Below, piece after piece: positions 1 through 64,000 of a stretch of 64,000 bases of DNA. A program made the position numbers and the translations under genes. Source of the stretch: Paenibacillus taiwanensis DSM 18679. GTDB taxonomy: Bacteria; Bacillota; Bacilli; Paenibacillales; Paenibacillaceae. The notes below the pieces were generated by a model. It did no database searches and was not told the origin of the DNA. It worked only from the letters and a program-made list of their open reading frames with translations. The stretch is taken from NCBI RefSeq assembly GCF_000425125.1, contig NZ_KE384306.1, positions 645,705-709,704 of the forward strand. Direction: 5' to 3'. Positions within the stretch are counted from its first letter, which is position 1; each line of letters starts with the position of its first letter.

Positions 1-77
1 AGGGGCCTCCTGTTGTATGAAGGGGCATGTCGAGAATGTGACCGTGCTTACATATTTGAATAGGAGGGAGAATGGAT

Positions 78-1007
78 ATGAACATTGATCATATAGAAGC
101 CTTCATTTACATTTCTCACTATGGCAGCTTTAACAAAGCGGCTGAGGCTTTGTTTCTGTCACAGCCATCGGTATCTGCGCGTATCCAGACGCTGGAAAGG
201 GAGCTGAATTGCACGCTATTTAGCCGCGAGAGCAGACGAGTAGAGCTGTCTGAGCAAGGAAAAATATTTTTGCCCTATGCGAAGCAGCTACTTCAAGTTT
301 ATGAGCGGGGCGTGCAAAAGCTTCAACTGCAAGCGCCAGGACGACAAGAGCTTCGGATAGGCTGTACGATATCGGTGTCCAATTATATTCTCCCTTGGCT
401 GCTTCCTGCGGTAAGAGAGCAGCATGAACATTTTCAAGCACGACTAACTACGGAGTTGACAGATCAGATCGTGCTCAAAGTTCTTAATAAAGAACTGGAC
501 GTAGGCTTTGTGCGCCATATTACACATCCGAATTTGCATTCCGTAGCTTTTTATGAGGACCCCATCAAACTGTTTGTACCGGATCATCATCCCTTTGTGA
601 GAGAAAGGTACATCTCTTTGGAAAGGCTATCCGGGCAAGAGCTTGTATTTTTCGAATGTGGCTCATTGGATTGGGTTCGTATTCATCGTTTGTTCGAATC
701 TCTGGATAGCCCGCCGCGAATTGTGTACCACGTTGATCATTTAGAAACGGCCAAGAAGCTAGTGCTTCAAGGTTGTGGCATATGCCTTTTACCAAGCTTA
801 TGTGTGCAAGAGGAGGTCAAGCAGGGCGCGCTGCATGCGATTGCGGTTCCTGAATTGGAAGACATCTCCTTGCGGACCAACCTAATCTATTTAAAGGAGC
901 AGCCTTCGCCATTTATTTCAACACTTCTCGAGCTCCGCAAACGTATCTGGGTAAATGCTTTTCACACTGTATCCAGCTTATCACATCCCCTAAATGAAGA
1001 TGTATAG
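78..1007 (+). CDS. LysR-family transcriptional regulator
   Basis: DNA-binding regulator of about 310 residues, the usual LysR length. The N-terminal winged helix-turn-helix covers about residues 1-60 (FNKAAEALFLSQPSVSARI is the recognition region), followed by a periplasmic-binding-protein-like effector domain from about residue 90 to 295. Two in-frame ATGs are possible, at 72 and 78. The AGGAGG at 62-67 lies 4 bases before the first and 10 before the second, and the second gives the typical LysR start MNIDHIEAF. It lies directly upstream of, and in the same direction as, a flavin monooxygenase set, which suggests it controls those genes in the manner of Bacillus YtlI or CysL. The effector is not visible from sequence. 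Confidence 0.9.
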   Translation: MNIDHIEAFIYISHYGSFNKAAEALFLSQPSVSARIQTLERELNCTLFSRESRRVELSEQGKIFLPYAKQLLQVYERGVQKLQLQAPGRQELRIGCTISVSNYILPWLLPAVREQHEHFQARLTTELTDQIVLKVLNKELDVGFVRHITHPNLHSVAFYEDPIKLFVPDHHPFVRERYISLERLSGQELVFFECGSLDWVRIHRLFESLDSPPRIVYHVDHLETAKKLVLQGCGICLLPSLCVQEEVKQGALHAIAVPELEDISLRTNLIYLKEQPSPFISTLLELRKRIWVNAFHTVSSLSHPLNEDV

Positions 1008-1094
1008 ATAACTTCTATTTACAAATCCAAATGCTCTATCGCAAAAATATTTACGAATAAATGAGGATATGGTAGATTTACTGCAATATATCCG

Positions 1095-1114
1095 ATAATT
1101 CCGATAAGAATTAT
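1095..1114. promoter_or_regulatory. Inverted repeat before the monooxygenase gene, possible operator
   Basis: ATAATTC at 1095-1101 and GAATTAT at 1108-1114 form a perfect 7-bp inverted repeat with a 6-base spacer. It overlaps a direct repeat of CCGATAA. It sits just before the ribosome-binding site of the monooxygenase gene, so it could be an operator for the neighbouring LysR protein or another repressor. The palindrome is seen; the function is inferred. Confidence 0.3.
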
Positions 1115-1131
1115 ATATGAGGAGCGTGCTT

Positions 1132-2478
1132 ATGGGTACAAACAGACAATTAAAGCTTGGTGTCATGCTTCATGGGGCAGGCAGCCATGTTGCAGCTTGG
1201 CGCCACCCTGAATCACCCGCCGATGCTAGCGTCAATTTTGAATTTTACAAGCAAGTGGCAAGGCAAGCGGAAACAGGCAAGTTTGATCTCGCTTTTGTTG
1301 CGGATGGATTATACATTACTGAAATATCACATCCAAATTTTTTGAATAGATTTGAACCGATCACGATATTATCTGCGCTTGCGGATAGCACTTCACACAT
1401 CGGTCTAGTTGGAACGCTGTCTACCTCGTACAGTGAACCTTACACAGTCGCGAGACAATTTGCTTCACTGGATACAATTAGCGGTGGACGTGCGGGATGG
1501 AATGCGGTCACCTCCCCGTTGGAAGGTTCAGCCTTAAATTACGGCAAGGAGCAGCATGCGTCACATGAGCTTCGTTATCGTATGGCTAATGAGTATATAC
1601 AAGTGGTAAAAGGCTTGTGGGATTCCTGGGAAGATGATGCGTTTATTCGCAACAAAGTGTCAGGTCAATTTATCGATCCGGATAAGATGCATCGACTTCA
1701 TCATAAAGGCGAATTTTTCGCGGTCCAAGGTCCGCTAAATATTGCAAGATCCAAACAGGGACAGCCAGTCGTTTTTCAAGCTGGCTCATCTGAGGCAGGC
1801 AAGGAACTGGCCGCACGTGAAGCAGATGCCGTATTCACGGGACATGAAACAATAGAGGAAGCAGTTAGCTTTTATCAGGATGTGAAGCAGCGTGCAGCAG
1901 CCTACGGTCGCTCTCCGGACGACATTTTAATTTTTCCTGGCATATCACCCATTATTGGCCACACGGAGGACGAAGCGCTTTCTAAATATGAACAGATCGC
2001 AAGTTTAGTTGATATTGAAGTCGCTCTCCAGTATTTAGGACGCTTTTTTAACCATTTTGACTTCACACAATTTCCGCTTGATGAGCCGATTCCTGATCTG
2101 GGTGATTTGGGCTCCGAAGGTTTTAAGAGCACTTCTGACAAAATCAAAAAGACAGCAAAGGAGCAGGGATTAACGCTGCGGCAGCTCGCGCTTCAAGTAA
2201 CAACACCCAAAAGCGCCTTTATCGGTACGCCAGTTCAAGTAGCTGATCAAATCCAGCGTTGGTTTGAGGCACGCGCAGCAGATGGATTTATCGTTTCTCC
2301 CTTAGTATTGTCACAAGGAATTAATGACTTTGTTGCTCACGTAGTTCCGATACTACAAGCACGGGGTATTTTCCGAACGGAATATGAAGCCGGCACACTG
2401 CGTGGCAACCTTGGATTAGACGTGCCTGAGAATCGATACAGTGCTGCCAAAGCGCAGGTAGAAGTGCATCATCGCTAG
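1132..2478 (+). CDS. LLM-class flavin-dependent monooxygenase (NtaA/SnaA/DszA type)
   Basis: Flavin-dependent monooxygenase of about 448 residues, typical of the NtaA/SnaA/DmoA branch of the luciferase-like family, which uses FMNH2 from a separate reductase. Family signatures are [18 protein letters not shown] at the N terminus, [20 protein letters not shown] near residue 100, [11 protein letters not shown], and [19 protein letters not shown] in the middle. The start at 1132 is preferred over the ATG at 1117 because AGGAG at 1120-1124 is spaced 7 bases from it. Bacillus relatives (YtnJ, YxeK) sit with an ABC importer and an M20 amidohydrolase and act on S-modified cysteines such as N-acetyl-S-(2-succino)cysteine. 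The same partners follow here, so a similar sulfur-salvage role is likely but the substrate is not proven. Confidence 0.87.
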
Positions 2479-2512
2479 TAACTGTGGTGAGTACATACGG
2501 GGGGACAGGGAC

Positions 2513-3265
2513 ATGATTCAACTTACGAATATTCACAAATCATTTGGCAGGCAAAAGGTGCTGAATGGGATCGATATGACAGTACAAACCGGTGATGTTG
2601 TTGTTATATTAGGGCCAAGTGGATCAGGTAAGACTACATTGCTGCGTTGTGTGAACTATTTGGAGAGACCTAATGAAGGGAGTATAACGATTGGAGACCT
2701 TACCTTGAACTGTCATCATGCCACGAAGCAGGAAGTATTGTTATTGCGGCGAAAGACAGCGATGGTGTTTCAGCATTACAATTTGTTTAAACATAAGACG
2801 GTGCTGCAAAATGTAATGGAAGGACTTGTAATTGTACAAAAGCAGCCAGTTGAACAAGCCAAAGCTGTGAGTAGGAGTGTGCTTGAAAAAGTGGGGCTGC
2901 TCCACAAGCAGGATGCTTATCCCAGTCAGTTGTCAGGTGGGCAGCAGCAGCGAGTTGGGATTGCGAGGGCGCTTGCGCTGAATCCGGAAGTGATTTTGTT
3001 TGATGAGCCGACATCAGCACTTGATCCTGAACTAGTAGGTGAGGTGCTGCAAGTCATTAAACGGATTGCAAGGGAAGGGATTACGATGATTGTAGTTACC
3101 CACGAGATGGGATTTGCCCGCGACATCGCTAACCAAGTCATTTTTATGGATGAAGGTGTTATCGTCGAAGCAGGCAGCCCTAACGACATTTTTCATCATC
3201 CTCAGGAAGAGCGTACGAAGCAATTTCTGAAGCGGATTACACCGGAGTGGAATTATTCTATTTAA
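2513..3265 (+). CDS. Polar amino-acid-type ABC transporter ATP-binding protein
   Basis: ATPase of 250 residues from the amino-acid importer (PAAT) family, close in style to GlnQ, TcyC/TcyN and YxeO. Walker A GPSGSGKT is at residues 34-41, followed by the Q-loop (VFQHYNLF), signature LSGGQQQR, Walker B VILFDEP, and the switch His in VVTHEMG. It begins 34 bases after the monooxygenase gene and is followed closely by an amidohydrolase, so all are probably one transcript. No permease or solute-binding gene lies next to it in this window, which is odd for the family. They may lie upstream of base 1 or elsewhere. Confidence 0.93.
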
Positions 3266-3326
3266 TAAGGAATATTTTGGTATATGGAAATGGTGGGGTG
3301 TTAATTTGGAGGTGGTAGCGTCAACT

Positions 3327-4511
3327 ATGGGGGAACCGATAGAGGGGCTGCATGGAGCTGACGATGAGTTGGAAACAAAATTAATTGCAATACGCAGACA
3401 GCTTCATCGGTATCCAGAGCTTGCGGATGAAGAATATGCAACAACAGAAGCGATACGGAGCTGGCTGCGCAACGATGACATTCGGCTGCTTGATGTACCG
3501 CTTATGACAGGGGTTGTGGCTGAGATAGGCAGTCGGGAGCGCGGACCTGTTGTGGCACTGCGCGCTGACATTGACGCGCTGCCGATTCAAGAAGCTACGG
3601 GATTGCCTTACGCCTCAAGTGTTGCTGGCAAGATGCACGCGTGTGGTCATGATTTCCACACGGCGTCGCTGCTCGGAGCAGCCACGTTATTAAAGCGTAA
3701 AGAACAGGAACTGCGGGGCTGTGTGCGCCTTTTGTTCCAGCCTGCTGAAGAAAAGGGAATTGGGGCGCTAAAGATGATTCAATGCGGGGCATTGGACGGT
3801 GTCCAGCTCGTCTTTGGGATGCACAATAAGCCCGATCTGCCCGTTGGCACGATCGGGATCAGAGCAGGCTCGTTAATGTCGAGCGTTAATGGCTTGCGGA
3901 TCGAGATCAAAGGGGTAAGCACGCATGCAGCGATACCTCACGCAGGGATTGATCCGATTGTAGTATCTGCTCATCTTATTACTGCGCTACAATCGATTGT
4001 AAGCCGGAATGTAAGTGCTATAGATAGTGCGGTAGTCAGCATAACACAAATTCATGCAGGGAATACATGGAACGTCATTCCTGAGCTTGCTTTATTAGAG
4101 GGAACTGTTCGCACGTTGCAGCCAGAGTCCCGGGTGTTCATTCGCCAGCGGATAGAAGAAATAGCGGCTGGCATCGCGGCGACGTTTCGTGCGGAAATCA
4201 AGCTGCAGTGGACAGATGGACCGCCTCCCGTTCACAATAGCCAGCTTGCAGCAGAGATTGCTGGCCTGGCAGCTCAACAAGCCGGATTGCACATTATTTT
4301 ACCAGAGCCGACAACAGCAAGTGAAGATTTTGCTTATTACCAGCAGCAAGTGGCTGGTGCGTTTGTATTTATGGGGACGTCAGGTCATTATGGGTGGCAT
4401 CATCCTGCATTTACAGTGGATGAACGTGCGATATGGAAAAGCGCACGTTACTTAGAATGCTTAGCGGAATTGGCAATGCAAAAAGTGGCAATCCCAGAAG
4501 CAGAAAATTAG
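3327..4511 (+). CDS. M20-family amidohydrolase (N-acyl-amino-acid deacylase type)
   Basis: Zinc-dependent amidohydrolase of the M20D/HipO group, about 394 residues. Seen are RADIDALPIQE (metal-bridging Asp region), HACGHDFHTA, QPAEEKGIGA with the catalytic Glu, GMHNKPDLPVGTIG, and the C-terminal GWHHPAF metal-ligand region. The insert between them is the usual dimerisation domain. A TTG at 3306 is also possible, but GGAGGTGG at 3308-3315 looks like the ribosome-binding site for the ATG at 3327. Relatives in Bacillus sulfur operons (YtnL, YxeP) remove N-acetyl groups from S-modified cysteines. Its place after the monooxygenase and importer ATPase supports a similar deacylase role here. Confidence 0.88.
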   Translation: MGEPIEGLHGADDELETKLIAIRRQLHRYPELADEEYATTEAIRSWLRNDDIRLLDVPLMTGVVAEIGSRERGPVVALRADIDALPIQEATGLPYASSVAGKMHACGHDFHTASLLGAATLLKRKEQELRGCVRLLFQPAEEKGIGALKMIQCGALDGVQLVFGMHNKPDLPVGTIGIRAGSLMSSVNGLRIEIKGVSTHAAIPHAGIDPIVVSAHLITALQSIVSRNVSAIDSAVVSITQIHAGNTWNVIPELALLEGTVRTLQPESRVFIRQRIEEIAAGIAATFRAEIKLQWTDGPPPVHNSQLAAEIAGLAAQQAGLHIILPEPTTASEDFAYYQQQVAGAFVFMGTSGHYGWHHPAFTVDERAIWKSARYLECLAELAMQKVAIPEAEN

Positions 4512-4636
4512 AGACAGAATTGATCAGAAACCTCCAGCGTTCAAATGAAAAAGCTACTCTATTGCAATGGTGTGTAGTTTATTCGCTTGGTTGATCGTTG
4601 TTATAAAGCAGTACACAATGGAGAGAGGGGATCAGC

Positions 4637-5815
4637 ATGCAATCGGGATATGACGTCATTGTTGTCGGAGCAGGATCGATGGGCATGAGTGCTGGGTACT
4701 ACTTGGCAAGACGCGGTCTAAAGACGCTAATGATTGATGCGTTTGATCCGCCGCATGAGCAGGGAAGCCATCATGGCGATACTCGACTTATCCGACATGC
4801 GTATAGTGGTGATGCTTTGTATTCGGCTTGGGCGTTGAGGGCTGACGTGTTGTGGCAGGAGCTTGAAGCTTTAACAGGGGAGCAGCTGCTGCTTCGATGC
4901 GGTGTGCTCCATTTGTCTGTAGCAGAAGAGGCTGCGTTAGTGGAGAAAGCGCAGCGTGCCCAGCAGCATCATATACCCTATGAAGTCATTCAGGCTGAGG
5001 CTATAAGTCGAAGGTGGCCAGGTATATGTGCTTCCGACACAATGAGCGGATTATACGAGCCAACAGCAGGCGTATTGTTTAGTGAAGCTTGCATTCGTGC
5101 TTACCGCCAACTTGCACTTGAAGCTGGAGCGCTGCTCCTGCCTTACACGAAAGTGGAACATATTCAAGCAGGGAAAGCGCGGGCACAGGGGGTGACGGTG
5201 ACAACGAGTAACGGTCGGTTTCATGCGGATCAAATCGTAATCGCGACTGGTGCGTGGTATCAGATGCTGGAGCCGTTTGTGAAGCTGCCCATTCAACCCG
5301 TACGCAAAGTCATTGGCTGGTTTGAAGTCGATAACTACCTTTACGGAAGTGATTACTTCCCAGGCTTCACCATGCGTACTGCTTCAGGCGAATATTATAG
5401 TGTGCCTGACATTAACGGTGCGGGTCTTAAAATGGGCAGGCATGATGGTGGGACGCCTTGGCAGGCGAATGCTCCTTTAGCGCCATTTGGCGAGCATTCA
5501 CAAGATGAGCGGGATATACGTCAATTGTTAGAAACCTATATGCCGAGGGCAGCAGGAAGGCTGCTAAAAGGAACTGTGTGCAAGTATGAACGCACTCCTG
5601 ATGAACATTTTATTATAGATCGGCATCCAGCTTATGAGCAGGTATGGTTAGCAGGCGGATTTTCTGGTCATGGATTTAAATTTGCTAGTGTAGTGGGCGA
5701 GACGTTGGCAGATCTGGTGGAACAGGGACATACAGACTGGAAGCTTGATCAGTTCCAATTAGCCAGATTTCAGGAGCATGAACAAAACGATTATGTGGAT
5801 AACGTACAATTATAA
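4637..5815 (+). CDS. Monomeric sarcosine oxidase / N-methyl-amino-acid oxidase
   Basis: FAD-dependent amine oxidase of 392 residues in the MSOX/MTOX (SoxA/SolA) family, which oxidises N-methyl amino acids with release of formaldehyde and hydrogen peroxide. The N-terminal Rossmann motif VIVVGAGSMG is at residues 8-17, followed by the family hallmark GSHHGDTRLIRHAYSGD. Near the C terminus are GTVCKYERTPDEHFIIDRHP, whose Cys is at the position that binds FAD covalently in MSOX, and AGGFSGHGFKFASVVGE. The ribosome-binding site GAGAGGGG precedes the ATG. A 125-base gap separates it from the amidohydrolase, so it may be the last gene of that operon. The exact substrate cannot be told from sequence. 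Confidence 0.9.
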   Translation: MQSGYDVIVVGAGSMGMSAGYYLARRGLKTLMIDAFDPPHEQGSHHGDTRLIRHAYSGDALYSAWALRADVLWQELEALTGEQLLLRCGVLHLSVAEEAALVEKAQRAQQHHIPYEVIQAEAISRRWPGICASDTMSGLYEPTAGVLFSEACIRAYRQLALEAGALLLPYTKVEHIQAGKARAQGVTVTTSNGRFHADQIVIATGAWYQMLEPFVKLPIQPVRKVIGWFEVDNYLYGSDYFPGFTMRTASGEYYSVPDINGAGLKMGRHDGGTPWQANAPLAPFGEHSQDERDIRQLLETYMPRAAGRLLKGTVCKYERTPDEHFIIDRHPAYEQVWLAGGFSGHGFKFASVVGETLADLVEQGHTDWKLDQFQLARFQEHEQNDYVDNVQL

Positions 5816-5869
5816 AGATGTAATATGGGTTTCCAATATCATCTCTCAGCAAACGGAATGGAAACAGAA

Positions 5870-5911
5870 AAACCATCTTGACGTCATGTAGCGATGACAC
5901 CAAGATGGTTT
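5870..5911. terminator. Bidirectional terminator between the oxidase and the siderophore-binding gene
   Basis: An 11-bp perfect inverted repeat, AAACCATCTTG at 5870-5880 with CAAGATGGTTT at 5901-5911, contains an inner GTCAT/ATGAC pairing. A-rich bases lie on one side and T-rich bases on the other, so it can end both convergent transcripts. Confidence 0.8.
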
Positions 5912-5916
5912 GTTTG

Positions 5917-6915
5917 TTACATTTTGTCTGCGTAGCCAGCGAGTTCATCAAGCAACAAGTTAGCAGATTTGATGCTGCCAGACAGGTTCCAGATTATTTC
6001 ATCCACTTTGAACGCTTTATTATTTTTGGCAACTTCGAGTGTTTTGTAAAGAGGATCATTCATCCATTCCTCTTGCATTTTAGTGCCAGCTTTGCTTTCA
6101 TCATAATCGGCGTTAAAGTAGAACATAATGTCACCATCAATCAAAGACATTTGTTCTTTGGTAACAACCTCCATAAAGTTATCTTTATCTTGGGAAGCTG
6201 GTCTTGCGAATCCAAGATCCTTTAAAATGACGCCGGAGAATGTATCTTTCTGATAAATCCGAACGGCTTTAGGGGTAAAGCGAACAACAGAAACTTTAGT
6301 GCTGAGCTTGGAGCCTGCTTTGTCCTTCACTTCAGCTACATGCTTATCATAGTTAGCGATTGCTTGATCGCCCTCTGCTTTTTTGTTTAACGCGTCTGCG
6401 TACAACGCTAAGTTCACTTTCCATTGTCCCGCCAAATCTTCCGACATAACGGTAGGTGCAATTTTATCTAATTGAGAGTAAATTTTTTCGTGACGAACTT
6501 TGTTGCCGATAATAAGGTCAGGCTTCAAGCTAACGATCAGTTCCATGTTAGGTTCAGTCTCTTCACCAAGCTCTGTGACGCCGTCCATTTCAGCTTTGAT
6601 GTGGGGGAACCAAGTGTCACCAACTCCGGATTTCACGGCACCAACTGGCTTCACTCCTAGCTCAAGTGCTACTTCAGTGCTCTCGTTGGTTAGAACCACG
6701 ACCCGCTCAGGAGTGCCTTTGATCTTAGCAGTACCCATAGCATGCTTTACTTCGCGTACGGCATCAGCAGTTGCTGCTGGTGTTTCGGTAGATGTTCCTT
6801 GTGAAGCAGTTGTTTCGCTAGTTGCAGCTTTACTGCCGCAACCGGACACGAGTAAAGCAAAAATCGTACAGATAACGAGTGTTACGGACAAACGAGACCC
6901 TTTTTGACGAATCAT
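5917..6915 (-). CDS. Siderophore-binding lipoprotein, petrobactin/catechol type
   Basis: ABC-importer solute-binding lipoprotein of 332 residues, anchored outside the membrane. A signal peptide ends in the lipobox LVSGC (Cys26), followed by a Ser/Thr/Ala-rich linker and then a TroA/FhuD-like domain (VVVLTNESTEVALELGVKPVGA to the end). It resembles Bacillus YclQ/FatB proteins. The ribosome-binding site is AGGGAGA and a perfect Fur box lies about 65 bases upstream, so the gene has its own iron-regulated promoter although two permease genes precede it on the same strand. Proximity to asbABCDEF makes petrobactin the likely ligand, but this is inference. Confidence 0.9.
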   Translation of the reverse strand: MIRQKGSRLSVTLVICTIFALLVSGCGSKAATSETTASQGTSTETPAATADAVREVKHAMGTAKIKGTPERVVVLTNESTEVALELGVKPVGAVKSGVGDTWFPHIKAEMDGVTELGEETEPNMELIVSLKPDLIIGNKVRHEKIYSQLDKIAPTVMSEDLAGQWKVNLALYADALNKKAEGDQAIANYDKHVAEVKDKAGSKLSTKVSVVRFTPKAVRIYQKDTFSGVILKDLGFARPASQDKDNFMEVVTKEQMSLIDGDIMFYFNADYDESKAGTKMQEEWMNDPLYKTLEVAKNNKAFKVDEIIWNLSGSIKSANLLLDELAGYADKM

Positions 6916-6977
6916 ATTTAGTTAATCTCCCTTCGGTCTGTTATGCGTTTATGTTCCTACACGCATATTTTTTATAA

Positions 6978-6992
6978 TGATAATGATTATCA
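6978..6992. promoter_or_regulatory. Fur box upstream of the siderophore-binding lipoprotein
   Basis: TGATAATGATTATCA matches the Bacillus Fur 7-1-7 consensus TGATAATNATTATCA without mismatch. It lies 63 bases upstream of the lipoprotein start, inside an AT-rich stretch suited to a promoter. Repression by Fur in iron-replete cells is expected. Confidence 0.9.
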
Positions 6993-7119
6993 ATTTCTAT
7001 TTCTATTGTGAAACAAACCGTACAAGTATGTCAACAATAATTTTCTAAAAGAGGGTTAATATCTAATTAATAACATATAATTGTTTTAGTGCTAAATTAA
7101 GCCAACGTGATAGACATAG

Positions 7120-8166
7120 TTAGGCTGTGGAACTGCGTCCTTTATACAGCAATAGCAGGAAAAAGGGTGCGCCAATCGCTGCCGTAAATACACCCGCCGG
7201 AATTTCAGTAGGCGAGAATACGGTTCGACCTGCCATGTCGGCGACTAGCAGCAGCAAGGCACCAATGAGCGCAGAAACTGGAATAAGTACGCCATGCAGC
7301 GGACCAACAAGCTTTCGTGCAATATGGGGCGCCATTAAGCCGATAAATGATATCCCTCCTGCCACACCAACAGCAGCTCCTGATAGGGCCACACTAATAA
7401 ACAATAACAATAGGCGGTGGCGCTGAACCGTATTACCCACACCACATGCTACAGAATCTCCTAGCAAATGCACATTGAGTACCCGTGCAAGCAATAAAGA
7501 TAAGGGCATAAAGATACAAAACCAAGGGAGTATGACCCAGACGTAATCCATTGACAAGCCATAAATCGTACCTGTCATCCAGCCTAGTACCTGTGAGGCA
7601 AGGAAGGCCGGACCGCTAATTAGCAAAAACGTCGTTAATGCAGACATTGCGGTCGAGAACCCGATGCCGATAAGGACGAGGCGATAAGGCGATACGCCGC
7701 CTTTCCAGGCACATATATAGTTCAGCATTGCAATGATCATGCCGCCGATAATAGCAATTAAGGGAATCCAATGGATGCTCCATTGACCGCTGCCCAGCGT
7801 CATAAATGCGACGGCGGCTACGGAGGCACCACCAGTCACTCCGGTTAATTCCGGTGAAGCCAGTGGATTGCGGATGACACCTTGAAGCAGGGTGCCTGAT
7901 ACGGCTAATGCAGCACCGATCATAATCGCAAGCAGCGTCCGCGGCAATCGCAAGTCCAAAATGATGATGGAATACATATCATGGTGAGCTCCAAAAAGGA
8001 CAGCGATGACATCACGAAGCGGTATTTGCATACTGCCAATCGAAATGCTAACTACTGAGGTTATAGCTACGAGCATCATGAGCAAAGCGATAACACGAAT
8101 TCCCTTTGAAGATAGCTGTGTTGAAAATACAGACTTTGTGCTTCGAACAGTGATTTGCTTATTCAT
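7120..8166 (-). CDS. FecCD-family siderophore ABC permease (second subunit)
   Basis: Membrane permease of 348 residues with about nine or ten hydrophobic segments and FecCD signatures: LRLPRTLLAIMIGAALAVSGTLLQGVIRNPLASPELTG, GGISFIGLMAPHIARKLVG and TEIPAGVFTAAIGAPFF at the C terminus. It carries iron-siderophore complexes across the membrane as a heterodimer. The start codon lies inside the end of the upstream permease gene (8-base overlap), with AAGGAGA as ribosome-binding site, implying translational coupling. The partner binding protein is downstream on the same strand. No ATPase gene is adjacent. Confidence 0.93.
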   Translation of the reverse strand: MNKQITVRSTKSVFSTQLSSKGIRVIALLMMLVAITSVVSISIGSMQIPLRDVIAVLFGAHHDMYSIIILDLRLPRTLLAIMIGAALAVSGTLLQGVIRNPLASPELTGVTGGASVAAVAFMTLGSGQWSIHWIPLIAIIGGMIIAMLNYICAWKGGVSPYRLVLIGIGFSTAMSALTTFLLISGPAFLASQVLGWMTGTIYGLSMDYVWVILPWFCIFMPLSLLLARVLNVHLLGDSVACGVGNTVQRHRLLLLFISVALSGAAVGVAGGISFIGLMAPHIARKLVGPLHGVLIPVSALIGALLLLVADMAGRTVFSPTEIPAGVFTAAIGAPFFLLLLYKGRSSTA

Positions 8167-9169
8167 ACGTTCTCCTTCTGGCGATTACAATCAAGAAAGG
8201 CACGCCAAGCAAAGCAGTAGTCACGCCAACAGGTACTTCCTTTGGCATAAGTAGAAATCTGGCTGCGGTATCGGCTGACACGAGGAGAAGCGCGCCTGCT
8301 ACCGCACAAAATGGGATTAGCCATTTGTGGTCATTGCCTATTAAATAGCGGCAAATATGAGGGACAATGATGCCGATAAACGCAATCGGTCCAGCGAGAG
8401 CAACCGAGCTTCCAGCCAACAAAATAACGACGACCATAATGGCTATCTTGGTCAGCATAGTACGTTGACCTAGACCCTTGGCGACATCGTCACCGATCGC
8501 CATAACATTTAGCGGACGGAACATAAAAGCGACGATAATCCATCCTACCAACATGTAAGGCAGCACGGTAAGCAGCTCGCTCATTTCACGGCCATAAACT
8601 GCACCTACTAACCAAAATAAAGCCTCCGTTAAGGAATCGTTGTTAAGCAGCATAAGTCCAGATGTGACAGAGGAGGCAAAAGCCGCGATAGCCGCTCCGG
8701 CAAGTGTTAACTTTACGGGCATAAAACCTTCTTTTCCTGCCGAGCCAAGTGTAATCACCATAACGGCAGTAATGGCAGCCCCTGCAAAGGCAATATAAAT
8801 CATCTGCTCAAAGGGCAGGTCCACTTTAAATACAGACAGACTTAACACGATAAACATGACCGCTCCGGCATTGATGCCAAATACAGACGGAGAAGCCAAC
8901 GGATTTTTGGTTAACGTTTGCATTAACGCGCCGGCAATCGCAAGGTTAGCACCAACTACTGCCGCTATGCATGCGGCAGGAATGCGGACGCCCCGCAGCA
9001 CTAAGTGCTCTTGTGATCCATTAAATTGAGTGATCGAAAGCCATAACGTATGAACATCAAATATATGTATGCCTAGCAACATGCTAGCCAGCATACTAGA
9101 GAGAAGTGCAACGATTCCGAATCCGAGGAGTAGTAGCTTAAGGCTGCTTTTCTGGATCAGACTTACCAC
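8159..9169 (-). CDS. FecCD-family siderophore ABC permease (first subunit)
   Basis: Membrane permease of 336 residues, partner of the overlapping permease gene. Family motifs include LRGVRIPAACIAAVVGANLAIAGALMQ, LTKNPLASPSVFGINAGA, GPIAFIGIIVPHICRYLIG and PVGVTTALLGVPF. It starts with GTG at 9169 preceded by AAAGGAG with 8-base spacing. It is the first gene of a minus-strand transcript that leaves the Fur-boxed divergent promoter shared with the petrobactin operon. Confidence 0.92.
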   Translation of the reverse strand: MVSLIQKSSLKLLLLGFGIVALLSSMLASMLLGIHIFDVHTLWLSITQFNGSQEHLVLRGVRIPAACIAAVVGANLAIAGALMQTLTKNPLASPSVFGINAGAVMFIVLSLSVFKVDLPFEQMIYIAFAGAAITAVMVITLGSAGKEGFMPVKLTLAGAAIAAFASSVTSGLMLLNNDSLTEALFWLVGAVYGREMSELLTVLPYMLVGWIIVAFMFRPLNVMAIGDDVAKGLGQRTMLTKIAIMVVVILLAGSSVALAGPIAFIGIIVPHICRYLIGNDHKWLIPFCAVAGALLLVSADTAARFLLMPKEVPVGVTTALLGVPFLIVIARRRTYE

Positions 9170-9255
9170 GTAAGAAGCTCCTTTCGTATGTTTCTATGTA
9201 TGAGGCAATTCGTAGTAAACAGAAGAATTGTAAATAATTGCGACTCTATTGTCAA

Positions 9256-9270
9256 TGAAAATGAGAATCA
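9256..9270. promoter_or_regulatory. Fur-like box, permease side of the divergent promoter
   Basis: TGAAAATGAGAATCA matches the 7-1-7 Fur consensus at 11 of 14 defined positions. It lies about 87 bases upstream of the first permease gene and probably controls it. Confidence 0.6.
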
Positions 9271-9329
9271 ATCGTGAATTTGTTTTAAATTATAAGTTTT
9301 TTTTCAAGATCTTCATTTAATGCTTGAAA

Positions 9330-9344
9330 TGATAATTGTTATCA
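9330..9344. promoter_or_regulatory. Fur box in the asb/permease divergent promoter
   Basis: TGATAATTGTTATCA matches the 7-1-7 consensus at 13 of 14 positions and is the strongest of the three boxes between the two transcripts. Confidence 0.85.
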
Positions 9345-9367
9345 CTTAAAATGAGCACGAGCGATAG

Positions 9368-9382
9368 TGAGAATTGTTCTCA
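9368..9382. promoter_or_regulatory. Fur-like box close to asbA
   Basis: TGAGAATTGTTCTCA is a near-perfect palindrome matching the Fur 7-1-7 consensus at 11 of 14 positions, about 58 bases before the asbA start. PerR uses similar sequences, so it could be shared, but the iron-uptake context favours Fur. Confidence 0.6.
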
Positions 9383-9440
9383 CAATAATTTAGTGGATTA
9401 GCGTCGACGCTTAATGCATGATGCAAAAGGAGCAAATACT

Positions 9441-11438
9441 ATGGTAAATGCGAAATCAGTTGCCGAGCACATGTCGATGCAGAGCCTGTTGAACTGCTAT
9501 ATTCGTGAGACGGGTGAGGGCACTTGGGTTGATGGAGACCGCAGCCTGCTGAAGTTCTATCACGATATGGGAGTGCTGTTGTCATCTACAACGTTTTATA
9601 GGTGCTATTTACCGATTCATGGGGCTGCTTGTTATATACCTGTTCGCTATCGGTCATTAACAGGGATGCATAGCTTTCATTTTCCAGCTGTCTATCGATT
9701 TACGCAGCAGTCACACTATATGGAAGCTGATTATGTGACGCTCACAGCGCTATTAGTGAAGGAACTGACGATGACTTACGGCAGGAAAGGCAGCTATGAC
9801 GAGCTTATGCTACGTATGATTGAAAGTTGCAGGTGCATGCAACGTTTTATCGAGGAAAGGACTTCGGATACAGAGCTTCTTTACGGCGAGAGGTTTAGTT
9901 TTATTGATGCGGAGCAGTCTTTGCTGTTTGGCCATTGTGCCCATCCTACACCAAAGAGCCGTCAAGGTATTACGGATAGGCAATTACCCCTCTACTCCCC
10001 TGAATTAGGAGGAAAATTTCAACTTCATTATTTTGCAGCACCTCAAGAGTTCATTGTTGATCAATCTTCATTGCCGACATCATCGGCATCTGAATTGATT
10101 CGTAACTGCTTAGTAGGCCATGCAGCCGCTGAATCTAGCTTTGCTGAGTTGCCGGAGTTGGATACTGCCAAGTGTCTGCTTCCAGTGCATCCTTTGCAAG
10201 CCGATTGGCTCATGCAGCAGCAGGACGTAATCGAACGTATCCACAGCGGGCAGCTCGCTTATTTGGGACCGCTTGGACCTCATTATTATGCCACCTCATC
10301 ATTGAGAACGGTATACCACCCTGATAGTGCTTATATGTTTAAGTTATCATTTCCAGTAAAAGTAACTAATTCCATGCGTATTAACAAAGTGAAAGAATTA
10401 CCTAGTGGTGTAGAGATGAATCAACTAATGAATACGGAGATTGGAGCCTCACTAAAAACTCATTTTCCACAATTTTGTATGATCAGTGATCCCGCTTCTA
10501 TTACATTAAAGCCCAAGGATGTGCAGCAGCATAAAGCTGGTCATAGTTCGCGGCTCGAAGAAGCTATAGCTGGAGAGGGCCGCAGTAATTGCTCTAGTTC
10601 TGGTGATGAGGCACAGCAGTTACATGTGGAAGTATGTGGAGAAACTGGATTTGAAGTTGTTATAAGGGAGAACCCTTTTAGTGGACTGGGTGCGGAGCAA
10701 GTAACGGTGCTAGCTTCTCTTGTACAAGAGCCTCTCCCAAATCAGCAATCCCGACTATCACGGATTATGCATCGTTTAGCAGAAGAAGAGTGTCGTTCGG
10801 TAAGAGAGGTGAGTCTGGACTGGTTTGTGCGTTATTTAAACATTTCGCTGAGGCCGATGATTTGGTTGTATGTCGAGCATGGGATTGCATTAGAAGCGCA
10901 CCAGCAAAACAGTTTAGTCAGAATCCAGAATGGATATCCAACACAATATTATTATCGGGATAATCAAGGCTTCTATTACGTTGAATCGCGGAAAAGGAAG
11001 CTACAGCAGCTTGTTCCCGAGTTGGGCGAGAAAAGCCGCAACTGGTACTCGGATCAACTGGTAGAGGATAGATTCCAGTATTATGTCATCGTTAACCACA
11101 TTTTTGGTTTGATTAACAGTTTCGGGCGTGATCATTTGGCAGCTGAGCCTGAGCTCCTTCGTGTGTTGCGAGAAGAGCTGACAGCTTATGTGCCTGCTGG
11201 CGACGAGAGGCCAAATATTGTGAAAAGATTGTTGGAAGAGGACACCATTCCTTGCAAAGCGAACCTGATGACTCGCTTCTATGACATTGATGAACTGGAG
11301 GGTATTGATGAAACCCCATCCGTTTACATACGTATTCACAACCCGCTCGCGATCCTTGAGCATACTCAAGACGGTGACATTCTCACAGCGCAAACCGCCC
11401 ACCTGCCTGCGGAAGAGTCGTTATCAGCTGCGCCATAA
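9441..11438 (+). CDS. asbA: Petrobactin biosynthesis protein AsbA (NIS synthetase)
   Basis: IucA/IucC-family synthetase of 665 residues. In Bacillus anthracis AsbA joins spermidine to citrate using ATP, the first committed step of petrobactin assembly. Family motifs are GHCAHPTPKSRQG (residues 164-176), HPLQADW (250-256), SSLRT (286-290), KLSFPVKVTNSMR (301-313) and EAHQQN (485-490). An ATG at 9414 is also in frame, but AAAGGAG at 9426-9432 with 8-base spacing selects 9441. A Ser/Gly/Glu-rich stretch around residues 362-400 looks like an insertion that makes the protein longer than the roughly 600 residues usual for AsbA. It is first of six tightly packed asb genes under Fur-like boxes. Assignment to AsbA rather than AsbB rests on order. 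Confidence 0.92.
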   Translation: MVNAKSVAEHMSMQSLLNCYIRETGEGTWVDGDRSLLKFYHDMGVLLSSTTFYRCYLPIHGAACYIPVRYRSLTGMHSFHFPAVYRFTQQSHYMEADYVTLTALLVKELTMTYGRKGSYDELMLRMIESCRCMQRFIEERTSDTELLYGERFSFIDAEQSLLFGHCAHPTPKSRQGITDRQLPLYSPELGGKFQLHYFAAPQEFIVDQSSLPTSSASELIRNCLVGHAAAESSFAELPELDTAKCLLPVHPLQADWLMQQQDVIERIHSGQLAYLGPLGPHYYATSSLRTVYHPDSAYMFKLSFPVKVTNSMRINKVKELPSGVEMNQLMNTEIGASLKTHFPQFCMISDPASITLKPKDVQQHKAGHSSRLEEAIAGEGRSNCSSSGDEAQQLHVEVCGETGFEVVIRENPFSGLGAEQVTVLASLVQEPLPNQQSRLSRIMHRLAEEECRSVREVSLDWFVRYLNISLRPMIWLYVEHGIALEAHQQNSLVRIQNGYPTQYYYRDNQGFYYVESRKRKLQQLVPELGEKSRNWYSDQLVEDRFQYYVIVNHIFGLINSFGRDHLAAEPELLRVLREELTAYVPAGDERPNIVKRLLEEDTIPCKANLMTRFYDIDELEGIDETPSVYIRIHNPLAILEHTQDGDILTAQTAHLPAEESLSAAP

Positions 11439-11577
11439 ACGAATCATAACGTGTAACTTAGCCAAATGATGAAAAGTGGACACGACTTACAGGAACATCG
11501 AAGTGAATCACTGCACGTGTTTGTAAAGTTTATAACCGATCAGTCATTGCGTGTAAACACTGTTCAGGAGGACAAGC

Positions 11578-13533
11578 ATGCGAGCTCCAAATCAAGCAGT
11601 CAGCCCCTTTCTTCAACAACGACCTTTTACGACATATGAAGGGAATCAAGACGTGTTAAACACCGTTCGACGAAGAGTTATTCGTCAGTTTATAGAAGCA
11701 GGACTATATGAAGGGATGTTTCAAGTCGAGGTGCAGCCTCTAACTATGGAACGACCGGATCATAACACGTTATTTATTTTAAAAGGGAATGCTGCAAACG
11801 CAAGGCAGGAAACGGATGAGTGTACAAGCAAACGTACAGACCAACACACAGGCGAATATACAAGCTGTGAGGCCTCAGACATTACATATCGTTGCTTGGG
11901 GAGCAGGATGATGTCTTATGGTCGTTATAGTCTGATTCATGGGTCTGTTATTCGGGTTCAGGATGGTGTCGAGTCAGAAGTGTTGGATATCAAGCAGTGC
12001 GTGCTCGAATTGTTAGCTCATCACCAGGTGGAAGGGCAGTTGATACGCCGATTTATTGACGAGATGCAGCAAACCGTAATCAATGACAGCATGTGTCAGC
12101 AACTGCGTATCGAAAAGGGTATTACGTTAGCCGGAAAAAGTTATGAAGAGCTGGAAAGTGCATTAATGGAAGGCCATTTGTATCATCCGTGCTACAAATC
12201 CCGTATGGGCTGGGATGAGCACGATCATAGGGCTTACAGCCCTGAGTTTAGCCCGAGCGTTGCGCTTACTTGGCTTGCTGTGCGTATAGAATATGTCCAC
12301 ATTACAACGTCGGCTGGGCTTTCGTATAAACAGACGTGGCAAACTGCGATCGGACAGCAGGAATGGAATATTCTGACCCACAAGCTGCGGGCGGCCGGAC
12401 AGTCAGAGGAAGCGTATGTATTTGTTCCTATCCATCCTTGGCAGTGGCATAACCAGCTAGGCCTAGAGGCTGAACCTCTTATCGCCCAGCAAGCGGTTGT
12501 TGTTCTGGGGACGACGGGCACGTGCTATCGACCGCAACAATCTTTGCGTACGCTAACCAATTACTCAGATACAAAGCGCCCTTATATTAAATTGTCTCTT
12601 CATATGACTAATACCTCCTCAATTCGTTCCATTACACCACATTCGATTGCAAGCGCACCAGCTATATCTGCGTGGCTTCACGGAATTGTAGAGAGGGATT
12701 CATATTTAGGTGAGGAAGCGAACGTTATCATCCTGCAAGAGTATGCTGGATGCTACTGTGATTGGCCTCAAAGTGCCTATACTACTACAACCGGAAACGA
12801 TTCGATAGCTTATAAGACAGGCAGTATTTGGCGTGAGAGTCTCATGGATAAACTAGAAGACGGCGAGCAAGCTGTACCTTTTCATGCTTTATTTGCAGTA
12901 GATCTGGATGGGCAATTGTATATACAGCGCTGGCTAGACACTTATGGTGCAGCAGCGTGGCTCAAACAGTTAGTAGAAACGTGTATACTTCCTGTGATTC
13001 ATTTACTGGTACAGCATGGCATCGCGCTTGAAGCTCACGGTCAGAACATGATTATGATTCATCGTGAGGGGCGTCCTGTTCGTGTTGCCCTCAAGGACTT
13101 CCATGAAGGAGTCGAGTTTGTACATGCTCACTTGGCAGAGCCAGCATATTGTCCAAATTTCGCAAGTCTACACCCCATTTATCAAACTTGTGCACATGAT
13201 GAACATTATGAAATGAGCGACGTCAACCATTTGACCGCCTTAACACATGACTGTTTGTTTGTATTTAATCTGAGCGAACTGGCTATAAAGCTGCATCATG
13301 CTAATTTTATTACGGAAATGGAGTTCTGGCGGATCGTTGTTGATGTACTTGAATGCCACCGTCAGCGGGACAAAATGTGTGAGGAGAAGTTTCAAACTTA
13401 TGATCTTTATCGAGCAGTATGCGCTGTCGAAAAGCTGGCTTATCGGAGATTGGTCAATGGCAGTGAGTGGCTGCTTCATCATGTACCGAACCCGTTACAT
13501 GCGGCGTACACGTTTAAGATGAAATCTCAGTAA
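11578..13533 (+). CDS. asbB: Petrobactin biosynthesis protein AsbB (NIS synthetase)
   Basis: Second IucA/IucC-family synthetase, 651 residues. In petrobactin synthesis AsbB adds the second spermidine arm to the citrate core. Motifs are GHLYHPCYKSRMG (199-211), HPWQWHN (286-292), QQSLRTL (320-326), KLSLHMTNTSSIR (338-350), EAHGQN (485-490) and KDFHEG (506-511), all placed like those of AsbA. A Thr/Glu/Asp-rich stretch at about residues 75-100 looks like a lineage-specific insertion. AGGAGG with 7-base spacing precedes the ATG. The 139-base gap after asbA holds no obvious terminator, so co-transcription is likely. Confidence 0.92.
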   Translation: MRAPNQAVSPFLQQRPFTTYEGNQDVLNTVRRRVIRQFIEAGLYEGMFQVEVQPLTMERPDHNTLFILKGNAANARQETDECTSKRTDQHTGEYTSCEASDITYRCLGSRMMSYGRYSLIHGSVIRVQDGVESEVLDIKQCVLELLAHHQVEGQLIRRFIDEMQQTVINDSMCQQLRIEKGITLAGKSYEELESALMEGHLYHPCYKSRMGWDEHDHRAYSPEFSPSVALTWLAVRIEYVHITTSAGLSYKQTWQTAIGQQEWNILTHKLRAAGQSEEAYVFVPIHPWQWHNQLGLEAEPLIAQQAVVVLGTTGTCYRPQQSLRTLTNYSDTKRPYIKLSLHMTNTSSIRSITPHSIASAPAISAWLHGIVERDSYLGEEANVIILQEYAGCYCDWPQSAYTTTTGNDSIAYKTGSIWRESLMDKLEDGEQAVPFHALFAVDLDGQLYIQRWLDTYGAAAWLKQLVETCILPVIHLLVQHGIALEAHGQNMIMIHREGRPVRVALKDFHEGVEFVHAHLAEPAYCPNFASLHPIYQTCAHDEHYEMSDVNHLTALTHDCLFVFNLSELAIKLHHANFITEMEFWRIVVDVLECHRQRDKMCEEKFQTYDLYRAVCAVEKLAYRRLVNGSEWLLHHVPNPLHAAYTFKMKSQ

Positions 13534-13556
13534 TTACACGTGCAGGAGGAACGGTT

Positions 13557-14810
13557 ATGTTTAGCATCAATCGAGAGTATGTGAATAAAAAGACGTATGA
13601 TGAGCGTATCAAAACGTACCAATCCATTGATTATCTTCAACATCCTTCCGGATTCAGTTATGCGATTTGCATACAATCGGTGTTGGATACGATAGCGCTT
13701 GTGTTGTATTTGAAGGAACGCGGGGCGTCTGTCATGCTCATGAGAGCAGATACGCCATTACCTACTGTTATGAGACTGGCGGAAAAGGCCGGCTGCCACA
13801 TCGTAATCTATGATGAGATCCAACAGTTCCAACGGATACAAGCGGGTGATGCTGCTGTAGTCCGTCACGTTCCTTCGCTGCTGCAATTCAGTTCTGGCAC
13901 TACGGGAGAACCGAAACTGATCGAACGAACTTGGGAGAGCATAGATCACGAAATAAGTTCTTATAATGAAGCTATTCAATTGGATAAGGCGGAGGTGCCT
14001 ATCGTACTCGCCGCGATTACACATTCCTACGGTCTGCTGTGTGGCGTGCTGGCAGCTTTTAAAAGAGGTGCAGAGCCTATCATTGTCACTGCTGCGAACC
14101 CCAAATTAACGCTAAGTGTGATGCGGCAACTGCCAGCTCATATCGTATATGGGGTACCAGCGCAGCTGCGTATGTTGGATGAGATGACAGGAAAGCGGGC
14201 GTTGTTCCATCGTCTAATGACTTCGGGAATGCCGATTCCCTCGGGTGTATTCGACGAGTTGAGGCAGCGAACTGCATTTATGATGCAGCAGTATGGTTGC
14301 TCGGAGGCAGGATGTATTAGCATCAGCAGTCAGATGGACTCCCATTTGGATCTGGGCTTTGCGCTTAACCGTCATCAAGTTAGTGCCGGAACAGATAGCG
14401 AGCATCCTGACGAGATTGTGGTTAAGCAGTCCGAAACGACTATTCATACGGCGGATCTTGGTTATATGACAACAGTAGGGCGATTACGATACGTTTCCCG
14501 CATGGATGATGTCATTAATGTATCAGGGCTTAAAGTATTCCCATTAGAAGTTGAGCAAGTTGTTCTGAAAATGTTTGGTGTGGAGGAAGCTGTCGTATTT
14601 CGCGGTATACACCCTGTGATGGGAGAACAAGTTTTGTGCCATGTTGTAGCAAAACCACAGCTCACACCGGATATGATTCGGGAGTGGTGCCTCAAGCAGC
14701 TTCCTGCGTATCAAGTGCCAGCGCACATTAACTGTGTGAACCATATTGCTAAGTCTCCCACCGGCAAAATAAGCCGCACACAATTGGAAAAGGAGGTCAC
14801 ATTCAAATGA
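13557..14810 (+). CDS. asbC: 3,4-dihydroxybenzoate-AMP ligase AsbC
   Basis: Acyl-adenylating enzyme of 417 residues. AsbC activates 3,4-dihydroxybenzoate with ATP and loads it on the carrier AsbD. Visible motifs are the P-loop SSGTTGEPK (residues 112-120), YGCSEAG (246-252), TADLGY (298-303), RMDDVINVSGLKVFPLEVE (315-333) and the catalytic Lys404 in PTGKISR. At 417 residues it is shorter than typical aryl ligases because the N-terminal subdomain is small, as in known AsbC. It begins 23 bases after asbB and overlaps asbD by 4 bases. Confidence 0.92.
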   Translation: MFSINREYVNKKTYDERIKTYQSIDYLQHPSGFSYAICIQSVLDTIALVLYLKERGASVMLMRADTPLPTVMRLAEKAGCHIVIYDEIQQFQRIQAGDAAVVRHVPSLLQFSSGTTGEPKLIERTWESIDHEISSYNEAIQLDKAEVPIVLAAITHSYGLLCGVLAAFKRGAEPIIVTAANPKLTLSVMRQLPAHIVYGVPAQLRMLDEMTGKRALFHRLMTSGMPIPSGVFDELRQRTAFMMQQYGCSEAGCISISSQMDSHLDLGFALNRHQVSAGTDSEHPDEIVVKQSETTIHTADLGYMTTVGRLRYVSRMDDVINVSGLKVFPLEVEQVVLKMFGVEEAVVFRGIHPVMGEQVLCHVVAKPQLTPDMIREWCLKQLPAYQVPAHINCVNHIAKSPTGKISRTQLEKEVTFK

Positions 14811-15106
14811 ATCGTGATCAATGCAAACAACAATTGCTGGAAGTGATGCGCACCAAGCTAAACTTGCACCATATCGAAGGGCTGGAGGAGAAGATGCATC
14901 TCCAAGAGGACCTACGAATCGATTCTGTTACACTGATCCAGTTACTAGTATACATTGAGCTGGAGCTGGGATATGAAGTTCCAGACGAGGATATTGAACC
15001 GAGTACCTTTACGACAGTGGAAAGACTTGTAGATTTTATCGCTACATTGGAACGAAAAGATCCGCTTCAGGCTCATGCACAGTCTGGTATGGGGGATAAA
15101 GTATGA
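14807..15106 (+). CDS. asbD: Aryl carrier protein AsbD
   Basis: Acyl-carrier-like protein of 99 residues. The phosphopantetheine attachment Ser40 lies in LRIDSVTL. A four-helix carrier fold is expected from the pattern around it (ELGYEVPDEDIEPSTFTTVERLVDFI). It accepts 3,4-dihydroxybenzoate from AsbC and hands it to AsbE. The start overlaps the asbC stop by 4 bases and the end overlaps the asbE start by 4 bases, so the three are translationally coupled. The gene needs a phosphopantetheinyl transferase, which is not in the window. Confidence 0.93.
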   Translation: MNRDQCKQQLLEVMRTKLNLHHIEGLEEKMHLQEDLRIDSVTLIQLLVYIELELGYEVPDEDIEPSTFTTVERLVDFIATLERKDPLQAHAQSGMGDKV

Positions 15107-16149
15107 TTAAAGTACATTGTATTGTTAGCTGCTTATGTGAAATTGTAAAACGTCGCAGTATGATCGATTATCGTCCCTTTTATTTTGGCGTCTGGGATGC
15201 GAACTTTGAGCAAACAGAACGTGGTGAGATCACTTATTATTCGGAGGGCGATGATTACTCTCATTACATGAGCTGGTACGAGAAGCTATTTGGTACAAAA
15301 GTAGTCAAATGGTACGATCCAGCAAAATTGAAGCAGGACAATGTGGCTGAACTTCTAGGTCTTGTTGCAAACAAGCAAGATCATCAGCACATTATCGTCC
15401 AACTGGATATGTCGTTGCTGCCTGAACGTGAGAACAAGTTTAATCAAAGTCCTTTCCCTCATTATTTAATGGTAGAACAAGCTGAAGCGGAAGATGAATG
15501 GTTTGTACTTGATCCGGATTTCCGTTGGGAAGGGGTTATGAAAAAGGAGCGGGTCCTTCAAGCGGTGGAACAAAATCCGTTAGGTGGTGGATTTGTAGTC
15601 GATGCTTCGCAATTGCGAGCCCCATCAGCGAAGGAGGTGGAAGCCATATTCGAAGCGCATTGTCATTCTTCCTACAATGAATTGACATCGACCCTGCGTC
15701 ATCTGATTGTGTCGATGGCAGAGGAGAAGAATGGCTTTACGTTATCGATGCTGACACCTGCCGTGAAGCAGATGAAAGTGATTGCTATTCGCAAGTATAG
15801 CTACGAATATGCGTTTATGTATTTTAAAGATCGGCTTTATTATTCAGAGGAAAGGTTTGAGTATTGGACAGATCGGGTGGAAGATATCGTAAGAGGTTTA
15901 AATAAAATTCAATATTTGGCAATAAAAATGTCCATGTCCGGGCATACGAAGCTGCTGTCCTCTGTGCTGCAAACTTGTGATCTAATCGACCACATGGAGC
16001 TTGCGATTAAAAAAGAACTTGTGATGCAGTATGAGCTTTGGAAAGAAACGACTTTGGATGCGGAACGCAGATTGCTGCCCTTTGGGGGTTCAAATGACAT
16101 GTTTGACATCAATGTGAACATCTCTGACAGGCCAAAGGTACAAACCTAA
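15103..16149 (+). CDS. asbE: Petrobactin biosynthesis protein AsbE
   Basis: Protein of 348 residues in the position of AsbE, which in Bacillus anthracis transfers 3,4-dihydroxybenzoyl from AsbD onto the spermidine arms. No common catalytic motif is recognisable by eye. Seen are an N-terminal stretch similar to butirosin BtrH-like or C39-like folds (HCIVSCLCEIVKRRSMIDYRPFYFG, and FPHYLMVEQAEAEDEWFVLDPDFRWEG, with a Cys, a His and an Asp in the expected order) and a helical C terminus. The ATG overlaps the asbD stop. Identification rests on gene order and length. Confidence 0.85.
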   Translation: MIKVHCIVSCLCEIVKRRSMIDYRPFYFGVWDANFEQTERGEITYYSEGDDYSHYMSWYEKLFGTKVVKWYDPAKLKQDNVAELLGLVANKQDHQHIIVQLDMSLLPERENKFNQSPFPHYLMVEQAEAEDEWFVLDPDFRWEGVMKKERVLQAVEQNPLGGGFVVDASQLRAPSAKEVEAIFEAHCHSSYNELTSTLRHLIVSMAEEKNGFTLSMLTPAVKQMKVIAIRKYSYEYAFMYFKDRLYYSEERFEYWTDRVEDIVRGLNKIQYLAIKMSMSGHTKLLSSVLQTCDLIDHMELAIKKELVMQYELWKETTLDAERRLLPFGGSNDMFDINVNISDRPKVQT

Positions 16150-16206
16150 ATCGGCTATCCAAGCGAGATACGATCGGATCAACGAGAAACTAGAGGTGGA
16201 ATTTAC

Positions 16207-17055
16207 ATGAAGCTGTCCGTATGCACGATATCGTTCCGTCACCATCTGGTGGGGTTGTCTGATATCGCACGTTTTGCTCATCAACAGGAAGCAAATGGAA
16301 TTGAACTATGGGGCGTACATGCCCTTAATGAGCTGGAACAGGGAAAAGAGCACGTCTCCGAAATTATTGCGTATTTGCGCTTACATCATCTTGACATTCC
16401 GTTAATTAGCGATTATTTGGATATTAACGGTCCAATGCTTAAAGCATCCACAGTAACGCGCTGCTTTAAGCTGCTTGAAGCGGCTCATTTGTTTGGAGCG
16501 CCTTATATTCGCACGTTTGCGGGACAGCTGCCAAGTGCGTCTGTTGAGCGAGAGGAGCGCAAGAGAATGGCTTCCCAACTTCGACTGCTGGCCGATGAGT
16601 GCGGCAGATACGGCAAGGGTTTATTAGTGGAGACACATCCGAATACGCTCGCGGATACGTTATCCTCTACGATTGAGCTGATGGAGGAAGTTAATCATGA
16701 AGGAATAGGTGTTAACTTAGACTTTCTTCATATTTGGGAGGCGGGAACCGATCCCGTTGTAGCCGATCGAGCCTTAAAGCCGTGGACGAGACACTATCAT
16801 CTCAAAAATATTCATTCCCGCAGCCAGCTTCGAATATTTGACCCGCACAATGTATACGCTTCGAGCGGCAATCGCGAAGGCATGGTTGCACTGCGGAATG
16901 GAGAGATCCGCTATGACTACATATTAAAGGAAATTCAACATGCGGATCATTTTGCTTCATTAGAGTGGTTCGGTGATTCCCCTTATAAAGTGTTATCAGA
17001 AGATTTAACTTGGGCACGTCATCAGCTCCACGCCTATCCCTGCCTTCCTACTTAA
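16207..17055 (+). CDS. asbF: 3-dehydroshikimate dehydratase AsbF
   Basis: Metal-dependent TIM-barrel enzyme of the sugar phosphate isomerase/epimerase fold, 282 residues, that turns 3-dehydroshikimate into 3,4-dihydroxybenzoate, the catechol of petrobactin. Candidate Mn ligands fall where expected: Glu142 (LLVETHPNT), Asp172 (VNLDFLH), His198 (RHYHLKNIH) and Glu253 (SLEWFGDSP), closely matching the positions reported for the Bacillus enzyme. GAGGTGG precedes the ATG. It is the last asb gene and is followed by a strong terminator. Confidence 0.93.
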   Translation: MKLSVCTISFRHHLVGLSDIARFAHQQEANGIELWGVHALNELEQGKEHVSEIIAYLRLHHLDIPLISDYLDINGPMLKASTVTRCFKLLEAAHLFGAPYIRTFAGQLPSASVEREERKRMASQLRLLADECGRYGKGLLVETHPNTLADTLSSTIELMEEVNHEGIGVNLDFLHIWEAGTDPVVADRALKPWTRHYHLKNIHSRSQLRIFDPHNVYASSGNREGMVALRNGEIRYDYILKEIQHADHFASLEWFGDSPYKVLSEDLTWARHQLHAYPCLPT

Positions 17056-17103
17056 CATCTAGCTCCTTCTTCAGGAAGATACGATTCTGGAGAAGGAGAA
17101 GTC

Positions 17104-17141
17104 AAAGAGGCAGTAACTCATACAGGTTACTGCCTCTTTTT
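17104..17141. terminator. Terminator of the asb operon, overlapping the convergent gene end
   Basis: AAAGAGGCAGTAAC at 17104-17117 pairs with GTTACTGCCTCTTT at 17126-17139, followed by T residues. On the other strand the stem lies over the last codons and stop of the convergent CorA-like gene, so that coding end doubles as a terminator arm. Confidence 0.88.
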
Positions 17142-18566
17142 GCGTCGGAAATACTCTTTGCTTATACTGGCCAGTGTTGTGATCGCAAGCACGATACTGA
17201 CACTTATACCCGTAAAGGTAACGGCAAGTGCCAAGTATTCAAACCAGGAATAATGCATTGCTTTTGTCCAGTCAATGGGAGCCTTTAAGTCCTCTATCAC
17301 TTGGTTCATGCCATATATGCCGCTAATAACCGTAAATATGGTCAGCACCGTCAAAATGTAATCAGAACGCTTACTGGTGGCGTTGGACTGATAGTCATAC
17401 AACGCAGACAGTGTCAGCTTTACATCTTTGAGCAGCTCATCGTTGCCATGCAGGCGCCGCAGCAAATGAAAAATATCGTGAAGTTGGGACTCGGCTACCA
17501 TCTCACGATAGTAGAAGCGAGAAGAGAACAGCGTGATCCCGCGGATCAGATCTTCTACGCGCTCTCGATTGCGGTCTAGCCGCAGTCTCCCGTAGTGATT
17601 CGATAACTTTAAAAGTACAATCTTGTGGAACAGGTTAAGTAAAAATGCATAATAGTAGCTGCCGAACATTTTACTTGCCAAGGATTGAATGACGGCGTTG
17701 GTTTCGTTAGTGACACAGCTTAATACATGTTCGTCTGCAATGTGATAAGTGCTGGGGGCCCAGCGATCATATACGCGCTGATGCACATAATTTGCAATAT
17801 AATCTGCGTTGCTAGAGCCAATATAAGGCTGCCCTCTTGAATCAAGGCCATTCAGCCGCACGGCACGGAACAAGTCGGCATTTGTTACCGTTTCATCTGC
17901 ATCAAGCCCATAAAGCGCGATCGTAAACATGCGTTCATTTATAAAAAAGGGCAGGTTGGCAAATACATTATCATCATTCTCTTCTTGATCCATCCAGTCA
18001 AATAGACCAGGAAAAAGCTCGTCATTGCAAAAAGAAACGATTTCCTTGTGAACGGCATGTTTGGTCTTTACATAAGTGACCTCATCTTCTGGTTCCAAAT
18101 TTTCCAGTGTGCGAAAGCGTTTAGCAAATTCAAGTCCTTGACTGTAAGAGACGTCCTGTTCCAGTTCGGTTCGAATGGTTAACATTCCGATCTCATAAGG
18201 GCACAAAATAACGTCAACGGAGTGAATTCGAAACGGAATAATCGTATTCGGCATATAAAATTCACAATCCAAATCGATCTTCTTGGAGTAACGTTGAAAG
18301 CTTAGCGATTCATCTGCCTTGAGCGGAAACAAAAATTGATTTGTAAACGGTAAAAACATATGCTCCATTTCTCGGTGGGAAACGTGATAGTGAGTACCGT
18401 AATATTCATGTTCTAGCTCTGTATTGGTTAGTCGGAACGGACAAAAGCCCTTTAGCTGCAAATCGTGCTTCATCTCGGCGTATGCCGCTTTCCGAATCGA
18501 AAACGGAAATATAAACTGATGCAAGACCGTGCTGGCTGTTTTCTCTTTAAGCGGTATTGGCTGCAT
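17127..18566 (-). CDS. CorA-like divalent cation transporter family protein
   Basis: Protein of about 479 residues with a long soluble N-terminal part and two C-terminal membrane segments. The loop after the first segment carries GMN (GIYGMNQVI), the hallmark of CorA Mg2+/Co2+ transporters. The segments are roughly YILTVLTIFTVISGIYG and YLALAVTFTGISVSIVLAI, followed by a basic tail. It is longer and more divergent than typical CorA (about 315-350 residues). An ATG at 18599 is in frame, but CCTCC (GGAGG on the coding strand) at 18574-18578 with 7-base spacing points to 18566. The ion is not known. Confidence 0.75.
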   Translation of the reverse strand: MQPIPLKEKTASTVLHQFIFPFSIRKAAYAEMKHDLQLKGFCPFRLTNTELEHEYYGTHYHVSHREMEHMFLPFTNQFLFPLKADESLSFQRYSKKIDLDCEFYMPNTIIPFRIHSVDVILCPYEIGMLTIRTELEQDVSYSQGLEFAKRFRTLENLEPEDEVTYVKTKHAVHKEIVSFCNDELFPGLFDWMDQEENDDNVFANLPFFINERMFTIALYGLDADETVTNADLFRAVRLNGLDSRGQPYIGSSNADYIANYVHQRVYDRWAPSTYHIADEHVLSCVTNETNAVIQSLASKMFGSYYYAFLLNLFHKIVLLKLSNHYGRLRLDRNRERVEDLIRGITLFSSRFYYREMVAESQLHDIFHLLRRLHGNDELLKDVKLTLSALYDYQSNATSKRSDYILTVLTIFTVISGIYGMNQVIEDLKAPIDWTKAMHYSWFEYLALAVTFTGISVSIVLAITTLASISKEYFRRKKRQ

Positions 18567-18736
18567 AGACTGGCCTCCAAGTGTTGTGCTGAATTGCATA
18601 TTATATATTTTAAACCAAAGACAGATATAAATAACAGAGGGCTCCAGTGATCAACATGAAAATAGGATAACATTTTCCAAATGGTGATATAATGGTTGTA
18701 ACGAGATTCATAGAACACCATGTGGAGGAATAGCTT

Positions 18737-19750
18737 ATGAACATAATCAAGCTAACTACGGAAATGGAGGAACATTATGCTTCCTTTTCGGGAAGTATTC
18801 TCGTACATAATGGGGAGCAAACTGTTCTTCAACAGGCATATGGGTTAACTAATCGGAGCGAGCAATTGGCTAACCAAGTGGATACAAGATATGGAATGGC
18901 GTCTGGATGCAAAATATTTACGGCAGTTGCCATATGTAAATTAGTAGAGCTAGGAATGCTAACCTTTGAGACCCCGCTGCACACTTGTTTGGATATATCA
19001 GGAACAAGCTGGGACAAAGAAATTACGATCCATCATTTACTGACCCATAGTTCTGGCGTGCCGGATTACTTTGATGAAGAGTATATGACAGATTATAGCG
19101 AGCTGTGGCAAACTACGCCGATGTATACGATCTTATCACCGCGGGATATGCTGCCGTTGTTTCATGATCAGGCGATGAAGTTTAAACCAGGGGAGCGCTT
19201 TGCTTATAATAATTCAGGGTATATCCTTTTAGGTATTATAGTGGAAAATGTATCAGGAATGCCGTTTCATACCTTCGTTACACAGCATGTGCTTGAAGCT
19301 TGTGGGATGAGAGATTCAGGCTACTATCGATTAGACCAGCTTCCTGCGCGTACAGCAACAGGATATATGCTGGATCAAGCAGGCGCTTGGCGGACGAATA
19401 TGTATTCTATTCCGATTATGAGCTTGTCAGACGGCGGTGCATTTACAACAACTGCTGATATGGATATGTTTTGGACGGCGTTAGTGAACAATCGTTTGCT
19501 TACTGAGGAAATCACCAAGACGATGCTAACTCCTTTTGTGAAATCAAGCGAGTATGTAAGTTACGGGTACGGTGTATGGATCAACGTCATCGATAATGAA
19601 GTCATGAAATATTATGTGATGGGGTGTGATCCTGGGGTAGGACTATATTCTTCCATTTACACGAACACGAATGCGCGAGTACACATCCTAAGCAACCTTA
19701 CAAATGGTGCGGGTAAGCTCGCCCGTCGGATTAATGAGCTTCTTTTTTAA
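18737..19750 (+). CDS. Serine hydrolase of the beta-lactamase/PBP4* family
   Basis: Serine hydrolase of 337 residues with the class C beta-lactamase/DD-peptidase fold. The catalytic SxxK is Ser56-Gly-Cys-Lys59, the YxN motif is Tyr157-Asn-Asn159, and HHLLTHSSGVPDY is the usual sequence after the active-site helix. No signal peptide is seen, so the protein is probably cytoplasmic, like esterases of this group. GGAGG with 8-base spacing precedes the ATG. The substrate cannot be predicted, and resistance to antibiotics should not be assumed. Confidence 0.9.
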   Translation: MNIIKLTTEMEEHYASFSGSILVHNGEQTVLQQAYGLTNRSEQLANQVDTRYGMASGCKIFTAVAICKLVELGMLTFETPLHTCLDISGTSWDKEITIHHLLTHSSGVPDYFDEEYMTDYSELWQTTPMYTILSPRDMLPLFHDQAMKFKPGERFAYNNSGYILLGIIVENVSGMPFHTFVTQHVLEACGMRDSGYYRLDQLPARTATGYMLDQAGAWRTNMYSIPIMSLSDGGAFTTTADMDMFWTALVNNRLLTEEITKTMLTPFVKSSEYVSYGYGVWINVIDNEVMKYYVMGCDPGVGLYSSIYTNTNARVHILSNLTNGAGKLARRINELLF

Positions 19751-19788
19751 GTGTTCACGTAAGAATAGCAAACTTATGAGCAATCGGT

Positions 19789-19816
19789 AGCCTTGCAATG
19801 GTGCAGGGCTTTTTAT
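19789..19816 (+). terminator. Terminator after the serine hydrolase
   Basis: AGCCTTGCA at 19789-19797 pairs with TGCAGGGCT at 19802-19810 (one mismatch), followed by a T-rich run. Confidence 0.75.
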
Positions 19817-19971
19817 TTTGTAGACACAACTACGATTGCTGACAGGGACAATAATTGAACTGTACTTCTTGCTGGTGCCTTTGCTCCTATCACCCAATCA
19901 AACTATGTTTTTAATACATAGAATGTGGAATAGAACATCCGAAATGAGCCATGTAGGAGGATGAATGTCCA

Positions 19972-20424
19972 ATGAGTGGAGATCAAAACGAACAAAAACC
20001 AACGCCACTTCTGCTGCCAAACAGTGTGCTGGATTTACTTATATCAGATTCGTTTCACCGGAATGGGATTACACCTGAAACTCAACAACCTATTGCTGAA
20101 GGCCATAAGACACAAATTAAAGCGATGGTAGAAGATTTGTCCAAGCAGGTCCAGCAGTTTATTGAGGCGCAGAAACAACTGGAGGAACAGCAAAAGAAGG
20201 CTGAAATGAAACCAGAATACGTTCAATTTATGCAGGAACAACGTAATAAAGCAGCGCGCGCCAAAACATCACTGCCAATGAAGCCCACGGGAATGAAAGC
20301 TTCAAAGCCGCCTGTCAGAGAAGCCGTTGACTCTACTAAGAAGGGGAAGGAAGAACTAAAACAACGGCTCAAAAAGCACAAAGAACAGAAAAGCGAGGAA
20401 AAAAAGAAACCGAAGAAAAAATGA
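19972..20424 (+). CDS. Lysine-rich protein of unknown function in a spore-coat cluster
   Basis: Predicted protein of 150 residues, highly charged, with a central coiled-coil-like segment (about residues 45-80, rich in Gln, Lys and Glu) and a tail dominated by Lys and Glu ending KKKPKKK. No known domain is recognised and there is no signal peptide or membrane segment. GTAGGAGG precedes the ATG. The next two genes are CotX-like coat proteins in the same direction, so a role in the spore coat or crust is plausible. Lys-rich tails are common in coat proteins cross-linked by transglutaminase. Confidence 0.65.
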   Translation: MSGDQNEQKPTPLLLPNSVLDLLISDSFHRNGITPETQQPIAEGHKTQIKAMVEDLSKQVQQFIEAQKQLEEQQKKAEMKPEYVQFMQEQRNKAARAKTSLPMKPTGMKASKPPVREAVDSTKKGKEELKQRLKKHKEQKSEEKKKPKKK

Positions 20425-20564
20425 TTTCTTATTTAAGCGCCCTAGGGCGCTTTTAAAAATAGTTTTCCCTATATGAATAGAATGTACGTTTTAATAGAGA
20501 ATTCATCTATACCATTTGGATATGAATCGAATAGAAATAGAGTATCAAGGGGGAGGTGAAGTTC

Positions 20565-20945
20565 ATGAGCAGAGGAGATATTAACCAAGAGGCTGATCAA
20601 ATCTCGAGCACATGGCAAGGCTCAGAAGAACTTATATTTATACAGGACTCCTGTGGTGTAACAGTAGAATCCACGGATACGAAGATTACAGCTACTTTGC
20701 AGATCGCTTTACAAGCGGCAATTGCTATTGTCATTGATCTTACGATTGCTGATGGTGATCGTGCGAAGGCGGTTACACAAGAATTATTGCAAAAGGTACA
20801 AGTGAAACAGCAGACTTATCAAAGAACAATTGTAAAACGTTCTGCTAATGTTAACGTTTCTACGACAAGTACCGATGTATCGTTAAATATACAAGCCTTG
20901 CTGCAAATTTTGCTGGCGTTGGTCATTAAAATAGATGTTTTGTAA
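20565..20945 (+). CDS. Spore coat protein X/V domain protein
   Basis: Protein of about 126 residues made of two copies of the Coat_X domain: residues around 25-65 (ELIFIQDSCGVTVESTDTK onward) and around 88-126 (RTIVKRSANVNVSTTSTDV onward). Each ends in a hydrophobic stretch (LQAAIAIVIDLTI and LLQILLALVIKIDVL). CotX/CotV proteins form the insoluble outer coat or crust in Bacillus. A GTG at 20556 is in frame, but GGGGGAGG at 20549-20556 serves the ATG at 20565. Expression late in sporulation is expected, though no promoter was assigned. Confidence 0.88.
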   Translation: MSRGDINQEADQISSTWQGSEELIFIQDSCGVTVESTDTKITATLQIALQAAIAIVIDLTIADGDRAKAVTQELLQKVQVKQQTYQRTIVKRSANVNVSTTSTDVSLNIQALLQILLALVIKIDVL

Positions 20946-20972
20946 AAAATAATAAAGTGAGGTGCAGGTCCT

Positions 20973-21452
20973 ATGAGTTGCCACGAGAAGCGTGAGAAAA
21001 AACACAAAAAGTGTAACGATGGGCACAAGAAACATTATCACTGGTCGGCATTGGAGCATTGCTGTCATCCACTGGATCATTCTACAGTTAAACAAGACGC
21101 AGATCAGTCTATCGAAAATGTACAGGCCTCCTATGAGGAAGTTATTATTAAAGATTCCTGTGATGTCAATGTAACAACAACAGATACAAAAATAGCGGCA
21201 TCCTTGCAAGCATCGTTGCAGGCCGCGTTAGTAGTTGTCATTAGCATTTCGATCGGAAGTTCCACACGTGCAGAATCGATTGTAAACGATTTGTTGCAAA
21301 AAATCGACGTGAAGCAGACGAACCGTCAGCGCGTCGTAATCCAAAATTCAAAAGGTGTTGTTGTGTCCACTACAGATTCTTTCGTTTCGGTTAACATTCA
21401 AGTTCTGTTCCAAATATTGCTGGCTTTGGTCATTCAACTTGACGTACTGTAA
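20973..21452 (+). CDS. Spore coat protein X/V domain protein, Cys/His-rich N terminus
   Basis: Paralogue of the preceding coat protein, 159 residues. It has a basic, His- and Cys-rich N-terminal extension (residues 1-45) and then two Coat_X units (EVIIKDSCDVNVTTTDTK onward and RVVIQNSKGVVVSTTDS onward), ending LFQILLALVIQLDVL. Bacillus CotX also has a Cys/His-rich N terminus. GAGGTG with 8-base spacing precedes the ATG. It lies 27 bases after its paralogue and so is probably in the same operon. Confidence 0.9.
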   Translation: MSCHEKREKKHKKCNDGHKKHYHWSALEHCCHPLDHSTVKQDADQSIENVQASYEEVIIKDSCDVNVTTTDTKIAASLQASLQAALVVVISISIGSSTRAESIVNDLLQKIDVKQTNRQRVVIQNSKGVVVSTTDSFVSVNIQVLFQILLALVIQLDVL

Positions 21453-21503
21453 TTACGATTATACGTGGAAAAGTTGATTTTACCGAAGGGAGGAGGGATT
21501 CCT

Positions 21504-21740
21504 TTGGACAACATTAACAATATGGAGGACGTGCTGGCACAAATCAAAAAATTTAATGAACGCAAAATGGAATCATTGATGGCACAGCTTCGAGAAACAC
21601 GAGCACAACGTAAACGTGAGCGTCTGCAAGCACAAGATGAAGCAACACATGTAGTGGAGACTCCAGCCCCTGCTTCATCCCCTTCTGATGTTACGATGGA
21701 GAAATGGGCGTCATTGCTGCAAGAATTAGCAAAAAAATAA
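21504..21740 (+). CDS. Small charged protein, end of the coat operon
   Basis: Predicted protein of 78 residues, mostly helical and charged (IKKFNERKMESLMAQLRETRAQRKRER), with an Ala/Pro/Ser linker and a short C-terminal helix. No known family is recognised. The TTG at 21504 is chosen because GGGAGGAGGG at 21488-21497 precedes it with 6-base spacing. A GTG at 21465 would also be in frame. Position directly after two CotX-like genes suggests a coat-associated role. Confidence 0.6.
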   Translation: MDNINNMEDVLAQIKKFNERKMESLMAQLRETRAQRKRERLQAQDEATHVVETPAPASSPSDVTMEKWASLLQELAKK

Positions 21741-21857
21741 GTGTCGGAATAAGGTGGATACCTTCATTTTTTCCTGCCGTTAACATACGGCAGGTTACAT
21801 AGTAGAAACGTTTATTTATAAGAGGTTAGGCGGAGAACGTTGTGGTGCATTAAAGAG

Positions 21858-21896
21858 GTCCAAGTTAGCCGCAGGAGGCCCGAGGCTAACTCGGAC
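21858..21896 (+). other. Stem-loop of unknown role between coat genes
   Basis: GTCC at 21858-21861 and GTTAGCC at 21864-21870 pair with GGCTAAC at 21884-21890 and GGAC at 21893-21896, giving a long interrupted stem around a G-rich loop. The surrounding 21741-22035 has no convincing gene. It also holds a CCTGCCGT/ACGGCAGG hairpin at 21773-21794, without a T-run after it, that may end the coat operon. The rest could be a structured RNA or an intron relic. Confidence 0.35.
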
Positions 21897-22035
21897 ATAT
21901 GATTCGTAAGACGTGGGTGTCAGCAAGGGGATGAAGGTGATGACTGATAACCTCATATAGAATATGGAACAGTATCGGAATAGAGATAGGATATGAACTT
22001 AATTATGCTTCGCTATTTAGTAAAGTAACATGCAG

Positions 22036-22356
22036 TTATTTTCTACGGCTAGTGCGGCTTTTTCCTTTTGTTCTGCTTGGATGCTTGCTGGACGTTCTTG
22101 TTTTTTTGTAGGTCTGTTTTTGCTTGCTGTTAATGTTAATAGCATCGTCTCCATACCCTAATCCGTCGTTATAATTGTGCTCAACACGACGATGACACTC
22201 ATAAATGTGTTTAGGTACGGGAACACAATGAATACGTTCAACGATCTCGATCGGGTGAACGACGGGGACAACTTGAGGGATGAAACGGTCTTGATAGATT
22301 ACCGTTGGGCGGCAATGAATGGGATCAATTGGAGGGCACTCACGATGACCTGACAT
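22036..22356 (-). CDS. CotD-family spore coat protein
   Basis: Protein of 106 residues. The first half, rich in His, Pro and Val (HCRPTVIYQDRFIPQVVPVVHPIEIVERIHC), matches the repeated P-V-V/H-P pattern of CotD-like inner coat proteins. The second half is Lys/Arg/Ser-rich and basic, ending SRTSRRK, an extension that Bacillus CotD lacks. AAAGGAG lies before the start on the minus strand. It is convergent with the CotX-like operon. Confidence 0.75.
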   Translation of the reverse strand: MSGHRECPPIDPIHCRPTVIYQDRFIPQVVPVVHPIEIVERIHCVPVPKHIYECHRRVEHNYNDGLGYGDDAININSKQKQTYKKTRTSSKHPSRTKGKSRTSRRK

Positions 22357-22520
22357 GCAAACAACTCCTTTCTGTGATAGTTCATTATATTAAGGTCTAT
22401 TAGGAAAGGGATGTTCCTTTGTCCTCATTGCATTCGTATTGATAAAAAATGGGTGCGTGCGTTAAAAAAACGGGGCTTATGATTCTGCTGGAAGTGGCGG
22501 AACGGATGCCCACCACCTTC

Positions 22521-22631
22521 AACTGGCTTTCGGTCGCCATCTACACATCGTAGTCCGGTTTCCTGTTTCAATTGACCGTTTTTCATGTGATCTTCCTTCA
22601 TCCGCATAAATGTAGCGCTCCAAATCCACAA
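22521..22631 (-). pseudogene. Transposase fragment (IS1182-like), copy 1
   Basis: The minus strand reads ATFMRMKEDHMKNGQLKQ, the segment before the DDE domain of IS1182-family transposases, which normally continues NGQLKPGYNVQIGTENQF. The frame is lost after about 40 codons. Only this piece of the roughly 450-residue protein is present. Confidence 0.65.
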
Positions 22632-22816
22632 TCATCTGAGCTTGTTTATTTCAAAGGGCTTAAAGATAGGTGCGAGCAGGTGTTTGATAACAGGTTGTTC
22701 TTCCTTTGCTCCTAAAGGAAGTGTTCCACTGCGTAGTATCCTGTTCTGTAGTAGTCATTTGATTACGCACTAAAAACCGTCCTTTTGTGCAATGTTGGCG
22801 TCGTAACTTCCATTTT
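22521..22816. repeat. Direct repeat copy 1 of an IS-derived segment
   Basis: Nearly identical to 23560-23854, in the same orientation, starting at ACTGGCTTTCGGTCGC and ending at CGTAACTTCCATT. It carries a transposase N-proximal fragment (minus strand) with FMRMKEDHMKNGQLK. Confidence 0.85.
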
Positions 22817-23061
22817 GCAGGAATAGGGTTTATACGTATCCATTCGTTAAATTTTTACTCGCACACGCTATCCATCGTCTACCTATCTGTAACGAGCTGG
22901 AGCGATATGGTCACATCTCAACTACTCATTTTCAAACCAAACAAAATGTAGCTGTGCAGAGCGTGCGGTTCATTTGTATGATGGTGCGGTAGCGGCGCGG
23001 AATATGTAACCGGACGAGAGATCCGTTATGGAGTGGATGTAAGGATTATTTGACTGATTAG

Positions 23062-23138
23062 CGGACAGGGGGTACGCTATATGCGTATTTCATCCCCGAT
23101 TGGCGGTAGTTTGGAGGCAATAGCGGATATCTTGTCCA
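23062..23138. repeat. Palindromic intergenic repeat, copy 1
   Basis: Left arm CGGACAGGGGGTACGCTAT (from 23062) and right arm around AATAGCGGATATCTTGTCC (to 23138) form an imperfect long hairpin. The related copy at 41935-42011 keeps the pairing although both arms differ in places, which suggests that structure is conserved. Confidence 0.6.
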
Positions 23139-23239
23139 GTAACTACACCCAAAGCGTGTTTTTACCGCACATAACGGATCGTCTGTCCACCAAAGCCAGC
23201 TTATTCAGCCAGATATCATCGCTCTCTGTGCTCTCCTCT

Positions 23240-23670
23240 ATTGTTATGTATTTCTTAAAGCGAACTTGGCGGCCATTCGGGCACACGAACCGATCATCGT
23301 GCCCTTCATAGGTCCAGTTCGAGGCATGTCGAATGTCCTTTTTGTAACGACGTGTCTTCTCCTTCATATAGCTACCGTAAGACAGGTGCACACCCGCGGT
23401 TCTTTGTTTTTCCCTATTGCATACAGATCATTTCCCTCACTGCCTTGGCCTGCTTCGGCTAACACTGTCTTGGGCATCGGCAAAGCAGATGCGGCCAGGC
23501 GCTTCATAATGGGCGGATGAAGTAGCGCGTATCGGTTGGTGCAGCTCTTGAACAGAATGAACTGGTTTTCGGTCGCTATGTGCACATCGTAGTCCGGTTT
23601 CCTGTTTCAATTGACCGTTTATCATGTGATCTTCCTTCATCCGCATAAATGTAGCGCTCCAAATCCACAA
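23240..23670 (-). pseudogene. Decayed IS1182-like transposase
   Basis: Transposase fragments in at least two frames. They are FMRMKEDHMINGQLK, then ENQFIL, then LPMPKTVLAEAGQGSEGNDLYA (DDE-domain region with altered GYGSE) and YMKEKTRRYKKDIRHASNW followed by FVCPNGRQVRFKKY. Frameshifts separate the pieces, and the C terminus is replaced by the palindromic repeat segment. Clearly inactive. Confidence 0.75.
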
Positions 23671-23854
23671 TCATCTGAGCTTGTTTATTTCAAAGGGCTT
23701 AAAGATAGGTGCGAGCAGGTGTTTGATAACAGGCTGTTCTTCCATTGCTCCTAAAGGAAGTGTTCCACTGCGTAGTATACTGTTCCGTGGTAGTCATTTG
23801 ATTACGCACTAAAAACCGTCCTTTTGTGCAATGTTGGCGTCGTAACTTCCATTT
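23560..23854. repeat. Direct repeat copy 2 of an IS-derived segment
   Basis: Second copy of the 22521-22816 segment, about 1.04 kb downstream in the same orientation, with scattered single-base differences. Confidence 0.85.
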
Positions 23855-23898
23855 CACAGTAAAAGACGGTTTTTAGTGCTTATTTATGAAATTCAACA

Positions 23899-23967
23899 AA
23901 ACGGGGCATCCGTAGTCAAGTCAGTCTAATTTGACTTGACTACGGACGCTTTCTGGGAGGCCCCGTT
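23899..23967 (-). terminator. Long hairpin ending the gcvT-gcvPA-gcvPB transcript
   Basis: Outer arms AACGGGGC/GGCCCCGTT and an inner 15-bp perfect repeat, TCCGTAGTCAAGTCA at 23909-23923 with its complement at 23932-23946. Read on the minus strand the hairpin ends GCCCCGTTTTG. It lies just past the gcvPB stop and probably serves as its terminator, although it derives from the IS end. Confidence 0.6.
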
Positions 23968-24008
23968 GAGGGTGGTGACAGCAAGCCCATGTGAGCGAGC
24001 CCAAAATG

Positions 24009-25514
24009 TTAGCTGCACGCGCAGTTCAGGACGGGCTTGCGTGCGGCTTGCGTCTCGTCTAGTCGACGGACCTGTGTGGAGTAAGGTGCATTTAATAATA
24101 GTTCTGGATTGTCCTTTGCTTCTTGTGCGATTTGAATCATCGTATCGATGAAGGAATCCAGCGTTTCCTTACTTTCGGTTTCGGTCGGTTCAATCATCAT
24201 ACATTCCTCTACATTAAGCGGGAAGTAGATGGTAGGCGGATGGAAACCAAAGTCGAGCAATCGTTTGGCTACATCAAGTGTGCGGACGCCATATTGTTTA
24301 AGCGCTCGTCCAGACATAACAAACTCGTGCTTGCATACTTGATCGTATGGAAGTTCAAAGTATGGTGCAAGACGACGCATCATGTAGTTAGCGTTCAGTA
24401 CGGCGCATTCAGACACGGTGCGAAGCCCGTCAGGCCCGTAAGTGCGCATATACGTGTATGCACGCACAAGTATGCCGAAATTGCCGTAATAAGCTTTAAC
24501 GCGACCAATGGATGACGGACGATCATAGTCCAAATAATAGGTGCCATCTTCACGTAACGCGACAATCGGCTTCGGCAGGAATGGAATCAGCTTGCTCTTC
24601 ACACCGACAGGTCCTGCGCCAGGGCCACCGCCACCGTGTGGTGTGCTCATCGTCTTGTGTAAGTTCAAATGAACGACATCAAAGCCCATATCGCCAGGGC
24701 GAGTAATTCCCATAATGGCATTCGAGTTAGCTCCGTCATAATACAGCAATCCGCCTGCTTCATGAACGATTTCTGCAATTTCGACTATATGTTCTTCGAA
24801 TAAGCCAAGCGTGCTCGGGTTTGTGAGCATAAGTGCAGCCGTGTCTGGACCTACTACAGCCCGCAAGGCATCAAGATCAACGAGTCCTTGTTGGTTGGAC
24901 TTGATTGTAATCGTCTCCAGCCCTGCGACGGTTGCACTTGCTGGATTGGTGCCGTGTGAAGAGTCAGGCACGATGACTTTCGTACGCGTCTCGCCGCGGC
25001 TTTCATGATAAGCACGGATCATCATCAGTCCAGTCCATTCACCATGTGCGCCTGCCGCGGGCTGAAGTGTCACTTGATCCATTCCCGTTAATGCACCCAA
25101 ATCTTGTTGCAGCGTATACATCATCTCCAGTGCGCCTTGCAGACTGGATTCGGGCTGATAAGGGTGTATTTTGGCAAAGCCGTTAAAGCGTGCCGTGTCT
25201 TCGTTAATTTTAGGATTGTATTTCATCGTACACGAACCGAGCGGATAGAAGCCATTGTCGATCCCGAAATTACGACGGGATAGCTCTGTATAATGGCGAA
25301 TGACATCAACTTCATATACTTCAGGAAGTTCAGCCGGTTGACTGCGTAAATAATTAGCAGGAATGAGGCTGCCTACGTCTTCGAGAGGTACGTCACAAGC
25401 AGGAAGAGAATAAGCGACACGTCCAGGACGGCTTAGCTCGAAGATTAGCTTTTTGTCCGGTTGAGCTGGTGCTTGTGTCAGTGGAGCTTCGGCTTGTGTG
25501 TGTTGGTCCGTCAT
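24009..25514 (-). CDS. gcvPB: Glycine dehydrogenase (decarboxylating) subunit 2
   Basis: PLP-binding half of the P-protein of the glycine cleavage system, 501 residues, as in other Firmicutes with a split P-protein. It decarboxylates glycine and passes the aminomethyl group to lipoyl-GcvH. The PLP lysine is Lys287 in [19 protein letters not shown], and SCTMKYNPK and [11 protein letters not shown] are conserved. The start overlaps the gcvPA stop by 4 bases. The last 20 residues or so look like a variable tail. Confidence 0.97.
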
Positions 25515-26872
25515 ACGAGCACCTCCTTGAGCTGCGCCTTAAAGGCGTCGATTTCATCCTTCGTCCGTCGTTCAGTTACGGCAAGCAGCAGATGCCCAGA
25601 CAATTCAGGATACGCCTGACCGAGATCATAGCCACCGATATAACCTTTAGCAATGAGCTGCTCGTTGATAGCTGGTATCGAAGCTCCCTCAGGAAGCTTT
25701 ACGACAAACTCATTAAAGAACGGAGCGTAGAAGGCAAGCTGGAGACTATCGTCTTGTTCATATTGCTTGGCTGCGTAATGTGCTTTCTGAACATTTAGCT
25801 GTGCGACCTCTTGCAAACCTGCTTTGCCCATTGTGGACAAGTATACAGATGCACATAAAGCAAGCAAGGCTTGGTTTGAGCATATGTTGGACGTTGCTTT
25901 TTCTCGGCGAATATGCTGCTCGCGCGCCTGCAGAGTGAGTACAAAGCCACGCTTGCCGTCACGGTCTACAGTCTGTCCTACAATGCGTCCAGGCATTCGG
26001 CGCATGAGAGCTTCCGATACAGCGAAAAATCCGCATGTTGGTCCGCCTAGTGAAGCGGAGATGCCAAATGGTTGTGCGTCTCCCACGACAACGTCGGCAC
26101 CGAGCTTGGCCGGAGTTTCTAATAAACCGAGTGAGAGCGGATTAGTGCTCATAACAAGCAAGCCCTTCTGTGCATGTACGATGTCCGCAATAGTTGTGAC
26201 ATCTTCAATGGCACCAAAGAAGTTAGGGGACTGCACGACAACAGCAGCAGTTTGATCGGATACGAGATCTTTAAGCTTATCGAGGTCTGTAGTACCTTCG
26301 TTATAATCAACCTCAACGACGTCCAGATCAAGTCCTTTTGCAGTTGTATATACAATTTCACGTGCTTCAGGATGAACGGTACGAGAGATCACGATTTGTT
26401 TGCGCTTCGTATGCGCGCTTGCGAGTGCACTTGCTTCACCAAGTGCAGTTGCCCCGTCGTACATGCTTGCATTGGCAACAGCCATGCCCGTCAGTTCACA
26501 TATATAGGATTGAAATTCAAATATCGCTTGCAGTTCGCCTTGGCTGATCTCGGGTTGATATGGCGTATAGGCCGTATAAAATTCAGAGCGAGAAACGACA
26601 TGATTAATGACCACTGGCACGTGATGATCGTAGATGCCTGCGCCAAGAAAGCTGACATACTGCTCGAAGTCGGCGTTGCGTTCTGCTAGCTGCTTCATAT
26701 GCTTCAAGAGCGACGGCTCATCTAGCGCTTCTGACATCGGCAGCGTACCTTGGTAACGAACAGCCTCGGGTATATCGTGGAACAGTTCCTCTACGGAGGA
26801 AATGCCAATGACTTTCATCATCTCGGCTTGATCCTGTTCAGTCATCGGGATGTAACGATGCTTCTGCTTCAT
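25511..26872 (-). CDS. gcvPA: Glycine dehydrogenase (decarboxylating) subunit 1
   Basis: Partner subunit of the split P-protein, 453 residues, the expected length. It begins [18 protein letters not shown] with conserved [33 protein letters not shown] and [19 protein letters not shown] with 9-base spacing precedes the start. It forms an alpha2-beta2 enzyme with GcvPB. It follows gcvT after a gap of 79 bases and overlaps gcvPB, so all three are made from one riboswitch-controlled mRNA. Confidence 0.97.
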
Positions 26873-26951
26873 CTTGTAGTTCTCTCCTTCGGTAAGGATG
26901 AATTAGGCAACAGATGCTTGCTGTATGAAGTATGAAATGAACGTCATGTTA

Positions 26952-28058
26952 TTATGCTTGATTACGTTTATAAAAAGGTGCTTTAATGACTTGGGCTTTC
27001 AGCTGTTTACCGCGTATTTCCACGTTCAGTTCAGTTCCTAGCTCCGCATATTTGGTGTCGATGAGAGCTAGAGCAAGATTACGCTTGAGGGTCGGTGACT
27101 GTGTTCCTGTCGTTACTTCGCCTATTTGTTTGCCATCAGCGTATACAGGGTAGTGGGCACGGGCGATGCCTTTATCGATCATTTCTAATCCGACAAGCTT
27201 ACGCTTCAGGCCCTCTTGCTTTTGCTGTTGAAGGGCATCACTGCCGATAAAGGGTCCGCTGTCAAGCTTAACAAACATGCCAAGCGAGGCCTCAAGTGGT
27301 GATATATGTTGTGAGAGTTCTTGCCCATACAGTGGTAGTCTCGCTTCGAAGCGTAGGGTGTCGCGTGCGCCAAGTCCTGCCGGAACGAGTCCATGTGGCT
27401 CTCCAGCAGCCATAATGATATCCCAAAGCTTAGGTGCATCAGAGGATGCGGCATATAACTCAAAGCCGTCTTCTCCCGTGTAGCCTGTACGGGATACGAG
27501 CGCAGTCACACCTTTAATATTTACGTGTTCTTCAAAGTGAAACGGCTTCAACTGTGCAACAGGTGTGTCTGTCAGCGAACTTAGAATTGCAACGGCTTGT
27601 GGGCCTTGCAGCGCAATTAATGCGGTCTCGTCGGATACGTTACGAAGGTTAACGCCACTAGCAGGTATATGTTGCTCCAGCCAAGCGAAATCCTTATCGA
27701 TATTAGAGGCGTTTACGACTAGCATATAACGTCCCTCTGCAACACGATAAACGAGCAGATCGTCTACGACGCCGCCGTGTGGGTAACAGAGCAAAGAATA
27801 TTGGGCTTGACCATCAACTAGGCGGGTAACGTCATTTGTGGTCACCCCTTGAATAAAGGCTTCTGCCTGCGGGCCTTCAATCCAAAATTCACCCATATGC
27901 GACACATCAAACAAGCCGGCTTGTTGACGAACGGCATCATGTTCTTTTTGAATACCAGAAAATTGAACAGGGAGTTCCCAGCCACCGAAGTCTATGCAAC
28001 GGGCACCAGGATAGTTGGCGTATTGCGGAAATAAGGGGGTTCGCTTCAATTCTGTCAT
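26952..28058 (-). CDS. gcvT: Glycine cleavage system T protein (aminomethyltransferase)
   Basis: Tetrahydrofolate-dependent aminomethyltransferase, about 368 residues, which releases ammonia and 5,10-methylene-THF from aminomethyl-lipoyl-GcvH. Conserved stretches are FDVSHMGEFWIEGP, YSLLCYPHGGVVDDLLVYR, SRTGYTGEDGFELY and GLGARDTLRFEA. A longer reading frame to 28100 exists, but GAGGTG at 28064-28069 and the typical start MTELKRTPLF place the start at 28058. It is the first gene of the operon behind the glycine riboswitch. Confidence 0.97.
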   Translation of the reverse strand: MTELKRTPLFPQYANYPGARCIDFGGWELPVQFSGIQKEHDAVRQQAGLFDVSHMGEFWIEGPQAEAFIQGVTTNDVTRLVDGQAQYSLLCYPHGGVVDDLLVYRVAEGRYMLVVNASNIDKDFAWLEQHIPASGVNLRNVSDETALIALQGPQAVAILSSLTDTPVAQLKPFHFEEHVNIKGVTALVSRTGYTGEDGFELYAASSDAPKLWDIIMAAGEPHGLVPAGLGARDTLRFEARLPLYGQELSQHISPLEASLGMFVKLDSGPFIGSDALQQQKQEGLKRKLVGLEMIDKGIARAHYPVYADGKQIGEVTTGTQSPTLKRNLALALIDTKYAELGTELNVEIRGKQLKAQVIKAPFYKRNQA

Positions 28059-28147
28059 GTCATCACCTCGTATGATCTGTTTGACCAGCAACACATGCAA
28101 AAAAGAACAGGCAAAAGAAACGCAGGCTTAATCCAACAGCCCGTATA

Positions 28148-28413
28148 TCTTCTGCTCTGTCCCTTGTACCTGAGAGTGTCCTCATAACTTTAGAAGCGAT
28201 CGCGTCACTCGGGGTGAACGCTTACATCATTCTTTATGAGTTTCCCCTTGGGCGACCTTGTCGCAAATATGCAAGCTGTTACGCTCACAACTGACAAGAT
28301 TCTCTCCAGAGGTGCGTCCGGTAAAAGTCCTTTTGCCTGAGAGATTCACCTTAACGGCTTACTCCTTCGGCGTTACGCGCTAGATTGCTAAACTAAGCCG
28401 TAATCTCTCCCTA
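28148..28413 (-). ncRNA. Tandem glycine riboswitch upstream of gcvT
   Basis: The minus strand begins GGGAGAGATTACGGC near 28412 and runs through CGCCGAAGGAGTAA, CTCTCAGGCAAAAGGAC and CGGACGC..CTCTGGAGAG, which is a full glycine aptamer. A second, more divergent aptamer continues through GGGGAAACTCATAAAG, TGACGCGATCGC and ACTCTCAGGTACAAGGGACAGA to about 28149. This is the classic two-aptamer arrangement and lies directly before gcvT. In Bacillus such riboswitches turn the operon on when glycine is high. Confidence 0.95.
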
Positions 28414-28451
28414 TACCTTCATCCGCTGTTTTTTTAATTGTTATACCTACA

Positions 28452-28481
28452 TTATTACTTGAACATTCCTGACATTGTCAA
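28452..28481 (-). promoter_or_regulatory. Sigma-A-type promoter for the gcvT operon
   Basis: Minus strand: TTGACA at 28481-28476, an 18-base spacer, and TAATAA at 28457-28452, about 40 bases before the first aptamer. Good match to the vegetative consensus. Confidence 0.7.
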
Positions 28482-28723
28482 TCCATTTATTCAATTTTGA
28501 CGAAAATCATAAGAGTATTGACAGGCACTATCGAACTGCACTACCCTATAGGTAACTCGGGGACGCCTGCACAGGCGTTAAAATAAAAGCAGCATATAAC
28601 CAACTTTGTTAGCGCATACAGAATCAGACCAGTTGTCTGTACGTTTAAAGTAGTGTATTCATTCCTTTATATATTCTTGATGGTCATTTCGTTATGATTA
28701 CGCAAAGAAGAGAGGGTTCTATG

Positions 28724-29113
28724 ATGAGCGAAATTAAGAACAACCTGCTGTACAGTGAGGAGCATGAGTGGGCGTTAGTAGTTGGTGAGCGCACGGTGCG
28801 CATCGGTATTACGGACCATGCGCAGCATCAATTGGGCGACATTGTTTTTCTTGAGTTTCCCGAGGTAGGCACTGCGTTGTCGGCTGGTGACAGTATGGGC
28901 TCCATTGAATCGGTAAAGACCGTATCGGAATTGTACACGCCGGTTACTGGCAAAGTGACAAAAGTAAACACAGAGCTGGAAGAATCACCTGAGCAAGTGA
29001 ATACAGAACCGTATGAGAGTGGCTGGATTGTTGAGATTGAAGTGGAGGGCAGCATGGAAGACGCGCTAAAACAACTGCTTTCTCCTGAACGATACGCGGC
29101 CATTACAGAATAA
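28724..29113 (+). CDS. gcvH: Glycine cleavage system H protein
   Basis: Lipoyl carrier protein of about 129 residues that shuttles the aminomethyl intermediate between P, T and L proteins. The lipoylated residue is Lys65 in MGSIESVKTVSELY. Conserved HEW near the N terminus and ESGWIVEIEV near the end fit GcvH. ATGs at 28694, 28721 and 28724 are in frame. GAGAGGG at 28710-28716 is best spaced for 28724. It is divergent from gcvT-PA-PB and therefore outside the riboswitch transcript. Confidence 0.95.
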   Translation: MSEIKNNLLYSEEHEWALVVGERTVRIGITDHAQHQLGDIVFLEFPEVGTALSAGDSMGSIESVKTVSELYTPVTGKVTKVNTELEESPEQVNTEPYESGWIVEIEVEGSMEDALKQLLSPERYAAITE

Positions 29114-29219
29114 AGGGACTACAATACAAGCGGTACATATTTTGAATCTGTACATTTTTAGCTCGGGTATTGGAGTAGACCTACAATTTTATACGTAGTT
29201 ATAGATTCTAATAATCGAT

Positions 29220-29294
29220 GAGGACTGATGTTCTCCATCCTAATGCCGAGCATTTATTCTGCATGGCATTAGGATGAGAGCGCAGTCCTTTTTG
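29220..29294 (+). terminator. Terminator after gcvH
   Basis: CATCCTAATGCC at 29236-29247 pairs with GGCATTAGGATG at 29265-29276, and an outer AGGACTG/CAGTCCT pair is followed by TTTTT. Very strong hairpin. No gene lies between it and 29482. Confidence 0.9.
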
Positions 29295-29481
29295 GCGTGT
29301 AGACGCATGTCTGCCTGTACTTATGCAGGGGACGGACAACAACTATCAATAATGATAAAAATAAAAATGCTTGAATTGTAAGACTTACTCGTGTTCTGGC
29401 ATCAGACAAGATAGAAGCGGATAACGTTGGCAAGCTCAACAATACATTTGTAACTTGCAGCAGAGGAAATGAGGTTGGAAG

Positions 29482-31332
29482 ATGGTGAAGACAACAGGTA
29501 AATGGCTTGGTCAAAGCGTAGTTGCACAACCGATTGAAACGGCACCGATAGCGGAGTTACTGACAGCGAGTAGAGCAGCGGATGAGACACGCATGCGCGA
29601 AGAAACGGCACTTGTGAGGCAGGCTCAGCTTGGGGATCGCACCGCGTTTGGCGAGCTTGTGCGCAGACATCGGCAGGAGGCATTTCGTTGGGCGAGACAG
29701 ATTGCCAAGCAGGATGCACTGGCTGAAGATATCGTGCAAGATGCGTTATTAAATGCATTCCTACATGTAGGATCGGTAACGGATGCAAGCCGATTTGTAC
29801 CTTGGCTCCATCGGATCGTGCGCAACCAAGCTTATACGAAGCTGCGTCGTGGCGGTCCCTATGCGAAAGAGACGCCTGTTCCCTATGATGAAGCGTCTCA
29901 TCCTAATGCTCGGGTGGACTGTCCCAATGTCGAGAGCATTGCCAAACATGTGGCTGCCAGGCGTTCGGGTACATCAACGAATACATTAGAATCTGAGTCC
30001 CGTGTGCATTTAGGGAATGAGACATTGGACAAGGTGATGCGTGGTGAAACAGCCATCTTTATCGTACAAATGCTACAGCACTTAAAGCCGAAAGAACGAC
30101 GCATCTTCGAGGCTCATTTCTTTGAACAGCTGGCACCTGCTGAGATAGCTGAGCTACTGCAAGTGTCAACGGGTGTCGTCTATACGTCTATCCATCGGTC
30201 CAAAACGAAGCTTCAGCAGCAAGTTATACGTTCAACGCTCCGCTTCATGGTACACGAGAGGAGGGAGCACGGGCTGATGAAACGCAAAATACTCGATTCG
30301 GAACGTTACAAGCAATTGTTTCGCAGCGCAAATGGCCAGCCGTGCGCATGGTCATCGGCTGGTTTGGCGATGTACGGCATGTTATCAAGCGCAGAGCCAG
30401 AGCGGAACATGACTTTACAGGAAGTGATGGGCTTGAGCTCACTGCCGTTCCGTCTGCAAGTCAGAGAGGGCACCGTCGATATTGCGGGCCCGACAGCTTA
30501 CGATTGGCAGCACGTCTTCCGGCAAGGGATGCAGCGCTGTGGAGCTGAGATTCGTGTTGTTGGCACGGATTGCTTTCAGCCCCCAACAGCAGACCAGTTG
30601 AGTGATGCGCTTCGGCTTATAACGGATAGCGTGGATAAGGGCGTTCCGGTTATGGTGTGGGATATGCACGTATCTGAATTTGGTCTCATTTATGGCTACG
30701 ATGACAAGCAACAGGTTGTGTATGCGATTGATCCCCTTGGGGACGGCCCGATTTCTTATGAGCAATTGGGCCGTAGACAATTGGGAGAACTGTTTGTAGC
30801 AGCTTATCGCTACGAGCACAAGCTTAGACCTGAAGACACGTTTCGTATGACGTTACAGGATGCGGTTCGACACCTCCGCGGGGAGGATTGGCACATTTTA
30901 CACTTTTCGCACGGGCTTGAAGCGTTTACGGCTTGGATTCACGCGCTGCGCAGCGGTACGGCTGATGTGTTAGGTAATGCCTATCAAGCAGCGACAGCAG
31001 CTGATGACCGTAGTTATGCTGCGCAGTTTTTTGCGCACTGGGTAACTTATTTTAACAATAAGCAGCAACGCTCCACTAAGGAGCGGGTTCAGTACGAGGC
31101 ATGGGAGCAGGATGCCGCCAAATTGCAGCAACTGTATGAGCGGTCCAGTCAGGCTCTCCACAGCGTTGCGACTCAATTTCCGTTTCCGAGCGGGGGAAAT
31201 CCGCGTGATCGAGTGGTAGTTGACCATGCGGTCGCGGACCTGACAGTAGCACAAGCGGCGGAGCGGGAAGCAGCAGCGCTCATGCAGGAACTGATTTATA
31301 AGATGGAGCTCACTTTAGAGACGAAAGGATGA
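29482..31332 (+). CDS. Sigma-70-family protein fused to a C39-like peptidase domain
   Basis: Reading frame of 616 residues with two parts. Residues 44-125 resemble sigma-70 region 2 (LVRQAQLGDRTAFGELVRRH, AEDIVQDALLNAF, RFVPWLHRIVRNQAY), and 197-247 are region 4 with its helix-turn-helix (PAEIAELLQVSTGVVYTSIHRSK). From about residue 266 the sequence becomes a C39-like or BtrH-like domain: Cys288 in GQPCAWSSAGLAMYGM, His396 in WDMHVSEFGLIYGYDD and Asp417 in YAIDPLG are candidate catalytic positions. The rest (430-616) is helical and unassigned. An internal ATG at 30277 (Met266) has AGGAGGGAG at 30259-30267, so the second half may also be made alone. The targets of the sigma part are unknown. 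Confidence 0.8.
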   Translation: MVKTTGKWLGQSVVAQPIETAPIAELLTASRAADETRMREETALVRQAQLGDRTAFGELVRRHRQEAFRWARQIAKQDALAEDIVQDALLNAFLHVGSVTDASRFVPWLHRIVRNQAYTKLRRGGPYAKETPVPYDEASHPNARVDCPNVESIAKHVAARRSGTSTNTLESESRVHLGNETLDKVMRGETAIFIVQMLQHLKPKERRIFEAHFFEQLAPAEIAELLQVSTGVVYTSIHRSKTKLQQQVIRSTLRFMVHERREHGLMKRKILDSERYKQLFRSANGQPCAWSSAGLAMYGMLSSAEPERNMTLQEVMGLSSLPFRLQVREGTVDIAGPTAYDWQHVFRQGMQRCGAEIRVVGTDCFQPPTADQLSDALRLITDSVDKGVPVMVWDMHVSEFGLIYGYDDKQQVVYAIDPLGDGPISYEQLGRRQLGELFVAAYRYEHKLRPEDTFRMTLQDAVRHLRGEDWHILHFSHGLEAFTAWIHALRSGTADVLGNAYQAATAADDRSYAAQFFAHWVTYFNNKQQRSTKERVQYEAWEQDAAKLQQLYERSSQALHSVATQFPFPSGGNPRDRVVVDHAVADLTVAQAAEREAAALMQELIYKMELTLETKG

Positions 31333-31700
31333 TGGAAATGTTTAGAGCTTTACATTGTGCCGCTTTATATACGGATGATATGGAGAAGTCAAAAGCGTTT
31401 TACGGCAAGTTAGGTGTGCTGCCTGCGTGGGAAGTGAAACGACCGCTTGAAGGCGGGCGGGAGTGGACGCTTACTGGGCTGAAGTTTCCTGATGGTGGGG
31501 CGCAGCTCGTTTTGCAAAATAATCCGCAGCTTAAAGAAATCGACATTGAAGTACGCGTGGAAAGTGTCCGTCTGGTGTACGAGCGTTTAAGCCAAGATCC
31601 TGAAGTAAAATGGATACAGACCCCGTTCCAAGTAGAAGACGGAAATGTAGCTGTTATGCAAGCGCCTGATGGGAATGTATTAGTGCTAGTGGGTCCTTAA
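31329..31700 (+). CDS. VOC-superfamily (glyoxalase/bleomycin-resistance-like) protein
   Basis: Single VOC-fold protein of 123 residues with the pattern HCAALYTDDMEKSKAFYGKLGV and C-terminal PDGNVLVLVGP, two beta-alpha-beta-beta-beta units. The first ATG overlaps the preceding stop by 4 bases and ATGs at 31332 and 31338 are alternatives. It is probably co-translated with the sigma/C39 gene. Substrate unknown. Members include glyoxalases, dioxygenases and binding proteins. Confidence 0.85.
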   Translation: MMEMFRALHCAALYTDDMEKSKAFYGKLGVLPAWEVKRPLEGGREWTLTGLKFPDGGAQLVLQNNPQLKEIDIEVRVESVRLVYERLSQDPEVKWIQTPFQVEDGNVAVMQAPDGNVLVLVGP

Positions 31701-31714
31701 ATTATGGCAAGTGT

Positions 31715-31756
31715 AGCCCCCTCTATTTCTCAATGGAAATGGAAGGGGCTATTTTT
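31715..31756 (+). terminator. Terminator after the VOC gene
   Basis: AGCCCC..CTATTTC pairs with GGAAATGG..GGGGCT (31715-31750), followed by ATTTTT. Confidence 0.85.
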
Positions 31757-31893
31757 GTTGGAGATAACTGCTTATGTTGGCAGGTACATGTGAAAAAGAG
31801 CATACCACAGAGCCTTAACAATTCGCTATAATGGCTTATCCAACATCGAGCCTATACATACAAACACTATAACAAGACAGGGGTTGTCATAAA

Positions 31894-32604
31894 ATGAAAA
31901 GAAACCGTATGTTTTTTGTTACGCTGGCTGCGGCAGTCATTGTGGTGGGGGTATTTATACTAGGGATGACCTCATGGGAGAAGAAGCAAACGGATGACCA
32001 ACAGGGGGCAACAGCATCGCTGTCCTTGGATACAGTCACGGCACAAATGAAGCTAGCGGAGCAGCCTGTAAAGGGAGACCGCAAAGCGCCAATCCAAATC
32101 GTGGAATTTGGTGATTACAAATGTCCGTCCTGCAAAGTATGGACGGATACGATTTATCCGCTGCTGGAGCGTGATTATGTGAAGACAGGGAAAGCAGCAT
32201 TTTATTATATGAATGACCCTTTTCTAGCTCCAGATTCCACATTAGCGGCGTTAGCAGGCGAGTATCTCCATAAGCAGGATGAAGGTTTGTTCTGGCGTTA
32301 TCACGAGTTAATGAATGAGAAGCAAGGGGTTAAAAAAGAGGCGTGGGCCAACGAAACCTTTCTTTTTCAGTTAATACAGGAGCATTTTCCAGAGGTAAAC
32401 GCAGCTGATTTCCAGAGCAAGCTCCAAGCTAGGGAATTTGAATCTGTCGTAAATGCCGATATAGAAGTGGCTCGCAAGTTTGAGGTCGGCGGTACACCGA
32501 CTATATTTATCAATGGGAAGATGGCTCCGGACGGAGATTATGAGTCGTTAAAAGCAATGATTGAAGCGGAGCTGCAAGCGACAACGGGTGAAGCTACGAA
32601 CTAA
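31894..32604 (+). CDS. Membrane-anchored DsbA-family thiol oxidoreductase
   Basis: Protein of 236 residues with one N-terminal membrane segment (about 7-25) and an extracytoplasmic thioredoxin/DsbA domain. The active site is Cys77-Pro-Ser-Cys80 (FGDYKCPSCK) and the cis-proline loop is GGTPTIF. The helical insert of DsbA lies between them. It resembles Bacillus BdbD, which makes disulfide bonds in exported proteins. A BdbC-like membrane partner is not adjacent. The next gene encodes a small exported protein with a single Cys. The ribosome-binding site (AGGGG) is weak. Confidence 0.88.
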   Translation: MKRNRMFFVTLAAAVIVVGVFILGMTSWEKKQTDDQQGATASLSLDTVTAQMKLAEQPVKGDRKAPIQIVEFGDYKCPSCKVWTDTIYPLLERDYVKTGKAAFYYMNDPFLAPDSTLAALAGEYLHKQDEGLFWRYHELMNEKQGVKKEAWANETFLFQLIQEHFPEVNAADFQSKLQAREFESVVNADIEVARKFEVGGTPTIFINGKMAPDGDYESLKAMIEAELQATTGEATN

Positions 32605-32695
32605 TGGCGAATAGAACTGCTAAAACGTAGCTAAAGCTAGATCACATCATTTTACACAAAAGAGAGATATACAGAAGCCAGAGGAGAAGATCAGC

Positions 32696-32971
32696 ATGAA
32701 AAAACGTCGTAGGATATTTACAGCTAGTTTGGTGCTCACCTTGGTGTTAGGTACAGGTGCTTATGCCGCCGCGGCATGGATGAATGGCGATATGACAAGT
32801 AAGGCAGATCGAATGTTTCATATGAGCGAGATGTATGCAGAGCGAACTGAGAATGAGATCGGGCAAATGAGAAAGAGCTGTCATGAACAATTGGAGCGTC
32901 ATCGTGAAACTCGCGACGGCTCCATGAGGAGTGATAGAATGAATATGTCACATCGGATGGGTCAAATGTAA
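32696..32971 (+). CDS. Small exported protein of unknown function
   Basis: Predicted protein of 91 residues with a clear signal peptide (basic KKRRR, hydrophobic core, AYAAAA cleavage region around residue 26) and a Met-, Arg-, His- and Glu-rich mature part with one Cys (KSCHEQ). No family is recognised. Met/His-rich small exported proteins sometimes bind metals, but that is speculation. GAGGAGAAG precedes the ATG. Confidence 0.65.
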   Translation: MKKRRRIFTASLVLTLVLGTGAYAAAAWMNGDMTSKADRMFHMSEMYAERTENEIGQMRKSCHEQLERHRETRDGSMRSDRMNMSHRMGQM

Positions 32972-33005
32972 ACATGAACAAAATGTACCAATAAATAGAC
33001 GGTAT

Positions 33006-33052
33006 TAGGCCGTTATGAAGGGGGAAAGAACTCTTTTCATAACGGTCTTTTT
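33006..33052 (+). terminator. Terminator after the small exported protein
   Basis: GGCCGTTATGAA pairs with TTCATAACGGTC across a purine-rich loop, followed by TTTTT. Confidence 0.8.
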
Positions 33053-33093
33053 GCGTATTTGAGTATATGAGATAAAAATAAGTTTTGCTCTAA

Positions 33094-33540
33094 TTTAACG
33101 GTGCAAACATTAGGCCCAATCAGACGCAGGTAGTGGCTTCGGATTGGAATGTGTGCATATCCAGTGATACGATACGTGCAAGACAGACGGCACCCATCGT
33201 TTATTCAGGTGATGTTCAATATTTGAGCCTTTTAAGAGAAATAGACATTGCCCCCATTTTACGACTGCGGATACGACTTCATATTAATGTATGGTTGGCA
33301 TTAGGTCGAATTGTGTGGTACTTTGCACACCGTTCTCAGCGGGAAACGAAAGTTCAAGTTATGGCCCGTGCGCAGCATGTCATTAATTTGATCGAGTCTT
33401 ATCAAGTAGACAGCGTTCTGGTCGTTAGCCACGGGATGTTTATTAAAATATTAAGCGAGCAGCTGCGGGTGAGGGGGTACGATAGACCATTCGTTAACGC
33501 CCCTCGTAATGGAGGTTTGTATACTTATCAGAAGCTGTAG
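33094..33540 (+). pseudogene. Histidine phosphatase family protein, N-terminally truncated
   Basis: The open frame runs from 33094 to 33540. It contains CISSDTIRARQTA (the conserved S-x-x-x-R-A-x-x-T region) and VLVVSHGMFIK, the second catalytic-His motif, typical of phosphoglycerate-mutase-like phosphatases. The first catalytic motif (RHG) that should precede is absent; a stop codon lies at 33091. The only start in frame is a GTG at 33133 without a good ribosome-binding site, giving 135 residues. Probably a 5'-truncated relic. Confidence 0.65.
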
Positions 33541-33728
33541 GATTTCAGCTTTTACTTCATATTGCAGGAATTTAATGTAAAGGATTTAAGGATGATGTAT
33601 ACTATAGCTTAGACCTTCGTTTATTCTCATAGTTACATTCCATGTGTTCATGTATGGATGAAACGGGGATGTGTACTGACAGGACAAGGGATACTTATTA
33701 GAAATTCGTAAGCAGGAGGGGCCAAACC

Positions 33729-34244
33729 ATGTTAGTACGACCATTAATCGGAGAATATGATCCTTATTATGAGAAATACATAAGTTTAGTTCATGAAGGG
33801 AACGTCATTGAGCATCTACATTCGCAAAACATGCTCACTGTTCGTCTGTTAGATTCACTGACGGAAGCAGAGGCTAACTATAAATATGCACCAGATAAAT
33901 GGAGTATAAAGGAAGTGTTTGGTCATATTGCGGATACGGAGCGTATTATGAGCTATCGCTTGCTTTGCATCGCTCGGGGAGATACTACACCACTGCCAGG
34001 TTATGATGATGAAGAGTATGTGAAAAGGGCCTCTTTTGCAACCCATTCTATTCAGCAGCTTCAAGCGGACTATACAGCAGTTCGTCATGCGACGATCTCA
34101 TTGTGTAAGGGGATTGAACAATCAGCTTGGTTAAGGGAAGGTACTGCTAATAACAGTAGTGTATCTGCCCGCGCGCTTGCATACATTATTGCAGGGCATG
34201 AACTTCATCATCTTCATATTATTCAGGAGCGGTATTTAGTATAA
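33729..34244 (+). CDS. DinB-family protein
   Basis: Four-helix-bundle protein of 171 residues of the DinB/YfiT group. The metal-ligand histidines are at FGHIADTERIMSYR and AGHELHHLHIIQERY, with WSIKEVFGHI as the family hallmark. Members are metal-dependent thiol transferases or hydrolases, often bacillithiol-linked in Firmicutes. AGGAGGGG precedes the ATG. Specific function unknown. Confidence 0.85.
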   Translation: MLVRPLIGEYDPYYEKYISLVHEGNVIEHLHSQNMLTVRLLDSLTEAEANYKYAPDKWSIKEVFGHIADTERIMSYRLLCIARGDTTPLPGYDDEEYVKRASFATHSIQQLQADYTAVRHATISLCKGIEQSAWLREGTANNSSVSARALAYIIAGHELHHLHIIQERYLV

Positions 34245-34278
34245 TCAAGTATTGGCATCATTTACTCACACTATTTAG

Positions 34279-34330
34279 ACTAAGGCAGCCAGAGGCGATG
34301 AAACGCTGCACGGAATCTGCCTTAGTTTGA
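34279..34330 (+). terminator. Probable terminator after the DinB gene
   Basis: ACTAAGGCAG at 34279-34288 pairs perfectly with CTGCCTTAGT at 34317-34326, with a secondary GCG/CGC pairing inside. The T-run is short. Confidence 0.55.
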
Positions 34331-34451
34331 TATAGATAGGATGGTTTAAGCCTTGGAGTTGACGTTCGCCAACGATGACCAACGTCATTGTAAGCGTAAT
34401 CGTGTCATAAACTAGGCAGAGGCCGATTAAATCTAAGTTGAGGTGAGTTCA

Positions 34452-35114
34452 ATGGAGATCAATTACGTGTCGGATCAAGATTATCATGTATCGGGGTTAA
34501 TGATTCACAATATTCAAGCACAAAGGTTTTGCGTATTTGATGTTGAAGCAACTGGGCTTAACCACGAAACGGAACATATTATTCAGATCGGCGCGGTCAT
34601 CATTGAGCATCAGCAGATTCAACAAGCCAAAGTATTTAAGACTAATATTAAATCCCCTAAGCCGATTCCAGCCGCAATTGAACGATTTACCGGCATCTAC
34701 AATGCAGATATTGAAGATGCGCCCCCATTACAGGTCATTTACGATGATTTTGTTGCGTTTACCAAAGATAGTATTCTGGTCACTCACGCTGGATACGAAT
34801 TTGACCTTCCCTTACTACATCAGGAATGTTATAGAAATCGCTTACAAATGTTAGATTTGCCCTGCCTGGACATCAAGGCACTATTTTCATATCTTCATCC
34901 CGAAATAACCGATATTTTGTTTATGGACTACTTGATTCAATACTACAACGTAGCTGATTCGAACATTAGAAGGCATGATGCTCTTGGAAATAGTATGCTG
35001 ACAGGTCGTATTTTGTTGAAAATGTTAGATGAAATGACAGCACGAAATATGAAGCATGTTCAGTTTGTACAACCAGTCACTGTGAAAAGGTATCAACTGA
35101 AGCCTTTACTGTAG
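34452..35114 (+). CDS. DEDDh 3'-5' exonuclease (DnaQ/PolC epsilon-like)
   Basis: Exonuclease-domain protein of about 220 residues. Motifs are FDVEATGL (Exo I, Asp and Glu), THAGYEFDLPLL (Exo II) and RHDALGNSMLTGRIL (Exo III with catalytic His and Asp). Such stand-alone proteins resemble the proofreading domain of PolC and may act in repair or RNA trimming. A GTG at 34443 is in frame, but GAGGTGA at 34440-34446 serves the ATG at 34452. Confidence 0.85.
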   Translation: MEINYVSDQDYHVSGLMIHNIQAQRFCVFDVEATGLNHETEHIIQIGAVIIEHQQIQQAKVFKTNIKSPKPIPAAIERFTGIYNADIEDAPPLQVIYDDFVAFTKDSILVTHAGYEFDLPLLHQECYRNRLQMLDLPCLDIKALFSYLHPEITDILFMDYLIQYYNVADSNIRRHDALGNSMLTGRILLKMLDEMTARNMKHVQFVQPVTVKRYQLKPLL

Positions 35115-35305
35115 ATGAGGTGGTTTGTTGGACAATTAGAGCCGGAGAATCTACATGAGAGGTTACGTCAACTGGGTAGAGGCCGCCTCATCATGAACCT
35201 GACAGGTGATGTGCTGAAGGTGGCCCGGTTAAATTTAATCGAGCTATTCCCATTTTGACTAGTTCCAAATGGCGTGTTGTCTCGAATGAAATGGAGGTGA
35301 CTCTT

Positions 35306-36016
35306 GTGCTGCGGATGAAGCATGTGCAAAGTAGAATTGTAATACTCGGTATTCTATGTGTATTCTCGCTAGCTTGTTTACTATTGGCAAGTTACATAAG
35401 AGAATATACAGGCCGCAACGTGTACTCCTTTCTACGATGGGATATGTTTTTGGCATGGGTGCCTGTTGTTTGTGCACTGCTTATTGAGTGTATCTACTGG
35501 GGCAGGTGGACAAGTCGTGGCATCAGAGTCCTAATCATGTCACTGTTAGGTTTAATATGGCTGGCTTTTTATCCGAATTCAGCTTATTTAATTACGGACA
35601 TGCTCCATCCCTTCGTACATTATAAACCAGCAGCCGGAATGCGATTTACGCATGACATCGAATTTTGGCATCATCTACTTGTCTTTTTTTCAGCGGCTTG
35701 GGTAGGTATAATGCTTGGAATTTATTCTCTTTATATCCTCCACTCGTTAGTGTCTCGATCGTTCGGCACCATTACGAGCTGGTTGTTTGTTAGCGTCGTG
35801 CTGGCTTTGAGCAGTGTAGGTATCTATATTGGCAGGTTTATACGCTGGAACAGCTGGGATCTTCTCACGATGCCAGGTATTCGGATACAAGAGTTGTACC
35901 AGATGCTCCTCGATCCTGTTCGTTTGCATCATCTCAGTTCTTTTTCACTGCTTATTTTTGCTATTTCCATTTTCAGTTACGGTTGTGTGTACTGTTTTAC
36001 GTTTATCCGCAAGTAA
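35306..36016 (+). CDS. DUF1361-family membrane protein
   Basis: Multi-spanning membrane protein of about 236 residues with six or so hydrophobic segments. The sequence FLRWDMFLAWVPVV and LIWLAFYPNSAYLITDMLH is the DUF1361 hallmark. GGAGGTGA at 35293-35300 is well placed for GTG 35306 (ATG 35315 is an alternative). The longer frame from 35255 would place that Shine-Dalgarno inside the gene. No function is known. Confidence 0.8.
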   Translation: MLRMKHVQSRIVILGILCVFSLACLLLASYIREYTGRNVYSFLRWDMFLAWVPVVCALLIECIYWGRWTSRGIRVLIMSLLGLIWLAFYPNSAYLITDMLHPFVHYKPAAGMRFTHDIEFWHHLLVFFSAAWVGIMLGIYSLYILHSLVSRSFGTITSWLFVSVVLALSSVGIYIGRFIRWNSWDLLTMPGIRIQELYQMLLDPVRLHHLSSFSLLIFAISIFSYGCVYCFTFIRK

Positions 36017-36028
36017 TGAGGATACAGA

Positions 36029-36054
36029 GAACCGCGCTAATTAGCGGTTTTTTT
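36029..36054 (+). terminator. Terminator after the DUF1361 gene
   Basis: GAACCGC..GCGGTTTTTTT, with AACCGC and GCGGTT as arms around GCTAATTA. Confidence 0.85.
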
Positions 36055-36172
36055 GCTGTGGATGGCAATCGTATTGAGCGATAGATGAAAAGAATGGAAT
36101 AATCGGTACTTTAACTTTCCTATGATGTATACTCATATAACAATATAATTGTAACGGTATGGAGGTAGATCT

Positions 36173-37042
36173 ATGAGTATGCCGCTATTTTCGAGAACAC
36201 TTGACCAAGTGACCTTTCAATTAGCTGCAGACCATCCATTTGAATGGTTGACTGAAATGGGAGTCGTTTTTGCTGTATTCGACCAACAAGACTCTGGAAA
36301 CATTAGTTTTGGTATTGAAAAAGATGGACTGAAAAAATTTGTTAAATATGCCGGCGCACCTACCCGCAACTATAAGGGAAAGCCTGAGGAGGCTGTTCAA
36401 TGCTTGATTCGGGCGATTCCTCTATACGAACATCTGCAGCATGATCATTTAATTCGATTACATGATCATTTTGAAGTTGGTGGTGGTTATGCAGCAGTAT
36501 TTGAATGGTTTGAGGGGGAGACGTTGCATGCGCATTGGTCTTTTCCGCCACCATCTAAATACACGGATTCAGGATCGCCGTATTTTCGTTTTAAGCAGCT
36601 GCCATTAGAGCGAAAATTAGCGTCTCTGGACAGCATCTTTTCGTTTCATAAGGCTGTTGAAGAGCGCCAGTATGTAGCGGTTGATTTTTATGACGGCAGT
36701 ATTCTATATGATTTTGAGCAGCATGTTACGAGAATCTGTGACATTGATTTGTATCAGCGCATTCCATTTGTAAATAAGATGGGCAGGCTATGGGGGTCGT
36801 CACGTTTTATGTCGCCAGAAGAGTTTGAGTTAGGCGCGCTGATCGATAAACGAACGAATGTATTTAACATGGGAGCTGTAGCTTTTTCCTTAATTGGAGG
36901 CGAAAGGGATCGTTCTTGTGCCAAATGGGAGGCAAGCGATGCGCTTTACCAGGTCGCTGCTAAAGCGGTGTCATTAGAGCGGGATGAGAGGTTTGCCTCG
37001 GTTGCAGCTTTCTATGATGCTTGGAACGAAGCACTTAGCTAG
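36173..37042 (+). CDS. Protein-kinase-like protein with altered catalytic loop
   Basis: Protein of 289 residues with a eukaryotic-like kinase fold. The ATP Lys is probably Lys58 in KKFVKYAG, the hinge is VFEWFEGETL, and FMSPEEFELGALIDKRTNVFNMGAVAFSLI matches the APE/DxWxxG region. The catalytic loop HRDLKPEN is replaced by VAVDFYDGSIL (Asp171 kept, Asn changed to Ser) and DFG by DID (190-192). It may be an atypical small-molecule or protein kinase, or a pseudokinase. GGAGG precedes the ATG. No partner is evident. Confidence 0.75.
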   Translation: MSMPLFSRTLDQVTFQLAADHPFEWLTEMGVVFAVFDQQDSGNISFGIEKDGLKKFVKYAGAPTRNYKGKPEEAVQCLIRAIPLYEHLQHDHLIRLHDHFEVGGGYAAVFEWFEGETLHAHWSFPPPSKYTDSGSPYFRFKQLPLERKLASLDSIFSFHKAVEERQYVAVDFYDGSILYDFEQHVTRICDIDLYQRIPFVNKMGRLWGSSRFMSPEEFELGALIDKRTNVFNMGAVAFSLIGGERDRSCAKWEASDALYQVAAKAVSLERDERFASVAAFYDAWNEALS

Positions 37043-37199
37043 TCGTATTCCGTGTTACATATGAAGTGTAGGCTGCAACATTTTCTGGATGAATCACGAA
37101 TTAGTATTCCACGATACGATTACAAATACTTGGATGAAGAGAGCTTAATTCTAACGTGCGATTATGGAATCGATCTACTGGCAATGGAGTTGAAATGGG

Positions 37200-37991
37200 A
37201 TGACCAACAGTCTGATCGTAGTATTTGTTCTCACGATGATTATCCATACGGCTGAGACTTTGTCTTATTCGGTGCGATATGCTGGCGTTAAACTTAACAA
37301 AATAGCGGTTGCCTTATCTTTAACAGGTATTATCGTACTTGTGTCAAGGACTGCTAATTTGATTCAAGCACCACTAACCGCCAAATTTGTTGATTACGCT
37401 AAAGTGCATCCAAGTTTTGATTTGCTTGGCCATCTGCGCTTTATATTGTTTGCCGCGTCCATTGGAACGATTTTGGCCATTATGTTGTTTCCGACGTTCG
37501 TTAATTTGTTTGGTAGAGTCATAGCCAAGCTGGAAATAGCAGGCTCAATTCCACGATTAGTATCAAGTGTGACGATTGGCCAATTAAAAAATACGAAGCA
37601 CTATATAAAGCGACCATCCATCAGATGGCAGTCTTTTAGAGTGCTGGGCATACCTAAGCGCTTTATTTTGTTAAATGTTATCGTAACTGCATTTTACACG
37701 GTAGGTGTGCTGTCTTCCTTGTATGCTGCTCATTTATTGCCGGAGTATAGTACCACCGCTTCTCAGGCTTCCGGTATCATTAATGGCGTAGCAACTATTT
37801 TACTAACGATATTTATTGATCCGCAGTTAGGGCTCATTACCGACAAAGCTTTACGAGATGAACAATCCAGACAGCAATTAGGGAAAATTTACACACTGCT
37901 TATGACCTCACGCTTTTTGGGTACGCTGCTGGCCCAAGCGTTAATTGTGCCTGCTGCTTATTTTATTAGCTGGGTCGTAGAACTGATCTAG
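37200..37991 (+). CDS. amj: Lipid II flippase Amj family protein
   Basis: Integral membrane protein of 263 residues with several membrane segments, matching the Amj/YdaH (DUF2837) family. It begins with IHTAETLSYSVRYAGVKLNKIAVALSL, followed by VSRTANLIQAPLTAKFVD. Amj is the alternative lipid II flippase that backs up MurJ in Bacillus subtilis, where it is raised by envelope stress. GGAG lies about 10 bases before the start. A 157-base gap to the kinase-like gene contains no convincing gene. Confidence 0.88.
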   Translation: MTNSLIVVFVLTMIIHTAETLSYSVRYAGVKLNKIAVALSLTGIIVLVSRTANLIQAPLTAKFVDYAKVHPSFDLLGHLRFILFAASIGTILAIMLFPTFVNLFGRVIAKLEIAGSIPRLVSSVTIGQLKNTKHYIKRPSIRWQSFRVLGIPKRFILLNVIVTAFYTVGVLSSLYAAHLLPEYSTTASQASGIINGVATILLTIFIDPQLGLITDKALRDEQSRQQLGKIYTLLMTSRFLGTLLAQALIVPAAYFISWVVELI

Positions 37992-38025
37992 GAAAGCGTG
38001 AAGTAGCATTATACTTATAGTTGTG

Positions 38026-38072
38026 CAGCATACGGGCTCGACACGGTTGGTCCTACAAGAACCCGTATGCCT
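38026..38072. terminator. Probable bidirectional terminator between amj and csaA
   Basis: GCATACGGG at 38028-38036 pairs with CCCGTATGC at 38062-38070. A weaker pairing of ATACTTATAG and CTATAAT flanks it. There is no strong T-run. Confidence 0.5.
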
Positions 38073-38085
38073 ATAATCTAGTGCA

Positions 38086-38427
38086 TTAGGCAATAGGGGT
38101 CCCGTTTGTGACCGGGGACTCAGGTGCCAACAATATGACATCCCCTTCTTCTGGCACGCCGCCCAGTACAAGCACTTCTGACTTATAACCCGCAATTCGA
38201 CGCGGTGGAAAATTAACGACAGCTACCACTTGTTTTCCAATCAGCTTGCCAGGTTCATAACGTCTCGTTATTTGTGCAGAAGACGCTTTAACACCTAATG
38301 AACCAAAATCAATTTGCAGCTTAATAGCAGGCTTGGCTGCTTCAGGAAAGGGCTCAGCATGAATGACGGTACCGACCCGAATATCCAGCTTCATAAAATC
38401 TTCAATCGTTGCCATATCAGATGTCAT
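38086..38427 (-). CDS. csaA: CsaA, tRNA-binding-domain chaperone-like protein
   Basis: Dimeric OB-fold protein of about 113 residues, close to the length of Bacillus CsaA (110). Motifs are FMKLDIRVGTVIHAE, KLQIDFG, SSAQITRRY and VVAVVNFPPRRIAG. It is related to the tRNA-binding domain of MetRS and has been linked to protein export and RNA binding. A longer frame to 38481 exists, but GAGGAGA just upstream marks the start MTSDMATIEDF at 38427. Confidence 0.92.
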   Translation of the reverse strand: MTSDMATIEDFMKLDIRVGTVIHAEPFPEAAKPAIKLQIDFGSLGVKASSAQITRRYEPGKLIGKQVVAVVNFPPRRIAGYKSEVLVLGGVPEEGDVILLAPESPVTNGTPIA

Positions 38428-38687
38428 TACGAATCTCCTCGTTTTTGAAAAGTGAGATTGGAAAGTATTGATTACTAGCATTATAATGGACGGAGTGCTG
38501 CTTTGGAAATACTGGAACGTTTTTTGGCGGCAACCTTTGCTTTATGAAGTCAGGAAGCAGCTTGTGTGACATCGATCGTCTAGTTGTTTAGGCAGACGGG
38601 ACAATTTACCTGTTCGCAGGGAGAAATGAACCACAATTTTGTGTTAAAATAGAGGGGTACTTGTTAGGGAAGGAGATTACTATTATT

Positions 38688-39089
38688 ATGAATAAATCTA
38701 ATAAGCCGGATTCACTACAGCACGTTGGCATCGAATTGACGGCACTGGAGATCCACGAGAAAGAATTCGCAACCCGCATGCGGGGATATGATTCTGATGA
38801 GGTTAATGAATTTCTGGATCGCATTATTGTAGACTACCAGAAGTTTGCTGTCGTTATTCGGGATATGCAGAAGCAGATTGACGAACTAACTGCACGTGCT
38901 GCGCATCAGCGGCAGCAGCCGTCGATTCCTGTGCAGCCTCCTCAATTTATGCAGCCATCGCAGCCTGCTCAACCATCTGTTCAGCAGCCTGTTCAACAAC
39001 GTTCGATGCTGCCTCATTTTGAGTTGGAAGAGCTGCTATTCCGTGTTCGTGAATTAGAGAAGCAAGTGTTTGGGAGATATCGTGACTAA
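38688..39089 (+). CDS. gpsB: Cell-division regulator GpsB
   Basis: DivIVA-domain protein of about 133 residues. The N-terminal lipid/PBP-binding part reads IELTALEIHEKEFATRMRGYDSDEVNEFLDRII and is followed by a coiled coil (to about residue 70). The C terminus LLFRVRELEKQVFGRYRD matches the short trimerising domain of GpsB. Between them lies a Pro/Gln-rich linker of about 40 residues, longer than usual for a protein that is typically about 100 residues. GpsB links division and peptidoglycan synthesis. AAGGAG lies 12 bases before the ATG, an unusually wide spacing; ATT codons at 38682 and 38685 are closer. Confidence 0.88.
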   Translation: MNKSNKPDSLQHVGIELTALEIHEKEFATRMRGYDSDEVNEFLDRIIVDYQKFAVVIRDMQKQIDELTARAAHQRQQPSIPVQPPQFMQPSQPAQPSVQQPVQQRSMLPHFELEELLFRVRELEKQVFGRYRD

Positions 39090-39125
39090 TTAATACTTGA
39101 GCTACATAGAGGATATAAGATGGGG

Positions 39126-39153
39126 TCTGCAGCTTGTGCTGCAGATTTTTTTG
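39126..39153 (+). terminator. Terminator after gpsB
   Basis: TCTGCAGC at 39126-39133 pairs with GCTGCAGA at 39138-39145, then a run of seven T. Confidence 0.92.
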
Positions 39154-39404
39154 TTATGGCAGATGCTTAGAATGGAGCAAGGGCAGCGGAGTATGTGCAA
39201 ATAGCATAATGAGCTCGCCATCATTGACTCGGGAGGAATATAATGTATGGTGTTAGCGGTGTTAGCGAATAGCACATACAAAGCTTCACAATCAGTTAGG
39301 TGGTTGGCAGAGCGGAGGAAATAGAATGGAGCACGCGATCCTGATGAAGGGGACAGAAACGAGTAGATAGTAGCATACACATAACTATAGTGGAGGGGAT
39401 TATG
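39154..39404. other. Intergenic stretch without a recognised gene
   Basis: Between the gpsB terminator and the RidA-like gene nothing is recognised except the likely promoter region and GGAGGGG at 39392-39398. Confidence 0.5.
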
Positions 39405-39821
39405 ATGTCCAATCGAGTGCATGTAAGTACAGGCTCTCCGTGGGAGCCTGTAGTAGGCTATAGCAGGGCAATCCGAGTAGGAAATGTGGTGGAGGTAGCA
39501 GGAACGACAGCCATGAAAGATGGGAAGGTCATCGCAGTTGGTAATGCGTATGAGCAGACCAAATATATAATACAGTCGATCGAGCAGGTGCTCGAACAGG
39601 TGCTCGAACAGGTGGGAGCAACACTATCGGATGTAGTCCGGACCCGCATGTTTGTGACCGATATTTCGGCATGGGAGGATATTGGAAGGGCTCACGGCGA
39701 GTATTTTAACACGATTAGGCCGGTAGCAACGATGGTAGAAGTAAAGGCATTAATTGAGCCCGATTTACTTGTAGAAATCGAGGTGCAAGCTATCGTGGAC
39801 CAGGACAGATTGAGGGGGTAA
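39405..39821 (+). CDS. RidA/YjgF-family protein
   Basis: Protein of about 138 residues with the RidA fold: YSRAIRVGNVVEVAGTT, VVRTRMFVTDISAWEDIG and the C-terminal RPVATMVEVKALIEPDLLVEIEVQA. Arg in the RTRMFVTD segment matches the substrate carboxylate-binding position of enamine/imine deaminases. The sequence EQVLEQVLEQV arises from a 12-base tandem duplication. GGAGGGG gives 6-base spacing to the ATG at 39405; the frame extends up to a GTG at 39390. Exact substrate unknown. Confidence 0.88.
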   Translation: MSNRVHVSTGSPWEPVVGYSRAIRVGNVVEVAGTTAMKDGKVIAVGNAYEQTKYIIQSIEQVLEQVLEQVGATLSDVVRTRMFVTDISAWEDIGRAHGEYFNTIRPVATMVEVKALIEPDLLVEIEVQAIVDQDRLRG

Positions 39822-39944
39822 ATCATCATGCATAGTGTCGTATTTCGAATGTGTAACTTAAAATATAATACAAATTAATGGTATTGTTAGGTTAAGATTT
39901 TGTATAATGGTAAATAGATTATAAATTGAAAGGAAGCGTGTAGT

Positions 39945-41639
39945 ATGAAGTTTAATGAATTTAAGTATGAACGTCCTGACATTAAAGAAATTGAACAACG
40001 GTTTAAAGAGCTGTTACATGGCTTTCATGCAGCCTCCAGCTTTGAAGAACAAGATAAATACATGGCAGACATTAACCAGTTGCGCGGCAGCATCGACACA
40101 CAAGCAACAATTGTAAGCGTGCGGCATTCGATCGACACAACAGATGAATTTTATAAAGCAGAACAAGAGTATATGGATGAAATGGGTCCAGTCATACAAG
40201 AGTACATAACGGATTACTACCGAGCGCTAGTTCAGTCTAAATTTAGAACAGAGCTGGAGGACAAGTGGGGCACTCAATTGTTCCAATTAGCGGAGCTGTC
40301 CTTAAAGACATTTAGCCCAGAGGTAATCGAAGATTTACAATTGGAAAATAAATTGACGACAGAGTATTCTCAACTGATCGCTTCCGCTAAAATTGTTTTT
40401 GAAGGCGAAGAGCGCACATTGTCGCAATTGACTCCGTTTGAACAGTCAACTGATCGTGAAATGAGACGTCGTGCTTCTGAAGCGCGTTATCAGTTCATGG
40501 CAGAAAATGAAGAAACATTTGATCGTATTTACAGCGATTTGGTAAAAGTACGTACCAAAATTGCAAAGAAGCTTGGTTATGACAATTATGTAGGTTTGGG
40601 CTACGCTCGTATGAGCCGTACTGACTACAATGCGGAAATGGTTGCGAACTTCCGCAATCAAGTGTTGGAACATATCGTTCCGGTAGCAACGAAGCTGAGA
40701 GAACGTCAAAGCAAACGAATTGGTGTGGACACACTGAAATTCTATGATGAAAGTTTCAGCTTTAAATCCGGTAATCCGACGCCAAAAGGAGATCCGGACT
40801 GGATCGTAGCCAACGGCTCAACGATGTATTCGGAGCTGTCACCAGAGATGAATGAATTTTTCTCCTTTATGGTAAACAACGATTTGATGGATTTGGTGAG
40901 TAAGAAGGGGAAACAAAGTGGCGGCTACTGCACTTATTTCCCTGCATACAAAGCACCGTTTATTTTCTCGAACTTTAACGGAACCTCGGGTGATATTGAC
41001 GTACTGACTCATGAAGCGGGCCATGCGTTCCAAGTATATGAGAGCAGACACTTTGAAGTGCCAGAATACAACTGGCCAACCTATGAAGCATGTGAAATCC
41101 ATTCTATGAGTATGGAGTTCTTTACATGGCCTTGGATGAAGCTTTTCTTTAAAGAAGATACGGATAAGTATCATTTTGATCACTTGTCTTCCGGCTTGCT
41201 GTTTATTCCTTACGGTGTGTCGGTTGACGAGTTCCAGCACTTTGTATACGAGAACCCAGACGCAACACCTGCGGAACGTAAGAGTGCTTGGCGTGCGATT
41301 GAGAAGAAGTATTTGCCGCATCGTAATTATGACAACAATGATTACTTGGAGCGTGGAGGCTTCTGGCACAAGCAAGGCCATATTTTCTCAACGCCGTTCT
41401 ATTACATTGACTATACGCTGGCTCAGCTCTGTGCCTTCCAATTCTGGAAGCGTATGAATGCGGACTTTAAGCCTGCGTGGGAAGACTACCTGAAACTGTG
41501 TCAAGCTGGCGGAAGCCAATCTTTTGTTCATCTGGTTGAATACGCAGGTCTCATTTCTCCATTCCAGGATGGCTGTATCGCTTCTGTTATTGGTGAGATT
41601 GAAAATTGGCTAAACAGCGTAGACGACACCGTGCTGTAA
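39945..41639 (+). CDS. M3-family oligoendopeptidase
   Basis: Zinc metallopeptidase of 564 residues, the usual length of Firmicute M3 oligoendopeptidases (PepF-like). The HEXXH motif is HEAGH at residues 356-360, and the third ligand Glu lies in YEACEIHSMSMEFF about 25 residues later. It has no signal peptide, so it trims peptides in the cytoplasm. Upstream at 39853-39930 is an AT-rich promoter-like region; GAAAGGAAG precedes the ATG. Confidence 0.95.
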   Translation: MKFNEFKYERPDIKEIEQRFKELLHGFHAASSFEEQDKYMADINQLRGSIDTQATIVSVRHSIDTTDEFYKAEQEYMDEMGPVIQEYITDYYRALVQSKFRTELEDKWGTQLFQLAELSLKTFSPEVIEDLQLENKLTTEYSQLIASAKIVFEGEERTLSQLTPFEQSTDREMRRRASEARYQFMAENEETFDRIYSDLVKVRTKIAKKLGYDNYVGLGYARMSRTDYNAEMVANFRNQVLEHIVPVATKLRERQSKRIGVDTLKFYDESFSFKSGNPTPKGDPDWIVANGSTMYSELSPEMNEFFSFMVNNDLMDLVSKKGKQSGGYCTYFPAYKAPFIFSNFNGTSGDIDVLTHEAGHAFQVYESRHFEVPEYNWPTYEACEIHSMSMEFFTWPWMKLFFKEDTDKYHFDHLSSGLLFIPYGVSVDEFQHFVYENPDATPAERKSAWRAIEKKYLPHRNYDNNDYLERGGFWHKQGHIFSTPFYYIDYTLAQLCAFQFWKRMNADFKPAWEDYLKLCQAGGSQSFVHLVEYAGLISPFQDGCIASVIGEIENWLNSVDDTVL

Positions 41640-41700
41640 ACTTTCAAAGACATCCGTAGCACTACATGAAAAGGGGCTGTCCAATAAGTCTCTAAAATAA

Positions 41701-41743
41701 AAGGTTGGGCGGAGAAACGTAATGTTTTCCGTCCAACTTTTTT
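41701..41743. terminator. Hairpin at the left IS end, possible terminator for the M3 gene
   Basis: AAGGTTGGGCGGA pairs with TCCGTCCAACTT around AACGTAATGTTT, followed by TTTTTG. It is the first terminator-like structure after the oligopeptidase gene. Confidence 0.65.
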
Positions 41744-41934
41744 GTGCTTTTGCTTCTGCTGGAAATGGCGAAACGGATGCCCCCACCTTCAACATGCGCA
41801 CATTAAAAGACCCCGTTACAACTTAGATGCAGAGCGTGCGGATCATCGGTATGATGGTGCGGTAGTGGCGCGGAATACGTGAACGGACGAGAGATCCGTT
41901 ATGGAGTGGATGTAAGGATTATTTGGTCGCTTAG

Positions 41935-42011
41935 CGGACAGGAGGTACGCTATTGGCATATTTCATCCCGATTTGGCGCTAGTTTGGAGGCAATAGCGGA
42001 TTTCCTGTCCG
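41935..42011. repeat. Palindromic intergenic repeat, copy 2
   Basis: Left arm CGGACAGGAGGTACGCTATTG (41935-41955) is nearly complementary to the right arm CAATAGCGGATTTCCTGTCCG (41991-42011). Related to the copy at 23062-23138, and flanking sequence on both sides is shared too. Confidence 0.65.
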
Positions 42012-42164
42012 GTAACTACACCAAAAGCGTGTTATTACGGTACATAACGGATCGTCTGTCCACCCAAGCCAGTCTATTCAGCCAAATATCGTCGCTCTCT
42101 ATGCTCTTCGCTATCGTTTTGTATTCTTAAAGCGGCCGTTCGGACACGAACCGATCATCGTGCC

Positions 42165-42450
42165 CTTCCTACGTCCCCTTTGAGGCGTGCCGAATGTTCT
42201 TTTTGCAGCGACGTATAATCTCCTTCATATAGCTGCTGGTAGGCAGGAGCACATCCGTTTTTTTGTCTTCCCTTATCGCATACAAATGAATATACTCCCT
42301 GCCATAGCCTGCGAGGGTTAGCACCGTCTTGGGCAAGGGCAAAGAAGACGTAGCCAGGCGCTTCATATGGGGGATGAAGCGGCGCGTATCGGGGGGACGT
42401 TGGTGCCAGCTGTAAACATACTGTTCCGTAGTGGTCATTTGATTACGCAT
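42165..42450 (-). pseudogene. Transposase fragment in the second IS remnant
   Basis: The minus strand reads LPLPKTVLTLAGYGREYIHLYAI and YMKEIIRRCKKNIRHASKGT, matching the middle of IS1182-type transposases and the pseudogene at 23.2-23.7 kb. N- and C-terminal parts are missing. Confidence 0.7.
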
Positions 42451-42742
42451 AAAAACCGTTCTTTGTGAAAGGTTAGTGGCGTAACTTCCATTTCACAAGA
42501 AAAGACGGTTTTTTGTGCTTATTTTTACCATTCAACAAAACGGGGCGTCCGTAGTCAAGTCAGTTTAGACTGACTTTCGGGACAGGCCCTCTTTTAGGTG
42601 GAGTGGGCGTCTATTCAAAAATGGTAGGGTTGTGCTACAATTAAACTTTTTAGGAACAATATGGTTTTTTTGAAGTGTGGTTGACGATGACTCTTTATTG
42701 AGAAATGGTCGGAAGAGATACATAGGAAAGGGGAAGAGACAT

Positions 42743-43291
42743 ATGAAGCTATTTCCGGAATTACAGACGGATCGATTGTGGCTAAGAGCATTACGAGCAG
42801 ATGATGCAGAAGATTTATTTCGTTATTTTTCGCAGGATCAGGTGACTGAATTTTATGATTTGGACAGCTTCACGAATTGCGAGCAAGCTCGAGAGCTCAT
42901 CTTGAGTTGGGGGAACCGTTTTGAACAGCAAGAGGGCATTCGGTGGGGCATTACTTTAAAGGGCGATGACCGTGTTATCGGTACATGCGGTTATCATAAC
43001 TGGTCTAAGGAACATTTCAAAGCGGAAGTCGGATACGAGCTTCATCCAGACTATTGGCGACAAGGGATTATGTCGGAGGCTGTACATGCGATTATCCAAT
43101 ATGGCTTCGAGCAGTTGGAGCTGCATCGTATTGAAGCGTTTATTGATCCTATGAATGAAGCCTCCCGAAAGTTGTTAACAAAGGTCGGGATGCAGGAGGA
43201 AGGCTTGCTCAGAGCTTATTTCTTTGAAAAAGGTAAATTTGTAGACGCTTCATTGTTTGCTATTTTACAAACAGATCGTACAGATACATAA
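42743..43291 (+). CDS. GNAT-family N-acetyltransferase (RimJ/RimL type)
   Basis: Acetyltransferase of about 182 residues. Seen are the N-terminal LQTDRLWLRALRADDAEDLF, the beta4-alpha3 CoA-binding region VGYELHPDYWRQGIMSEAVHAII, and NEASRKLLTKVGMQEEGLLR. Members acetylate protein N termini or small amines. A longer frame from 42677 exists, but AAAGGGGAAGAG lies just before ATG 42743. It starts right after the IS remnant. Confidence 0.88.
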   Translation: MKLFPELQTDRLWLRALRADDAEDLFRYFSQDQVTEFYDLDSFTNCEQARELILSWGNRFEQQEGIRWGITLKGDDRVIGTCGYHNWSKEHFKAEVGYELHPDYWRQGIMSEAVHAIIQYGFEQLELHRIEAFIDPMNEASRKLLTKVGMQEEGLLRAYFFEKGKFVDASLFAILQTDRTDT

Positions 43292-43316
43292 CAAGACATA
43301 GGGGTAGTGAGATCAG

Positions 43317-43835
43317 ATGAGTATGGAAATTAAAGAAGTTGTAAACAAGCAAGCGGAGCCGTTGCCTCCTTTAGGTGTGTCGGGTTTAGGCGGATGGCTT
43401 ATTTTCGTTCAAATGGGGCTGTTCGCGTCTGTAGCGATGAGCGTGGCAGGGATTTATCAAAGTTGGGATTGGGTTTTTTCAGCCCAAATGTGGGAAGTCA
43501 TTACAACAGAAAGCTGGGAATATTTCCACCCATTATTAGCGCCAACTATTATATTTGAAATCGTCATGAATTTAGTAGTAGGCGGCCTTTCGATTTTTGC
43601 TTTGGTCCAGATGTATCGTAAGAAATCAAGTTTTCCCAAGTTTATCAAAATCTTATACATTTTATTTGCAATGATCCAAATCATTAATTATACACTATAT
43701 ATGCAGATTCCGCTGTTAAATGAAATATCTGATATGAATTCGTCAAAAGATATGGTACGGAGTATTCTCAGTTGTCTAATATGGATCCCCTATTTTAATC
43801 GCTCGGAGCGTGTGCAAAATACGTTTAGACGATGA
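43317..43835 (+). CDS. DUF2569-family membrane protein
   Basis: Protein of 172 residues with four membrane segments. GLGGWLIFVQMGLFASV near the N terminus, RKKSSFPKFIKILYILF in the middle and IWIPYFNRSERVQNTFRR at the end fit DUF2569. It begins 25 bases after the acetyltransferase gene and may be co-transcribed with it. No function is known. Confidence 0.8.
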   Translation: MSMEIKEVVNKQAEPLPPLGVSGLGGWLIFVQMGLFASVAMSVAGIYQSWDWVFSAQMWEVITTESWEYFHPLLAPTIIFEIVMNLVVGGLSIFALVQMYRKKSSFPKFIKILYILFAMIQIINYTLYMQIPLLNEISDMNSSKDMVRSILSCLIWIPYFNRSERVQNTFRR

Positions 43836-43983
43836 TGGAACTTCCTTGTTTGAGCAGCACTGTAGCGAAGAACGGGATGTCTTCTAAGTCAATTTTGATT
43901 GGTGCTGCCCATTTCACATCCAATTAACATCGAATAGGTGTAAATTTTAGATAACAGCCTTTAGAACCAAAGGGGTATCCAAA

Positions 43984-44333
43984 TTGAAATTATTTTTAAA
44001 TGTCACAACTTATTTAGTTGCTGCTATTGCCGCAATTCTCGCCTCTTTCTTTAGCAGCAAGTTATCAGAATCTGAGTGGTAATGATGATGCGCTTATTTT
44101 CTTAGGAAGCATCAGATTTATCACTTTCTGGTCACCTATTCTGGTAATTGTTTCGTTTATTATTTGTTATTTTTAATCAAAAAAATAACGATCAAGCCGA
44201 TACTTTTTGGGTAACTTCGTATTTTTATTTCCGTGATGCCGAGTTAATGATAGTGATTATAGGAACGGCTATTTTCACAATTTTAGGAAATATGATCGAA
44301 CTTCAAAAATTTAAACACACACAAGAGATGTAG
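43984..44333 (+). pseudogene. Frameshifted small membrane protein gene
   Basis: A TTG at 43984 with AAAGGGG at 43969-43975 (8-base spacing) opens a frame starting MKLFLNVTTYLVAAIAAILA that stops at 44080. The next frame carries GNDDALIFLGSIRFITFW and a hydrophobic stretch ending at 44176. A third shift restores NNDQADTFWVTSYFYFRD and IVIIGTAIFTILGNM to 44333. Joined, they would be one protein of about 115 residues with three membrane segments. Two frameshifts near AT-rich runs have broken it. The remaining parts of 43836-44704 hold only a stem-loop and the efeB promoter. Confidence 0.5.
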
Positions 44334-44381
44334 TACCGGCAGTCTACTACTTTATTTTCATGGAACAATAGATTTTTAAAG

Positions 44382-44421
44382 AGGACCTCGGCCCCACTTT
44401 GAAGTGGATGTGGAGGTCCTT
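44382..44421 (+). terminator. Stem-loop after the broken membrane gene
   Basis: AGGACCTC at 44382-44389 pairs with GAGGTCCT at 44413-44420 with inner CCACTT/AAGTGG. The T-run after it is short. Confidence 0.55.
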
Positions 44422-44562
44422 TGGTATGTCGATTGGGATGATATCTGTCAAGTGATTGGAACACTTCTGGGGCAGGTCTTTTTACACGCTACCGATAAGT
44501 AAATAAATTTGAATGCCGCTTCTTGACGGAATGAAGGGTTGGTCTTATGATAAATACGTCAT

Positions 44563-44577
44563 CGATAATCATTATCA
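44563..44577. promoter_or_regulatory. Fur box upstream of efeB
   Basis: CGATAATCATTATCA matches the 7-1-7 Fur consensus at 13 of 14 positions, about 130 bases before the Dyp peroxidase gene. Confidence 0.85.
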
Positions 44578-44704
44578 ATTAACGGGATCAAGCCTTATCT
44601 ATCGGGGCAAAGTTAACGTATGATGAAATTGTCATATGAAGCCTTATGTTAACGTACAGGCTGAGCTGCTGTTTAAAATGGGGAAATAGCTAGGAGTGTA
44701 ACAC

Positions 44705-46024
44705 ATGAAGAAGAAAGCTCATAATAGAACGAACACCACAGAGCATAAGATCGACGCTGGATCTTCTGGTACTCACGGCAAGCTAAGTCGAAGAGAATTG
44801 TTAAAAATGGCCGGTGTTGGGGGAATTGGGTTGTTGCTTGGTGGGACTAGTGTTGGGGGTCTTCTTTCTGCTACAAGTAGAGAGTCCTCCGCAACGAACA
44901 GTCTACCCTCATCGGCAGAAGATAAAATTTCCTTTTATGGGACACACCAGTCTGGAATTACAACGCCAGCGCAAAATTTTGTTTGCTTTGGTGCCTTTGA
45001 CTTCACAACAACGTCCATCGAAGATGTTCGCAAGCTTTTTCAAGCATGGACCAAAGCTGCTGCTGCAATGTCCGCTGGTCAAATGATTGGTGATGTGAAC
45101 GATAATCTGAATATGCCCCCTTCGGACACAGGGGAAGCAGTAGGCTTGTCCACGTCACGGCTGACAATTACATTTGGAGCGGGTCCTGCGTTGTTTGACA
45201 ATCGCTTCGGATTGGCAAGCAAGCGTCCGGCTGCATTTCCGGACTTGCCCAAATTTGTCGCAGATGATATTCAGCCGCAATGGTCAGGCGGAGATCTAGG
45301 CGTGCAAGTATGCGCGGATGATTTGCAAGTTGCGTTTCATGCGCTGCGTAATCTTACGCGTATCGCTCGCGGTACAGCCGTATTACGCTGGACACAAGAC
45401 GGATTCCAGCGCTCCAGCCAGGCAGATCCATCTGGCAGCACGCCGCGTAACCTGATGGGCTTCAAGGATGGAACGGGCAACCCAGATACTAATGACAAGC
45501 AGAAGATGAATGAGGTCGTATGGGTCCAGCCTGGTAATGGTGCATCCTGGATGGACGGCGGCAGCTACATGGTCGTGCGCAGAATACGGATGCGCATTGA
45601 AGTATGGGATCGTTCCACCCTTCAAGATCAGGAGGTTACTTTCGGAAGGTACAGAACTACAGGAGCTCCGCTTGGCGGCAAGGATGAATTCGAGCCGCTT
45701 GATTTGGAAAAGCGAGATGCTGCCGGAGAGCTTGTAATACCGGCCACGGCACATTCACGACTGGCGCATATGGATGGCAAAGTTCAAATTTTACGCCGTG
45801 CATTTTCGTATTCTAGTGGTCTTGATGCGAAAACAGGGCAGATTGATGCCGGCTTGTTTTTTATTTGCTATCAACAGGATTTGCGTACGCAATTTATTCC
45901 TATGCAGAAGAAACTGGCAGCTACGGATAAGTTAAACGAGTATATCGTTCATGTAGGCAGTGCTACGTTTGCCTGCTTCCCTGGTGCTCGTGAAGGGGGA
46001 TACATTGGGGAAACACTGTTATAG
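44705..46024 (+). CDS. efeB: Dyp-type heme peroxidase EfeB, Tat-exported
   Basis: Heme peroxidase of 439 residues. The N-terminal twin-arginine signal is SRRELLK (28-34) before a Gly-rich hydrophobic core, so it is exported folded with heme. The Dyp hallmark GFKDGTGNP is at 252-260, the proximal His lies in TAHSRLAH, and FICYQQDLRTQF is conserved. In Bacillus EfeB works with EfeU and EfeO in ferrous iron uptake by oxidising Fe2+. Neither efeU nor efeO is adjacent here. The Fur box upstream supports an iron role. Confidence 0.92.
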   Translation: MKKKAHNRTNTTEHKIDAGSSGTHGKLSRRELLKMAGVGGIGLLLGGTSVGGLLSATSRESSATNSLPSSAEDKISFYGTHQSGITTPAQNFVCFGAFDFTTTSIEDVRKLFQAWTKAAAAMSAGQMIGDVNDNLNMPPSDTGEAVGLSTSRLTITFGAGPALFDNRFGLASKRPAAFPDLPKFVADDIQPQWSGGDLGVQVCADDLQVAFHALRNLTRIARGTAVLRWTQDGFQRSSQADPSGSTPRNLMGFKDGTGNPDTNDKQKMNEVVWVQPGNGASWMDGGSYMVVRRIRMRIEVWDRSTLQDQEVTFGRYRTTGAPLGGKDEFEPLDLEKRDAAGELVIPATAHSRLAHMDGKVQILRRAFSYSSGLDAKTGQIDAGLFFICYQQDLRTQFIPMQKKLAATDKLNEYIVHVGSATFACFPGAREGGYIGETLL

Positions 46025-46201
46025 TTCATCGTCATAGTGTTATAACTAACCATAGGACGAACAAAGCGGATTAGGTCGTGGAAGGCCTAATCCGTTTTGT
46101 CGTGCGCAGAATGTATCAATGTGACTTCTGTCCTTACAGGTGTAAGGGGGGGAGTTCCATTTCTTGAGATAGGCATCTGCTGCTCAATCCGTTATAATGC
46201 T

Positions 46202-46216
46202 TGATAATAGTTATCA
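46202..46216. promoter_or_regulatory. Fur box upstream of the AraC-type regulator
   Basis: TGATAATAGTTATCA matches the 7-1-7 consensus at 13 of 14 positions and lies 36 bases before the regulator start. Confidence 0.85.
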
Positions 46217-46252
46217 ACTACACGTGAACAATACGATATCGGAGCGAAGCGC

Positions 46253-47233
46253 ATGAATGAAAGAAGTTATCAGCCTGATTTTCATCACAATTTTCATCAA
46301 TTTTTTGACGCGTTAAAGTTGGATAGATCAGATCGAACTAAGACAGAACGTATGCAGTTACATGCCCAATTAGGTCATGGCAGCATTCAGCGATATGTAC
46401 CACGTATGGATATGGAAGTGATCATTTCGGAGTATCAATTTCACGAACAACGTCGTTTCGGCTTACACGCCAACAATCCAATGGTGGAATTAAGTTATTG
46501 TGTGAAAGGCAAACGATCTGCGAGTGTAGGGGACAGCGAGTATGAAACCGTGCCTGGTACGTGTATGCTGCAATTTATTGATGACGCTCAGGTTCAATTT
46601 GAGTTTGACGGCGACCAGCCCTTTTTTATGGTAAGTATGGCGATTCCTGTTGCGACGTTCCATCACTTCATCGAGCAGGGAAATGGTGCTAGAGCTATTG
46701 CTTTTCAGGATATTATGGGTGGACGGCCTTATCGGATGTTTAATCAAATGATTCAGCCTGCGGATTCAATCCTTCTGAACCGTATCATACGGGCATCCCA
46801 ACTGCCGAGTACTCGTAATATTGAAATGGAGTGTGGTGTGTTGGAATTACTGTCATCCGCGTTTCATTCCTTTCTGCTAGAAGGACAGACGGAATCAAGC
46901 AAGTTGACAAGAAGTGATATGAGCATGTTGAAGCAAGCTAGAGACATTATGCTGGAGCAAATGATAAATCCACCGACACTGTTAGAACTGTCCCGCATGA
47001 TTGGAATGAATGATTATAAGTTAAAGATTGGCTTTAAGGAGATGTATGGCAACACTGTTTTTGGTTATTTGCGGGACAAACGACTTGAGAAAGCTTTTTT
47101 ATTACTTCAGGAAGGGAACGTGAATGTGACAGAGGCCTGCTGTGCTGTCGGATATTCGAACCCGAGCTATTTTGCGGAGTCGTTCCGCGACAAGTATGGC
47201 ATTAACCCTGGGGCTCTCGTTAGACGAATATAA
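46253..47233 (+). CDS. AraC-family regulator, PchR-like
   Basis: Regulator of 326 residues with a C-terminal AraC DNA-binding domain (about 225-326; PTLLELSRMIGMNDYKLKIGFKEMYG and VTEACCAVGYSNPSYFAESFRDKYG are its two helix-turn-helix motifs). The N-terminal part (VELSYCVKGKRSAS, then a cupin-like region) resembles siderophore-sensing PchR proteins. With a Fur box in front and an iron-siderophore importer immediately downstream, it probably activates the importer when its siderophore is present. GGAG precedes the ATG. Confidence 0.85.
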   Translation: MNERSYQPDFHHNFHQFFDALKLDRSDRTKTERMQLHAQLGHGSIQRYVPRMDMEVIISEYQFHEQRRFGLHANNPMVELSYCVKGKRSASVGDSEYETVPGTCMLQFIDDAQVQFEFDGDQPFFMVSMAIPVATFHHFIEQGNGARAIAFQDIMGGRPYRMFNQMIQPADSILLNRIIRASQLPSTRNIEMECGVLELLSSAFHSFLLEGQTESSKLTRSDMSMLKQARDIMLEQMINPPTLLELSRMIGMNDYKLKIGFKEMYGNTVFGYLRDKRLEKAFLLLQEGNVNVTEACCAVGYSNPSYFAESFRDKYGINPGALVRRI

Positions 47234-47397
47234 CGTACGTGTGCAGCATCTAATGCTGCAATATGTAGAAGCCAGCCAGTTGAACAGAGGGTGGCTTGTT
47301 TTGTGTTGCATGCTGCTGGTTGTTATCCCGTTAACCAGTGTCGTATTCCGTCTACTGGTAGATTCGTGGCTGCTGCACATTGTAACATGCAAATGAC

Positions 47398-47416
47398 GAT
47401 AATGAGAATCGTTATT
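47398..47416. promoter_or_regulatory. Fur box upstream of the second siderophore-binding lipoprotein
   Basis: GATAATGAGAATCGTTATT matches the classic 19-bp Fur consensus at 16 of 19 positions, about 50 bases before the lipoprotein start. Confidence 0.75.
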
Positions 47417-47464
47417 ACATGGCCGCCATAAGTGCTGCCGAGAAAAGGGAGATAAATGTGACAT

Positions 47465-48436
47465 ATGGTGAGAAAAAAGACAATAGTGTGGATGATGGTT
47501 GCGATAACCGTATTATTTGCCGCAGGCTGCACACCTTCGAGTGAAAATTCTAGTGAGGGTCAGGCAGCGACGTCTAGTTATGGTAACCAAGAAGCCGAAC
47601 AACAAGCGGATGCCTCTTTCCCGAAAACGATTACACATTTGAGCGGTGAAACCGTCATTGCAAAGAAGCCAATGAAGATTGCGACGCCATATATCGCTTT
47701 TGTGGATTATTTGGCCGTACTTAACGTTTATCCGGTTGCGGGGCAAGGGATAGATACGATTCATCATAATTTCCCGAATCTAAGCAAACTGCTGCAAGGG
47801 AAGGAGATTACGGATCTCGGTATGGAGGTGAGCATGGAGAAGCTGCTCGCCGCAAATCCAGATCTCATTATTGCAGCGAATGACATGGCCGATAAGTACG
47901 AGCAGCTTAAGCAGATTGCCCCTACCGTCATTTTGCCTCAGGCAGGGAACTGGCGGGAGACGTTAATCCAGATTGCGGATATGATCGGCAAGGAAGAGAA
48001 GGCGGAAAGCGTTCTGACTGCCTTTGACATGAAATCTGCAGCGTACAAACAAAAGCTGGCCGCACATGAGCATGAAACGGTACTGTTTGCAATGTACAGC
48101 GGCAAGGATCAATTTGTCACGTGGGAATGGGAGCGATTTGAACCATTCTACAAAGGTTTAGGACTTAAACCGGTACCAAACACGGAGAAAGGGGGGCCTT
48201 TAACCTTAGAAGGTCTGGCAGCTCTGAATCCGGATCATATTTTTGTGATTAATAATTGGCAAAATCCGGTTGAGGGAGGAGTCAGCAAGACGCTAAAAGA
48301 TAATGAAGTTTGGCGGAGCATGGAGGCTGTTAAGAAGGATCAGGTTTATTATCTGGAAGATCCCTCCCTCCCAGGGCCGATGGCGCTAGCCAAAATCAAT
48401 GGTATTGAAGATATTATTCAAGCGATGGGACATTAG
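47465..48436 (+). CDS. Iron-siderophore ABC transporter binding lipoprotein
   Basis: Lipoprotein of 323 residues with lipobox FAAGC (Cys22) and a TroA/FepB-like domain: VDYLAVLNVYPVAG, EKLLAANPDLIIAAN, EQLKQIAPTV and LEGLAALNPDHIFVIN. It differs clearly from the lipoprotein at 6 kb, so a different siderophore is expected. The Shine-Dalgarno GGGAG is distant (13 bases). A 570-base spacer with two further Fur boxes separates it from the permease genes. Ligand unknown. Confidence 0.9.
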   Translation: MVRKKTIVWMMVAITVLFAAGCTPSSENSSEGQAATSSYGNQEAEQQADASFPKTITHLSGETVIAKKPMKIATPYIAFVDYLAVLNVYPVAGQGIDTIHHNFPNLSKLLQGKEITDLGMEVSMEKLLAANPDLIIAANDMADKYEQLKQIAPTVILPQAGNWRETLIQIADMIGKEEKAESVLTAFDMKSAAYKQKLAAHEHETVLFAMYSGKDQFVTWEWERFEPFYKGLGLKPVPNTEKGGPLTLEGLAALNPDHIFVINNWQNPVEGGVSKTLKDNEVWRSMEAVKKDQVYYLEDPSLPGPMALAKINGIEDIIQAMGH

Positions 48437-48639
48437 AGCTCTAGTAGATTGTTATTGTAGTCATTTAAAGGACCTCTTGTTACGTAGCATGGGATGAATT
48501 GAGTTAGCTTTGATCGGGATATTTATTGGCGATAGAGGATCGTGCGGAGTTTCCCTTAGTAGTTGGAGGATGACAGGCGGCGCGGTAACACGTAATGTAA
48601 TTATTTCCTTCACGAGAAAGAAAAATTGAAGTATAATCA

Positions 48640-48855
48640 AATTAGTGATAATGATTATCATTATTTATTACGCAGGTAAAGCTTGCTGGGTGTACATTGA
48701 CGATAGGGAGATGGTGGTAGCAGTCCAGTCAAAAGAGAGCAGTTCGCGCGACTGCTATTAGGTATGTAGATGATAAGCTTGGGTAGGTACGAGGCAATGT
48801 ACGGCCCGATAATTAAAATAAAGCTTTTCAGTCTTTGAACTGAAAAGCTTCTATT
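48640..48855 (+). ncRNA. Candidate iron-responsive small RNA
   Basis: A TATAAT and a perfect Fur box are followed by about 160 bases without a credible coding frame, then a 12-bp perfect hairpin (AAGCTTTTCAGT at 48821-48832 with ACTGAAAAGCTT at 48839-48850). This layout fits a Fur-repressed small RNA like Bacillus FsrA, but it could simply be an mRNA leader of the permease genes. The T-run after the hairpin is poor on the plus strand and better on the minus strand. Confidence 0.3.
48647..48661. promoter_or_regulatory. Perfect Fur box in the lipoprotein-permease spacer
   Basis: TGATAATGATTATCA, no mismatch to 7-1-7. A TATAAT at 48633-48638 sits just before it, so Fur would cover the transcription start of a plus-strand promoter. 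Confidence 0.85.
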
Positions 48856-48947
48856 TATGTATTGCTTGTCTATTTTGTACAAAAAAACAGTTCAGTTTGT
48901 CCATTGCGGTGCGACTAGGCATTGGCATACAATATGTTTTGTGCGAT

Positions 48948-48962
48948 TGAGAATCAATATCA
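48948..48962. promoter_or_regulatory. Fur-like box directly upstream of the permease genes
   Basis: TGAGAATCAATATCA matches the 7-1-7 consensus at 12 of 14 positions, 48 bases before the first permease gene. Confidence 0.65.
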
Positions 48963-49010
48963 ACAAATTAACTTTTTAGGAACATCATCTCGAGAACAAG
49001 GGTGGCAAGC

Positions 49011-50066
49011 ATGAGTGAAACTATTCGTTCAGCAGTTGAAGTAGTAGCAGAACCAGCAGTTAAGTTCCAATCTCGGCCATTGACTGCAACGTTGATCCTT
49101 ATTGGAGGTGTCATAGCCTTAATTTTTGGGATCGGTATTTCAGTATCTTTAGGCGCGGCAGATATTAAGCTGCCTACTGTATGGCATGCAATCTTTAACT
49201 TTAATGAAGATGTGACACAGCATCAAATTATACAGGAGCTCCGCCTTCCTCGTGTATTAGCAGCAGCTATAGTAGGTGCTTGCTTTGCAGTGGCAGGGGC
49301 GATCATGCAAGGGATGACACGTAATCCGCTGGCAGATTCAGGTCTCCTAGGCATTAATTCAGGCTCCGGCTTTGTGTTAGCGTTATGCTTTGCCTTTTTC
49401 CCTGGTTTACCCTACATGTATCTTATTATGTATTCCTTTGTAGGTGCGGCTGTAGGTGCAGGGCTAATATATGGTATTGGATCACTGGCGAAAGGTGGTT
49501 TAACACCGGTACGTCTAGTGTTAGCAGGTGCAGCTTTAAGCGCACTGCTATCTGCATTAGGGGAAGGGATTTCATTATACTACCGAACGGGTCAGGATTT
49601 GGCCTTTTGGAGTGCAGGTGGAGTAGCGGGTACAAAGTGGGAGCACTTGGAGATTATGTTTCCTTGGATTGCAGCGGCAATAATCGGTGCACTGATTCTA
49701 TCCCGTTCCATTACTATGTTAAGTTTGGGAGAGGACATTGCGAAAGGTTTGGGTCAACGAACCGTGCTAGTTAAACTTGCTGGTACCTTCATTGTTCTTG
49801 TGTTAGCGGGGGCTGCCGTTTCGGTCGCGGGTGCGGTTAGCTTCGTAGGATTGATTGTTCCTCACTTGACCCGTTATCTGGTAGGTGTTGATTACCGCTG
49901 GATTATACCGTGTTCTGCTGTGCTTGGCAGCTTGCTGGTCGTTTTTGCAGATTTGGCGGCTAGAATAGTTAATCCACCGTATGAGACGCCAATTGGCGCG
50001 CTTATTGCCCTTATCGGTGTTCCTTTCTTCTTATATCTAGCCCGTAAAGAAAGAAGGGAGCTATAA
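49011..50066 (+). CDS. FecCD-family siderophore ABC permease
   Basis: Permease of about 351 residues with FecCD signatures LRLPRVLAAAIVGACFAVAGAIMQ, MTRNPLADSGLLGINSG, GAVSFVGLIVPHLTRYLVG and TPIGALIALIGVPFF. A GTG at 49002 is in frame, but AAGGGTGG is well placed for ATG 49011. It pairs with the next gene, which starts three bases after its stop. Confidence 0.93.
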   Translation: MSETIRSAVEVVAEPAVKFQSRPLTATLILIGGVIALIFGIGISVSLGAADIKLPTVWHAIFNFNEDVTQHQIIQELRLPRVLAAAIVGACFAVAGAIMQGMTRNPLADSGLLGINSGSGFVLALCFAFFPGLPYMYLIMYSFVGAAVGAGLIYGIGSLAKGGLTPVRLVLAGAALSALLSALGEGISLYYRTGQDLAFWSAGGVAGTKWEHLEIMFPWIAAAIIGALILSRSITMLSLGEDIAKGLGQRTVLVKLAGTFIVLVLAGAAVSVAGAVSFVGLIVPHLTRYLVGVDYRWIIPCSAVLGSLLVVFADLAARIVNPPYETPIGALIALIGVPFFLYLARKERREL

Positions 50067-50068
50067 AT

Positions 50069-51103
50069 ATGGAAAGCTCAAGAATTGCGTTAAGCGAGCG
50101 ACAGCGAAAGAAACGTGGCATAGCTGTGCTAGTCATTTTAGGCGTATTCATTGTTATTGCATTAATGATCAGCGTTAATACAGGACATATTCGGCTATCA
50201 CCAATGGAGTTAATACGGACGTTGTTTGGCTCGGGTACAGCGAAACAGAATCTCATCTTGTTTGATTTCCGCCTGCCGCGGATCGTTATAGCTGTCTTGA
50301 TTGGGGCCGGTTTGGCAGTGTCGGGATGTATTATGCAAGGGATTTCACGTAATGCATTAGCGGACCCTGGTATTCTTGGCATTAATGCGGGAGCAGGATT
50401 AATGGTAATGCTGTTTATCTCCTTTTATCCGACGACGGCTGCTGCACCTGTGTATTTGCTTCCTGTATTGGCATGGATTGGGGCAGGATTAACGGCAACT
50501 TTAATTTATGCGCTTGCTTTCAAGCCTCATGAAGGTTTGTCCCCGACGCGGTTGCTGCTAACAGGGATCGCGGTTGCAGCGGGAATAAGCGCAGCGATGG
50601 TTGTATTAACTTTAAAGCTCAGTCCAGAAAAATACCAATTCGTAGCCACTTGGCTAGCCGGAAGTATTTGGGGCTCCAATTGGAAGTTTGTGCTTGCGCT
50701 GCTGCCTTGGATTGTTATTCTGCTTCCCTATGTGTTCTATAAGGCACGAGTAATGAACATTTTAAATCTGGGAGATCAGACGGCAACTGGACTTGGTGCT
50801 CCTGTGGAGAAGGAACGCTTCGTCTTGATTGCAGCAGCAGTCGGACTTGCGGGTGCGTGTGTAGCAGTAAGCGGTGGAATTGGCTTTGTCGGCTTGATAG
50901 GCCCGCATTTAGCAAGGAGGTTAGTAGGGCCCAAGCATCAGTTGCTGCTGCCTGCCTCTGCATTAGCTGGAGCACTACTAGTCCTCGTGTCGGATACGAT
51001 TGGCCGCTGGATTATTCAGCCCTCCGAGGTGCCAACGGGAATCGTAGTAGCTGTAGTAGGAGCGCCGTACTTCTTATACTTGCTTGCAAAGTCCAAAGCA
51101 TAG
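50069..51103 (+). CDS. FecCD-family siderophore ABC permease
   Basis: Second permease, 344 residues, with FRLPRIVIAVLIGAGLAVSGCIMQ, ISRNALADPGILGINAGAG, GGIGFVGLIGPHLARRLVG and EVPTGIVVAVVGAPYF. It is coupled to the preceding gene and followed after 48 bases by an exporter-type ABC gene in the same direction. Confidence 0.93.
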   Translation: MESSRIALSERQRKKRGIAVLVILGVFIVIALMISVNTGHIRLSPMELIRTLFGSGTAKQNLILFDFRLPRIVIAVLIGAGLAVSGCIMQGISRNALADPGILGINAGAGLMVMLFISFYPTTAAAPVYLLPVLAWIGAGLTATLIYALAFKPHEGLSPTRLLLTGIAVAAGISAAMVVLTLKLSPEKYQFVATWLAGSIWGSNWKFVLALLPWIVILLPYVFYKARVMNILNLGDQTATGLGAPVEKERFVLIAAAVGLAGACVAVSGGIGFVGLIGPHLARRLVGPKHQLLLPASALAGALLVLVSDTIGRWIIQPSEVPTGIVVAVVGAPYFLYLLAKSKA

Positions 51104-51151
51104 GTACATAACAGTGTCAAAAAACTTGAAGATGAGAGAGAGGGAATATAA

Positions 51152-52867
51152 TTGCTGCGACGATTTTTCGCTTATTACAGACCATACAAATGGCTGTTTA
51201 TATTAGATTTTTCTTGTGCCATTATCGCTGCGGCATTAGAGCTTGCATTTCCGTTAGCTGTAAACCAAGTAGTAGATAAGCTGCTGCCGAGTGGACATTG
51301 GGATTGGATTCTTTGGGGATGTGCGGGATTACTAGGTATTTATGTTATTAGCTCATGTCTGCATTTTGTGGTGACTTATTGGGGACATAAGCTGGGGATC
51401 AATATTGAAACCGATATGCGAAAAAAATTGTTTGATCACGTCCAAAAGCTTCCATTTCGGTTTTTTGACAATAGCAAAACTGGACATCTTGTATCTCGTA
51501 TGACCAATGACCTGATGGATATCGGGGAGATTGCACATCACGGTCCAGAGGACTTGTTTATTGCGATTATGACGTTGGCAGGTGCATTCGGCATTATGCT
51601 CGGTATCAATTGGCAGTTGGCGGTGCTTACCTTTGTTATTATTCCACTTATGATTTATTTATCTTTATACTTTAGTCAGAAGATGTCACGAGCTTTTGAC
51701 CGATTGTTCAAAGATATAGCGGATTATAATGCCCGCGTTGAGAACAATGTCAGCGGCATTCGCGTCGTGCAAGCATTTGCAAACGAGAAGCATGAGATTG
51801 CTCGCTTCGCAGAGCGTAATGAACAATTCCGTCTAACCAAGTTGATCACGTACAAAATTATGGCTTGGAACTCTTCGTTAAGTTATATTTTAATGAAATT
51901 TGTATCGTTATTTGTACTTGTATGTGGTACTTGGTTTGTGATCGCTGGGAAAATGACATACGGTGAATTTATTGCTTTTGTGATGCTTTCTACTGTGTTT
52001 CTGCAACCGATTAAACAGATCAATTCCGTTATTGAGACTTATCCTAAAGGGATTGAGGGTTTCAAGCGGTATTTGGAACTGCTGGAACTGGCACCTGATA
52101 TCGCAGATGCTGAACATGCCAAGCCTGTTACCCATTTAAAGGGAGACATTGCGTATAAAGGTGTTACTTTCGGATACGAGAACAAAGATAAGGTGCTGCG
52201 GCAAGTGGATCTCACGATCAAAGCAGGTGAGACCGTTGCGTTGGTCGGCCCTTCAGGCGCAGGCAAGACGACGATTTGCAGCTTGCTGCCTCGCTTCTAT
52301 GAAATCGATGAAGGTACAATTACGATTGATGATATCGATATTCGCGACATGACATTAGAGTCGTTGCGCAGTCATATTGGTATCGTGCAGCAGGACGTCT
52401 TCTTATTTGATGGGACGATTCGTGAAAATATTGCCTATGGCAAGTTAGGCGCATCTGAGCATGAAATTTGGGAAGCGGCGCGCCGTGCACAATTAGAGGA
52501 ATTAATCCTGTCCCAGCCAGAAGGGCTGGATACTGTCATAGGAGAGCGTGGCGTGAAGCTATCAGGAGGGCAAAAGCAGCGCTTGTCCATTGCACGTATG
52601 TTCCTGAAAAATCCACCGATTCTCATTCTCGATGAGGCAACATCGGCGCTTGACACAGAGACGGAAGCTGCAATTCAGCTGGCGCTTACTCAATTATCAG
52701 AAGGTAGAACAACGCTTGTAATTGCTCACCGTCTAGCTACCATTAAGAATGCTGATCGTATCGTCGTAGTTGCCGATCAAGGGATAGCAGAGCAGGGCAG
52801 CCATGCGCAGCTTCTTAAAGTAGGCGGCACATACAGCAGATTACACGAGGCACAATTTGGCACTTAA
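51152..52867 (+). CDS. Exporter-type ABC half-transporter in the iron operon
   Basis: Protein of 571 residues with a six-helix type IV (exporter) membrane domain (1-310) and a C-terminal ATPase. Walker A GPSGAGKT is at about residue 365, the signature is LSGGQKQR, Walker B is ILILDEATSALD, and the switch His is in VIAHRLAT. It starts with TTG behind GAGAGAGGG. Being the only such gene here, it probably works as a homodimer. Exporter-type ABC proteins in iron operons either export siderophores or, like IrtAB and YbtPQ, import them. Which applies is open. Confidence 0.9.
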   Translation: MLRRFFAYYRPYKWLFILDFSCAIIAAALELAFPLAVNQVVDKLLPSGHWDWILWGCAGLLGIYVISSCLHFVVTYWGHKLGINIETDMRKKLFDHVQKLPFRFFDNSKTGHLVSRMTNDLMDIGEIAHHGPEDLFIAIMTLAGAFGIMLGINWQLAVLTFVIIPLMIYLSLYFSQKMSRAFDRLFKDIADYNARVENNVSGIRVVQAFANEKHEIARFAERNEQFRLTKLITYKIMAWNSSLSYILMKFVSLFVLVCGTWFVIAGKMTYGEFIAFVMLSTVFLQPIKQINSVIETYPKGIEGFKRYLELLELAPDIADAEHAKPVTHLKGDIAYKGVTFGYENKDKVLRQVDLTIKAGETVALVGPSGAGKTTICSLLPRFYEIDEGTITIDDIDIRDMTLESLRSHIGIVQQDVFLFDGTIRENIAYGKLGASEHEIWEAARRAQLEELILSQPEGLDTVIGERGVKLSGGQKQRLSIARMFLKNPPILILDEATSALDTETEAAIQLALTQLSEGRTTLVIAHRLATIKNADRIVVVADQGIAEQGSHAQLLKVGGTYSRLHEAQFGT

Positions 52868-53039
52868 CTTGTATAGTCCCAGCTATACTTACAGAGCTGT
52901 CGTTCATAAACAAAGGTGCTTGTTAGTTTAAGGGACGTATATTTTGTATGGACAGCATGTGTATGCGGAGCCGGTAGCTTGCCTATTACAATACACGCCA
53001 TATAAGCACCACCTAATATGAAGAAGGAGGCATCAAAGG

Positions 53040-53855
53040 ATGCAAACACTAAAAGAACGTCTTCATACGGAGCAGCTCCAAATTGGATACGGGGATACGC
53101 AAATCGTTAACAATTTGAATCTGACGATTCCTGATGGAAAAATTACTGCGCTAGTTGGCGCCAATGGTTCGGGTAAATCGACAATTTTAAAGGCGATGGC
53201 GCGACTGATGCGTCCTAATGCAGGGGCAGTTCTGCTTGATGGACAGTCCATTCAATCAAAGTCAACCAAGGAAGTCGCGAAGCAACTGGCTATTTTGCCG
53301 CAAAACCCAACTGCACCCGACGGATTAACGGTGTCTGAACTTGTCTCTTATGGAAGATTTCCGCACCAGAAAGGATTTGGCTCCTTAACGAGTGAGGATA
53401 AAAAGGTCATCCAATGGTCGCTTGAAGTGACAGGTATGACGTCGTTTCATGATCGCCCAGTTGACAGGTTGTCTGGGGGGCAACGGCAGCGAGCCTGGAT
53501 TGCGATGGCGCTTGCGCAGCAGACAGACATTTTATTTTTGGATGAACCGACAACGTTTTTGGATATGGCACATCAACTGGAAGTGCTGCAATTGCTCCAT
53601 AAGCTGAATCAGGAAGAGAAACGAACGATCGTTATGGTCGTGCATGATTTAAATCATGCCTCCAGATATGCACAGCATATGGTAGCCATCAAAGCGGGAA
53701 CCGTTATTTGTGAAGGTACTCCCGTTGAAGTTATGAATAAGAAGGTGCTGCGGGAAGTATTTGCGATCGAGGCTGATATTATGTCCGACCCAAGGTCTGG
53801 AGTTCCACTGTGCATGCCATATGAATTGGCTGCTTTGTCTGCTGTGAAAGCTTAA
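53040..53855 (+). CDS. FecE/FhuC-type siderophore importer ATPase
   Basis: ATPase of 271 residues. Walker A GANGSGKS is at 40-47, and the chain continues with the Q-loop [14 protein letters not shown], signature [15 protein letters not shown], Walker [21 protein letters not shown] and switch His in [14 protein letters not shown]. These match the FecE/FhuC/YusV group. It is the only ATPase of this kind in the window and probably serves the permeases at 49-51 kb and possibly those at 7-9 kb, as YusV does for several importers in Bacillus subtilis. AGAAGGAGG precedes the ATG. Confidence 0.94.
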
Positions 53856-53872
53856 AGACGGGAGGGGATGGG

Positions 53873-54358
53873 ATGGATGCACAATCCATATACACGGTCC
53901 GTCAAATTATTCGCAAGTGGCACCGCTATTTAAACAGTAAAATGTTCGGCACTAAGTATATCATTTTGGAAATGATAAGCGATCAACCCGATTGTACAGT
54001 GGCCGAGTTGGCCAATCGGCTGACTTTAACGTCTGAGGTAGTTGAAGAGGCAATCGATAGCCTTATCATTAGTGGTTTGGCGCAATGGGGGCCTGGAAAG
54101 AAGGCGGAGATCGTACCTACAAGCACGGGCCTTAAAATTGCGCATTCTCTTCGCGCGGGTCGATTAAAGTGGATGCAGCAGCATGTTGACAGCGGTGCTG
54201 TGCAACAATTTCAGCAACTTTTTGCATTGTTCAATGAAATGGTACATGATGTTGAACAAGCAGCAGCATCGGCTCAAGTCGCTCAATGTCCGTATGCGGA
54301 CGACATGGTCATAGATTCCTTTAGCTACATGGAGCACAAAGAGGCGAGCAGTCCATAA
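53873..54358 (+). CDS. Winged-helix (MarR-like) protein
   Basis: Protein of 161 residues with a winged helix-turn-helix (about 25-85: LEMISDQPDCTVAELANRLTLTSEVVEEAIDSLIISGLAQ) flanked by helices that would form a dimer interface. The C-terminal tail has one Cys (AQCPYADDM). GGAGGGG precedes the ATG, and it begins 17 bases after the ATPase gene, so it is the last gene of the iron operon. It may be a regulator, with target unknown. Confidence 0.75.
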   Translation: MDAQSIYTVRQIIRKWHRYLNSKMFGTKYIILEMISDQPDCTVAELANRLTLTSEVVEEAIDSLIISGLAQWGPGKKAEIVPTSTGLKIAHSLRAGRLKWMQQHVDSGAVQQFQQLFALFNEMVHDVEQAAASAQVAQCPYADDMVIDSFSYMEHKEASSP

Positions 54359-54382
54359 ACGGGATTGCTCGCTCTCTTTTTT
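54341..54382 (+). terminator. Terminator of the second iron operon
   Basis: GCGAGCA at 54344-54350 pairs with TGCTCGC at 54366-54372, followed by TCTCTTTTTT. The stem overlaps the last codons of the winged-helix gene. Confidence 0.8.
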
Positions 54383-54423
54383 ATTTCGCAGTTTTATCGC
54401 TTACATTTAACTTTAAAAAGACT

Positions 54424-55707
54424 TTAAAAAGGCTGCATGCCTAGTGTATCAAGCTTCTCATTAGAAACATCGATCCCCATCTTGGTAGTAATATCACGGT
54501 AATGTCCTGCGCGACGCTTCACCGGGCTGCCCTCTGTTTCGCCTAGATTGGCCTCGAGTCCGTTCAGAACCATAATTGTAATACCGAATCCTGGCGAATT
54601 CAGCCCTTTTGCAGTCAATTCCTTGGTAGGCTTCCATTTTCCGACCATAACGTCATGTGCGGACGGTTTTGGCGCCTGTGGTGTCATCCAGAACAGAATA
54701 GCCGTCATAAATCCGACTTTGCCATCTGCGGCAACGATTTCTGGATTTTTGAGCAAAACCTCTTTGTCTCCGTAAATAACGGAGCTGAACAACCCATAAT
54801 TAAAGTTCCAGCTTAACATGATGGGCCCTCGACCATAGTATCTTTTGTCCTTGTAGCCAGGGTACAGTTCACTGCTATTTGGGTCTACAAAGCTGGAATT
54901 GTTTTTACCGGTTCTACCTGCAATATTTTCATTCCAGAACAGTCCCCAACGCAGAGGCCCGCCTGGCGCAGTATCCCAACCGCCGCCTGTTTCATGTGAG
55001 AGATTGGCAAGTAAAGCCGCGAGTTCACGCTTGCGATCTTTTTTGGTCCCTTCTTTCAGAAAGGAGCCATAATCCACAATATGAACAACTACATTACGCT
55101 TGCGGTTAATTTCGGAGTTAAAATTAGCAGAACGAGATACAAGCGTCTCAGCTCTAGCATCCTTATCTAGCCGATAGATTTCCTGCGCATTAAGGTCACC
55201 TACACGGCTAACGACCTTGTACTTAATGTTTGCAACTTCTGCTACGGCTTGGATTAGATTATCGTAGGAGAAATAATCTGTTTGGTTAACATTATAATAA
55301 TCTTTGCCTTTTGCTGCCTTGTGCCATTCGGGAGAGCCTAAGCGGTATGGAAATAATTGCTCATAATCTTGTTGCGGTAAGGCTGCCTTCACCGCCTCTA
55401 CTGCTTTATCTGGCACATAATCAGGGTCAATGCCGTCCCATTCTTTACGAATTTCTTTGCGCGTGAGCAGCCTGCTCTCGCCAACTTGCAGGGCACTTGC
55501 TTGAACATACCGATCGCCAGTTTGAGATATGCGCTCGGCACTATTGTTATGTACCTGCTTAGCAGAATAGGTTGAGGTGCTTTTGCTTGCGGCAGAGGGG
55601 GCAGCTGCAAAAGCTGTAAGCGGTGTCATAACAAGTGATGCGCCAATAGACAAAGAGACGGTCTGGTGCACGAGCAGACGTGCTAACCGTTTTTTCTTTC
55701 CGGACAT
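54424..55707 (-). CDS. Secreted glycoside hydrolase family 19 chitinase-like enzyme
   Basis: Exported protein of 427 residues with a signal peptide ending near AFAAAP (about 36), a linker to about 75, and a GH19 domain. The catalytic acids are probably Glu239 (LSHETGGGW) and Glu260 (WGLFWNE), and YYGRGPIMLSWNFNYG and AILFWMTPQAPKPSAHDVM are GH19 hallmarks. GH19 enzymes cut chitin and sometimes peptidoglycan. AAAGGAGG gives 6-base spacing to the ATG at 55707, while the ATG at 55713 abuts it. No chitin-binding module is seen. Confidence 0.88.
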   Translation of the reverse strand: MSGKKKRLARLLVHQTVSLSIGASLVMTPLTAFAAAPSAASKSTSTYSAKQVHNNSAERISQTGDRYVQASALQVGESRLLTRKEIRKEWDGIDPDYVPDKAVEAVKAALPQQDYEQLFPYRLGSPEWHKAAKGKDYYNVNQTDYFSYDNLIQAVAEVANIKYKVVSRVGDLNAQEIYRLDKDARAETLVSRSANFNSEINRKRNVVVHIVDYGSFLKEGTKKDRKRELAALLANLSHETGGGWDTAPGGPLRWGLFWNENIAGRTGKNNSSFVDPNSSELYPGYKDKRYYGRGPIMLSWNFNYGLFSSVIYGDKEVLLKNPEIVAADGKVGFMTAILFWMTPQAPKPSAHDVMVGKWKPTKELTAKGLNSPGFGITIMVLNGLEANLGETEGSPVKRRAGHYRDITTKMGIDVSNEKLDTLGMQPF

Positions 55708-55825
55708 AATCATCCTCCTTTAATTAGGGAATGGTTCATACATATTCACCTCCTCAACTATTCATGTACAATTTGACTGTTGACCATGTTCATCCACAGA
55801 AAACAGCTATTCCAAGCAACTCTAA

Positions 55826-55857
55826 GTAAAAAAGCCATCGAGAACAGTCGACGGCTT
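55826..55857 (-). terminator. Terminator after the AraC/binding-protein regulator
   Basis: AAGCCATCGA at 55832-55841 pairs with TCGACGGCTT at 55848-55857 (one mismatch); on the minus strand the hairpin is followed by a T-run. Confidence 0.8.
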
Positions 55858-55884
55858 CGAATTAAAAACTAGCTTTAATTATGC

Positions 55885-57549
55885 TTAGGAGGTTCGGCTT
55901 AACAATAAAGGAAGTGTCTGAAGGAGTCGCTCTCTAGTCAGGGCATCACTCAGATTCCAATGTAAGGCGTTTACCTGATAGACGTATCCGGCACGAACGG
56001 CAGGAAGCTGCTTCCAGGCAGTGCTGCGCATAAGTTGCTTTGTTGCTTGTCTGGAAACCTCATTGCCACTGATCAGCATAAAGATACGGTCTCCAGCATA
56101 GTCAGCAACCTGTTCAGGATTGATTTCCATAAAGCTACATCCTGCATCTAATATGTGCTGAATTTTATCCACGGGTCTAAATCCGATCGGATGATAGAGG
56201 GCAGAGGACAACCCTGTAGTTCCCATCACAAAAAGTCGATCACCGTGATCATAAATAAAGACTGAAGCTGTCTCACCGGGCTTAATGTGGGATCGCAACT
56301 CACGCCACATGGCATTTTCCTTTGCTGTATAGGCATCAAGCCATTGCTGGGCTTCACGCTGCTTGCCAAGAAGGCTGCCCAGTGTATGCAGGCGCTGATC
56401 CAGTGGAGCAAACGAATTAAACGTAACTGTTGGCGCAATTTGTGAAATGGAGTTGTACAAGCTTTCGTCTTCATTTGCCATAATGATCAAGTCTGGTTCC
56501 AGCATACGAGAGGCGTGCGGGTTGCAAGGGTGGCCCACATCCTCGATGCGATGCACATATTCCTCATAAATCGTTCCTTGGATGAAATAGGAAGCTCCGC
56601 CAATCGCTTTTACGCCTAACGCAACCAGATCACCATAAGTCTCCCCGTGATAAATAATACGTTGGGGTGTAGCCGGGATGTCTACCTCATGTCCAGTCCA
56701 ATCTTTGACGCGAACTTTGCCTTGCATCCGGCGTGCATATTGCTTAGGTGTAATGCCAGTCGTATGACGAAAACGACGGTTAAAATAGTATTCGTCCGCA
56801 AAGCCTACACGCTCGGCAATTTCACGCAAGGGCTGTTCGGAGCAGCATAAAAGCTCTTTTGCACGTGTGATCCGAAGTTCTGTCAAGTAGTCAAGCGGCC
56901 TCTTTCCTGTTAATTCCTGAAATATCGGTGTGTAGCGCCATTGTGACACATTAGCAAGTTGAGCGAGCTGCTTGACGGTAATCGGATTCATATAATTGTG
57001 TTGCATATACTGAATGGTGTTCTGCACCGATTGACTCGTACCTTGAGAAAGGTGGGAGCGCAGGTTGTGCTCCAGTATAAAGCCCATTAGCTGTAAGAAA
57101 CGAACTTGTTGCGTAAACCATTCCATTTCTGTCTTGCCTGATCTACCCGCGTATAATTCCTCCACCATTTTGAGCAGCCTCGACCACGGATAAGTTGATA
57201 TTTCAAAACGGTCGGCAAACAGCTGCTGTAAGTAACTGGAGTGCTGGCCGTCTGAAAGGGTCTGAATAATGGTAAACGTAATCCGATAAACACAAACGTC
57301 ACTTTGACCGTCGTGATCCGCGCGAAGTGAAGTTTGTGGAGGTACAAGATAACTCTTTCCAGCCGTGTATTCAAAAGCGGTCTGATTGATATGGAGGCTG
57401 CCGTTGCCACGCTCAAATAAGAGTAAGGTGTGCATCGTACAATCGGTTACATTTAGAGGGCTATTCGTTAATTGTTCGATTCGTATCGTATCGGACAATT
57501 GGAAGGACAAGGAGCGTAATGGAGGAGTATGTATACTTAGCTGTGTCAA
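55885..57549 (-). CDS. AraC regulator fused to a siderophore-binding domain (Btr-like)
   Basis: Protein of 554 residues with three parts. An N-terminal cupin-like region (1-170) is followed by an AraC DNA-binding domain (about 180-280; TVKQLAQLANVSQWRYTPIF and LREIAERVGFADEYYFNRRF). The last part is a TroA/FhuD-like binding domain (290-554) with RIIYHGETYGDLVALGVKAIGG and EPDLIIMANEDESL. This matches Bacillus Btr, which senses bacillibactin directly and activates its importer. It starts with TTG behind GAGGAG, and a perfect Fur box lies just upstream. No importer operon is adjacent, so its target is uncertain. Confidence 0.9.
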   Translation of the reverse strand: MTQLSIHTPPLRSLSFQLSDTIRIEQLTNSPLNVTDCTMHTLLLFERGNGSLHINQTAFEYTAGKSYLVPPQTSLRADHDGQSDVCVYRITFTIIQTLSDGQHSSYLQQLFADRFEISTYPWSRLLKMVEELYAGRSGKTEMEWFTQQVRFLQLMGFILEHNLRSHLSQGTSQSVQNTIQYMQHNYMNPITVKQLAQLANVSQWRYTPIFQELTGKRPLDYLTELRITRAKELLCCSEQPLREIAERVGFADEYYFNRRFRHTTGITPKQYARRMQGKVRVKDWTGHEVDIPATPQRIIYHGETYGDLVALGVKAIGGASYFIQGTIYEEYVHRIEDVGHPCNPHASRMLEPDLIIMANEDESLYNSISQIAPTVTFNSFAPLDQRLHTLGSLLGKQREAQQWLDAYTAKENAMWRELRSHIKPGETASVFIYDHGDRLFVMGTTGLSSALYHPIGFRPVDKIQHILDAGCSFMEINPEQVADYAGDRIFMLISGNEVSRQATKQLMRSTAWKQLPAVRAGYVYQVNALHWNLSDALTRERLLQTLPLLLSRTS

Positions 57550-57571
57550 TGGTTGTAGCTCCTCTCTTTGA

Positions 57572-57586
57572 TGATAATCATTATCA
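57572..57586. promoter_or_regulatory. Fur box upstream of the Btr-like regulator
   Basis: TGATAATCATTATCA, a perfect 7-1-7 palindrome, 22 bases before the start codon on the minus strand. Confidence 0.9.
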
Positions 57587-57740
57587 ATGCTATTATTGTA
57601 TTAAATATATGACATCATTTCAACGTAAAACAGACTAACAGCTAAATAAACAGGTCGTTTGAACAGGAGAAAACCATTATTACATCGAATTATGAGTATA
57701 TGAGTTGATAATGATATATTGCAGATAAGGGGAAAACAAC

Positions 57741-58226
57741 ATGTCCAACAAACAGCAGCTTCTATCGCAATTTAAAATATGGCTTCCATTTTTGCAGCAG
57801 CTTCTTGAAGTAGAAGAAATATGGAGTCAGCCGATTGCGGCGAACAAATGGACCGTCAAAGAAGTCGTCAGCCATATCATGTTGTGGGATCAATTTTTTT
57901 ATGAAGAGGCAATTCGAAAACTGGCAGACCATGATCCTTTATCATTTCAGCACGTTGATTTTGACTCTTTTAACGAGCATGCCAAGCTGTATGGGCATGC
58001 CAATACGATCTCTCGGATCGTATCCGAATCAGTTGTGTATCGAACCGCTATTGTGGATTGCATCGATTCGATGTCGATACAGCAGTGTGAGCAAGATTAT
58101 CCGATGAGAGATGGAAACCAATTTAATGTGTTACAATATTTACATGATTTTATTCGGCACGATCAACACCATATGAGCCAGATCGAGGCGTTAATGGCCC
58201 AATTACGGGTACATGAGCAGGTGTAA
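57741..58226 (+). CDS. DinB-family protein
   Basis: Second DinB/YfiT-like four-helix protein, 161 residues. WTVKEVVSHIMLWDQFFYEEA and DFIRHDQHHMSQIEAL carry the metal-ligand His residues. It differs in sequence from the one at 33.7 kb. AGGGGAAAAC lies before the ATG. Specific function unknown. Confidence 0.82.
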   Translation: MSNKQQLLSQFKIWLPFLQQLLEVEEIWSQPIAANKWTVKEVVSHIMLWDQFFYEEAIRKLADHDPLSFQHVDFDSFNEHAKLYGHANTISRIVSESVVYRTAIVDCIDSMSIQQCEQDYPMRDGNQFNVLQYLHDFIRHDQHHMSQIEALMAQLRVHEQV

Positions 58227-58658
58227 ATGAGTCAAATGAAGTGGCATGATCTTGCAAGCGTATCATTGCGTACATGCTCGATATTGTTGCGCGGGCTCTC
58301 TAATATAGGGGGCAGGCATGTGATGTTACAGACAGGTTATTTTTCCACGTACATGTATACCACTGTATGATGCCGCCAGAGCGTCTCTGACCTCAAATCG
58401 AAGAAATCGCCGCCGGATTTGATTGGAATTTCATTAAAAACAACATTTAGGGCTATGATTGAGGGCAAAGCTGCTTTTTTGAGCGCCCGAGAATTTAGCG
58501 TTTAAACGAGGGATATTTGTACGAAACCACACACAGCCATCTTCGATTCATCACATTCGTACATCACTCGCTCGCACACGACAAACGAATAGGAAGTGCT
58601 ATTATGTAAGACTAGCAGTATAATGAGTGGAGATGAACGGAATGGGGGGGCCACGTAA
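58227..58658. other. Intergenic stretch without a recognised gene
   Basis: About 430 bases with many stops in all frames. No coding region, repeat or strong terminator was recognised. Confidence 0.5.
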
Positions 58659-59153
58659 ATGGAACCGATAATTGTGGAAAGACAAGAACTAAAGTTAATT
58701 GTGTTACATGCCGAACAGAGCGGCGTTGATGTTAGAAGAGCGTGGTCTGAGATTCAGCAGCAACTAGAGATACACGAGGTGAATTGGGTAAATAGAAGCA
58801 TGGGGTATGTGATCGTGCCGGAGTGGCAATGGGCCAGTGGAGTCAAAGAACTGTGGGTCGGTGTAGAGACGCACAGCTTTGAGCATATTCCGGAACGACT
58901 TGATACGAAAATTATTCCCGCAGGGATGTATATGAAAGTGCGCTGCACTGGTGATCGTAATCATATGATGTCAATCTATGCTTCAATCGATAGATGGATC
59001 CGTGAACACGAATACGAACGATTAAGCGGGCATGGCAGTTACAGCGTAGAGGCCAATCGATTGCAGCCCGTGAATCCTTTTCACATACCAGCAGACGTCA
59101 TTGAACAATTTGATTATGACATCTATGTCCCAGTCAAGTCACTACATGAGTAG
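58659..59153 (+). CDS. GyrI-like / AraC effector-binding domain protein
   Basis: Stand-alone effector-binding protein of 164 residues: KELWVGVETHSFEHIPERLDTKIIPAGMYMKVRCTG and the C-terminal FDYDIYVPVK match the SHS2-type GyrI/Rob effector domain. No DNA-binding domain is present. Such proteins bind small hydrophobic ligands, and some hydrolyse them. GGGGGG lies before the start. Confidence 0.8.
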   Translation: MEPIIVERQELKLIVLHAEQSGVDVRRAWSEIQQQLEIHEVNWVNRSMGYVIVPEWQWASGVKELWVGVETHSFEHIPERLDTKIIPAGMYMKVRCTGDRNHMMSIYASIDRWIREHEYERLSGHGSYSVEANRLQPVNPFHIPADVIEQFDYDIYVPVKSLHE

Positions 59154-59176
59154 CCTGCACGATTAATCCATAGATA

Positions 59177-59214
59177 AAAGAAGAAGGAGGAAATGCCCCT
59201 CCTTCTTCTTTTTT
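59177..59214. terminator. Bidirectional terminator
   Basis: AAAAGAAGAAGGAGG pairs with CTCCTTCTTCTTTT around AAATGCCC, with A residues before and T residues after. It serves both convergent genes. Confidence 0.92.
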
Positions 59215-59219
59215 GTGTC

Positions 59220-60245
59220 TTATGAAGGATTAGCATGTCTTTTGAGTTGTTGTACCAGCTTTATAAGCTGTTCATTAATGGTGTCTGGGTTATGATGATG
59301 CACGTAGTGTCCTGCATTCTGTAGGACGAATTGTGTACTTTGAGTAGACCAATTGGTCAAATTTTGTTGTGACGTTACCCATTCGGGGAGCGTTGCGCGA
59401 CCAGCGGTGAAAATGAGTAGCGGTATATTTCCGATGTGGCCGGCTGCGGATACTTTGCTGGCATTGTCGATGGAATGGTCCAATTCTTCCATAATCATAG
59501 GATTGTATACATTTTTTAAAGTCATCGCTAGACTTAACTGTTTTAATTGTGACGGAAGCTGTTCACCGTAACCTTCTTCTATCGTTGTAATAAAGTTGGC
59601 TATATCGTGGTTGATAGATAATGTTCGGACGAGCCCGATGTTTGTGGCGAGTCGAATCGCAAACATAGAAAGAGTTTGCTGCCAAGTTAACTTATTGTTT
59701 TTGTAAAAGTCAGGGTTTCCTCCATCCAACAGGACTACCCCTGCGGTTTCACTTTTGTACTTTTGTGCGTAGTGAATCGCCTCTAAAGAAGCAAGCGAGT
59801 GTCCGACCATGATGTAAGGGGGGGATACTCCAGCTTGCTTTAACATTTCGTGTAACTCATCTGTCACCGTATCAATATCAGGTGTTCTATCTGTTGGCTC
59901 ACTCCATCCGTATCCCGCTTTCTCATAAACGATTACGCGAGTATGTTTAGCAAGTTCAGTGTATAGCGGATAGAAATCTACATATGGACTAGGCGTGCCA
60001 AGTCCAGCACCTAGTACGATAGCAGGTGCACCTTCGCCAATACTATACATATGCATTTGGTGACCGTTAATAGATAGAAGCTGGCCGGTTGGAGGGTAGT
60101 GTGCTTGATCCTGCTTAACAGCTAAAAATTGATACAGCATGCCTGTACCAACAAGCATCACCATAACAGCAACTATGATAAGAACTATGCGTGGCCATTT
60201 CTTTTTGCGGGATGCTGCTACAGGTGTATTCAAATCTTTTAACAT
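59220..60245 (-). CDS. Membrane-anchored alpha/beta hydrolase
   Basis: Protein of 341 residues with one N-terminal membrane segment (about 18-42) and an alpha/beta-hydrolase domain. The nucleophile is Ser150 (VGHSLAS), the oxyanion region is LGAGLGTPSP, VYEKAGYGWSEP is conserved, and the catalytic His lies in NAGHYVHHH. The catalytic part is probably outside the membrane. Substrate unknown. Confidence 0.87.
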   Translation of the reverse strand: MLKDLNTPVAASRKKKWPRIVLIIVAVMVMLVGTGMLYQFLAVKQDQAHYPPTGQLLSINGHQMHMYSIGEGAPAIVLGAGLGTPSPYVDFYPLYTELAKHTRVIVYEKAGYGWSEPTDRTPDIDTVTDELHEMLKQAGVSPPYIMVGHSLASLEAIHYAQKYKSETAGVVLLDGGNPDFYKNNKLTWQQTLSMFAIRLATNIGLVRTLSINHDIANFITTIEEGYGEQLPSQLKQLSLAMTLKNVYNPMIMEELDHSIDNASKVSAAGHIGNIPLLIFTAGRATLPEWVTSQQNLTNWSTQSTQFVLQNAGHYVHHHNPDTINEQLIKLVQQLKRHANPS

Positions 60246-60335
60246 GCGAACACGCTCCCTATCTTTTACGTTTAATAGAAATACGACTGTTACTAATAGA
60301 GGAATTACTTCGAAAATGAAAATTGTGGATCTTCT

Positions 60336-60659
60336 ATGTTGAATGTCATCATGCAGGTCATAACTATAAATTGCTTAAATGATTGTATGATTAATGTAAC
60401 CTCTACAACAGATTTGTATAATCCTCCAAAGCACATAGTAGCTGCAAGTGCATATGTAACAAATGATAAAAATGATGTTCTTCTGGTTAAGACAGCGTAC
60501 CGTTCGGACACTTGGGAATTGCCTGGTGGACAAGTTGAGCTTGGCGAGTCCTTGATTGATGCTGCCATACGCGAGGTAGCGGAGGAGACAGGAGCAAATA
60601 TTCGAATTGATGGTTCTTTGTTTTCCGCGACGAAGAAGGGGCTTTTGTGTGGTGGATGA
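60336..60659 (+). pseudogene. Truncated Nudix hydrolase
   Basis: A complete Nudix box, [23 protein letters not shown] (residues start near 60523), follows the beta strand [15 protein letters not shown]. The frame ends shortly after at [13 protein letters not shown], giving about 107 residues where 140-160 are usual. In the next frame the sequence continues for a while, so a frameshift is likely. There is also no good ribosome-binding site at ATG 60336 or 60387. Confidence 0.6.
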
Positions 60660-60755
60660 TCGCTTGGCCTGGTTGCAGTTGTTTAAATTCCGTTTACATT
60701 TACGCATTATGATGTATTCCATAAGCAATACGGTCAAGATGAAGGAGTGAACGTT

Positions 60756-62534
60756 ATGGAAGACAACACCACATTTACAGCTGCACGAAAAGGGTCCATT
60801 AGCAACTGGCGTCAATTTATGAACTTAATTAATGAGACAAAGCCCTCCAAATTAATGTTAATGGTTGCGCTGCTTATGAGTATCGGCTCGACTGCGGTAT
60901 CGCTGGTCATTCCGATGTTTACAAAGGGAATGGTAGACAATTTTTCTATGTCGAAACTAGACGGGATGCAGATTGCATTACTTGCAGGAGCCTTTATCGT
61001 ACAAACGATTGCAGCAGGGCTGTCCATTTACTTGCTGAATTTGATCGGACAGAAAGCGGTCGCTGGCTTACGAGATCGGTTGTGGAGAAAGATGCTCGTT
61101 CTTCCCGTTTCGTACTACGATCAGAACAAGACAGGCGAAACGGTCAGTCGAATTACAAATGATACAGGTATCGTTAAGGCCTTTATTACCGAGCACCTTG
61201 CGAGTTTCTTTACGGGAATCGTTTCCGTTGTTGGTTCGTTTATCGTATTACTGTATCTGGACTGGCAAATGACGCTTATTATGCTCATAGTCATTCCGTT
61301 AGCCGCCCTTATTTTGGTACCACTTGGTAAGCAAATGTTTAAAATTTCAAAAGGTCTTCAGGATGAAACGGCTTCGTTTACGGCAGTATTAAGTCAGGTG
61401 TTGTCCGAAATTAGACTAGTCAAAGCGTCTAATGCGGAGTCGCGCGAGTACGAAAAAGGCAGCAAAGGTATCCACAATTTGCAGCGATTTGGGATTAAAG
61501 AAGGAGTTGTGCAAGCGCTAATTTCACCGATTATGTCTTTTGTTCTGATGGTACTGCTGGTCGTTGTGATCGGATACGGTGGCATGAGGGTTTCATCTGG
61601 CGTGTTGTCGGCAGGTGAACTGGTTGCATTTATACTTTATTTGATTCAAATTGTAATGCCGATGAGTCAATTGTCGATGTTCTTTACCCAATTGCAGAAA
61701 GCTATTGGCGCGACTGAGCATATGATTTCTATTCTGGATACGCAAGAAGAGGATCACAGCAGCGGCAAAGAAGTTACGCAGACGAATTTGCCGATTACAG
61801 TTGAACAAGTCCACTTTGCTTACTCAGAGGCAGAACCGATACTGGAAAATATTAGTTTTACGATTAAACCAGGGAAAGTAACGGCCATTGTGGGACCGAG
61901 TGGAGGAGGCAAAACAACTTTGTTCTCCTTGCTTGAACGCTTTTACATGCCGACTTCGGGTATAATCAAGTTAGGTCAGCAAGGCATTACTGAATTTTCA
62001 TTACAATCGTGGCGTTCACAGATCGGTTATGTTTCTCAAGAGAGCCCTTTAGTTGATGGGACGATTCGGGATAATATATGTTATGGCATGGATCAGGAAG
62101 TATCACAGCAACAACTGGAGCGGGCAGCTGAAATGGCTTACGCTGACGGATTTATTCGAGAATTGACCGACGGATATGAGACAGAAGTTGGCGAACGCGG
62201 TATTAAGTTGTCTGGTGGTCAGCGGCAACGGATTGCTATTGCGCGAGCTTTGCTGCGCAACCCTCAAATTCTAATGCTGGATGAAGCGACATCTAGTCTG
62301 GACAGCAGATCCGAGATTGTCGTACAGAAAGCTCTCCACAACTTGATGAAAGGTCGAACCACGTTAGTGATTGCGCATCGATTATCAACTGTAGTGGATG
62401 CAGACCAGATTTTATTTATAGAGAAGGGGAAACTGACTGGCAGCGGTAACCATCATAAGTTGTTAGAAAGCCATGCTATGTATCGTGAATTTGCAAACCA
62501 GCAATTGCGCGTACAAGAGCAGCACAGTTCATAA
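60756..62534 (+). CDS. ABC exporter, BmrA-like half-transporter
   Basis: Protein of about 592 residues with an exporter membrane domain (about 20-330) and a C-terminal ATPase with [36 protein letters not shown] and VIAHRLST. The Q-loop ([19 protein letters not shown]) resembles BmrA (YvcC) multidrug half-transporters. AAGGAG at 60742-60747 serves ATG 60756; the GTG at 60747 is in frame but overlaps it. A response regulator and kinase follow directly and probably control it. Confidence 0.92.
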
Positions 62535-62565
62535 AAGTTATCTCCCTGAAAGGCGGAACATCAGC

Positions 62566-63240
62566 ATGAACACGATTTTAATCGTTGATGACGATCCACA
62601 TATTCGTGAATTAGTGACCGTATTTCTTCAAAAGGAAGGCTTTCGGACAATGGAAGCCGCGGACGGCATTGAGGCAGTACAGTTGATGGAGATGGATAGA
62701 GCGGATCTTGTCGTCCTTGATATTATGATGCCGAATATGGATGGATGGGAATTGTGCCGCGAGTTGAAATCTTTATACGACATTCCGCTGCTCATGCTGA
62801 CCGCCAAAGGGGAAACCTCGCAAAAAGTTAAAGGTTTTAATTTGGGGACAGACGATTATTTAGTAAAGCCGTTTGATCCGATGGAGTTGGTTGTGCGGGT
62901 GAAGGCACTGCTCAAGCGCTACCAGATCGCGGTATCCCATACCGTACAGTTCGGGCATCTTACGATGAATCGCCAAACATTCGAAGTCACCTCGTCCAAG
63001 CAAAAGATTTCACTGCCTATGAAGGAATTTGAGCTTCTATTTAAACTTGGAAGTTATCCTGGCAAGTCTTTTTCGAGAGAGCAGTTGATCGAGGACATTT
63101 GGGGTTACGATTTTGAAGGAAATGAAAGAACACTTGATGTACACATCAATCGTTTGCGTGAACGTTTTCCGGAACAGGAGTATGCGTTTAAAATCAAGAC
63201 AATAAGAGGTTTGGGCTATCGATTAGAGGTGCTGGTATGA
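62566..63240 (+). CDS. OmpR-family response regulator
   Basis: Two-component response regulator of 224 residues. The receiver domain has Asp8-Asp9, phosphorylation site Asp52 (VVLDIMMPNMDG), Thr79 region (LMLTAKG) and Lys101 (LVKPFDP). The C-terminal winged helix (about 130-224) includes SFSREQLIEDIWGYDFEGNERTLDVHINRLRERF. A longer frame from 62473 would overlap the exporter gene; the true start is ATG 62566. It overlaps the downstream kinase by 4 bases. Confidence 0.95.
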   Translation: MNTILIVDDDPHIRELVTVFLQKEGFRTMEAADGIEAVQLMEMDRADLVVLDIMMPNMDGWELCRELKSLYDIPLLMLTAKGETSQKVKGFNLGTDDYLVKPFDPMELVVRVKALLKRYQIAVSHTVQFGHLTMNRQTFEVTSSKQKISLPMKEFELLFKLGSYPGKSFSREQLIEDIWGYDFEGNERTLDVHINRLRERFPEQEYAFKIKTIRGLGYRLEVLV

Positions 63241-64000
63241 GGCTGAGACTACGTCTTAAGAAGCTGAAGGCCAATAAGATGTGGCGAGCATGTAAACTAG
63301 CATTTAGCATTATGGTCATTTTGCTGTTTATACTTGCGTCGTGGTCTATTTCCTATTTCATTACACCTTATTTGATAAACTGGGCAGGATGGAGTGTTAC
63401 AGACTACTGGGCTTTTGTTTTGGTTTGTATTGTGGCATTGCTGCTGTTGGGCGCAGTTATTGGCATATTATTTCCATTAGCACGCAACAAACATTTGGCA
63501 TTTTACCAATCAATCGTTGATGCCGTTAAACAAATATCTCGTGGTGATTTTGATGTTAAAATTAAGCCGCATGAGGATTTTGAGGATGAGTATGGCGCCT
63601 TGGTAGAAAGCATTAACCATATGGCGGGTGAACTGGGACAGATGGAGAGAATGCGTCAAGAATTTATTTCGAATGTTTCCCATGAAATTCAGTCACCTTT
63701 AACGTCCATTCGTGGGTTTGCACGCGTCTTGCAAAACGAGGAGCTTACTGAGGATGAACGCCAACATTATTTGTACATTATTGAGATGGAAACGATGCGT
63801 TTATCTAAATTAAGCGATAATTTGCTAAAGCTAACGTCATTAGAATCGGACCATCATCCGATGGAGCCGGTATTGTTCCGGTTGGACAGCCAGATTCGCA
63901 AGCTGATACTAGTTAGTGAGCCACAATGGTCGGCAAAAGAGCTGGATATTGACCTGAACTTGGCGAAGGTAAGCATTAAGGCAGATGAAGAGATGTTAAG
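63237..64000 (+). CDS. Sensor histidine kinase, cut by the window end
   Basis: The frame starts with ATG at 63237, overlapping the response-regulator stop by 4 bases, and is open to base 64000 (about 254 residues seen). It has two membrane segments (about 19-40 and 56-80) with a very short outside loop, then a HAMP-like linker (ISRGDFDVKIKPHEDFEDEYGAL) and the H-box FISNVSHEIQSPLTSIRGFA with phospho-accepting His147. The ATPase domain lies beyond the window. The short sensor loop suggests it senses within the membrane, like kinases that respond to membrane-active antibiotics. Confidence 0.93.
   Translation, partial: MRLRLRLKKLKANKMWRACKLAFSIMVILLFILASWSISYFITPYLINWAGWSVTDYWAFVLVCIVALLLLGAVIGILFPLARNKHLAFYQSIVDAVKQISRGDFDVKIKPHEDFEDEYGALVESINHMAGELGQMERMRQEFISNVSHEIQSPLTSIRGFARVLQNEELTEDERQHYLYIIEMETMRLSKLSDNLLKLTSLESDHHPMEPVLFRLDSQIRKLILVSEPQWSAKELDIDLNLAKVSIKADEEML

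Follow-up and report, generated by a model that had tools for sequence, protein, structure and literature searches.

Within the window, a 64,000-nucleotide stretch of the Paenibacillus taiwanensis DSM 18679 genome, a single reading frame joins an ECF-type sigma factor to a second, sensor-like domain and is followed by a gene for a VOC protein (Table 1). Inside this frame sigma-70 regions 2 and 4 both score above their Pfam cut-offs and region 3 gives no match, which is an ECF-type layout, and the NCBIfam sigma70-ECF model TIGR02937 matches the sigma part with 85 bits against a cut-off of 42.9. The VOC frame overlaps the 3' end of the fused gene by 4 nucleotides and reaches 26.0 bits with PF00903 (cut-off 20.6), a match to the VOC superfamily profile. 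The initial annotation had described both the joining of the sigma regions to another domain in one frame and the coupling of the VOC gene, and on both counts it was right. A hairpin followed by a T-run probably ends the two-gene operon, the region 31708-31762 having a folding energy of -26.8 kcal/mol (z -5.4); a simple sigma-70 and terminator scan gave nothing above shuffled sequences, and this hairpin is absent from its list. The adjacent genes at 25511-29113, which we take from their translations to be glycine-cleavage genes, have no evident link to the sigma operon. The genome of 5.2 Mb contains one match to the sensor-like domain.

Table 1. Features of the sigma-sensor operon, in positions of the window.
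Feature	Position	Strand	Basis
Fused gene, 616 aa: ECF-type sigma factor and C39/BtrH-fold sensor-like domain	29482..31332	+	ORF, Pfam, homologues
Sigma-70 region 2 (residues 59-123)	29656..29850	+	Pfam PF04542 (Sigma70_r2), E 3.3e-12
Sigma-70 region 4 (residues 194-244)	30061..30213	+	Pfam PF08281 (Sigma70_r4_2), E 3.5e-12
Internal ribosome-binding site AGGAGG(GAG) (AGGAGG at 30259-30264) and in-frame ATG (30277-30279, Met266); candidate start of a free 351-aa sensor domain	30259..30279	+	Sequence, homologue conservation
Sensor-like domain, residues 266-616: C39-like part ~266-445, C-terminal helical part ~450-615	30277..31332	+	AlphaFold, Foldseek
Glu399 codon, near the site of the C39-type catalytic His	30676..30678	+	Alignment
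VOC (glyoxalase/bleomycin-resistance superfamily) protein, 123 aa	31329..31700	+	ORF, Pfam
Predicted autoregulated promoter: TGTAAGA (29377-29383), 13-nt spacer, TGGCATC (29397-29403)	29377..29403	+	12 of 14 matches
Strong hairpin then T-run, probably ending the two-gene operon	31713..31752	+	Folding energy

Fold and residues of the C-terminal domain

No family in Pfam reaches E ≤ 1 with residues 266-616, and their best match in NCBIfam has an E-value of 0.059. The corresponding domains of 28 relatives gave no C39, BtrH or SnoaL match in Pfam at E ≤ 0.1; ten families match one member each at that level (best 0.0049; Transglut_core 0.057), and sequence searches against solved structures produced weak, scattered matches only, the best with E-values of 0.024 and 0.049. 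The AlphaFold model of residues 266-616, based on 77 aligned rows, has a mean pLDDT of 95.1 and a pTM of 0.92 and adopts a C39-like fold. The full-length model is moderate (pLDDT 79, pTM 0.64), and in it the contact between sigma factor and sensor is not firmly placed. Against the PDB, Foldseek returned below E 0.001 three chains of AziU3/AziU2 complexes (7wuw, 8gs1) and CtaG (9qvo), the best being 7wuw_C at 1.5e-6, with CtaG at 7.5e-4 and CcbD (7yn1) at about 1e-3. The likeness is one of overall fold, at 9-13% identity and with TM-scores on the query of 0.42-0.53; the C39-like domain 3zua itself is reached at an E-value of 0.26 only. Judging from their names, AziU3, CtaG and CcbD are antibiotic-biosynthesis proteins of C39/BtrH-like type. 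These matches bear out the earlier view that the sigma factor is tied to a C39-like fold, although, unlike the three proteins, the domain described here is attached to a transcription factor and does not keep the triad residues proposed for it.

That triad, Cys288/His396/Asp417, had been described by the initial annotation in a domain that it called peptidase-like or peptide-sensing. The residues do stand at these positions in the window's protein, but two of them are almost private to it. In the alignment of 77 rows, from which 4 of the 80 loci described below (L033, L039, L060 and L063) were dropped because our crude gene caller had missed them, Cys288 is found in two rows, those of the window and of its 87%-identical relative L031, with a cysteine somewhere in columns 285-293 in 12 further rows; His396 is likewise found in two, with phenylalanine at this position in 62. 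Position 417 is Asp in 70 rows and Glu in 7. In the model the first helix of the C39 part spans residues 292-304, one strand begins at 400 and another ends at 416; presumably, then, a catalytic cysteine should be sought near 292 and the histidine and aspartate on the strands beginning at 400 and ending at 416. Position 292 is occupied by Ser in 47 rows and by Thr in 25, and position 291 by Thr in 53. Glu399 is present in all 77 rows, an invariance that is built in because 76 of them come from a scan in which Glu was demanded there; in a set collected free of this pattern it is Glu in 26 of 28. We have abandoned the triad, and its residues not being conserved, the peptidase-like assignment finds no support; as judged from alignment and model, the domain is best read as a pseudoenzyme sensor, which would bind rather than cut.

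Relatives, fusion and the internal start

The domain is present in 25 of the 60 genomes searched, the window's own being among the 60, and in 191 of 392 genomes of the order at E ≤ 1e-10. A scan of named genomes yielded 293 relatives, and the best 80 of these were kept as loci; they come mostly from Paenibacillus, and also from Cohnella, Brevibacillus, Bacillus, other Bacillaceae, Melghirimyces and Paenactinomyces. Among these best 80 of 293, the sigma factor is fused to the domain in 28, encoded directly upstream in 47 (that is, within 400 nucleotides from profile hit to profile hit) and directly downstream in one; L038, one of the fused loci, was scored as such through region 4 only, most of its sigma part lying in another frame. 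At L039 and L041 the sigma gene lies farther upstream of the domain, at about 620 and 420 nucleotides, respectively; at L063 there is no sigma gene nearby, and at L109 none is adjacent. There are at least 85 distinct fused frames; 60 fused regions were taken for analysis from among the matches listed. On a tree of 151 domains the fused or split label requires two changes, and 53 of the 56 split rows, together with three solo rows, lie on one side of a branch whose neighbours are fused; this is a quick tree with long branches, its root was not inferred, and the branch of the split group has a support of 89 and is not starred. Because the label needs only these two changes and the main split group sits among fused branches, the fusion is, on this phylogeny, old. 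A recent fusion, one of the two possibilities given by the initial annotation, does not agree with such a tree, and the sequencing error that would go with homologues being always split is countered by the abundance of both forms; the closest relative, L031, is fused too. Taken together, the counts of fused homologues and the tree rule out a recent fusion or a frameshift.

At the junction of the two parts, the internal Shine-Dalgarno sequence forms a duplex with the 16S tail of -11.5 kcal/mol, compared with -9.2 kcal/mol at the main start. A start codon lies within two codons of the Met266 column in 52 of 85 distinct fused genes, and 46 of the 85 combine it with a strong Shine-Dalgarno sequence (a 16S-tail duplex of -8 kcal/mol or better), whereas 1000 draws in which synonymous codons were resampled gene by gene average 10.7 and never exceed 20. 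Across the 85 fused homologues, a strong Shine-Dalgarno sequence precedes 39 of 44 junction ATGs and 22 of 1161 other internal ATGs, a difference beyond chance, and in a word-based count on the first set of 28 genes, thinned to 17, it is present in 13 (resampling mean 6.0, maximum 12). The bias is visible at single codons: where the start is present, Lys at codon -5 is AAG in 24 of 24 genes and Arg is AGG in 24 of 25 (gene backgrounds 0.50 and 0.11), and where it is absent the counts are 2 of 3 and 1 of 7, tests which count related genes as independent. A search over five registers finds a Shine-Dalgarno sequence in 51 of 52 genes with the start and in 5 of 33 without it, the 51 having a median pairwise identity of 45% and a minimum of 25%. 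In five phylogenetically independent pairs, start and Shine-Dalgarno sequence go together in a mean of 4.4 and in opposite directions in 0.0 (median p 0.125), which is not significant. In split relatives the second gene begins between -4 and 70 nucleotides past the sigma stop, with a strong Shine-Dalgarno sequence in 38 of 47, the candidate start with the best such sequence having been taken in each case.

These comparisons of coding sequences lead us to the view that, in much of the family, selection acts on translation from Met266. Two products would not be essential in all of its members, since a start at the junction is lacking in 33 of the 85 fused genes. The strong Shine-Dalgarno sequence and ATG reported by the initial annotation are genuine; its suggestion that a full-length and a short protein are deliberately made stands as far as the internal start is kept at the DNA level, and from this we infer the short product itself.

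Promoter-like motif and neighbouring genes

The best gapped bipartite word occurs in 32 of 79 regions upstream of sigma genes, compared with 5-6 in three shuffles, and a second gapped word, TGTCA-N18-AGTC, in 12 of the 79. Scored as TGATAGA-N-TGGCATC, the motif attains at least 12 of 14 matches in 37 of 79 upstream regions versus 2 of 79 shuffled ones, with a spacer of 13 nucleotides in 35 of the 37 and of 14 in two. Since these matches comprise 34 of 47 split loci, 2 of 29 fused loci (those of the window and of L038) and one of another class, the motif belongs mainly to the split clade; it is shared by the window but is missing from most of the other fused genes. Upstream of the fused gene at L042, L066, L075 and L095 there is a second promoter form, TGTCAGA-N13-TGGAGTC, which suggests that the -35/-10 specificity drifted with the sigma clade.

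In the window's genome the exact site KGTAAGA-N13-TGGCATC occurs once, upstream of the fused gene, and the only exact site of the close relative G003 likewise precedes its own copy; the closest relative of the window has GGTAAGA-N13-TGGCATC. With up to two mismatches, a scan of the window's genome gave 65 sites against 45 in the reversed control, a signal swamped by chance in which no second copy of the promoter stands out. As only its own promoter does, the VOC gene is the one predicted target. Among 394 genomes the split-clade motif has 92 sites in 78 (8 in the reversed control, as a count of rows), many of which, with near-identical spacers across genomes, are probably coding; a stricter form is found in 13 of 392 genomes, with 0 in the control among the matches listed. 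Twenty regions, chosen by eye among the 92 sites and not a random sample, contain 22 sites: seven belong to sigma loci, seven stand before operons that encode VOC, GyrI-like, pentapeptide or nucleotidyltransferase and UvrA-like proteins, and eight resemble chance; in two genomes (L201 and L203) the motif-bearing operons are clearly away from the sigma locus. The pair of genes for a Polbeta-type nucleotidyltransferase and a UvrA-like protein recurs in L203:204-4062, L206, L207 and L098, where it follows either this promoter motif or the sensor operon (Pfam: both genes in L203, the first gene only in L098).

Directly downstream of the domain gene (n = 72) the leading families are GyrI-like (15) and glyoxalase (13), with Epimerase in 2; among 104 distant control genes, which include spurious frames of the crude caller, GyrI-like and glyoxalase occur at most once each, the Pfam run having covered 72 of 77 downstream and 104 of 120 sampled control genes. 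The link to small molecules drawn by the initial annotation is supported by these VOC and GyrI-like neighbours in the relatives, and the VOC protein may, as it suggested, bind the ligand. Passages of PMC5684135 and PMC9570651 describe GyrI-like proteins as able to hydrolyse DNA-alkylating drugs. At 44 of the 80 loci (best 80 of 293) there is no co-directional gene within 200 nucleotides. Single cases include an AlkZ-like gene (L101) and a DNA alkylation repair gene; one AlkZ-related gene occurs in the control too. At L056 and L085 the fused gene is followed by two more genes of the same cluster, giving three domain copies per locus, and then by a GyrI-like cluster gene, possibly a family expansion.

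A separate observation concerns six loci (L074, L084, L088, L092, L094 and L107), in which a protein of 330-340 residues with Cys- and His-containing motifs, YCYANSA and DHYVVAL, is encoded upstream of the fused gene (at 8170-9180 in L088 and in the same place in the other five). The L088 protein, the one of the six that was scanned, has a sub-threshold BtrH_N match (E 0.055), and on its sequence we regard the protein as a candidate active C39/BtrH-like enzyme. A relationship to the sensor domain as a paralogue was considered and set aside, the profile match (probability 15%, E 0.0018 over 71 columns) being unconvincing.

A proposed switch, its alternatives and related systems

We propose, with about an even chance of being right, that the operon encodes a self-regulating, drug- or genotoxin-responsive ECF-type sigma factor that carries its sensor on board and is probably produced in two forms. 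The C-terminal 351 residues would be a pseudoenzyme with the C39/BtrH fold, binding a metabolite or a small toxic molecule without processing it. In the absence of ligand the sensor would keep the sigma part inactive; on binding, the sigma part would be released to RNA polymerase and would transcribe its own operon from the TGTAAGA-N13-TGGCATC promoter, giving more of the sigma-sensor protein and of the VOC protein, which may sequester or destroy the compound. The gene would be read twice, from the first start to yield the full-length protein and from Met266 to yield the sensor alone, and the free sensor could pair with the full-length protein or mop up ligand, setting threshold and shut-off. 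Split relatives would make the same two parts from two genes. More tentatively, and with some doubt on our side, the system may be seen as a family of sigma genes that obtain two proteins from one frame because an internal ribosome-binding site is under selection. One would be the sigma factor with its on-board pseudoenzyme sensor, whose fold is that of antibiotic-biosynthesis enzymes, and the other the sensor in free form; the two would form a self-tuning switch that senses DNA-damaging or other antibiotic-like molecules and turns on protection by VOC, GyrI-like, pentapeptide and UvrA/AlkZ-like proteins. Among the matches listed in searches of open-licence papers, none was a sigma factor of this two-product kind.

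Several other readings of the locus have to be weighed against this switch. An active C39/BtrH-type enzyme, either a peptidase or an amide-forming one, coupled to the sigma factor would be in keeping with the Foldseek neighbours AziU3, CtaG and CcbD, which are biosynthetic proteins, and with the acidic residue at 417 in every row, but the near absence of Cys288 and His396 from the family and the Ser/Thr and Glu residues at 292 and 399, near the places at which a Cys and a His should lie, render it improbable. Also unlikely is a domain that acts as no more than a protein-binding anti-sigma factor and answers to a protein or peptide partner, with the VOC and GyrI genes as cargo: its near-constant pairing with a sigma factor, as neighbour or by fusion, is what soluble anti-sigma factors show, and many loci have no tight downstream gene, but VOC and GyrI-like neighbours are enriched, such genes follow this motif at further sites in other genomes, and the fold is one of enzymes that act on small molecules.

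The internal ribosome-binding site, for its part, could be a leftover of a two-gene ancestor or a by-product of peptide constraint, with only the full-length protein being made. The second gene of split relatives does start at the corresponding place, mostly behind a strong Shine-Dalgarno sequence, and a good third of the fused genes do without a start there; against this, the preference for AAG and AGG goes far beyond what the peptide demands and is confined to genes with the start, 51 divergent genes retain start and Shine-Dalgarno sequence by the looser measure, and the main split group has fused branches as its neighbours (on the unrooted tree and with the support given above), so that we rate such a relic a minor possibility. 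A sequencing error or very recent fusion, for which the existence of split relatives might speak, is negligible in the face of the many distinct fused frames, the two label changes on the tree and the fused relative of 87% identity.

The switch that we favour recalls the ECF41 sigma factors, whose fused extension can act both positively and negatively according to passages of PMC3426412, which give their promoter as TGTCACA-n16-CGTC. Both have a fused C-terminal regulator without an obvious separate anti-sigma gene, a similar bipartite promoter (here a predicted one, with TGTCAGA-N16-AGTC and TGTAAGA/TGATAGA-N16-CATC in the -35 to -10 core, compared with the form in those passages) and adjoining small-molecule enzymes as targets or predicted targets. 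They differ in the extension, which here has about 340 residues and a C39/BtrH fold, whereas that of ECF41 is SnoaL-like, a domain for which Pfam gave no match in the window's extension or in those of the 28 relatives; in the neighbours, mainly COE genes in ECF41, where the window has VOC and the relatives mostly GyrI-like and glyoxalase genes; and in the existence here of split and fused forms and of a conserved internal start. The protein described here is of the kind of ECF sigma factors with a regulatory extension, presumed in this case, of which there are at least 26 groups (PMC8999054, sections 13 and 25); table 2 of that review places ECF264 under regulatory extensions, type 'Others', with its extension unstudied. 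The ECF264 type protein comes from Saccharibacillus sacchari, also of the Paenibacillaceae, and the sigma part described here may already belong to this or a similar catalogued group; compared with the groups described in those sections, the present system is distinguished by the fold of its extension, by its internal start and by its VOC/GyrI neighbours. For the proposed double reading there is a parallel in two-polypeptide phage endolysins, in which an in-frame internal start yields full-length and C-terminal forms, some of which assemble (passages of PMC9430671). As in those passages, one gene would give two in-frame products with a common stop, a prediction in our case; the proteins are unrelated, and here the gene is that of a transcription regulator and the short product is deduced.

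If the proposal is true, the one-protein sigma switches would gain a new sensor fold, and a first example known to us would be at hand of a sigma gene in which selection keeps an internal start for the regulator; the family would also form a natural series that leads from split regulators to fused ones. Through the promoter motif, regulons can be approached in soil bacteria of a common group, and the neighbouring genes point to ligands that can be tested.
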